From contig RECJ01000141.1 in the NCBI GenBank assembly GCA_007694115.1, positions 1-32,801 on the forward strand: 32,801 nucleotides of DNA. Direction: 5' to 3'. The stretch comes from Leptolyngbya sp. DLM2.Bin27. Its GTDB lineage: Bacteria; Cyanobacteriota; Cyanobacteriia; Phormidesmidales; Phormidesmidaceae. Both the position numbers and the translations under genes were made by a program. Each line of letters opens with the position of its first letter. Positions within the stretch are counted from its first letter, which is position 1. The notes under the pieces are model-generated. The model had not been told where the DNA came from and ran no database searches. It was given only the letters and a program-made list of their open reading frames with translations. Below are positions 1-32,801 of the stretch, piece after piece.

Positions 1-452
1 GCAACAACTTTCGCATGAACGTGTGGGCGGCGGTGATCGACATGATTCGCGCCCGCCCCATTTTGGGCATTGGCCCCGGCAATAACGCCTTTAACGCCGT
101 GTACCCGCTGTTTCAGCGGCCCCGCTACACGGCCCTGAGCGCCTACTCGGTGTTTCTCGAAGTGCTAGTGGAGGCGGGCATCGTCGGCATGGTGGCGTTT
201 TTGTGGCTGCTGCTGCTGGTGTTTCACCAGGGCTGGGTACAGCTTCAGCGGCTGCGCGAAACCCAAGATCAGCAGGGCTACTGGCTGATGGGGGCGATCG
301 CATCGATTACCGGCATTCTCGGCCAGGGCATTGCCGACACGGTGATGTATCGGCCCCAGATCAGCACCCTGTGGTGGATGGCGATCGCCCTGGTGGCCAG
401 CTACTATCCGGCGCAGCAGGCCTGGGCTAGCCGCTCCTTCAAGCTGCGCTAG
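1..452 (+). CDS. ictB: IctB-type membrane protein (O-antigen ligase family), 3' part
   Basis: The frame is open from the first bases and stops at 450-452, so only about the last 150 residues are present and the true start lies upstream. The visible part carries the conserved stretch RARPILGIGPGNNAFN, then YPLFQRPRY and LSAYSVFLEV, followed by two strongly hydrophobic segments (roughly residues 45-72 and 88-135 of the visible part). This pattern matches the C-terminal half of cyanobacterial IctB, a polytopic inner-membrane protein of the O-antigen ligase/polymerase superfamily once proposed to take part in inorganic carbon accumulation; its true substrate is unsettled. The ATG at 15 is internal, because in-frame codons (Asn-Asn-Phe-Arg) precede it without a stop. 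The downstream gene is convergent, 25 bp away. An 11-bp sequence at the gene's end (439-449) is repeated at 462-472. Confidence 0.85.
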   Translation, partial: NNFRMNVWAAVIDMIRARPILGIGPGNNAFNAVYPLFQRPRYTALSAYSVFLEVLVEAGIVGMVAFLWLLLLVFHQGWVQLQRLRETQDQQGYWLMGAIASITGILGQGIADTVMYRPQISTLWWMAIALVASYYPAQQAWASRSFKLR

Positions 453-477
453 GGTCAGACCTCAAGCTGCGCCCGGG

Positions 478-801
478 CTAGATGCCGTTGTCTTCGGTGC
501 CATTCCAGGTGGCGTGGGGCATCAGCCGCACCTTGCCTTTGGCGGGCAGATCTTGGCCCGCCGTTAGGGTGCCGCCGTTGAGGGATAGGTGGGCCTTGAG
601 CCGCTTTTTAGCTTCGCTCAACGAGCCCACCCGCAAATTGAGAATGTAGAGGTAAGGTGCCGGGCTCTGATCGAGGTCGGTGGCACTTTCCCAGATTCGC
701 AAACGAATGCCGTCGGGGGCAGCAACAATTTTGTAGAAGAGCAGATGACTATCAGCGTCTAGAACATGGTGGCCAAGGCTGGGAGAAAACGAAGCTTGCA
801 T
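478..801 (-). CDS. Small conserved hypothetical protein
   Basis: A 107-residue soluble protein starting with ATG, convergent with ictB. I do not recognise a named domain. It has no signal peptide or membrane segment. The middle (about residues 45-80) reads as alternating beta strand (PYLYILNLRVG) followed by a basic amphipathic helix (LSEAKKRLKAHL), suggesting a small alpha/beta fold. The C-terminus is hydrophilic. Codon use is GC-rich like its neighbours, which supports a real gene, and no competing frame is better. Its promoter should lie in the 354-bp gap to its right. Function unknown. Confidence 0.65.
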   Translation of the reverse strand: MQASFSPSLGHHVLDADSHLLFYKIVAAPDGIRLRIWESATDLDQSPAPYLYILNLRVGSLSEAKKRLKAHLSLNGGTLTAGQDLPAKGKVRLMPHATWNGTEDNGI

Positions 802-1155
802 GACCCAAACACCAAAACAAACGACCGGAAAGAGCGACCAAAGTAGTGAACTGGCACTGCACTTATTCTGAGAGTACCCACATTGAGGTAGTGAATCTAA
901 GTGGTCTTTATGATTTCCTTACATTTGCTTCGGCGAAACACCTGACTAAAAAGCAGGATGGTCGCGGTGAAATATAGGGAATACTCCTGAGAATTGAGCA
1001 AGCTGAGAGCAGCCACCGCTTGCCACAACCTTGGGCCGCCAATAACAGACCGCCTGCCAGTGCCTTTTCAGTACCCTTTCAGTATCAAGCAAGCTGCGAT
1101 CGCAGCCATCGCTCACTGGATATCCTACGCAAATCTACCTAAAGGGTGGTTAGCT
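802..1155. other. Intergenic gap of 354 bp
   Basis: This stretch separates two minus-strand genes and is more AT-rich than its surroundings between about 830 and 1010. It contains one HIP1 octamer at 1096-1103. No convincing ORF, tRNA or intrinsic terminator was seen. The part next to 802 probably holds the promoter of the small hypothetical gene, but I could not identify a -35/-10 pair with confidence. Confidence 0.5.
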
Positions 1156-1734
1156 TTAAAGATTGGGTGAAGCTGTGCGACGCTCCATCTCGGTTCGTAG
1201 GGCCTTGATCGTATCGACCAGGCTGGTCTCAAACAGGCTGTAAAACATCGACTTAAAGGGGCCGAGGTCGGCCTCAGCTCGCACCTGCTGCGACAGTAGG
1301 CAGCCGACGCGATCGCCTAGCGCCGCCGGAGGAGCATCAATGCGCCAGTGGCCATACATATATTCAAGGTTGCCTTCGATCAGGCGAAAGCTGATCTGCT
1401 GTCCGTCTAGCTCCAGGTTTTCAGTCAGCACCTTAGATTCCACGGTGGAGAGCAAAATGCGCCGCCGATCGGTTTGCTCAACCACAGTGCGATCGCCCTC
1501 GGTCTCGACCACTCGGCTGCTGACCACCGTGGGCAAAAATTTGTCAAAATTGCCGTAGTCAGTCAACACCGCCCAGGCCGTCGCCTGGGTCGCCGAGGTG
1601 GCGGCCATAATTCCGTACTGGCCCTTGCCACCCTTGACCAAGATCTTGCCCTTAGCCAAAACAGCCAAGTCAGCCTCGGTTAATTTGGCCAGATAGGTCT
1701 CAGCTGGCTGAACTTGACGAGACAAACGCGACAT
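1156..1734 (-). CDS. SRPBCC (START-like) family protein
   Basis: A 192-residue protein starting at the ATG at 1734; an in-frame GTG at 1761 would add nine residues, and neither start has a clear Shine-Dalgarno site. The sequence resembles the polyketide cyclase/dehydrase branch of the SRPBCC (START-like) superfamily: an initial strand (ILVKGGKGQYGIMAA), the helix-strand unit with ATAWAVLTDYGNFDKFLPTV, long central beta strands (VVEQTDRRRILL, RLIEGNLEYMYGHWRID) and a long C-terminal helix with LGPFKSMFYSLFETSLVDTI. Members bind hydrophobic ligands in a deep cavity; the ligand here cannot be predicted. It is divergent from the HugZ-like gene at 1826, and the gap between them holds two copies of an 8-bp palindrome. 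Confidence 0.75.
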   Translation of the reverse strand: MSRLSRQVQPAETYLAKLTEADLAVLAKGKILVKGGKGQYGIMAATSATQATAWAVLTDYGNFDKFLPTVVSSRVVETEGDRTVVEQTDRRRILLSTVESKVLTENLELDGQQISFRLIEGNLEYMYGHWRIDAPPAALGDRVGCLLSQQVRAEADLGPFKSMFYSLFETSLVDTIKALRTEMERRTASPNL

Positions 1735-1763
1735 AATACCAGAGTGCCAGGATTCAATCACTG

Positions 1764-1791
1764 TAGCGCTAACCCGCCCCCTAGCGCTAAC
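1764..1791. promoter_or_regulatory. Two direct copies of TAGCGCTAAC between divergent genes
   Basis: The decamer TAGCGCTAAC occurs at 1764-1773 and again at 1782-1791, 18 bp apart. Each copy contains the perfect palindrome TAGCGCTA. The pair lies in the short gap between the SRPBCC gene (minus) and the HugZ-like gene (plus). Two identical palindromes less than two helical turns apart in a divergent promoter are what a dimeric repressor or activator site looks like. The regulator is unknown; operator function is inference. Confidence 0.35.
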
Positions 1792-1825
1792 ATTCAGCCC
1801 TGTAGATCCGATATTTTTCTCTCCG

Positions 1826-2338
1826 ATGCCCAGTTTTGACGCAGTGCTTGCGGCCTACCGAGATCTACCCCAGCGGGTATGCAGTTTAATGCTGAGCACC
1901 GTCGCTGGCAGCGGTCAGCCCCAGGCCAGCTATGCCCCCTACGTAATTGATGACAGCTACCAGATCTATATCTTTACCAGCGGTCTGTCGGCCCACACCG
2001 CCAACCTCCACGCTACCGAACTGGCCAGCGTGCTGCTGATCGAAGACGAAGCCGCAGCGCCCCAGGTGTTTGCTCGCCAGCGCATTAGCTACGACTGTCG
2101 CGCCGCCCTGCTGCCCCGGGGCACCGACGCCTGGGAGGCGATCGCCGATCGCTTTGAGCAGCGCTTTGGCGACATTATTGCCATGCTGCGATCGCTCGAA
2201 GACTTTCAGATCTTCTGCCTCAGCCCCCAGGGCGGTCGCTTTGTCATGGGCTTTGGAGCCGCCTATGCCGTTGACCCCCAGCACCTTGACCAGCTGGTGG
2301 GGCCACCCCAGAGCGGGCCAGATAATGCCCCAAATTAA
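1826..2338 (+). CDS. HugZ-like / pyridoxamine 5'-phosphate oxidase-fold protein
   Basis: A 170-residue protein starting with ATG at 1826. It has the split-barrel flavin-binding fold of the pyridoxamine 5'-phosphate oxidase-like superfamily. The first strands read VCSLMLSTVAGSGQPQASY and the next block contains YQIYIFTSGLSAHTANL, with ASVLLIEDE after it. The C-terminal GGRFVMGFGAAYAVD resembles the closing segment of HugZ-type heme-degrading enzymes, which is why I favour that branch over FMN pyridoxamine oxidases. HugZ proteins open heme to release iron; whether this one binds heme cannot be told from sequence alone. The gene is monocistronic, followed by a short tandem repeat and a convergent exporter gene. 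Confidence 0.75.
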   Translation: MPSFDAVLAAYRDLPQRVCSLMLSTVAGSGQPQASYAPYVIDDSYQIYIFTSGLSAHTANLHATELASVLLIEDEAAAPQVFARQRISYDCRAALLPRGTDAWEAIADRFEQRFGDIIAMLRSLEDFQIFCLSPQGGRFVMGFGAAYAVDPQHLDQLVGPPQSGPDNAPN

Positions 2339-2366
2339 CGGCCAGGAGCCAGCCGTCAACCCACTC

Positions 2367-2416
2367 CAGTCGGATACAGTCGGATACAGTCGGATACAGT
2401 CGGATACGGATACAGT
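2367..2416. repeat. 10-bp tandem repeat (CGGATACAGT)
   Basis: Three perfect copies of CGGATACAGT fill 2371-2400. They are preceded by CAGT (2367-2370) and followed by CGGATA plus a slipped CGGATACAGT ending at 2416. The array sits between the convergent HugZ-like and EamA genes. The copy with a 6-bp slip suggests replication slippage. No protein is encoded across it in a credible frame. Confidence 0.85.
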
Positions 2417-2455
2417 CTGGCCTCAATCGCTCAACCATTCTCAACCCCCAACCCC

Positions 2456-3337
2456 CTAGCCGTTGACCAAAATACCCACCCCCACCAGGGCCACCACCGC
2501 GCCGGCCACGGCCCGAGGGCTAACCCGCTCGCCCAGGGCCGCCGCCAGGGGCAGCACAAACAGGGGGCTAGTAGAGGTCAGCGCCTGGGCCACCCCCGTA
2601 GCCGCATACTTGAGCGCGGTCTGTTGGAGGTAAATCGCCAGGTAGGTGCCCAAAACCGACGCCAGGGCGACACCGGCCAGCAGCCGGGGCGATCGCAGCG
2701 GCCGCAGCGGCCCAGCGATCGGCCCCTGGTAGCGCAAAATCGCCAAAATAACGATCACCCCGCCCCCCAGCCGCAGCAGCGAACTCCACATCGGGGCCAC
2801 CTCAGTATCGGCCAGCACCGCCCGCGACATCACCGCCCCCGTCGCCTGGCCCAGGGCAGCCAGCACTCCGTAGACAATGCCCCGCCAGTCGGGTTTGGCC
2901 ACCCCCGTCGCCCCCGGCACCCGTTCAGCAATCACCCATACCACCCCGGCTAGGGTGAGGCCCATACCCAGCCAGGCGCGAGGGCCGAGGGTCTCCTGTA
3001 AAACCACCAGGGCCAGCAGGGCGGCCAGGGGCGGGGCCAGGGTCTCTAGCAGCAGCGCCCGGCGAGGCCCCAGCCGATTGATGGCGGCAAAGTAGGCGGT
3101 GTCGCCCAGGCCAATGCCCACCACGCCGCTGAGGGCCAGTATCCCCACCGCCGAGCGATCTAGCCCGGCCCTACTCTGCCCCACCAGTGCCAGGGTCAGG
3201 GCCAGCAAGCTGAGTGCGATCGTCCCCTTGGCCAGGTTTAGCACCAGGGGCGACAGTGCCTTCCCCAACCGTCCAAACATCACCGTGGCCACGGCCCACA
3301 GACAGGCCGCCGTCAGCGCCGCTAGTTCACCCCCCAT
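2456..3337 (-). CDS. EamA/DMT-family transporter
   Basis: A 293-residue polytopic membrane protein. I chose ATG 3337 because GAGGG lies just upstream and the product then begins directly with the first membrane helix (MGGELAALTAACLWAVATVMFG); the frame continues upstream, but those residues are not typical of the family. The protein has about ten hydrophobic segments in two repeats of five, the EamA (drug/metabolite transporter) architecture. Short conserved pieces include GDTAYFAAINRLGPRRA in the first repeat and YLQQTALKYAATGVAQALTSTSPLFVLPLAA in two parts of the second. DMT members export amino acids, nucleobases or other small metabolites; the substrate cannot be assigned. It is divergent from the lipoprotein gene at 3506. 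Confidence 0.85.
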   Translation of the reverse strand: MGGELAALTAACLWAVATVMFGRLGKALSPLVLNLAKGTIALSLLALTLALVGQSRAGLDRSAVGILALSGVVGIGLGDTAYFAAINRLGPRRALLLETLAPPLAALLALVVLQETLGPRAWLGMGLTLAGVVWVIAERVPGATGVAKPDWRGIVYGVLAALGQATGAVMSRAVLADTEVAPMWSSLLRLGGGVIVILAILRYQGPIAGPLRPLRSPRLLAGVALASVLGTYLAIYLQQTALKYAATGVAQALTSTSPLFVLPLAAALGERVSPRAVAGAVVALVGVGILVNG

Positions 3338-3505
3338 AGACCCTCGAATAAAACTAAAAATTAAAGCAATGCCAATGGAATCTTTACGGTTGTGTCCCAG
3401 GAATGTGCTGATCCAGGCTTCTACCACTGTAGAGAGAACCAGGACAATTTGCCCGCCTAGACAGATCACCCTGCTAGGCGGCTCGACCCCTAAGGAAATT
3501 GAACT

Positions 3506-5092
3506 ATGCGTGTCTGGGCATTAGCATCGTGCGGCGGCCTGCTGGCTCTAGCTGGCTGTAGCACCGAACCATCCAATACCGCTAACCCCAATGCGGCCCC
3601 ACCGGACGGAGCCGCTGTTGCCCAGGCAACAGTGCCTTCCAGGGTGGCGGCCCCCCGGCCTACGGCTCGACCATCAGCTCGGTCGGGGCAGGGGTTGCCT
3701 AAACAGGCCCAGCTGAGCCCGGCATTGCCAACCCAGGCGGGCTCAGCTGGGTCACCACCTTCCCAGACCAACCAACTGCGATCGCGCGTGCAGCGCCTGC
3801 GGGCCCAGCACGGTTCCCGCCTGGCACCCAGTACCCCAGTCGCCACGGTGCCGGCTGCCCAGGTGACCCCTTCTCCCCGGGCTGCCAGTCCTCCGGCCTC
3901 CAGCCGGCAGGGCTCAATTCTTCAGGCCGATTGGCCCCAGCCCAGTCCGGTAGTCTTCGCTGGTGCTGATGCCGCCTCTGATGCTGCCGCAGGGCAGATC
4001 ACGGCCAACCCAGGGGATGCTGTGCCCTCTCCGCCTGAGCGGCTCACCCCCCAGGCTTCCCCCTCCGGCCCTGGGGAACTAAGCCTTCCCCAGCTCGGCA
4101 CAGCCACTGACCTGAGAGGGGTGGCAACTGCCAACCTGGCCCGTAGCCACCAGGGCCACAGTCGCCGCACCCAGGGCCGGGCCACTGTGCTATCGCCCCC
4201 TGCCAGCCCAAGCTTGACGGCCACCCGGCTCCACGGTGGCACCCGAGTTACACGGGCTAGTCAGCCTGAAGCTACCGCTCCCCAGGCGGAGCTACCGGCC
4301 TTCTCACCGGCCCCCGCTGCGGATACCGGAGGAATTTTGACCACTGCGATCGCCGCTCCGGCATTTACCGCCGCCCCTGCGACCGCTCACCAACCCAGCG
4401 GCAGCACAGCCACCCCAGCGCGCCAAAGCCCTGGCAATCGCGCCAGCCAGCCCGGCGATGGCGCACACCAAGACCAAGGCAGAACTCTCGATTTAGCCCC
4501 TGGTGCATCGGCATCTGCCATAGGGGCTAGATCCACGCCCATAGAGCCCACCAGACCGGCCCAGGCGACTGCGCTGCCTGAGAGTCTGCCGCTGCACTCC
4601 GGTGCCCCCCGTCTCAGTCCGCCCCGTGCTGTAGATAGCCACCGATCCCAGCGCCCATTCCAGAGCGACCAGGGGCTGAGCGATATGGGCCCCGAGGGGA
4701 TGGCCAGCTCAGACCAGACAGATCTGGCCAAGCCCGCTGCGGCAGCTGCCGATCCAGCCCCAGCGCCCCCAGTTCCGGCCGCGCCGACCCTAGGCCACCG
4801 GGCCCAGGCCAATGGGGAGGCCATCCAGCTGACGCCCCCCGATCGCGCAACTAGCGCCAGCCCAAAGGGGCTCCCTGTCAACTATTGCCTATCGGCCAGT
4901 GAGCTGCCCCCAACCGTCGAGGGCCAGGCCCAGGCAGACACCGCACCCATGCCTAAGTTCAGCGCAGCGGGCCAGATTGATCTCAATCCCCCCCAGGAGA
5001 GCCATCTGGCCCTAGCCCATGGGGCCAACTCAGCGGCCAATCCCTGCCATAGCTCCGCCGCTGACCCCGAGCTCACCCTTGCCCCAGACTAG
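3506..5092 (+). CDS. Large proline/alanine-rich lipoprotein of unknown function
   Basis: A 528-residue protein starting at ATG 3506, with AAGGA about nine bases upstream. The N-terminus is a short lipoprotein signal: a hydrophobic run ending in the lipobox LALAGC, with the lipidated Cys at residue 18, so the mature protein should be anchored in a membrane facing the periplasm. Nearly all of the rest is low-complexity, rich in Pro, Ala, Ser, Gln and Thr, with no predicted membrane helix or recognisable domain; it is probably intrinsically disordered. A basic patch (about residues 92-105, with RSRVQRLRAQHGSRL) interrupts the low-complexity part early on, and a few Cys occur near the C-terminus. 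The frame stays open over 1.5 kb in GC-rich DNA, where antisense frames are also open, so coding strand rests mainly on the lipobox and RBS. No function is assigned. Confidence 0.7.
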   Translation: MRVWALASCGGLLALAGCSTEPSNTANPNAAPPDGAAVAQATVPSRVAAPRPTARPSARSGQGLPKQAQLSPALPTQAGSAGSPPSQTNQLRSRVQRLRAQHGSRLAPSTPVATVPAAQVTPSPRAASPPASSRQGSILQADWPQPSPVVFAGADAASDAAAGQITANPGDAVPSPPERLTPQASPSGPGELSLPQLGTATDLRGVATANLARSHQGHSRRTQGRATVLSPPASPSLTATRLHGGTRVTRASQPEATAPQAELPAFSPAPAADTGGILTTAIAAPAFTAAPATAHQPSGSTATPARQSPGNRASQPGDGAHQDQGRTLDLAPGASASAIGARSTPIEPTRPAQATALPESLPLHSGAPRLSPPRAVDSHRSQRPFQSDQGLSDMGPEGMASSDQTDLAKPAAAAADPAPAPPVPAAPTLGHRAQANGEAIQLTPPDRATSASPKGLPVNYCLSASELPPTVEGQAQADTAPMPKFSAAGQIDLNPPQESHLALAHGANSAANPCHSSAADPELTLAPD

Positions 5093-5160
5093 ATGTCCTC
5101 GGCGGGGGCACCTGAGCTATGGTAAGTGGGGCCAGCCCACAGCGGGGATCGCTACCCACC

Positions 5161-6000
5161 ATGAAACTGCATTGCCAACAACAGGGATCAGGCTTTCCTA
5201 TTCTTTGTCTCCACGGGCATCCGGGATCGGCAAACGCCATGGGCGTGTTTACCGCAGGGCTGTGCGATCGCTACCGCACCCTGGCCCCCGACCTGCGCGG
5301 CTATGGCCGCAGCCGCACGCGATCGCCCTTTGACCTCGAAGACAGTCTCACCGACCTCGTGGAGCTACTCAACACCCAGGGCATTGAGCGCTGTCTGGTG
5401 CTGGGCTGGTCGCTGGGGGGCATTTTGGCCATTGAGCTGGCCCTGCGTCACCCCGAACGCGTGGCCGGGCTGATTCTCGTTGCCACCGCCGCCCGCCCGG
5501 TCGGGGCGCATCCGCCCACCACCTGGGTAGAACTGGTCAATACTGGCCTGGGGTCAATCCTCAATGCGATCGCGCCCGGCAATCGACTAGTGCGAGCGGG
5601 GCTGGGGCCGCGATCGCTCTACCGCTATCTGCTGCGGCAGCATACCCCCCATGCCTACCACCGTCTCGCCAAGGAAGGACTTGGAGCCTTTCTAGGCACC
5701 TCTCCCGGGGCCCACCGCGCCCTCAACCGGGCCCTGGCCCGGCGCTACAATCGCCTGCCCGATGTAGGGGCGATTTCCGTACCCTGTCTGGTGCTCTGCG
5801 GAGCCGAAGACTGCCACATTACCGCCGCCGCCAGTCTCGAAACCGCCGCCCACCTACCCAGTGCCGAGAGCCGCTGCTACCCCAACACCGCCCACCTGCT
5901 GCCCTGGGAAATTCCTGGCCCGCTGCTGGCCGATATCGACGACTGGCTCAGCCGCCATCAGCAGGAGCTAATGGCAAACCAAAGCAGCACATTTGGGTAA
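5161..6000 (+). CDS. Alpha/beta-fold hydrolase
   Basis: A 279-residue protein read from ATG 5161; the frame is open 14 codons further upstream but those residues do not look conserved. It has the standard alpha/beta hydrolase layout: oxyanion-hole segment HGHPGS (residues 18-23), PDLRGYGRS (43-51), nucleophile elbow GWSLGG with Ser84, a helical cap region (about 120-200), then the acid in GAED (Asp217) and the catalytic His245 in NTAHLLPWE. All three catalytic residues are present, so it should be an active esterase, lipase, epoxide hydrolase or similar; the exact reaction is not predictable. It begins 68 bp after the lipoprotein gene in the same direction and could share its transcript. Confidence 0.85.
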   Translation: MKLHCQQQGSGFPILCLHGHPGSANAMGVFTAGLCDRYRTLAPDLRGYGRSRTRSPFDLEDSLTDLVELLNTQGIERCLVLGWSLGGILAIELALRHPERVAGLILVATAARPVGAHPPTTWVELVNTGLGSILNAIAPGNRLVRAGLGPRSLYRYLLRQHTPHAYHRLAKEGLGAFLGTSPGAHRALNRALARRYNRLPDVGAISVPCLVLCGAEDCHITAAASLETAAHLPSAESRCYPNTAHLLPWEIPGPLLADIDDWLSRHQQELMANQSSTFG

Positions 6001-6075
6001 AGCCGCCCGCCACCAATGGGCAGATCAGCGCCAGACCGCAAAGTTAGCCTCAATAGTCGCCCAGAGCATAGCCGC

Positions 6076-6369
6076 CTAGGGCCGACCGCTAAAGACCGGA
6101 GAGGAAAACCCACCCACCGGGATATCCCATTCGTCGGTAATAGTGAGCTGCTCGGGATCACTGCACAGTTGCACCACGGTCTGAATATTCTGCGCCCCTT
6201 CTTGTTCGAGATCTTCGATGTAGCCACCTTTGGCGGTAGTGGCCTCAAATTCGCTGTCAAAGGGGCCAAAGTAGTAGGTGCAGGCTGGGTGGGTGGTCTT
6301 GATCTCAACCCACCAGGCTTTGCGGCGGCCAAAAATATTCCTTAACAAGCGACCCAAAAAGTTATTCAT
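6076..6369 (-). CDS. DUF1816 domain protein
   Basis: A 97-residue protein starting with ATG 6369, with AGGA seven bases upstream on the minus strand. After a short basic N-terminus (LLRNIFGRRK) comes KAWWVEIKTTHPACTYYFG and FDSEFEATTAKGGYIEDL, the signature of the small DUF1816 family found almost only in cyanobacteria. The family has no established function; its size and sequence style recall small phycobilisome-capping linkers, but that is only a suggestion. It lies 36 bp downstream of rlmB in the same direction and is probably cotranscribed with it. Confidence 0.85.
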   Translation of the reverse strand: MNNFLGRLLRNIFGRRKAWWVEIKTTHPACTYYFGPFDSEFEATTAKGGYIEDLEQEGAQNIQTVVQLCSDPEQLTITDEWDIPVGGFSSPVFSGRP

Positions 6370-6405
6370 AGATCTGTCCTAATCTGCCCGGTTGTTAAAA
6401 AGGAA

Positions 6406-7980
6406 CTACGTCCCCATATCCTCTTGGGATAACGCTAGCCCATGTTTGTTTATACTGTCTTGTTTTTGATTTTGCAAAGAGGAAATTTGCAGCTGCGCCA
6501 CCCACTGATGACGATAGATCTCATAGAGGGCCATGCCTGTAGCTACCGATGCATTTAGGCTAGGAACAGTGCCCCGCAGCGGAATTGAGATCAGAGCATC
6601 GCAGCTCTGCTGCACCGTCAGGCTCAGCCCACTGCCCTCAGAGCCCACCACCACCACCGTGGGGCGATCAAAGGTAGTGCGATGCACCGACTGACTCGCC
6701 TCTGAGGACAGGCCGTAGATCCAAAAGCCTTTCTCTTTGAGGGTATCGAGGGCGCGCTTGAGATTGACGACCCGGGCTACGGGCAGGTGTTCCATTGCCC
6801 CTGCGGCCACCTTCGCAACCGTAGAGGTCACCCCCACCGCCCGCCGCTGGGGAATCACCATCCCCTGAACCCCTAGGGCTTCAGCCGTACGAATAATCGC
6901 CCCCAGGTTGTGGGGATCAGTAATGCCGTCGGCGGCAATGATCACCGGCAGTTTGGCTGCCCCCAACGCCGTTTCGATCATGTCATCGAGGTCGTGGTAG
7001 GCATGGGAGGCCGCCTGGGCGGCAATGCCCTGGTGATTGGCTCCGGCGGTGATTTGATTGAGCCGCTTAGTGTCAACTTCGTCAATCACCGCGCCACCAG
7101 CTTTGGCCTCATCGATCAGCGACAAGAAGCGGGGATCGTAGCGAATGCGATCGTTCACCCACACTCGGTTGAGCGGGCGTTGGGCTTGCAGGGCCGCTTC
7201 AACGGCGTGGCGACCGTAGATCAGGTCGGTTTGATCCTGAATGTCGTCACTGTCACCTAACCCTTGGGTGCCCACCACCAGCTTGTGGGCCGGAGCCGCA
7301 TCACCTTGATTTCTCGCCGAGTCATGGCGTGAGTCGCCGCCCTGGTAGCGGGGTTTGCCGCCCTCGTAGCTGGGTTTCTCGCCACCGTAACGGGGCTTGC
7401 CGCCTTGGTAACGGGGCTTGCTATCCCCATAGCGCGGCTTGTCATCTCTAGACTGGGGTCGAGCGCCCTCATAGCGGGGCTTATCGCCGCCGTAGCGCGG
7501 TTTGTCGTCGCCATAACGGGGCTTATCGCCCCCATAACGAGGCTTGTCACCGCCGTAGCGCGGTTTGTCGGGCCTACCGCCTTTATCACCGCCGTAGCGC
7601 GGTTTGTCGTCGCCATAGCGGGGCTTATCACCCCCGTAGCGCGGTTTGTCGGGCCTACCGCCTTTATCACCGCCGTAGCGCGGTTTGTCGTCGCCATAGC
7701 GGGGCTTATCACCCCCGTAGCGCGGTTTGTCGGGCCTACCGCCTTTATCACCGCCGTAGCGCGGTTTGTCATCGCCGTAGCGGGGCTTATCGCCCCCATA
7801 GCGGGGTTTGTCGTCGCCGTAGCGGGGCTTACCCTCTCCCCCCTGGCGGGGTTTGCCGCCTTCGTAGCGCGGCTTGCCGTCGTGCCGCTGGGGCTTGCCC
7901 CCTCGGGCTCCGTCAGAATATGGGCGAGGCTCCGACCCAGAGGAGCGGTTGGGGTTACGAAAAGGCTTGGGGGTCGACAT
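6406..7980 (-). CDS. rlmB: 23S rRNA (guanosine-2'-O)-methyltransferase RlmB with long repetitive N-terminal extension
   Basis: A 524-residue SpoU/TrmH (SPOUT) family methyltransferase read from ATG 7980. The enzyme part occupies roughly residues 250-500: substrate-binding domain starting [18 protein letters not shown] motif 1 [16 protein letters not shown], motif 2 [10 protein letters not shown], and motif 3 [20 protein letters not shown], which forms the trefoil knot that binds S-adenosylmethionine. RlmB methylates G2251 (E. coli numbering) in the peptidyl-transferase P loop. Before it is an extension of about 240 residues dominated by 20 exact copies of KPRY plus the variants KPRQ and KPSY, with Gly/Asp spacers. 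This is far longer than E. coli RlmB (about 243 aa in total) and should be a disordered, charged, aromatic-dotted tail that may bind RNA. The DUF1816 gene follows. Confidence 0.93.
7342..7872 (-). repeat. KPRY-coding repeat array inside rlmB, including 81-bp tandem units
   Basis: The array encodes residues 37-213 of RlmB. The base unit is 21 bp (KPRYGGD or KPRYGDD). A higher-order 81-bp unit (four short modules, one being KGGRPD) is present at 7570-7650 and 7651-7731 as two copies that I read as identical base for base. A third copy starting at 7732 is identical for about 39 bases and then diverges. Perfect identity at synonymous sites points to recent unequal crossing-over or slippage. Confidence 0.9.
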
Positions 7981-8407
7981 GGCCACACTCAATACGGGAC
8001 GGATCAAAAACCGACAGCAAGACAGAAGCACTAGGCTAGCATGCCTATCCCCTACCCTATCATCCTTAATTTTTTAGGCTGAGGTCGGACTCAGGTGTCA
8101 GTTGGGGGGTACCTCTGCCCAAGCGCCCCAGAAACACAGCCAAGACCCTATGCCCACCAATACTGGTTCAATTCCTGACTCCATCTTGACTCAATCTTGA
8201 ACAGTGGCCCCCCAGCTTAGTTATGCCTATGGGAAGATTTACCCCTTCGCCCCGCCACCTCAAACTTAGCCCAGGGGAGGCCCACAGGGTAACTGAGGCA
8301 GATCCAAAGAGAAGCTTAAATTTTTGGCATCCGATACCACAGTAACCATCGTCCCCAAAATAATCCTTCACAATGGGAAATAACCTCCCCATACCGGAGT
8401 GATGCCA
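7981..8407. other. Divergent intergenic gap between rlmB and hxlR
   Basis: This 427-bp gap must hold promoters for rlmB (minus) and the HxlR regulator (plus). Near the right end, the motif GGGAAATAACCTC lies at 8375-8387, and a copy of it occurs again beyond hxlR. GGAG at 8396-8399 is the ribosome-binding site that fixes the hxlR start. A TTGACT and a TTGAAC hexamer occur near 8187-8201 but no matching -10 is clear. A minus-strand open frame here (8168-8452) overlaps hxlR and looks non-coding. Confidence 0.5.
8375..8387 (+). promoter_or_regulatory. Possible operator motif GGGAAATAACCTC upstream of hxlR
   Basis: This 13-bp sequence ends about 20 bp before the hxlR start codon and occurs again exactly at 8881-8893, across the stop codon of the DUF4327 gene. 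A related form is built into the inverted repeat at 8787-8819. A site this close to the start would suit autoregulation; the assignment is inference. Confidence 0.35.
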
Positions 8408-8779
8408 ATGCCTTCCATCAAGCATGGTACAAAGCTCGATTGTCCGGTTCATTTGGTGTTGTCATATATTGGCGGCAAGTGGGCCATTCTGATTTTGCAG
8501 GAGCTATTTCAGGGCAATCGCCGCACCAACGAATTTTTGTCGGCCCTGCCCGGCATCAGCACTAAGACGCTGACCGCCCGCCTGCGGGAGCTAGAAAGCT
8601 ATGGCCTAGTCAAGCGCACGGTTTTTCCTGAGGTGCCGCCTCGGGTCGAGTATTCTCTGACCCCCAAGGGTCAGGAAGTACAGCCCATCATGGCTGCCAT
8701 CAGTCAGGTGGGCCAGCATTGGCTGCTGCATGGTTCTGGCGAGCATCCGGCTACCCTCTACGGGGGCCGCAGTCGTTAA
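8408..8779 (+). CDS. HxlR-family winged-helix transcriptional regulator
   Basis: A 123-residue regulator. ATG 8408 is preferred over GTG 8399 and ATG 8402 because GGAG at 8396-8399 is then eight bases upstream, an ideal distance. The family signature is complete: a Cys near the N-terminus (Cys12, in DCPVHLVLSYIGGKWA), the recognition helix region with LPGISTKTLTARLRELE, the wing with GLVKRTVFPEVPPRVEYSLTPKG, and a C-terminal dimerisation helix. HxlR proteins act as dimers and many sense reactive carbonyl, quinone or oxidant stress through that N-terminal Cys. No divergent oxidoreductase target is adjacent. A 13-bp motif repeated on both sides of the gene may be its operator. Confidence 0.9.
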   Translation: MPSIKHGTKLDCPVHLVLSYIGGKWAILILQELFQGNRRTNEFLSALPGISTKTLTARLRELESYGLVKRTVFPEVPPRVEYSLTPKGQEVQPIMAAISQVGQHWLLHGSGEHPATLYGGRSR

Positions 8780-8786
8780 CGCAGTC

Positions 8787-8819
8787 GTGAGGGAATTTCC
8801 AACCAAGGAAATACCTCAC
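8787..8819. repeat. Inverted repeat after hxlR (GTGAGG...CCTCAC)
   Basis: The arms GTGAGGGAATTTCC and GGAAATACCTCAC face each other around a short AACCAA centre; 12 of about 13 positions pair, with one base inserted. It begins eight bases after the hxlR stop codon. No T-run follows, so it is a poor intrinsic terminator on the plus strand. Its right arm resembles the GGGAAATAACCTC motif at 8375 and 8881, so it might instead be a dyad operator. Confidence 0.5.
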
Positions 8820-8835
8820 CTACGAGTTGTTCTAC

Positions 8836-8860
8836 CGTAGGGGCAAACGGTTGTTTGCCC
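8836..8860. repeat. Hairpin and dispersed repeat copy (CGTAGGGGCAAACGG)
   Basis: GGGCAAAC, a GGTT loop and GTTTGCCC form a perfect 8-bp stem at 8841-8860. The first 15 bases (8836-8850) recur at 13519-13533 in another intergenic gap, followed there by a decayed right arm. It lies between the convergent hxlR and DUF4327 genes, where such palindromes commonly accumulate in cyanobacteria, and could act as a terminator though no T-run follows. Confidence 0.7.
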
Positions 8861-8891
8861 GATGCAGGGAAGTTCTTTTCGGGAAATAACC

Positions 8892-9134
8892 TCAGTCGTT
8901 GCTCCAGGTTTCGTGGGTGAGCAGGTCACCAATGCGATCGCGCAAAAAATAGTCGTAGTCCTCTAGCTCGGCCTCAATAAATGGCCACTCGCGGGCGGCA
9001 ATGTAGCCGCACAGAGCGCAGATCGGCTGGCACCGATCTAGGGTGCCGCACTCGACTAGCTGCTTCGCTTCTTCCCGAATGTCGTCAATGGTGTAGTGCC
9101 GCGTCAGAACTCGATTGGCGATTGTAGTGGTCAT
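8892..9134 (-). CDS. DUF4327 family protein
   Basis: An 80-residue soluble protein starting with ATG 9134, with GGAGGG seven bases upstream on the minus strand. The sequence YTIDDIREEAKQLVECG, then QPICALCGYIAAREW, then FLRDRIGDLLTHETW matches the cyanobacterial DUF4327 family, which I recognise from its conserved order of motifs and its usual length of about 80 residues. Function is unknown. Compared with the pattern I recall it carries extra Cys residues (a CGTLDRCQPICALC cluster), so redox or metal binding is conceivable but not shown. It follows the SulP gene by about 140 bp in the same direction. Confidence 0.85.
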   Translation of the reverse strand: MTTTIANRVLTRHYTIDDIREEAKQLVECGTLDRCQPICALCGYIAAREWPFIEAELEDYDYFLRDRIGDLLTHETWSND

Positions 9135-9273
9135 GGCAAGGCCCTCCGGGGATCAGATCGCAATGAGGATATTTACTCATCAGTCCTCCTACATAGTGCA
9201 ACTCCGGCAATGGAGATAAAAGGAGTTGATGCGTATCCTTACCTTTGTTTACATGGCGCAATAATGCAGTCTG

Positions 9274-11040
9274 CTATACGGTTTCATGGCGTTCTAGGGT
9301 GGTCATAGCCTGGTGGGTGCTTAAAAATACCTTGTCTTTACCGCCCAAGTGGTGAATGAAGCCCGCCTTCTCTAGCTGATCCATCACTGGGCCTTTGACT
9401 TCGCTCAGGTAGACGGTTACCCCCGCTTCTCGCAGGTCTTCTACTAGGGTTTCTAAGGTTTCTAGGGCACTGCCATCAATGTGGTTGATGGCGCTGCAAA
9501 TCAGCACCAGGGCAGTGGCGGTGGGATGCTCGGCCACCGTCTGAATTAAATAGTCTTCTAGGTACTTGGTGTTGGCAAAGTAGAGGCTCTCGTCAATGCG
9601 GATGGCCAGCACCCCGGCACAGGTATGAACCGGGTGACGTTTTACATTGCGAAAATGCTCGCTATCACCCACGCGCCCCACCTCAGCAATGTGGGGGCGG
9701 CTGGTGCGCCACAGGTAAAAGGCCACCGACGCCACAAACCCCACCAAAATTCCGGCCTCAATGCCAATGGTCAGCACCGCCATAAAGGTAATCGCCAAAC
9801 TGGCCGCATCGGCCCGAGACACCCGCCACAGCTGCCCCAAACTTTTAAAGTCTAAGAGGTTGATCACAGCCACCAAAATCACCGCCGCCAGGGCAGCCTG
9901 GGGCAGGTAGTAAAACAGCGGCGTAAAGAACAGCACCACCAGAGCAATCAGGCTGGCGGTCACAATCGAAGCCAGCCCCGTATTGGCCCCAGCCGAAAAA
10001 TTTACCACCGACCGGCTAAAGCCCCCCGTCACCGGGTAGCCCCCAGTAAAGGCAGCCCCTAGATTAGCCGCCCCCAGACCAATCAACTCCTGATTGGCGT
10101 CGATCCGCTGCCGCCGCTTGCTGGCCAGCGACTTAGCGACGGCGATGCTCTCCATAAAGCCCACAAAGCTAATGGCAAGAGCCGTGGGCAACAGCCTTTG
10201 CCCCAGGGCCAAATCGAGGGTGGGCACCGACAGCGGCGGCAATCCCGGCGGAATCGCGCCCACAATCGCCACCCCAAAGCGATCGCTCAGGTTCAGCCGC
10301 CACACCAGTAAAACCGTGGCCACCACCACCACCAGCGGCCCCCCTCGGCTCAGGGGCGTAATCCAGGCCTGAGATAGGCCTAGGCGACCCAGCAACTGGG
10401 GCAAGCTGCGGTTGAAAAACAGCAGCACCGCCACGCTAGCCAACCCCAGCCCGAGGCTGACCCAATTGACGTTGGGGGCTGCCTGCACCAGGTGACGGGC
10501 GGTGGCAAAAAAACTTTCCGATGGCGGCAGCTTGACCCCCATAAGGTGTCTGATCTGGCTGAGGCCAATCACCAGGGCGGCGGCGTTGGTAAAGCCCACA
10601 ATCACCGCATGGCTGAGAAAGTTGACGATAAACCCCAGCCGCACCACCCCCATAAATAGCTGAATCAGGCCAATCATCAGGGCCAAAGCCAGGGCGGCAG
10701 CTAGATATTCGGCACTATCTGCGGCAGCCACCTGGCCAATGCTGGTGGCCACCAGCAGCGACACCATGGCCACTGGACCGACGGACAGGGCGCGGCTAGT
10801 GCCGAGCACGGCGTAGAGCATCAAGGGCAAGATGCTGGCGTAGAGACCCACCTGGGGCGGTAGGCCAGCCAGCAGAGCATAGGCCATGCCCTGGGGAATC
10901 AGCATCACGGCTACAATAACGCCGGCCATCACATCCCCCACCAAGTCGCGGGGGTTGTAGTGCAAACCCCAGTCTAGAACCGGGAGATAGCGGCCCCAGA
11001 CTGAGGTTGCCCTGGGGCGGTGGGGCGATGGTGTAGACAT
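9274..11040 (-). CDS. SulP-family anion transporter (sulfate permease-like) with STAS domain
   Basis: A 588-residue inner-membrane transporter read from ATG 11040. An upstream in-frame start would add 25 residues that look like untranslated leader. The SulP signature is near the N-terminus (AGVIVAVMLIPQGMAYALLAGLPPQ, in two adjoining pieces), followed by about 12 to 14 membrane segments, the conserved GSTRALSVGPVA-like stretch (here GTSRALSVGPVAM), and NQELIGLGAANLGAAFTGG with PVTGGFSRS. The C-terminal third is a cytoplasmic STAS domain (about residues 455-575, with SAINHIDGSALETLETL). SulP proteins carry sulfate, bicarbonate, molybdate or other anions; cyanobacterial BicA belongs here, but this sequence alone does not separate sulfate from bicarbonate transport. 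No sulfur genes are adjacent. Confidence 0.92.
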   Translation of the reverse strand: MSTPSPHRPRATSVWGRYLPVLDWGLHYNPRDLVGDVMAGVIVAVMLIPQGMAYALLAGLPPQVGLYASILPLMLYAVLGTSRALSVGPVAMVSLLVATSIGQVAAADSAEYLAAALALALMIGLIQLFMGVVRLGFIVNFLSHAVIVGFTNAAALVIGLSQIRHLMGVKLPPSESFFATARHLVQAAPNVNWVSLGLGLASVAVLLFFNRSLPQLLGRLGLSQAWITPLSRGGPLVVVVATVLLVWRLNLSDRFGVAIVGAIPPGLPPLSVPTLDLALGQRLLPTALAISFVGFMESIAVAKSLASKRRQRIDANQELIGLGAANLGAAFTGGYPVTGGFSRSVVNFSAGANTGLASIVTASLIALVVLFFTPLFYYLPQAALAAVILVAVINLLDFKSLGQLWRVSRADAASLAITFMAVLTIGIEAGILVGFVASVAFYLWRTSRPHIAEVGRVGDSEHFRNVKRHPVHTCAGVLAIRIDESLYFANTKYLEDYLIQTVAEHPTATALVLICSAINHIDGSALETLETLVEDLREAGVTVYLSEVKGPVMDQLEKAGFIHHLGGKDKVFLSTHQAMTTLERHETV

Positions 11041-11202
11041 ATTTGGCCTGAGGGGATGTAGCGGTGACGAAAGGAAAAACTGCAATCGGTTGCTCCTAGC
11101 ATACCCCGATCCCATCCTTATATAACCACTTAATCATTTGGTGATACGTCACTGAATAGACTGCCCACTCGGCGATCGCCCAACGCCCAGCATTCAGCAA
11201 CA

Positions 11203-11721
11203 TTAGCGAGGTCTAGCAAACACCTGGGTCCAGTAGGGCCGCCCAGCTCCGTTGGCATAGCCAATGCCCAACTCAGTAAAGGCCGGGTTGAGCATGTTTT
11301 GACGGTGGCCGGGGCTATTCATCCAGGCGGCCATGACGGCGGCGGCGGTGGGCTGGCCCATCGCTACGTTTTCGCCGATGGTCGACCATTGGTACTGGGT
11401 GGCGTCAATGCGCGATCGCATCGTCGATCCATCAGAGCCGGTGTGGCTGAGGCGGCGGCTAGCGGCCATATCCTCAGAGTGGCGCTGGGCGGCGGTGGTG
11501 AGTTGAGCATTGAGCGTCAGGGGTGGGGCGTTTACCCGCTGGCGTTCGGCATTGACGAGCTGTAGCAGTTCCTCGGCTACGGCGAGGTTAGCTGGGGCGA
11601 CCGCCACCGCTGGCGCTGGGGCCGTGACCCCAGGCCCGATGGCCCCAGGCAGCATAACAGCCACAAGAGCAGTGACCAGAGCTATAGACTGAGGCCGCAG
11701 ACGTAGTTTCAGTAGGTTCAT
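11203..11721 (-). CDS. Secreted CAP (SCP/PR1-like) domain protein
   Basis: A 172-residue protein from ATG 11721. The first 30 or so residues form a signal peptide (basic MNLLKLRLRPQ, then a hydrophobic core ending near PGVTA). The mature part is a CAP domain: LLQLVNAERQRVNAPPLTLN, HSEDMAASRRLSHTGSDGS with the metal- or ligand-binding His, GENVAMGQ, and the C-terminal NSPGHRQNMLNPAFTELGIGYA, then YWTQVFARP. These are the CAP signature blocks in the right order. Bacterial CAP proteins are extracellular and of mostly unknown role. The gene lies 65 bp downstream of lipA in the same direction, so the two may share a transcript although no functional link is known. Confidence 0.9.
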   Translation of the reverse strand: MNLLKLRLRPQSIALVTALVAVMLPGAIGPGVTAPAPAVAVAPANLAVAEELLQLVNAERQRVNAPPLTLNAQLTTAAQRHSEDMAASRRLSHTGSDGSTMRSRIDATQYQWSTIGENVAMGQPTAAAVMAAWMNSPGHRQNMLNPAFTELGIGYANGAGRPYWTQVFARPR

Positions 11722-11786
11722 TGGGTATTCTTTTTGTTTTTTTGGGGTTGCTGAGCCCAGGTATGCATTCAAGCATCCGCAGTTGC

Positions 11787-12674
11787 CTAACGGGGGTTCT
11801 GGGCCATCAGCCGCTGCACATCTTCGGCGTGGTACGAGCTGCGGGTCAGCGGCGACGACACCACCTGCAAGAAGCCCTTCCCCTCGCCGACCTGCCGCCA
11901 GGCGTCAAACTGCGCCGGGGTGACAAACTCCGCCACGGGTAAATGCTTTGGTCCCGGCGACAGGTACTGACCCAGGGTCAAAATGTCGCAGTCTACGGCC
12001 CGCAGGTCATCCATCACCCGCTGCACCTCGGCATCGGTTTCGCCCAGCCCCGCCATCAGCCCCGACTTGGTGTAGACCCAGGGGGCCAGTTCGCGGCTGC
12101 GGCGCAGCAGCTCGAGCGATCGCCCATAGTCGCCCTGGGGGCGCACCCGACGGTAGAGCCGGGGCACCGTCTCGGTGTTGTGGTTGAGCACGTGGGGCCG
12201 GGCGGCCAAAATCGTCTCCAGCGCCAGCCAGTTGCCGCACAGGTCAGGGATCAGCACCTCAATGGTGGTGGCCGGGGCCACCTGCCGCACCGCCTCAATG
12301 CAGGCTACAAACTGGCTCGCGCCGCCGTCGTCTAGGTCATCGCGGTTGACTGACGTAATCACCACATGGCTCAGCTTCATCCGCCGCACCGACTCCGCCA
12401 GCCGGATTGGCTCGGTGGGATCAAGGGCCACCGGCTTTTTCTCAAAGTCGATATCGCAGTAGGGGCAGGCGCGGGTGCAGGCTGGCCCCATGATCAAAAA
12501 CGTCGCCGTACCGGCCTTAAAACACTCGCCAATGTTGGGGCAAGAGGCCTCTTCGCACACGGTGTTGAGGCCCAGATCTTGCAAAATCGACTTCACTTCA
12601 CCAATCCGCTCCCACTGGGGGGCCTTTACCCGTAACCAATCTGGTTTTACCGCCACAGTCTCCAACCCCAGCAC
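11787..12674 (-). CDS. lipA: Lipoyl synthase
   Basis: A 295-residue radical-SAM enzyme that inserts two sulfur atoms into protein-bound octanoyl groups to form lipoyl cofactors. It starts with GTG at 12674; no in-frame ATG lies close by. Both iron-sulfur cluster motifs are complete: Cys40, Cys45 and Cys51 ([12 protein letters not shown]) bind the auxiliary cluster that supplies sulfur, and Cys66, Cys70 and Cys73 (CTRACPYC) bind the SAM cluster. The C-terminal RSSYHAED contains the Ser that ligates the auxiliary cluster. Length fits the family (about 290-320 aa). Cyanobacteria often have two lipA copies; which one this is cannot be told here. Confidence 0.96.
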
Positions 12675-12809
12675 AATGTCTGCGCTTCAATCATATCAAT
12701 CCTCGCATTACTTGCCCTGCATGCCTGGCCCCGCATTCCTGGTCAAAACAGCCGAATAGAACCGGCGCGGGCAGTATGCTAGAGATCAGTCCGATTGAGC
12801 CCCCGGTCA

Positions 12810-13385
12810 ATGGAAGCGCTATCGCCTCTAAATCGCTGCCTGATGGTGCTGTGCTACGCCGCTGCCGGGCTGCTGGCTGCCGGAGCCTGGCGCGACCAAG
12901 TCAAAGCCCGCTGGCAGTTTGATCAGCCCTTTGAGCGCACCCGCCTAGCCAGGCTAGGGCCAGTCATCACCCAGGCCCCCGAAACATTGATCACCGCCAA
13001 CACCCGCGTGGTAATCAGCCTCAGTCGACGACGGCTCGTACTCTACCAAAATGATGCGGTCAAAGATGAGTTCCCGGTCGCCATTGGCCAGGATGAATGG
13101 CAAACTCCCACGGGCGACTTCACGGTACAAGACATGCGCACCGACCCAGTATGGCAGCACCCGATCACCAAAGAAGCCGTTCACCCCGGCCCCAGCAATC
13201 CCCTTGGCTCTAGGTGGATTGGGTTTTTGGTCAAGGACCACTACCACATCGGCATCCACGGCACTAACCAAGAAACGCTGATTGGCGAGGCTGTCTCCCA
13301 CGGCTGCGTGCGCATGTTTGAGGCGGATATTCAGACGCTGTACAGCTACCTCAGAGTAGGCACCCCGATCCAGGTGGTGCCCTAG
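12810..13385 (+). CDS. L,D-transpeptidase (YkuD domain)
   Basis: A 191-residue protein from ATG 12810; a TTG five codons upstream is less likely. An N-terminal hydrophobic segment (about residues 10-26) is an uncleaved anchor or signal. The YkuD domain spans about residues 64-190 and ends with the catalytic block HIGIHG (146-151) and SHGCVRM (163-169), whose Cys166 is the nucleophile with His150 and His164 nearby. Such enzymes make 3-3 peptidoglycan cross-links or attach proteins to the wall. The gene is divergent from lipA and followed by a repeat-bearing intergenic gap. All catalytic residues are intact. Confidence 0.93.
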   Translation: MEALSPLNRCLMVLCYAAAGLLAAGAWRDQVKARWQFDQPFERTRLARLGPVITQAPETLITANTRVVISLSRRRLVLYQNDAVKDEFPVAIGQDEWQTPTGDFTVQDMRTDPVWQHPITKEAVHPGPSNPLGSRWIGFLVKDHYHIGIHGTNQETLIGEAVSHGCVRMFEADIQTLYSYLRVGTPIQVVP

Positions 13386-13645
13386 ACGGGCTGGCAGAAA
13401 TATGACGATCCTGGCTAAGGGCTTCAGGTGCTAGGCTTCAGACTTTAGGAAAAGTTGGCTGACTTCCGCCTGATACAGAATCCGAATCGGATAACCCCGA
13501 TTCCAAACAGACAGATTGCGTAGGGGCAAACGGGGTTTGTCCAGCCCAACCGGGGCTAGTCAAGGCAGATTTAGTATTAGAGTACTAATCGTCCTCAGGC
13601 GGATTTTGAATACCCGTGCAGGCTGGGTCAAGGGCGATCGCTCGC
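13386..13645. repeat. Convergent gap with copies of two dispersed repeats and a hairpin
   Basis: Just after the L,D-transpeptidase stop, 13397-13421 (AGAAATATGACGATCCTGG and following CTAAG) closely matches 25931-25955 after tyrS. GAATCGG (13484-13490) pairs with CCGATTC (13497-13503) around six bases. CGTAGGGGCAAACGG at 13519-13533 repeats 8836-8850. No ORF is credible here. The gap separates convergent genes, so the hairpin may help end transcription. Confidence 0.6.
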
Positions 13646-14728
13646 CTAGACCACCACCGACAGTTCTTTACCCACGGCGTTTAGATCGAGATCGAGGCTG
13701 TGCCAGGGCTTGCCGTCTAGGGCCATCTGCTCGATCAAGCTGGCCAACCGCAATGCCTTGAGGGCTTGCTCACCACCGACAGAGGGTTTCTCACCGCCCC
13801 GCACGCAGTTGATAAAGTGCTCTAGCTCCGCGTGGAGCGGCTCAATATTGCTGGTGTAGACCTTTTCGATCAGTCCATCTTGGCGGTAGAGCACCTGACC
13901 GTAGTCGGTGGAGCAGTCGGCGGTGGTTTGCCGATGAATCAAAATCTCATTGTTGAGAAAGTCGGCGTCGGTGAGGGAGTTTTTGCAGTGGGCGGTAATG
14001 CTGCGAATCTTGCGGTGGGTGACCTTGCTAGAGGTCAGCGTGGCCACAATGCCGTTGCTAAAGCCCAAGGTGGCGGTGACATAGTCTAAATAGCCTGAGT
14101 TAGAGGCGCGGCTGCCGCTAGCGGTCAGGGTAGACACCGTAGAGCCAGCTAGCTCAAGCAGCAGATCGATGTCGTGGATCATCAAGTCGAGCACCACCGA
14201 CACATCGTTGGCCCGCTGGGAGTAGGGGCTCATGCGGCGGGCTTCGAGGGCCAGCAGTTCTTCGGTTTTGAGCACCTTGTGCAGCTCTTGAAAAGCCGGG
14301 TTAAACCGCTCAATGTGGCCCACCTGCAAAATGCAGTTGGTCTCGGCGGCGGCATTGACCAGCGACTCAGCCTCGGCAATGCTGGCGGCGATGGGCTTTT
14401 CGATCAACACATGCACCCCGGCGCTGAGGCAGGCCATCCCCACCGCATGGTGCAGACGGGTAGGCACCGCCACACAGACCGCGTCGACGTGCTTGAGCAG
14501 CTCCTGGTAGTCTTCAAAGAAGCGCACTCGGTACTTGCCTGCGGTATCTAAGCCGCGCTCCACATTGACATCAGAGACGCCAACCAGCTCCACATCCTTG
14601 AACCGGCTGAGTACGCGGGTGTGGTGCTGACCCATGTTGCCCACGCCAATGACGCCAACACGAACGGGATCGGGCAGATTTCGAGATAGGTGCATGTCTA
14701 AGGCAGATGACAACATTGAATCTTGCAC
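13646..14728 (-). CDS. Gfo/Idh/MocA-family NAD(P)-dependent oxidoreductase
   Basis: A 360-residue protein. I choose the GTG at 14728 because GGGAGGA lies six bases upstream on the minus strand; the ATGs at 14716 and 14695 have no such site, and the TTG at 14770 starts before it. The N-terminal Rossmann fold has GVGNMG (28-33) for NAD(P), and EKP (110-112) is the family's conserved Lys motif at the active site. The C-terminal alpha/beta domain carries MIHDIDLLLEL, with the conserved His-Asp. Members oxidise or reduce sugar hydroxyls, for example inositol, glucose-fructose or UDP-sugars; the substrate is unknown. A good promoter is visible upstream. Confidence 0.9.
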   Translation of the reverse strand: MQDSMLSSALDMHLSRNLPDPVRVGVIGVGNMGQHHTRVLSRFKDVELVGVSDVNVERGLDTAGKYRVRFFEDYQELLKHVDAVCVAVPTRLHHAVGMACLSAGVHVLIEKPIAASIAEAESLVNAAAETNCILQVGHIERFNPAFQELHKVLKTEELLALEARRMSPYSQRANDVSVVLDLMIHDIDLLLELAGSTVSTLTASGSRASNSGYLDYVTATLGFSNGIVATLTSSKVTHRKIRSITAHCKNSLTDADFLNNEILIHRQTTADCSTDYGQVLYRQDGLIEKVYTSNIEPLHAELEHFINCVRGGEKPSVGGEQALKALRLASLIEQMALDGKPWHSLDLDLNAVGKELSVVV

Positions 14729-15054
14729 GCCTGTCCTCCCTTTAGGAGACGAAGATACGCCGACAGCCAACAGGTTACGAACGTCAGAGCGAGTGGGGAA
14801 CTGGGACGGCCAGGTAAAATTACTCAGATAGTATCACAATGCTTCACTCTGTAAAGAATAGCAACAGGGGCTCACAGAAAGATAACTCCCTGCTCCCTCA
14901 GATGTTCTCTCAGAGGCACTAGGATATCGGGTTTTGAGCTGTGCCATGCCCTATTTTCACCATACAGACGATGTCTGGCTGTGCCCACAACACTGTGGCA
15001 GTTGCTTAGGTGTCTTGGGAGGTGTCTTGGGAGGTTCTGAGGACGGGGGCAAGC
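14729..15054. other. 326-bp gap between the MocA-family and CNNM genes
   Basis: Besides the promoter at 14828-14855, the gap contains a 12-bp tandem duplication GGTGTCTTGGGA at 15009-15020 and 15021-15032, just downstream of the CNNM gene. A small plus-strand frame (14934-15284) runs into the CNNM gene on the other strand and is not credible. No intrinsic terminator with a T-run was seen. Confidence 0.5.
14828..14855 (-). promoter_or_regulatory. Sigma-70-type promoter for the MocA-family gene
   Basis: Read on the minus strand, TTTACA (14855-14850) is followed 16 bases later by TACTAT (14833-14828). The expected transcript start near 14821 leaves a leader of about 90 nt before the GTG at 14728, with the GGGAGGA ribosome-binding site near its end. 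Confidence 0.5.
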
Positions 15055-16479
15055 TTAAGAAACATTTGTGGAGGGCGGCTCTGGCAACGGCGGGAGAGCT
15101 GGGGGGGAAGCCTCGATCGTCCGCATCAAGATATCTTCTAAGCGGGGGCCATCGGTGGATAAAATCACCCATTCTCGATCGGCAAAAATCAGCTGATCGC
15201 CCGCGTTGGGAATTTTTTGCATTTGATAGATTAAGAACCCCCCCAGGGTTTGATAATCATCGGCGTAGGGAAGGTTTAGGTTGAGTAAATCATTGACTTC
15301 TTCTAGGTCGGTGTGGGCTTTAATCCGGTACGACTGCTCGTCAATCAGCTGCACGAGTTCCTGATCGGGGTCGTTTGGTTTGTGAATTTTGCCGATGATT
15401 TCGGTGGTTAGATCGCGCAGGGTAAGCAGCCCGGCGGTGCCGCCAAACTCGTCGACGACCATCACTATTTCTTGACCCGTGCGCTGCATAGTGGTGAGCA
15501 ATTCGTGCAGCGGGGTGTACTCAGGCACAAAGCGCGCGGGTTTGACCCAGGGGGCAATCGGTGTCTCAGGAGTGATCTCCTGGCGGGCCAGGGGCTGCAA
15601 AAACTGTTTTAGCTCCACCATGCCCTGGATGTCGTCGAGAGAATCGCCGATCACCGGGTAGCGGGAATGCTCAGTTTGGGCAATTAACCCAATCAGATTG
15701 CCAAAGTTTGCCGCTAGGGGAATAGCGCTGATTTGGGTGCGGGGCACCATAACTTCTCCGGCGGTGAATTCCCGAAACTCAAACACGTTGTTGAGCAGCT
15801 CTCGTTCTTCGGCCTCTAGTCCTGGGGTTTCAGCGGTGGTGCGAATAATCAGCTGGAGTTCTTCAGGGGTGAGTCGGGTATAGCTCACCTGGTCGCTGTA
15901 CTGAATTTTAACCAGGCGCAGCAGCAGCCGAGTCGACTGATTGAGCACCCAGATAAAAGGGTTAAACAGGCGGGCAATGGTCAAACTGGGGGGGCCGAGA
16001 AACCGAGCCACCTGCTCGGGATAGACCATGGCCACCGCCTTGGGGCAAAGTTCTCCCAGCACAATTTGCAGGTAGGCCACCAGCACAAAAGCCGCCGGAA
16101 TGGCTAGGGTATGGGCCAGGGCCTGGCTTTGGGCCGCAGTCAGAGGAGTCTGGGTAATCCAAAAGGCCAGGGTGACAGCCATGGTGCTTTCGCCCACCCA
16201 GCCCAGGGCCAGACTAGAGAGGGTAATGCCAAATTGGGTGGTCGACAGCAAGCGGTCTAGGCTGCGCTGGAGCTGCTGTACGGTTTTGGCCTGCACGTCG
16301 CCCTGGGAGACCAGTTGGCTAATGCGCGATCGCCGCACCGACACAATTGAGAACTCTGCGGCCACAAAAAAGGCGTTGATGCCAATTAGCAGCAGTACCG
16401 CTAGCAGCCGAGAAGCGATCGCAGCCGGGGGCATTGCGTCGGGAATAACAACGATCAACAGGTGGGGAAACACACACAT
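15055..16479 (-). CDS. CNNM/CorC (HlyC)-type membrane protein with CBS domains
   Basis: A 474-residue protein from ATG 16479 (ATG 16434 is an alternative). The N-terminal CNNM (DUF21) membrane domain spans about residues 18-205: first helix with GINAFFVAAEFSIVSVRRSR, then LALGWVGEST and LQIVLGELCPKAVAM. A CBS-domain pair follows (about 220-345, with VMVPRTQISAIP, SRYPVIGDSLDDIQGMV and MVVDEFGGTAGLLTL), and a CorC_HlyC transporter-associated domain closes it (about 365-450, with YRIKAHTDLEEVNDLL and LGGFLIYQM). Family members are linked to magnesium or cobalt efflux and are often misnamed hemolysins. Downstream of the small membrane protein gene (16 bp gap), with which it may be cotranscribed. 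Confidence 0.92.
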   Translation of the reverse strand: MCVFPHLLIVVIPDAMPPAAIASRLLAVLLLIGINAFFVAAEFSIVSVRRSRISQLVSQGDVQAKTVQQLQRSLDRLLSTTQFGITLSSLALGWVGESTMAVTLAFWITQTPLTAAQSQALAHTLAIPAAFVLVAYLQIVLGELCPKAVAMVYPEQVARFLGPPSLTIARLFNPFIWVLNQSTRLLLRLVKIQYSDQVSYTRLTPEELQLIIRTTAETPGLEAEERELLNNVFEFREFTAGEVMVPRTQISAIPLAANFGNLIGLIAQTEHSRYPVIGDSLDDIQGMVELKQFLQPLARQEITPETPIAPWVKPARFVPEYTPLHELLTTMQRTGQEIVMVVDEFGGTAGLLTLRDLTTEIIGKIHKPNDPDQELVQLIDEQSYRIKAHTDLEEVNDLLNLNLPYADDYQTLGGFLIYQMQKIPNAGDQLIFADREWVILSTDGPRLEDILMRTIEASPPALPPLPEPPSTNVS

Positions 16480-16495
16480 AGCCCAGCGCTAATCG

Positions 16496-16744
16496 CTACT
16501 GGCCACCGCTAATGCGGGCTTTTACCTGCTGTAAAATTTCGGCTTCGTCCGCCAGGATGACCGCACCCTGACCGGGGTTGCCCCCCTCGCGGCTGACTGG
16601 GGCACCGCTGGTTGGGCGCGTTTCTGGCTGACGCACGCCGGTCAAGGCCTGTCGCCCCAGGGTAAACCCCCAAGATGCGCTGACCACCCCAGAGCCAATC
16701 ATCAGCGAGAGTAAAATTAACGTAAACGCTACGGCAGGATTCAT
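16496..16744 (-). CDS. Small single-pass membrane protein
   Basis: An 82-residue protein if read from ATG 16744, which places a clean membrane helix at the very start (MNPAVAFTLILLSLMIGSG) followed by SASWGFTLGRQALTGVRQPE. The frame also opens at ATG 16804, adding 20 residues that look unlike a conserved start. A TATAAT hexamer at 16816-16811 (minus) would put the transcript start close to 16804, favouring the shorter form, but no good -35 was found. The C-terminal half is hydrophilic and ends in a short helix. The WGFTLGRQAL-GV-QP pattern looks like a small conserved cyanobacterial family; function unknown. Confidence 0.65.
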   Translation of the reverse strand: MNPAVAFTLILLSLMIGSGVVSASWGFTLGRQALTGVRQPETRPTSGAPVSREGGNPGQGAVILADEAEILQQVKARISGGQ

Positions 16745-16849
16745 GGCAGGGGCAAAGGATGATTTTTTGGAGAGTAACAACGGACAGCCGCTAGGCTTAG
16801 TCATACTCTAATTATAAATTTAAGGCTGGAATAAAATTTAAGCTAAAGT

Positions 16850-16879
16850 TTGGTTTAAAATCAGTTCGTACAATAGTAT
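16850..16879 (+). promoter_or_regulatory. Possible promoter of the CAU tRNA
   Basis: TTGGTT at 16850-16855 and TAGTAT at 16874-16879 are 18 bp apart in an AT-rich stretch, about 50 bp before the mature tRNA. This is the only reasonable -35/-10 pair upstream of it. Confidence 0.35.
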
Positions 16880-16927
16880 ATGCTTTCCCGCTGAATTTCC
16901 TTTTTGGGTTCTGACGGGAGAATCATC

Positions 16928-17000
16928 CCAGGGTTGGCCGAGCGGATTAGGCAGCGAACTCATAATTCGCCTCAGGCAGGTTCAACTCCTGCACCCTGGA
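16928..17000 (+). tRNA. tRNA with CAU anticodon, probably tRNA-Ile2 (otherwise elongator tRNA-Met)
   Basis: A 73-nt cloverleaf is complete. The acceptor CCAGGGT pairs perfectly with ACCCTGG (16993-16999), discriminator A. The D arm is GCC...GGC, the anticodon stem GCGAA/TTCGC encloses loop CTCATAA (anticodon CAT at 16961-16963), there is a 5-nt variable loop, and the T arm is GCAGG-TTCAACT-CCTGC. The first pair is C-G, so it is not an initiator tRNA, which needs an unpaired C-A there. The CTCATAA loop and D-arm pattern resemble tRNA-Ile2, whose C34 is changed to lysidine by TilS so that it reads AUA. No CCA is encoded; five T follow directly. Confidence 0.93.
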
Positions 17001-17056
17001 TTTTTCAACCAACCCAGTTTGCGACAGCTGCACCCGCCCAATTAATCATCTAGAGT

Positions 17057-17455
17057 CTAGAACGACTCGAAGATAAACTCTGAGCCAACGGTGGGACGAC
17101 TGGCACTGGGCATAGTCAGCAGGCTGGTATTGAACGGGCTGGCCAGATCAGGTACCCGCAGGGTGGGATCAGCCGCCGATTGCAGCATCCAAAGATCCCG
17201 CACCGCCGCTGCGGTGGCATTGGCATCCCAGTCTAGCTCGCGCTCCGGGAAGCTAAAACCCACAATTCGCCGGGCCTGTCGGCCAATACCCCGGTTTCTA
17301 AAGTAATCACCGGAGTAGGTGGTCATCAGGTCATCTAGGGCCTCAGGAACCGTCTGGGGCGAGGTTTCCTGGGTGTGCCCCACGGGCGCAATCACGGCGG
17401 CCGCAGCTAGCAGCGCCAGCGTTACCCCAGAAATATGATTTAATTGAATGCCCAT
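17057..17455 (-). CDS. Exported hypothetical protein
   Basis: A 132-residue protein. ATG 17455 is fixed by GGAGG seven bases upstream on the minus strand; the TTG before it is not needed. A signal peptide is clear: hydrophobic core SGVTLALLAAAAVIAPVG, with likely cleavage after GHTQ or nearby. The mature part of about 105 residues is hydrophilic, with FRNRGIGRQARRIVGFSFPERELDWD, written here in two adjoining pieces, as the most distinctive segment, followed by a helix (ATAAAVRDLWMLQ) and a C-terminal tail ending in Phe. I do not recognise the family. It is divergent from pyrE. Confidence 0.75.
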   Translation of the reverse strand: MGIQLNHISGVTLALLAAAAVIAPVGHTQETSPQTVPEALDDLMTTYSGDYFRNRGIGRQARRIVGFSFPERELDWDANATAAAVRDLWMLQSAADPTLRVPDLASPFNTSLLTMPSASRPTVGSEFIFESF

Positions 17456-17638
17456 GGCCAAGCCTCCTCAACTCAGTGGATTGGTGCGGTTCTGGCGGTG
17501 CACTGTCTTGAAATTGAGTCAGCCCTAGGGTCGTTGACCCCCCGGCCTGGCCAAACTTGAGCCGAACCGATCACCCAGTGCATGTCCTTTATAGCGCGAT
17601 CGCCAGAAAACGGAGCATTTTTAAGGAATTACCTGCCC

Positions 17639-18256
17639 ATGGATGAGCTACTGCTGAAAACCCCCTCAGTGGATCTACTGAGCCTGGAAACGGCTAAATT
17701 GCGATCGCCGCTGCTGGATCTGTTTTGCCAAGGAGCCTACCAGGAGGGCGATTTTGTGCTGACCTCAGGGCAGCGCAGCACCTACTATATCAACGGCAAA
17801 CTGGTCACGCTGCACCCTCAGGGGGCTCTGATGGTAGGTCGCCTACTGCTAGATTTGGTGCGGCCAGAAACGGTGGCTGTGGCCGGGTTGACCCTAGGGG
17901 CTGACCCCCTGGTGACGGCGGTGAGCCTGGTGGGGGTCTACGCAAATCGCACCCTGTTTCCGCTGATCATTCGCAAAGAGGCCAAGGGCCACGGCACCCG
18001 CGCCTACATTGAGGGGCTGACCCTGCCTCCGGGCAGTGCTATTACCGTGCTCGAAGATGTGGTCACCACCGGCCAATCGGCCCTCAAGGCCGTTGAACGG
18101 CTACAGGCTGCGGGATACAATGTCAACCAAATTTTGGCTCTAGTCGATCGCCAGCAGGGCGGGGCCGAACTGTACCAAAGCCACAGCCTGCCCTTTAAGG
18201 CGCTGTTCACGATTCAGGATATTCAAGCCCATTGGGCTAACCTCAACCCTGCCTAA
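17639..18256 (+). CDS. pyrE: Orotate phosphoribosyltransferase
   Basis: A 205-residue type I phosphoribosyltransferase that joins orotate to PRPP to give orotidine 5'-phosphate in pyrimidine synthesis. ATG 17639 is chosen because AAGGA lies 11 bases upstream and the family usually starts near here; ATG 17582 would add 19 residues. Visible features: FVLTSGQRSTYYINGKLV at the N-terminal substrate loop, LTLGADPLV, FPLIIRKEAKGHGT (the flexible catalytic loop), and the PRPP-binding motif ITVLEDVVTTGQSALKA. Length fits the family. Its stop codon overlaps the start codon of the following methyltransferase gene, so the two are translationally coupled. Confidence 0.93.
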   Translation: MDELLLKTPSVDLLSLETAKLRSPLLDLFCQGAYQEGDFVLTSGQRSTYYINGKLVTLHPQGALMVGRLLLDLVRPETVAVAGLTLGADPLVTAVSLVGVYANRTLFPLIIRKEAKGHGTRAYIEGLTLPPGSAITVLEDVVTTGQSALKAVERLQAAGYNVNQILALVDRQQGGAELYQSHSLPFKALFTIQDIQAHWANLNPA

Positions 18257-18789
18257 TGCCAGCATTTCCTCGGCCTGACATCGGCTTTGTGCCGACTCCG
18301 GCAGATGCCATTACCGCCATGCTCAAGCTGGCCAGTCTGACCCCAGCCGATGTGGTCTACGACCTGGGCTGTGGCGACGGTCGGCTGCTGATTCGAGCCG
18401 CCGCCGACTACGGGGTCAGCGGTGTCGGTGTAGATGTAGACAAAACTCTGCTGGAGCGGGCGCAAACTGAGGCCGAGCAGGCGGGGCTGGGCGATCGCCT
18501 GAGGTTTCGCCAGGGCAACCTGTTTGAGGTCGATCTGTATGGGGCAACGGTGGTGTTTATCTACCTGCTGCCCCACCTCAATTTGCGACTGCGATCGAGC
18601 CTGCAAACCCAGTTGCGCCCCGGCAGCCGCATCGTCAGCCATATGTTCGACATGGGCGACTGGGTGCCCCAGACCAGGCTGCGCCTAGAGCCATCGGAAG
18701 AAGACTCGGTACTCTATCTGTGGCGCATTGCCGATCAAACAGCCCCCGAGGCCTCGGGGGCCGTAGACGGTCTACACTCAGCGACCTAG
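18256..18789 (+). CDS. Class I SAM-dependent methyltransferase
   Basis: A 177-residue Rossmann-fold methyltransferase whose ATG overlaps the pyrE stop codon (TAATG). Motif I is clear: VVYDLGCGDGRLLI, followed by GVGVDVDKTLLERA for the acidic ribose-binding position and FRQGNLFEVDL. VVFIYLLPHLN is the motif IV strand. It begins with PDIGFVPTPADAITAML, typical of small bacterial methyltransferases that precede the SAM domain with a short helix. The substrate is unknown; coupling to pyrE does not by itself imply a nucleotide target. Its 3' end overlaps by four bases that of the convergent gene at 18786. Confidence 0.85.
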   Translation: MPAFPRPDIGFVPTPADAITAMLKLASLTPADVVYDLGCGDGRLLIRAAADYGVSGVGVDVDKTLLERAQTEAEQAGLGDRLRFRQGNLFEVDLYGATVVFIYLLPHLNLRLRSSLQTQLRPGSRIVSHMFDMGDWVPQTRLRLEPSEEDSVLYLWRIADQTAPEASGAVDGLHSAT

Positions 18790-19844
18790 ACAGCAGCTGG
18801 CTTGCGACACACCCAGTACTTGCTCATAAAGTGCACCTGGTTACTCACCGCCTCAAACCCCGCATCGCTTAGGCGCTGGTTGAGATCGTCAGTGGTGTAG
18901 TGGCGATAGTAGGGTTCGTGAAACATCTGGGGGAAGTTTTCCATAGCCACTTCAAACTCCGGCGAATCGAGCCGCTGAATGGAGTCACACAGCACCACGG
19001 TGCCGCCAGGCTTGACTACCCGATACATTTCGTTGATCACGTTCTGGCGGGCCGCTGGCGGCAGCTCATGGAACAAAAACACGCTGACTGCGCCCTCAAA
19101 ATAGTCATCGACAAAAGGCAGATTTTCTCCGTTGGCCTGAATCAGCTGGGGCAGCACGCCGGGCTTCGCCATCAGGTTTTCGTTGGCTTTGCGCAGGTAG
19201 GTGGGCGACAGATCAACCCCGTACAGCGATGCCTTGGGCAGGGCATCGCGCAGCATGCTGAGGGTGCGCCCGGTGCCACAGGCCACGTCGAGCACCTTTG
19301 CCCCTGCCCCAAACCCCGCCTCGGCTAGGCCCTGCTTGAGGGGAGCCAGCACGCGTCGACGCATCGGGTCAGCGGTGCCGTTGAAAAGAATCTCCACCTG
19401 TAGGTCGTACAGGTTGGCCGACATATCGCTTAGATACCCATCGGTCTGGTGGTGAAAGTTTTGCAAGTAGTACTGCGGGTAGCCCGTAGTGTCAATATCG
19501 TCAGCAAAGGTTTGATAGTCACGCTTGTTCAGCCGATCCCAGATTTTGGGTAAATCTAGGCACACCAGGGGGTAAAACCGAAAAAAGTCATCCCACGGAT
19601 TGTCGAACAGCAGCTCTTTGGGATAGACCCCAGCCTCTGCATCTTGCCAATCTGTCTCCAGCAGCGCACTCATGCGCTGCTGGAGCATTTGCAACACCTT
19701 GAGATCCATCGGGGAGGTCTGAAGGTGGCGCGGCGGGCTGACCGTCTGCATCACCTGGGTGCTAACGGTCTTATGGGCTAGCCCAAAGTAGCTCTTGCCC
19801 TGCTGAAAGGCCTGGTAGGCCAGTTTAGTGATGGTGTCAGGCAT
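18786..19844 (-). CDS. Class I SAM-dependent methyltransferase with N-terminal helical region
   Basis: A 352-residue protein starting with ATG 19844. The N-terminal 130 residues are largely helical (for example YQAFQQGKSYFGLAHKTVS) and of unknown role. The SAM domain follows at about residues 180-310: motif I KVLDVACGTGRTLSML, acidic strand LYGVDLSPTYLRKA, then ENLPFVDDYFEGAVSVFLF and VVKPGGTVVLCDS. The layout is like methyltransferase type 11 proteins that are widespread in cyanobacteria and also found in plastids. The substrate is unknown. It is on the same strand as hisS but separated from it by a hairpin with a T-rich tail, so it probably has its own promoter in the AT-rich 19845-19915. 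Confidence 0.85.
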   Translation of the reverse strand: MPDTITKLAYQAFQQGKSYFGLAHKTVSTQVMQTVSPPRHLQTSPMDLKVLQMLQQRMSALLETDWQDAEAGVYPKELLFDNPWDDFFRFYPLVCLDLPKIWDRLNKRDYQTFADDIDTTGYPQYYLQNFHHQTDGYLSDMSANLYDLQVEILFNGTADPMRRRVLAPLKQGLAEAGFGAGAKVLDVACGTGRTLSMLRDALPKASLYGVDLSPTYLRKANENLMAKPGVLPQLIQANGENLPFVDDYFEGAVSVFLFHELPPAARQNVINEMYRVVKPGGTVVLCDSIQRLDSPEFEVAMENFPQMFHEPYYRHYTTDDLNQRLSDAGFEAVSNQVHFMSKYWVCRKPAAV

Positions 19845-19943
19845 ACAACCAACGGTGAATTATTGTTGAGTGAAAATTAATCAATTATGAATGATTGTAA
19901 CGAAGTTTTTATCGTGGTGTGGGTGCCCAAGAGATAGAAAAGC

Positions 19944-19983
19944 GACCCGCCCCATCGGTTGATTTGGGCCGGGTCATTTTTCT
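19944..19983 (-). terminator. Intrinsic terminator after hisS
   Basis: GACCCG...CGGGTC form an imperfect stem (GACCCG-CCCCA against TGGG-CCGGGTC) at 19944-19975. Read on the minus strand, the hairpin is followed by GCTTTTC; on the plus strand ATTTTTCT follows. It lies between the hisS stop and the next minus-strand gene. Confidence 0.6.
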
Positions 19984-20009
19984 GGTGCCTGGCAGCAATC
20001 TGCCCTGCG

Positions 20010-20045
20010 GCAATCGGTATGGCTGCAATCGGTATGGCTGCAATC
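20010..20045. repeat. 15-bp tandem repeat at the hisS stop codon
   Basis: GCAATCGGTATGGCT is present at 20010-20024 and 20025-20039, with a partial third copy (GCAATC) running up to the hisS stop codon. The repeat lies outside the coding frame except for its last base. Confidence 0.8.
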
Positions 20046-21358
20046 TATGATCGAGCGCTCTGAATCTGTTGGACAAACCCGTCAGGGTCGCTGAGCAAAA
20101 CCACCTGGGCCAGGCTAGTTTGCTCACCTGAGGCCAGCCACTTGACCTGCACAGTGCCTTGGGCGGCTTCATCGTCACCGACGATCAGACAGACCGCAGC
20201 GCCGCTGCGATCGGCCCGTTTAAACTGTTTGCCAAAGGCCGACCCGCTGAGGTCAAGCTCAACCGCTATGCCCCGGTGGCGCAGTTTCTGAGCCAGCAGT
20301 AGCGCGTTGGCTTCGGCCAGTTCTCCGCGAGACACCACGTAGACATCGGGGGCCATGGCCGCCGGCTGCTGGAGATTCGCCAGCAGCAGCGTCAGGCGTT
20401 CTAGGCCGATGGCCCAGCCCACCGCTGGGGTGGCCGGGCCGCCTAGCTCTTCGACTAGACCGTCGTAGCGACCGCCGCCGCACACCGTCGCCTGGGCACC
20501 CAGATCGCTCGACTGAATTTCAAAGGCCGTGTGGGTGTAGTAGTCTAGGCCCCGCACCAGGCGCGGGTTGAGCTCAAAGGCAATGCCCAGGGCGCTGAGC
20601 TGGGTCAGCACCTGGTCAAAGTGGCGTTTAGAGTCAGGCCCCAGATAGTCCAAAATGCTGGGGGCAGCGGCGGTGATCGCCTGGGTCTTTTCGTCTTTGC
20701 TGTCGAGAATGCGCAGGGGATTGCGGCTGAGGCGATCGCGCGAATCGGCATCGAGATCGGCGGCATAGGGGGTGAGGTAATTGACCAAGGCCTCACGATA
20801 GCGGGTGCGATCGCTCCTGTCCCCCACCGAGTTGAGATAAAAGGTCAAATTCTGCAAGCCCAGGGTCTGCAAAATATCCGTAGCCAGGGCAATGACTTCC
20901 ACATCAGCCCGGGGGTCGGTGCTGCCCAGCACCTCGGCCCCCACCTGGTGAAACTGCCGCTGCCGACCCTTTTGGGGCCGCTCGTAGCGAAACATGGGGC
21001 CGGTGTACCACAGCCGCTGCACCCCCCCCTGGGCATAGAGGCTGTGCTGAATATAGGCCCGCACCACCCCAGCGGTGCCCTCGGGGCGCAGGGTGCAGCT
21101 GCGATCGCCCCGATCCGTAAAGCTGTACATTTCCTTCCCCACCACATCGGTGGCTTCCCCAATACCCCGCTCAAACAGAGCGGTGGCTTCAAAGGTCGGG
21201 GTGCGGATTTCTCGGTAGGCGGCCCGGCCAAAAATATCCCGTGCTGTTGACTCGACTCGCTGCCAGGTATGACTGTCTGCCACCTTCAGGTCTTGGCCCA
21301 CATGCTGGGGCTTAGGCAAAATATCTTCGGTTCCGGGCAGAGATTGAATCGACTCCAT
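20045..21358 (-). CDS. hisS: Histidyl-tRNA synthetase
   Basis: A 437-residue class II aminoacyl-tRNA synthetase that charges tRNA-His. ATG 21358 is used; the frame also opens at a TTG nine codons upstream. Class II motif 2 ([19 protein letters not shown]) and the histidine-specific motif [16 protein letters not shown] are intact, and motif 3 is in [28 protein letters not shown] and [14 protein letters not shown] are further hallmarks. The C-terminal anticodon-binding domain (about residues 335-430) has [19 protein letters not shown] and [16 protein letters not shown]. Length fits the family. The upstream neighbour on the same strand is pedR, about 370 bp away across hisS's own N-terminus and a 98-bp gap. 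Confidence 0.97.
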
Positions 21359-21456
21359 GGCTGGGCTGACGCTCTCGGTGGGCAATGCAAGACACCCATC
21401 ATAGCCTCGTTGGGGCCGGTTAGGGCTGGTTGGGCCGGGGCTGAGCGACCGGGGAT

Positions 21457-21744
21457 CTAAACCTCTTGGCCCTCGGGCTTCACCTGAGGCAGCACACAGC
21501 AGTTGACCTCATCAATGCAGACCTTGCCCGACTGCAGCGCCCACCGAAAGAGCGCTACTCGGTTACCCGTAGCGGTCTTGGTCAGAATATTACTAATGTG
21601 GTTGTCAACGGTGCGCTTGCTAATTTCTAACTTTTCAGAAATCTCCTGGTTGGTCAGCCCCGATGCCACTAGCTCAACGATCTGTAGTTCTCGATCAGAG
21701 AGATTCCCTTGACCGGGCACTGGAGACATATCATCGCTTGCCAT
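21457..21744 (-). CDS. pedR: PedR-like small LuxR-type regulator
   Basis: A 95-residue protein that is little more than a LuxR/GerE helix-turn-helix: [20 protein letters not shown] and [19 protein letters not shown] (residues 15-53). There is no receiver or sensor domain. The C-terminal tail [14 protein letters not shown] carries Cys76, Cys82 and Cys83. This matches my memory of PedR (Ssl0564) of Synechocystis, a small LuxR regulator that responds to photosynthetic electron flow, with thioredoxin acting on a C-terminal Cys. In that system it controls photosynthesis and stress genes during light shifts. It is head-to-head with the DUF4168 gene. Confidence 0.85.
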
Positions 21745-21850
21745 GGCCGTCTGTTTCCTCAGTCATTATGTATTTATGCTTATGTCTACTATCACTATAG
21801 GCGATCTGGTTTCGAGTAGGCTGGGGGAAAGCGCTCTGAGTTATACCGCT

Positions 21851-22330
21851 ATGGGGCTTCGGTGGATGGCGATCGCAGCCCGCGCACTGCTGTCAGCGCT
21901 GAGAAGTTGGGGCCTGGCCAGGGGCCCTTGGCGCTACCGCCTGGTGCGGCTGAGTCTAGTCGCCCTGCTGCTGCTGTCTAGGCCTGCTGCTGCCCTGGGG
22001 GCACCAGAGGCTACCGACCCAGATCAGCCCATGGCCGCCCCAACCGCCCAGCCCGACGCCAACGACATTCCCTCAGAGACCGTCAGCCGCTTCGTTACCG
22101 CCTACATCGCCGTCGTGCAGCTGATTGAGTCGCGGGAACTCGGCCTTCAGCGGGCAGAAACCGACACTGAATCTCGCCAGATGCAGCAGGAAATTCAGGC
22201 CGCTGCCCTAGATCTAATCCAGGCCAATCACCTCACCCTCTCCAACTACTGGGAACTCTTGGGGTTAGCCAACAGCGATCCAGAGTTCCGCGATCGCGTC
22301 TTGGCCCAAATCGACGAAGCAATCCCCTAG
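21851..22330 (+). CDS. Exported DUF4168 protein
   Basis: A 159-residue protein if read from ATG 21851; ATGs at 21782 and 21866 are alternatives, and none has a clear ribosome-binding site. After a basic stretch comes a hydrophobic signal segment (VRLSLVALLLL then SRPAAALG), then a Pro/Ala-rich linker, and a helical domain (about residues 75-159) with SRFVTAYIAVVQLIESRE and NHLTLSNYWELLGLANSDP, the DUF4168 pattern. The domain is common in exported cyanobacterial and proteobacterial proteins; its role is unknown. Its promoter must lie in the short gap shared with pedR. Confidence 0.75.
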   Translation: MGLRWMAIAARALLSALRSWGLARGPWRYRLVRLSLVALLLLSRPAAALGAPEATDPDQPMAAPTAQPDANDIPSETVSRFVTAYIAVVQLIESRELGLQRAETDTESRQMQQEIQAAALDLIQANHLTLSNYWELLGLANSDPEFRDRVLAQIDEAIP

Positions 22331-22410
22331 CAGCAATCTCCTATTGGCCCCAGATCTCGATTCATCCACCCCAAGCGCCCCTCAGCCAGACTCAAGGTGG
22401 CGACAATCAA

Positions 22411-24327
22411 TTACGGCTGCACAAACTCCGAAGGTCGCCTAAAGTTCTCCACCGGCTCATTGACTAGGGCCTGCTGCATGAAGTCTCTCCACACGGGTGC
22501 GGCGTAGGTACCGCCGGTCGCCCCCGCCCGCATTGGCGAGTTGTTGTCATTGCCAATCCACACCGCCGTCGACAGCTGGGGCACATAGCCCACAAACCAG
22601 ACATCTCGCTGAGAGTCGGTAGTGCCAGTTTTACCCGCCGCCGGTCGCCCAATCTGGGCTGCCGTGCCGGTACCCCGAGCAATTACCCCCTGGAGCACAT
22701 CAGTCAGTGAAGCGGCGGCCCAGGGGTCGAGCACCAGCTGGGGCCGAGGGGTGTTGTCGAGCAGCACATTGCCGCTGCTGTCTGTCACCTGCACAATAAA
22801 CGTCGGATCAGAGTGCCAGCCGTTGCTGGCGAAGGTGGCATAGGCTCCAGCCATCTCCATCGGCGTCAGATCGACCGCCCCCAGCGGCAGCGACGTCACC
22901 GGCGGCATAGGGCTGTTGATGCCCAGGGTGCGGCTCAGTTCAATAATTTGGTTTATCCCTACGGCCTGACCAAGCTTAACGGCGGGCACATTGCGCGAGA
23001 CCTCCAGTGCCTTGCGAATAGAAATGTTGCCCATAAAGCTGCCGTCGTAGTTTCTCGGGCTGTAGGTGCGATAGCCGTCAGGATAGCTCACCGGAGTGTC
23101 GGCAATGGAGCTAGCCGGGGTGTAGCGCCCGGTGGCAAAGGCGGCGTAGTACACCAGCGGCTTAAAGGCTGACCCCGGTTGCCGATAGGCCTGAATCGCT
23201 CGGTTAAATTGGCTTTGCTGGTAGTCAACTCCCCCCACCATGACTTTGACAAAGTGGGTTCGAGGATCGATCGCCACCAGGGCCATCTGGTCAGCGATAT
23301 GGCGAATGCGGGCGTTGTGGCGCTGCACAGTGGCTTCAGCCATCTGCTGCATACCCAAATCCACCGTGGTTTGCACCCGCATACCACCCTTCACCAGCGA
23401 TTCATTGCCAAAGCGCTGCTTCAGTTCCTGCACCGCCGCCTCAGTAATGTAGGGAGAAATGCTGCTGCGGAAGGACGTGATTTCACCAATCAGCAGCGGC
23501 GCTTCCCGGGCCGCCACCTCTTCGTCAGCGGTGATCCAGCCCAGCTGACGCATGCGGTTGAGCACCACCGCCTGGCGCTGCTTAGTCACCTGGTAGTTGC
23601 GAAAGGGGCTGTAGCTTTCTGGAGCCTGAATCAGCCCAGCCATCATAGCGGCTTCAGGCAGGGTGAGATCCTTAGCTGACTTATTGAAATAGCTCTGGGC
23701 CGCCGTTTCTACCCCATAGTTGTTGTGGCCCCAATACACCTGGTTGAGGTACATCTCCAGAATTTCGTCTTTGCTGAAGATCTGCTCTAGGCGCAGGGCC
23801 AGCACCGCCTCGGCCACCTTGCGGCTAATCGCCCGTTCGGGGGTCAAAAACAGGTTTTTGACCAGCTGCATAGTGATGGTCGAGCCGCCCTCTACCGTCG
23901 AGCCCGCCTCGGCGTTAGCCAACAGCGCCCGACCCACACTGCTGGGGTTGATACCGTTGTGAGAATAGAAATAGCTGTCTTCGATCGCCAGTACTGCCCG
24001 TTTGAGATGGGGCGACATTTCATTGATATCGACGACCTCTCGGTTGGCCTCATCGTGAAGGCTGAAGAGCAGGGTGCCGTTGATGTCGTAGATGTAGCTC
24101 GTCTCACTGGGCACATAGTTGCGCAACACCCGCACATCGGGCAGGTTACGAAAGCTGATGGCCAATCCCACCAGCCCTCCGGCCAGCACCGAACTGGCGA
24201 TCATGGTGGTGCCTAGCAGCGCCGCTGCCGACACTTGGCCCACATCCTGCACATACTTCAGCAGGTTGGGTGCCCGGCGCAGGGGCCGGGGCTGAGAGCG
24301 ACTGTTGGGGCGAATAGTTGTAGACAC
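22411..24327 (-). CDS. Class A penicillin-binding protein (PBP1A family)
   Basis: A 638-residue bifunctional peptidoglycan synthase starting with GTG 24327. A basic cytoplasmic tail of about 30 residues precedes a membrane helix (34-56). The GT51 glycosyltransferase domain (about 75-255) has the catalytic Glu116 in AIEDSYFYSHNGI, GGSTITMQLVKN (147-158), and MYLNQVYWG (192-200). The transpeptidase domain (about 315-625) has SxxK at Ser386-Lys389 (GSAFKP), SxN at 444-446 (SRN) and KTG at 566-568 (GKTGTT). All catalytic motifs are intact. It elongates glycan strands and cross-links them at the inner membrane. Convergent with the DUF4168 gene. Confidence 0.95.
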   Translation of the reverse strand: MSTTIRPNSRSQPRPLRRAPNLLKYVQDVGQVSAAALLGTTMIASSVLAGGLVGLAISFRNLPDVRVLRNYVPSETSYIYDINGTLLFSLHDEANREVVDINEMSPHLKRAVLAIEDSYFYSHNGINPSSVGRALLANAEAGSTVEGGSTITMQLVKNLFLTPERAISRKVAEAVLALRLEQIFSKDEILEMYLNQVYWGHNNYGVETAAQSYFNKSAKDLTLPEAAMMAGLIQAPESYSPFRNYQVTKQRQAVVLNRMRQLGWITADEEVAAREAPLLIGEITSFRSSISPYITEAAVQELKQRFGNESLVKGGMRVQTTVDLGMQQMAEATVQRHNARIRHIADQMALVAIDPRTHFVKVMVGGVDYQQSQFNRAIQAYRQPGSAFKPLVYYAAFATGRYTPASSIADTPVSYPDGYRTYSPRNYDGSFMGNISIRKALEVSRNVPAVKLGQAVGINQIIELSRTLGINSPMPPVTSLPLGAVDLTPMEMAGAYATFASNGWHSDPTFIVQVTDSSGNVLLDNTPRPQLVLDPWAAASLTDVLQGVIARGTGTAAQIGRPAAGKTGTTDSQRDVWFVGYVPQLSTAVWIGNDNNSPMRAGATGGTYAAPVWRDFMQQALVNEPVENFRRPSEFVQP

Positions 24328-24672
24328 GTTGGCTATAGGAGGCTGCTAAAAAACTGGGTGGCGCGATCATCGGCGGAAGCTAAGACAGTGGCATTTTAGG
24401 CGGCAGGTACCCATCAGTAGAGAACAGTTAGGCCATTATAATGACCCTCTAGACAAGTGAGCATCGCCCTGGCACTCAGACTGCGCTTTCAGGCAATGTT
24501 TGCCGCTAGTCTAAGGATTGCTGAGGCAGGTTCATCCTAGCCTCGCAGACACCGATAAGGAGAACATAAAGGCCACTTTCATCGAACCCGCCATCAGTTC
24601 GACTATCAGATTGCATGACATCAGTCCGCCTGTCGCTCCCCACTGCCCCTGTCCCTGAACTTAGCTTCCACC
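24328..24672. other. Divergent promoter gap between the PBP gene and tyrS
   Basis: This 345-bp gap must hold promoters for both flanking genes. The palindromic ATTATAAT at 24435-24442 could serve as a -10 on either strand, but no well-placed -35 was found for either. AAGGAG around 24557-24562 has no start codon at a suitable distance. No ORF, tRNA or riboswitch was recognised. Confidence 0.4.
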
Positions 24673-25905
24673 ATGACCCAGGCCAGCCCCAGTTCGTTCC
24701 CCGCCCAGTTTGAGGGTATTTACCGGGGTGTCAGCGAGGTGTTTCCTCAGCAGCCCGACTCTAGCGACCCAGAGCAGAATCTGACCCAGCGGCTGTTGAC
24801 CTGCGATCGCCCCCTACGCATCAAGCTCGGCATCGACCCCACCGGAGCCGAGATTCACCTGGGCCACAGCATCCCGGTGCGCAAGCTGCGCGCCTTTCAA
24901 GACGCTGGTCACACCGCCGTACTGATCATTGGCGACTTCACCGCCCGCATTGGCGACCCCACCGGCAAGTCAGAGGTGCGCCGCCAGCTCACCGAGGCTG
25001 ACGTCAAGGCCAATGCCGAGACCTATTTAGAGCAGGTGCGCCCCATTTTAGATTTTGACACCCCTGGGCGGCTAGAGGTGCGCTACAACTCCGAGTGGCT
25101 GTCGTCTCTCGACCTAGGCAAAATCCTCGAACTGCTCAGCACCATGACCGTAGGGCAAATGCTGGCCAAAGAGGGCTTTTCAGAGCGCTATGGCAAAGGT
25201 GATCCGGTGTTCCTCCACGAGTTTCTCTACCCGCTAATGCAGGGCTATGACTCGGTGGCCGTGCAGTCAGATGTTGAACTGGGCGGCACCGACCAAAAGT
25301 TCAACATTGCCGTGGGTCGCGATCTCCAGCGGCACTTTGGCCTGCGTCCCCAGTTTGGCCTGCTGCTGCCGCTGCTGCTAGGCACCGACGGTAGCCAAAA
25401 AATGTCTAAGTCCCTAGGCAACTACGTCGGTCTGCAAGACGATCCCCTCAGCATGTACTCCAAGCTTGAGAAAGTGCCCGATGCCCTGATTCGCGACTAC
25501 TTTGAGCTACTCACCCCCACCGATCTAGATCAGCTGCCAGAAAATCCGCGCGATCGCCAAAAGCTCCTGGCCCTAGCGGTCACCCGCCAGTTCCACGGGG
25601 AAGCCGCCGCGCTCCAGGCGCAGCAAGCCGCTATCAGTCTGGTACAGGGCACCGGCGACCCCGCCAATGGGGTACCCGAATTTTCCCTGGCAGGGGTCAA
25701 CTTCCCGGCCAAGCTGTTTTACCTGGTGGGGGCCACGGGCCTGTGCGTCAGCAGTAGCGAGGCCCGCCGTCAGATTCAGGGGGGCGCAGTCAAACTCAAT
25801 GGCGAAAAAGTCAGCGACCCCAACCAAGAGTTTGCCAGCCCAGAGAAGCTGGTCGGCAAGGTAGTGCAGGTTGGTAAAAAGAAATTTGCCCGTCTGGTGC
25901 CCTAG
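24673..25905 (+). CDS. tyrS: Tyrosyl-tRNA synthetase
   Basis: A 410-residue class I aminoacyl-tRNA synthetase from ATG 24673. The HIGH signature reads HLGH (62-65) in [16 protein letters not shown], and KMSKS is at 243-247 ([12 protein letters not shown]). Tyrosine-pocket and tRNA-site segments include [20 protein letters not shown]. After the catalytic domain comes an S4 RNA-binding domain (about 340-408) with VGLCV-type start (here [18 protein letters not shown]) and [11 protein letters not shown]. The architecture fits the TyrRS group with KMSKS rather than KFGKT. It charges tRNA-Tyr. The gene is followed by a 660-bp repeat-rich gap and then a convergent linker gene. Confidence 0.96.
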
Positions 25906-25954
25906 CCGAGGTCGTGCCTGGTAGGCCAGCAGACATATGACAATCCTAGTCTAA

Positions 25955-26091
25955 GAGCTGATTTATAAAGTAAATCTTAAGAGCGCTCAATCCCTTATGC
26001 AGCAGGGTTTTTCTGACTTTGGGTGCTTGCATGAGTGAAATCTCTAAAGCATTGCTATCGGGCGGTTCTAGCGATCTTAAGAAATCAGCTC
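25955..26091. mobile_element. MITE-like element with 10-bp terminal inverted repeats and TAA target duplication
   Basis: The ends GAGCTGATTT (25955-25964) and AAATCAGCTC (26082-26091) are perfect inverted repeats, flanked by TAA on both sides (25952-25954 and 26092-26094). Inside the left end, after 11 extra bases, CTTAAGAGCGCT matches the inner right end (CTTAAGATCGCT on the opposite strand), so the original terminal repeat was over 20 bp. At 137 bp it has no room for a transposase. The TNA-type 3-bp duplication would suit an IS5-family relative. Confidence 0.7.
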
Positions 26092-26130
26092 TAAGGTTTC
26101 CGGCGCTGGGTGTCAGTGGCAGCGGATTAA

Positions 26131-26263
26131 TTGACTGACCAAAGTTTCCCTCGTAGGTTGGGTTGAGGTAACGAAACCCAACACCGGTAACGATTTCGTT
26201 GGGTTACGCTATCGCTAACCCAACCTACGGCAGAATGAGGGTTTCAAGAGTTTTGTCAGTCAA
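26131..26263. repeat. Nested palindromic element
   Basis: Outer arms TTGACTGAC (26131-26139) and GTCAGTCAA (26255-26263) pair, extending into AAA/TTT. Inside them CGTAGGTTGGGTT (26152-26164) pairs with AACCCAACCTACG (26217-26229), and further inside AACCCAAC pairs with GTTGGGTT. The CGTAGGTTGGGTT part resembles a repeat that is scattered through many cyanobacterial genomes. No target duplication is obvious. Confidence 0.75.
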
Positions 26264-26356
26264 CCAGGGCAGCGGCTTAAGGCGACTTCTGGAAAATAGT
26301 TTCCCCTGTGATGGGCAGTGAGGCAGATTTAGGGGTCGATCCCTCGAATTGGCCGC

Positions 26357-26474
26357 TGAGCCGAGGACTGAAGTCCTAGGCTCAAAGCCGAAATCCTCTG
26401 AAGAGGATTGGCAGCCGAGTTCCCCAGTCTGCTTTAGCAGACTTTCGCTATGAGCCAGGGAGTTCACTCCCTGG
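26357..26474. repeat. Cluster of four short hairpins with two-base loops
   Basis: Four perfect or near-perfect palindromes follow each other. TGAGCC-G-AGGACT / AGTCCT-A-GGCTCA with loop GA is at 26357-26384. AATCCTCT / AGAGGATT with loop GA is at 26392-26409, extended by GCC/GGC outside. AGTCTGCT / AGCAGACT with loop TT is at 26426-26443. CCAGGGAGT / ACTCCCTGG with loop TC is at 26455-26474. The cluster lies about 95 bp past the stop codon of the linker gene. Stem sequences differ, so they are not copies of one unit. Confidence 0.8.
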
Positions 26475-26568
26475 TGGTTGTGGCCGGAGTCCCTTAGCCT
26501 ATGGGCATTTTGGGAATAGTTTAGCCACCTAGCCAGGGCTGGCAGCTTCCTACTTCTGTCTTTCTGCC

Positions 26569-27309
26569 CTAGGGGGCTGGCTGCATCAGCAGCTGGTGCA
26601 ACTTGTCGCGCTCAGCCGCCGATAGCGTAGAGGCAAATCTTTCTAAGTCTTGTGGCCCCAAGGTGCTCAGCGCCTGATGGAGAGCCTCTAAACCGGAAGC
26701 CGCCGCTGGCGAGCTAGAGGAGGCAGCATGGCTCGGCAGATCGCAGCTGCCACCGTCACAGTTGAGCTGGAGATTGTGCCAAATCATCGTCGGCACAATC
26801 CAACCGCGCCGCCCGTGTAGCTCATGCAGCAGCACCTCAGTTTCCCAAAATGTCTTAGGCGACGGGTAACTGCCGTCAGCCCAGGCATGGGGCACCGTAA
26901 AGCAGCCAAAATGATGACGGTATTCTTCAGAGTCAAGCAAGGCCGTGATCATGGCTTTGACCCCTTGACGCATCAAAATATCACAGTAGCGACGCATTTC
27001 TGCTTGATCGCTAGGGGCGCGCCCAATAAAGTGCTTGAAGCACAACTCAATAAATTTTGGATTTGAAGAGTTGTAGTAAAACTCATTGAGATAGACCTCA
27101 GATTGGCCTAGCTCGCGCAGAAACCGCTTAACACCAATTTTATTCTTTAAAAATTCTGCCTCGATTTTGGCCAATTGTTTGTGCTCAAACCCATAGGGCT
27201 GTCGTTCCAGCACCTGGGCATAAATTTGGTGCAGGGCCAACTGCCGCTCTGCTTCCGGAGACTGGCGACTAACCGTCATTTCCTGGATCGCAAACTCATC
27301 TACTATCAT
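26569..27309 (-). CDS. Phycobilisome linker-domain protein
   Basis: A 246-residue protein from ATG 27309, with GAGGA about nine bases upstream on the minus strand. A single phycobilisome linker (PBS_linker_poly) domain covers about residues 25-135: IYAQVLERQPYGFEHKQL, LKNKIGVKRFLRELGQS, FIELCFKHFIGRAPS and MRQGVKAMITALLDSEEY are its hallmark blocks. Such domains sit inside phycobiliprotein hexamers or join rods to cores. After it comes a segment of unknown type (FWETEVLLHELHGRRGW, then LQLNCDGGSCD), a Ser/Ala-rich spacer and a C-terminal helical pair (205-243). It is not next to cpc or apc genes, and it lacks the second linker domain or CpcD tail of rod linkers and the hydrophobic tail of CpcL. 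Rod-core (CpcG-like) or auxiliary linker are the options. Confidence 0.85.
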   Translation of the reverse strand: MIVDEFAIQEMTVSRQSPEAERQLALHQIYAQVLERQPYGFEHKQLAKIEAEFLKNKIGVKRFLRELGQSEVYLNEFYYNSSNPKFIELCFKHFIGRAPSDQAEMRRYCDILMRQGVKAMITALLDSEEYRHHFGCFTVPHAWADGSYPSPKTFWETEVLLHELHGRRGWIVPTMIWHNLQLNCDGGSCDLPSHAASSSSPAAASGLEALHQALSTLGPQDLERFASTLSAAERDKLHQLLMQPAP

Positions 27310-27539
27310 GGCGCATCTTCCTCAGAGAGAAAACATCGTTTTAGCCTGCGGCCTATCTTCAGACTGCCCCAGTCAAAATTCCGGCCTTTGGCTTCGATGC
27401 TTTTCTTAACGATGGTGATGACGCACTCCCGCCACGGCATCTAGCGGTTAAGTTCTAGTGATTGGCCCAGCAAATGTCGAACATGAGTGCCGAGTAGAGG
27501 ACTGGGCCTAGCGTAGACACTATAGATACACCAGATACA

Positions 27540-28256
27540 CTACAGAAATGCCGCCTGCTGAGCCGCAAGCAGATCTTTTATGCCTAGCTCACCCACCTCT
27601 AGCAGCTGGTTCATCTGATGGCGGCTAAAGCTGCCCTCCTCGGCGGTGCCCTGCACTTCAATGATATTTAGGCTTTCGTTGAGCACCAGGTTAAAGTCTA
27701 CAGAGGCTGCAACGTCTTCTTCGTACTGCAAATCTAGGAAAGTGTCGTTTTCGATCAGGCCAACGGAGACGGCCGCTACGCTGTGCACCAGGGGCGATCG
27801 CCCTATCAAACCTTGCTCCACGAGACTTTGCACCGCATCTTTAAGCGCCACATAGCCTCCCGTAATTGAAGCCGTGCGGGTGCCCGCATCGGCCTGAAGC
27901 ACATCGGCATCCACCAGCAGGGTGCGCTCACCCAGCAGCTCAAAGTCGACAATCGACCGCAGGCTGCGCCCGATTAGCCGCTGAATTTCTTGGGTGCGGC
28001 CCGACAGCTTGAGCAGCTCTCGGCTCTGGCGCTGGGGCGTTGCCCCCGGCAGCATGCGATATTCCGCCGTTAGCCAGCCTCGCCCAGACCCTTGCAAAAA
28101 GCGCGGTACGCCCTCTTCTACCGAAACGGTGCAGAGCACCTGCGTATTGCCGCAGCGGGTCAGCACTGAGCCAGCCGCAAACTTCGTAAACTGTCGCTCA
28201 AAACTCACAGGACGCAGCTGGTGGGGGAGCCGACCATCTGGACGTTGCCAAACCAT
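27540..28256 (-). CDS. rph: Ribonuclease PH
   Basis: A 238-residue phosphorolytic 3'-5' exoribonuclease that trims tRNA 3' ends. ATG 28256 is preferred to a TTG five codons upstream because RNase PH normally starts with a sequence like [13 protein letters not shown] near residue 5. Signature segments: [24 protein letters not shown], given here as two overlapping blocks; [32 protein letters not shown] with the phosphate-binding Arg; and [19 protein letters not shown], containing the catalytic Asp residues. Full length for the family (about 240 aa). It is divergent from the CobO-like gene. Confidence 0.95.
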
Positions 28257-28594
28257 AGTTGAGGTGCCCAAAATACCTCATTTAGAATACAGCAGGCGAC
28301 GACCGGCAGCGGCTCTTTTCAGCCTCCCCCCAGATCCGGCTCCAGACCTGGAGAGCATGGACAGCCGGGGGCGCGCCAGGACGCCTTAAAGCAAGTAGCC
28401 GATTTACACAACTGAGCACATGTGGCGTAAGTGATCGATTTATGCCCTAGGAATTACGCTATATTTAGCCCAGCCACTGAGGTCGCCTCAATCTCTAGGG
28501 CAGCGGTAGGCCCTTTGGCCTAGCGGTTGTTAGGGGCGATCGCAGCCCTTCTCATCCACTTCTTCCCGCCAAGCCGCTCTCGGTGTGCCCGCCT
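28257..28594. other. Divergent gap between rph and the CobO-like gene
   Basis: This 338-bp gap separates two divergent genes and has a HIP1-like GCGATCGC near 28538. TATATT near 28459 with TTTATG about 17 bases before it is a weak plus-strand promoter candidate for the CobO-like gene and dcd. No ORF or RNA gene was recognised. Confidence 0.4.
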
Positions 28595-29149
28595 ATGGTC
28601 TCCCAGCTCAAGCCCCTACCGTTTTCATCATCAGCCACTTCTATCGTTCGGCACCCGCTGCTGCAAACCGTAGAAGGCACCGTGCAGGTGTTTACCGCCG
28701 TCCACCGCAACTTTTTCACCAACGTCATGGTTCAGGCTTTGCGCATTGCCGATCAAGGCAAAGCCGTCCTAATCGTGCAGTTTCTCAAAGGCGGCATTCA
28801 CCAGGGGGCAAATCAGCCCATGCAGTTTGGCCAAAACCTCGACTGGATTCGCTGCGACATGGCCCACTGCATCCATAACTCAGAGGTCAGCGCCAGCCAG
28901 CAACAAGCGGTTAAAGATCTCTGGGTTCACACCCAATCAGTCATCGCCAAGGGGCGCTACGGTCTAGTTGTACTCGACGAGCTCAGCCTGGCTGTCAACT
29001 ACGGTCTCATTCCCACCCAGGCCGTTGTCGACTTTCTCCAGCAGCGCCCACCCCAGGTAGATGTCATTCTCACTGGCCCAGACATGCCTGAGGCCCTACT
29101 CACCGTAGCCGACCAGGTGACCGAGTTTCGCCGCAACTTCCTGCCCTAG
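28595..29149 (+). CDS. CobO/BtuR-like protein lacking a Walker A motif
   Basis: A 184-residue protein from ATG 28595 (GTG 28583 is possible). It lines up with ATP:cob(I)alamin adenosyltransferases of the CobA/CobO/BtuR type in several blocks: ADQGKAVLIVQFLKGG (53-68), the Walker B-like YGLVVLDELSLAVNYGLI (122-139), VVDFLQQRPPQVDVILTG (144-161) and ALLTVADQVTEF (167-178). Where the family has its ATP-binding P-loop (GxGKGKTT), this protein has FTAVHRNFFTN (33-43), with no Gly-Lys-Thr at all. It is also shorter at the C-terminus, missing the usual HP... tail. It is therefore unlikely to bind ATP in the standard way. dcd follows 19 bp later in the same direction, so they form an operon. Confidence 0.75.
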   Translation: MVSQLKPLPFSSSATSIVRHPLLQTVEGTVQVFTAVHRNFFTNVMVQALRIADQGKAVLIVQFLKGGIHQGANQPMQFGQNLDWIRCDMAHCIHNSEVSASQQQAVKDLWVHTQSVIAKGRYGLVVLDELSLAVNYGLIPTQAVVDFLQQRPPQVDVILTGPDMPEALLTVADQVTEFRRNFLP

Positions 29150-29168
29150 CCCTCAACCTACTCCCGCC

Positions 29169-29768
29169 ATGATCAAAAATGATGCCTGGATCGCACAAAT
29201 GGCCGCAAAAGGCCTAATCCAGCCTTTCCAACCGTCCCTAGTGCGGCAGCTAGAGCAAACCGCAACCCACCCTGGGCATCCCGTGATCAGCTACGGGCTA
29301 TCGTCCTACGGTTACGATATTCGGCTTTCACCCGCAGAGTTTCGCATCTTTCGCCACATCCCTGGCACCGTTGTTGACCCTAAAAACTTCAGCCCAGCCA
29401 ATCTAGAGCCCACCGCCCTGAAAACCGATGCCAGCGGTAGCTACTTTATCCTACCGGCCCACTCCTATGGCCTAGGGGTTGCCCTAGAGAAAATTTCTGT
29501 CCCCGACAACATCAGCGTCATCTGTATCGGTAAGTCTACCTACGCCCGCTGTGGTATTATTGCCAACCTCACCCCCGCCGAAGCCGGATGGCGGGGCCAC
29601 CTCACCCTAGAATTTTCCAACTCCTCCAGCGCCGACTGCCGCATCTACGCCAATGAAGGCGTGGTACAGCTGATTTTCTTTGAGGGAGAACCGTGCCAGG
29701 TGAGCTACGCCACTCGTCGGGGCAAATATCAAGATCAAGCAGAACAGGTGACCCTAGCTCGGGTTTAG
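29169..29768 (+). CDS. dcd: dCTP deaminase
   Basis: A 199-residue enzyme that deaminates dCTP to dUTP, feeding thymidylate synthesis. It starts with ATG 29169. The dUTPase-like trimeric fold is evident from GLSSYGYDIRLS (43-54), the nucleotide-binding GKSTYARCGIIANLTPAEAG (121-140) with Ser123, Arg127 and catalytic Glu138, and WRGHLTLEFSNSS (141-153). The C-terminal segment (YATRRGKYQDQ) closes over the active site. Glu138 falls at the same number as in the E. coli enzyme. Its start lies 19 bp after the CobO-like gene, and two hairpins follow its stop. Confidence 0.95.
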   Translation: MIKNDAWIAQMAAKGLIQPFQPSLVRQLEQTATHPGHPVISYGLSSYGYDIRLSPAEFRIFRHIPGTVVDPKNFSPANLEPTALKTDASGSYFILPAHSYGLGVALEKISVPDNISVICIGKSTYARCGIIANLTPAEAGWRGHLTLEFSNSSSADCRIYANEGVVQLIFFEGEPCQVSYATRRGKYQDQAEQVTLARV

Positions 29769-29819
29769 AGCGCACGGTGCTGCGATCGCGGCCCTAGCAG
29801 GCTGCGCCTGTCAGATTGC

Positions 29820-29843
29820 CTGCGGCTGGTCTACCAGCCGCAG
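29820..29843. repeat. Perfect 10-bp hairpin after dcd
   Basis: CTGCGGCTGG and CCAGCCGCAG pair perfectly around TCTA. It starts about 50 bp after the dcd stop codon. No T-run follows, so it may act as an RNA-stability element rather than as a terminator. Confidence 0.65.
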
Positions 29844-29886
29844 TTCGCCGGGCTACCGCATCAATTACTGGGGCAAGCTACAGAGC

Positions 29887-30234
29887 ATGCTGAGCATCAA
29901 CGTGACCGTCCAAGGTGTGGCGGTCACGTTATTTTCTGCTGCTTTGCGGGGTTGTGATCAGTTTTCCGTATTTATAGGGTTGCCAAAAGCTCATCGCCCC
30001 AGATTGACATCCATCAACACCTGTGGTGACCCAAAGCTTAATTTTGACTTTACGTATCGCCGCGATAGATCATGTCAGATTTACACATTTACTATTTCTA
30101 GAGATTATCTTCTAGATGTGCGAATCAATTACTGGGTGCTTCTAATCGGCGGTGCTGGACAAAGTAATATCGCTGGTACTGTAAAGCTAGAAACAAAATT
30201 AGTGATTTATGTCAACCTATTCGAACTTACTTAA
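29887..30234 (+). CDS. Doubtful orphan ORF
   Basis: A 115-codon frame that I do not recognise. Against it: its first codons span the terminator hairpin at 29901-29936, there is no other in-frame ATG and no ribosome-binding site, and codon use is unlike the GC-rich neighbours. For it: an inverted repeat with a T-rich right arm begins right at its stop codon (30234-30267), as if a transcript ends there. The C-terminal half has alternating hydrophobic strands (YTFTISRDYLLDVRINYWVLL, split by charged residues), but no domain emerges. Confidence 0.22.
   Translation: MLSINVTVQGVAVTLFSAALRGCDQFSVFIGLPKAHRPRLTSINTCGDPKLNFDFTYRRDRSCQIYTFTISRDYLLDVRINYWVLLIGGAGQSNIAGTVKLETKLVIYVNLFELT
29901..29936 (+). 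terminator. Intrinsic terminator of the CobO-like/dcd operon
   Basis: CGTGACCG (29901-29908) pairs perfectly with CGGTCACG (29921-29928) around a 12-base loop, and TTATTTTCT follows directly. It lies 130 bp after the dcd stop codon in the same direction. Confidence 0.7.
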
Positions 30235-30270
30235 AAAGACAGACTATCTGTAATTGACCTGTCTTTTAGC
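30234..30270 (+). terminator. Terminator-like hairpin
   Basis: AAAAGACAG (30234-30242) pairs with CTGTCTTTT (30259-30267) around 16 bases. The right arm ends in four T and AGCTTTCT follows. It may end a transcript from the orphan region to its left, or block read-through into the gene at 30318. Confidence 0.5.
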
Positions 30271-30317
30271 TTTCTGGGCTTAGCTTTGTCCCTTTTATCT
30301 GCATAATTAATCTAGCC

Positions 30318-30989
30318 ATGAGTCAATCACCCTTTGCTCGCTCGCTATTTATTGCTGCTTGTGTCTCGGGGGCAATTTTCTCTGTGACTGCAGCCCCCCT
30401 AGCAGTTTTCAAATCCAACACTGTTGGTCTTGAACTACAGAACAAGACTATTTACTCTTCCGAACTCAAGTATCTCGCTGGCCCCTACTTGGCCCTAGCT
30501 GGAGGAGTGAGTGCGGCAGTTGGGTTGGGTGCCTTTGGTCTGATGGGCTGGCGACAGTCATCGCGTAAGCTGGCTGGGGTAGAGTCGGCTCGCCAAGCAA
30601 TAGCCCATGACTTAGCTGTTCATCAGGCTGAGCTAGAACGTATCAAGTTCTCTGAGGCCCGGCTGCGCAACGCCAACCTCAATACATTTTTGTATTCAGA
30701 CCACACCGAAGAGTCTAGAGAACCTAGCATCAATGCGGCGGCCAAGGTAGGGGCAGACGTGAATGCGCCTCGCTCTGGTGCGGTATACGCCACGCTCAGT
30801 GAGCCCCCTAGCCAGACTTTTTCCCCTGGGCTTGGTCAGCCATTACCCATTGACAGCAATCGCACGGCTCACTTGCCCAACCATTCACCTGGGTCTGAGC
30901 CCCTCGACCAGCTGCTCAAACAGCTTCATCAGCTGTCTGAACAGGTCGAAGAACTGCGGGGCGGATCGGGCAATCGCCTAGCGGCCTAA
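30318..30989 (+). CDS. Two-helix membrane protein with cytoplasmic or periplasmic tail, unknown function
   Basis: A 223-residue protein from ATG 30318. Hydrophobic segments lie at about residues 9-30 (FIAACVSGAIFSVTAAPLAV) and 53-77 (LAGPYLALAGGVSAAVGLGA and following), joined by a short loop with NKTIYSSELKYL. A helical stretch rich in Ala, Glu and Arg follows (SRKLAGVESARQAIAHDLAV, then HQAELERIKFSEARLRNA), probably a coiled coil, then a Pro/Ser-rich spacer, and a short C-terminal coiled coil (LLKQLHQLSEQVEEL). The GPYLALAGGVS and GWRQSSRKL patterns look like a conserved cyanobacterial family without a name. No close operon partner; the next gene is convergent. Confidence 0.75.
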   Translation: MSQSPFARSLFIAACVSGAIFSVTAAPLAVFKSNTVGLELQNKTIYSSELKYLAGPYLALAGGVSAAVGLGAFGLMGWRQSSRKLAGVESARQAIAHDLAVHQAELERIKFSEARLRNANLNTFLYSDHTEESREPSINAAAKVGADVNAPRSGAVYATLSEPPSQTFSPGLGQPLPIDSNRTAHLPNHSPGSEPLDQLLKQLHQLSEQVEELRGGSGNRLAA

Positions 30990-31042
30990 ATGGGTTCATA
31001 GCCCAGGAGACTGCCAGGCGCAAGCTGACCAGTTAGTGAATG

Positions 31043-31085
31043 TTAAGGTGTACGACTCAAGCCTACCTTGAACCGTACACCTTAA
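31043..31085. terminator. Long hairpin between convergent genes
   Basis: TTAAGGTGTACG (31043-31054) pairs perfectly with CGTACACCTTAA (31074-31085). Inside, TCAAG pairs with CTTGA around a 5-base loop, giving a two-part stem of 17 pairs. It sits between the gene ending at 30989 (plus) and the one ending at 31152 (minus), so it could terminate transcription from both sides, although the flanks lack a strong T-run. Confidence 0.6.
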
Positions 31086-31151
31086 ATCTGAGCCCCATGG
31101 CCCCCGGTCACAATCAGCTCAGTCGAGATCTAGTTTTAGCTAGAAAACTCA

Positions 31152-31886
31152 CTAACGCATGGCGTTTTGCTCGGGCAAAGACAGGTTGTCAGCATCTAAA
31201 AAGGGAATTGGAGTGATTTCTGGACTATCAATGCTTCTAAGCGTTGAGCGACCTTCCCAAGTTCCCTGGGTCTCCTGGGGCAGCCCTGCTGTTGCCATCG
31301 CATTGCCAGGCAGCGGAACCACCCTAAACTGACTCGATCTCAGGTAGGGTTCGCCATCAGGGGTGATGTTGAGCAGTGGGCTGCTAGCCCTCTCCAGCAG
31401 GTCAGTCCTAGCCATGAGGTTAGATTGAGCCAAATCCCTGGGCTCTAGGGTGGCTAAAAAAGCTACGTCAGCACTGATTGCAGCCGGGTCAATGGCGCTG
31501 CCGACAACAGTTTGCCAGTTCTCCTGGTAAGTGCCCTCGGCACTTACCTCCCACAGGGATAGCTGAGCTTGCCAACGGCCATCGTTAACCACAGCAGATT
31601 TGCGGTCTAGGATGGCGAACTGCGATGCCTCAGCCATAAATTCGTCGCTGGGCAACGGCCCAATGCGACGCACAGCCGATACTGTCAGCGGCGTTTGATC
31701 GGGTAAGTCTGTGGTGCCAGTCAGAGTGAATTGCCCTGGCTGTCCAGTCTCAGCAATTCGTTCAATAACTATGTCAACGGTGTTGTTTTGACCCCAACTC
31801 AATAGATCGCTAGGGAAGCGATCGCAGGCGGTGGTCAGCAGCATAAGCAGCACTACTACAAGTCTGGCGAATGTATTTTTAATCAT
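31152..31886 (-). CDS. Lipoprotein of unknown function
   Basis: A 244-residue protein from ATG 31886. A type II signal peptide is clear: basic start, hydrophobic core ARLVVVLLMLL and the lipobox LTTAC with lipidated Cys21. The mature part of about 220 residues opens with a beta-rich region (VDIVIERIAETGQPGQFTL and following TGTTDLPDQTPLTVSAV), which reads like an immunoglobulin-like or beta-sandwich fold. The second half is less structured, with acidic and Pro-rich segments. I do not recognise a family. It is divergent from the exported protein gene at 32041, sharing a 154-bp promoter gap. Confidence 0.8.
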   Translation of the reverse strand: MIKNTFARLVVVLLMLLTTACDRFPSDLLSWGQNNTVDIVIERIAETGQPGQFTLTGTTDLPDQTPLTVSAVRRIGPLPSDEFMAEASQFAILDRKSAVVNDGRWQAQLSLWEVSAEGTYQENWQTVVGSAIDPAAISADVAFLATLEPRDLAQSNLMARTDLLERASSPLLNITPDGEPYLRSSQFRVVPLPGNAMATAGLPQETQGTWEGRSTLRSIDSPEITPIPFLDADNLSLPEQNAMR

Positions 31887-32040
31887 AGGTTTCCCAGAGT
31901 CAAGCTATACAAACTAGTAAGAAATTAGGCTAATTGTTTTTACCTAGGTTTTGGCGGGTACCCTCCTGACAACACCATAGTCAGTTTGCTGTTATTAAAC
32001 CGATGCCCGTAGGCATCCGATAGGGAGCTATAACGCTGTC

Positions 32041-32801
32041 ATGCCTCCACTGATTAAATCTTCTTACAGCCTTCACAGGTGCTTTACCGGATCAATCCTG
32101 CTGGTGGGCTTGGCCAGCTGGTCAGGAATCGCCCAAGGGGCAGAGCTAGCAGCTGACGCCACCTACTTGGCAGACAGTCTAGCAGCGGCACCTGTGATCG
32201 ACATCGCTGACAATAAAGCGATGCCTGAGCCAGCCCAAGCAACCTCAAATTCTGAGCGCAGAGCATCCCCGCCTAGGTTTCCGCTGACACCCACGACAGA
32301 GCTGGTTGCCCAGGCCCCGCCGCTTTTAGCCGCAGCAGAGGCATCGGCCCGACCGGGAACCTCCATAGCTTGGCCTGAGCTACCCGCTTCAAGGGCTGAA
32401 GGAGCCCTGGGGGATGGCCTGATCCTTGCCTCAGAGGTATTCCAAGGCTTTCCAGTTTACGCCGCTCCCGCCGCTGCGCCGGGGGGGCTCGTGCCCTGGT
32501 ATGTGACCCAAATGCCCCCCGGCATGGCCGCTCCGTCGGTACCAGCTCCCGCCAGTGCTGGAGCCGACTATCCGGCAGTGCCCTCAGGTGGCACTTGGGT
32601 GATGATGTGGCTGCCCTACGGGGTACCGATGGCAGCCCCTGGTGCCGAGGCTGCACCGTCCTGGCCCCAGCCCACGGCGGGCTTTCCGGTCGCTGCGCCC
32701 TATGGTATGGCTCCCCCGCCGGGCTATGGGGCTAGCGCCATACCGCAGGGGTACCCAGCAGCGGTGGGAGTGGTGCCCTGGGGCAGCCCCCTGGGCACCA
32801 C
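32041..32801 (+). CDS. Exported Pro/Ala/Gly/Tyr-rich protein, 3' end beyond window
   Basis: An open frame starts at ATG 32041 and runs without a stop to the window end (253 codons). The N-terminus is a Sec signal peptide: basic start, hydrophobic SILLVGLASWSG and a probable cleavage after IAQG. The mature part has an Ala/Pro-rich region to about residue 150, then a stretch dominated by Pro, Ala, Gly, Tyr and Trp with hydrophobic pairs such as LVPWYV, TWVMMWLPYG and VVPWG. It has no recognised domain within the part seen. The frame stays open on this strand while shorter open frames on the other strand lack any sensible start. GGGAG lies 15 bases upstream, rather far for a ribosome-binding site. 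A 6-bp hairpin at 32002-32017 is in its leader. Confidence 0.72.
   Translation, partial: MPPLIKSSYSLHRCFTGSILLVGLASWSGIAQGAELAADATYLADSLAAAPVIDIADNKAMPEPAQATSNSERRASPPRFPLTPTTELVAQAPPLLAAAEASARPGTSIAWPELPASRAEGALGDGLILASEVFQGFPVYAAPAAAPGGLVPWYVTQMPPGMAAPSVPAPASAGADYPAVPSGGTWVMMWLPYGVPMAAPGAEAAPSWPQPTAGFPVAAPYGMAPPPGYGASAIPQGYPAAVGVVPWGSPLGT

Follow-up and report, generated by a model that had tools for sequence, protein, structure and literature searches.

The window, by which we mean the whole stretch of 32,801 nucleotides that was analysed, carries directly upstream of dcd a gene for a CobO-like protein in which the ATP-binding loop is replaced. This raises the question whether such a protein is a decayed gene product, a still active enzyme or a protein with a new task, and whether that task has to be sought in the neighbouring dCTP deaminase. 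The following features are needed for the answer:

27540 to 28271, minus strand: putative RNase PH-like gene, divergent, upstream of PRK07414 (named from its own sequence only)
28595 to 29149, plus strand: P-loop-less protein of the CobA/CobO fold, family NF005648/PRK07414, 184 aa (profile match and AlphaFold2 model)
28691 to 28723, plus strand: codons of FTAVHRNFFTN (aa 33-43), at the place of the Walker A loop of CobO (GxGKGKTT), including the invariant Arg38
28976 to 28981, plus strand: codons of Asp128-Glu129, the retained Walker-B-like LDE
29169 to 29768, plus strand: dcd, dCTP deaminase, 19 bp downstream of PRK07414 (TIGR02274; adjacency conserved)

The locus and its family assignment

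The PRK07414 open reading frame is genuine. It starts with the ATG at 28595 (MVSQLK...), a start kept among orthologues as MVSQL, and its stop ends at 29149; an in-frame GTG at 28583 represents an alternative start further upstream. The dcd product passes the dCTP deaminase equivalog TIGR02274 with 116.7 bits (cut-off 92.8), and the divergent RNase PH-like neighbour was seen again upstream of PRK07414 in several other families. A scan for promoters and terminators around the PRK07414-dcd operon found none, and matches to the perfect NtcA box (GTA-N8-TAC) are no commoner than expected by chance, with none upstream of PRK07414.

The window protein reaches 102.4 bits against PF02572 (CobA_CobO_BtuR, gathering cut-off 25.7) and 261.8 bits against the NF005648/PRK07414 equivalog, whose cut-off of 248 bits lies above the scores of many true PRK07414 orthologues. 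Against TIGR00708, the equivalog of the CobA enzyme, it scores 93 bits and falls 75 bits short of the cut-off (167.75); the genome's own CobO scores 247.3 bits. According to the AlphaFold2 model (pLDDT 87.2) the CobA fold is kept, the best matches being the CobA structures 1g5r, 1g64 and 4hut (Z 19), followed by thymidine kinases and RecA-type ATPases (Z 12). With the CobA/CobO/BtuR proteins (PF02572; PDB 1G5R, 1G64, 4HUT) PRK07414 shares, besides the fold, 28% identity and the VQFLKG, LDE and LTG...AD.VTE blocks. However, their GNGKGKTT is AVHRNFFT in PRK07414, their TGR is TGP, and their C-terminal FRQGxKAQxGIE tail is absent.

The original prediction regarded this as a new arrangement, which cannot be upheld: the family is already represented by a curated NCBI model ('P-loop NTPase family protein') and PRK07414 is hence not an unknown protein. 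This name is misleading, since no PRK07414 member inspected here has a P-loop, and the annotations 'P-loop NTPase' and 'cobO' are thereby corrected for many cyanobacterial genomes. In the literature searched, by family name or by the topics dCTP deaminase, adenosyltransferase, reactivase and chaperone, we found no papers on PRK07414.

The replacement of the P-loop is conserved

The aligned loops read NTGNGKGKTTAALG in the CobO of the genome, FTGNGKGKTTAAFG in Salmonella CobA and FTAVHRNFFTNVMV in the window protein, which confirms the predicted loss of the P-loop from a CobO-like protein at the predicted coordinates. We compared 151 distinct orthologue sequences from more than 24 families, comprising all fetched loci which cover the loop. 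A Walker A motif (GK[TS] or GxGKGKTT) occurs in none of them (0/151), the position of its first Lys is Arg38 in 151/151, and the Walker Lys position itself is occupied by Phe in 148/151. The Walker-B residues are retained (Glu129 in 151/151, Asp128 in 150/151), Trp84 and Arg86 are each invariant (151/151), and the arginine of TGR is mostly Pro.

Comparing PRK07414 with 12 canonical cyanobacterial CobO proteins, G28, G55, Q62, KG, W110, LDE, TG and AD..T are common to both. Specific invariants of PRK07414 are R38 in the former P-loop, Q70 after strand 2, and L82 and R86 in the strand preceding the corrinoid loop. The place of this loop (GEGFTW in CobO) is taken by CIH according to Phmmer and an ungapped reading, and the Trp finds a counterpart in a gapped MAFFT alignment; in the structure-consistent alignment the Phe-Trp corrinoid motif of CobA (the FTW) is apparently lost. 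Because PRK07414 has invariants of its own at R38, Q70, L82 and R86, its active site can be said to have been rebuilt and not eroded, and in the alignments a conserved x-H-R-x-F-F-T motif replaces the ATP-gripping loop. PRK07414 is therefore almost certainly a pseudoenzyme, a catalytically dead CobA paralogue, and because its active-site region, once remodelled, stayed conserved, probably one with a new job.

Local decay, a frameshift, a pseudogene or a sequencing error would have nothing in its favour except the missing motif, and this explanation is refuted by the recurrence of the same loop in 151 distinct sequences, which stem from more than 24 families. Intact P-loops in homologues, which would have spoken for it, were found neither in close nor in distant ones. 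Already the first search gave a match in all 57 relatives, and with one or two exceptions each of them had an orthologue above 30% identity; in G005 and G054 the only matches were weak ones to paralogues. In one incomplete genome the orthologue (L033, G024:C70) is split over two frames, probably by an assembly error.

Paralogues in the same genomes

In total the source genome has three PF02572 members: the P-loop-less PRK07414, a canonical CobO and the fused PRK07413. The canonical protein, with intact GNGKGKTT and GEGFTW, is the second cobO for which the original prediction had advised to look. PRK07413 (NF005647; G000:C94:33598-34722, L002) is a fused double CobO-like protein of 376 aa. Both PRK07413 and PRK07414 are cyanobacterial paralogues found in the same genomes and lost in most class I ribonucleotide reductase (RNR) lineages, but PRK07413 differs in having two CobO domains with both P-loops intact (GxGKGKS) and in being unlinked to dcd.

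A quickly built tree, some of whose branches are long, unites the PRK07414 proteins in a single clade (support 100) to which neither CobO nor either half of PRK07413 belongs. PRK07414 is an ancient cyanobacterial paralogue of ATP:corrinoid adenosyltransferase, and on the simplest reading of the sequences the P-loop would have been lost once, before the sampled cyanobacteria, Gloeobacter-like ones included, diverged. The Gloeobacter-like family f13 harbours extra divergent P-loop-less paralogues (L313, L314, L315, L316), some of them near helix-turn-helix genes and two on a 172-kb contig of G210.

Linkage to dcd

That the gene and its linkage to dcd would be conserved was borne out across the phylum. 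Using the criterion that dcd follows within 600 bp (<=600 bp) on the same strand, dcd comes immediately after PRK07414 in 36 of the 47 genomes holding both genes, and it adjoins PRK07414 in 64 of the 77 named loci with enough sequence, with gaps down to 3-20 bp. In picocyanobacteria the operon is PRK07414-dcd-thyX, divergent from ntcA. Because the linkage is present both there and in the deepest branch (G045), it is most simply ancestral, with several later losses.

Dependence on dcd as the main driver of PRK07414 presence is nevertheless weakened by the phyletic test. PRK07414 is kept in nine sampled genomes in which no dcd was found, among them G118 and G122, where it is fully conserved with bit scores as high as any, and it is absent from 12 genomes with dcd, nearly all of them with class I RNR. 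Its changes on the tree agree with those of dcd in only 1.8 of 6 cases. A single-chain model of PRK07414 fused to Dcd by reading through the stop had a pLDDT of 54 with the Dcd half unfolded, and gave no usable interface prediction.

Co-distribution with class II RNR

Most cyanobacteria, among them the commonest phototrophs of the ocean, obtain their DNA precursors through class II RNR. PRK07414 presence does not track dcd but this AdoCbl-dependent enzyme. On a tree of 79 genomes, built on 14 ribosomal proteins, 55 have both PRK07414 and class II RNR, 22 have neither, two have the RNR only and none has PRK07414 only; in G163 RTPR is present and PRK07414 absent. Class II RNR was called by TIGR02505, and in G045 by an intein-split NrdJ_Z-like gene without NrdB, a partial match below the curated cut-off of the model. 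This gene of the deepest-branching genome sampled (L183-L187, G045:C1:4163694-4167665) carries two intein-like insertions.

Fisher's test gives 3e-16 for this distribution, a value which ignores the tree and the relatedness of the genomes. On the tree PRK07414 changed six times independently, five of these changes coinciding with a change of the RNR state and none opposing it; the p of 0.06 in a sign test is the best reachable with so few events. The joint losses concern the pair G054/G160, G199, G158, one large clade and G097, and all of these lineages except G097 have class I RNR in place of class II. G097, a complete-looking genome of 3.8 Mb, gave no RNR by TIGR02505, PF00268, PF02867 or an RTPR protein query. 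Since canonical CobO is still present in most class I RNR genomes, a general loss of B12 is not the cause of the co-loss. PRK07413 occurs in 57 of 80 sampled genomes and is mostly missing from those in which class I RNR has taken the place of class II, a loss pattern nearly the same as that of PRK07414.

A class-wide sample of 144 genomes, which overlaps the first set, comprises 126 genomes with PRK07414 and RTPR, three with neither, four with RTPR only (G240, G256, G265, G099) and 11 with PRK07414 only. Six of the latter are members of the Gloeobacter-like family f13, which is represented by G045 with its NrdJ_Z-like class II enzyme; two others (G206, G230) have fragmented assemblies, and in the remaining three, all of f35 (G245, G282, G287), no RTPR was found. 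Nearly all class II RNR cyanobacteria sampled thus also carry PRK07414, and this co-distribution speaks for the link to a B12-dependent RNR that the original prediction had considered.

Possible function of PRK07414

We propose, tentatively and with not quite an even chance of being right, that PRK07414 is a non-catalytic accessory protein serving class II RNR, most likely as an escort of AdoCbl or as an accessory subunit of the RNR. As a pseudo-adenosyltransferase it would assist B12-dependent dNTP synthesis including the branch from dCTP via dUTP to dTMP: class II RNR converts CTP directly to dCTP, Dcd converts dCTP to dUTP, and ThyX forms dTMP. PRK07414 would most likely use its remodelled old active site to bind a ligand, either adenosylcobalamin or a dNTP, and would hand it to class II RNR or set the activity of the latter, possibly acting together with PRK07413. 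The proposal builds on the predicted CobA fold, the strongly constrained replacement of the loop, the ancient operon with dcd, the co-loss with class II RNR and the gene content of cyanophage PSS2, and it draws on what is known of the RNR/Dcd/ThyX pathway and on a human precedent. Class II RNR of Anabaena reduces NTPs (PMC8365446), marine Synechococcus and Prochlorococcus hosts have a monomeric class II RNR (PMC6370689), and the following steps towards dTMP are those of Dcd and ThyX (PMC7133116). Human ATR (MMAB) is an adenosyltransferase with a second task, the escort of its product AdoCbl to the user enzyme (PMC8633584); unlike PRK07414 it has the unrelated PduO-type fold, is catalytically active and serves methylmalonyl-CoA mutase. 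Against the proposal stand the small number of independent events, the RTPR without PRK07414 in G163, G240, G256, G265, G099 and cyanophage PSS2, the PRK07414 without RTPR in the three f35 genomes, the joint loss in G097 with no RNR found, the apparent loss of the Phe-Trp corrinoid motif, and the fact that PRK07414 adjoins dcd and not an RNR gene.

This position next to dcd suggests a different partner. PRK07414 could be a direct partner or allosteric subunit of Dcd, sensing a nucleotide or a corrinoid and tuning the deaminase, which would account for an operon found in 36/47 genomes and 64/77 loci and reaching from the deepest branch to the picocyanobacteria. We regard this as unlikely, because PRK07414 is fully conserved in G118 and G122, dcd persists without it in 12 genomes, and only 1.8/6 changes agree; the idea that PRK07414 specifically regulates dcd, raised in the original prediction, has not been supported by these data, and a role as AdoCbl escort or RNR accessory seems likelier to us. 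Distinctly unlikely, in our view, is also that the co-distribution stems from a general turnover of genes in a small number of lineages and that PRK07414 has an unrelated housekeeping role. The five to six independent events and the exceptions in both directions would fit such turnover, but no change is opposed, and the losses are not mirrored by dcd or canonical CobO.

The replaced loop itself could also belong to a still active enzyme with an unknown reaction, to which ATP, a different nucleotide or a corrinoid would bind in an unusual manner. The Walker-B Asp-Glu and the newly acquired invariants lie around the former active site, and thymidine kinases and RecA-type ATPases are the second-best fold relatives. 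However, nothing substitutes for the Walker Lys at its position (Phe in 148/151), the TGR arginine is mostly Pro and the cut-off of TIGR00708 is missed by 75 bits, which makes continued catalysis quite improbable. If the accessory role of PRK07414 in class II RNR function is true, a pseudo-adenosyltransferase which is lost together with class II RNR and co-encoded with Dcd and ThyX ties B12 status to dNTP supply, and PRK07414 is a directly testable candidate for a class II RNR helper.

Phage genomes and a possible cofactor-supply module

No PRK07414 was found in the phage isolates in which it was sought. In two IMG/VR contigs (L311:244-2060 and L312:75-1630) PRK07414-dcd-thyX lies beside cyanophage phoH-like genes. 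Because the sequence switches from host to phage inside thyX in both, we gave them no weight; they are likely assembly chimeras, possibly true recombinants.

A wider version of the proposal is that PRK07413, together with the PRK07414 that is run from the dcd-thyX operon, forms a dedicated module for cofactor supply to and regulation of class II RNR, i.e. a chaperone or reactivation system. We consider this conceivable but doubtful. The papers searched describe no chaperone, escort or reactivation system for class II RNR. Support for the module idea comes from cyanophage PSS2 (GQ334450.1), since this phage bundles a B12-dependent RNR (RTPR, 646.8 bits), a fused double CobO adenosyltransferase and Dcd. 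PSS2 has the RTPR without PRK07414, and its gene annotated as cobO (L175:7731-8765) is of the PRK07413 type with both P-loops.
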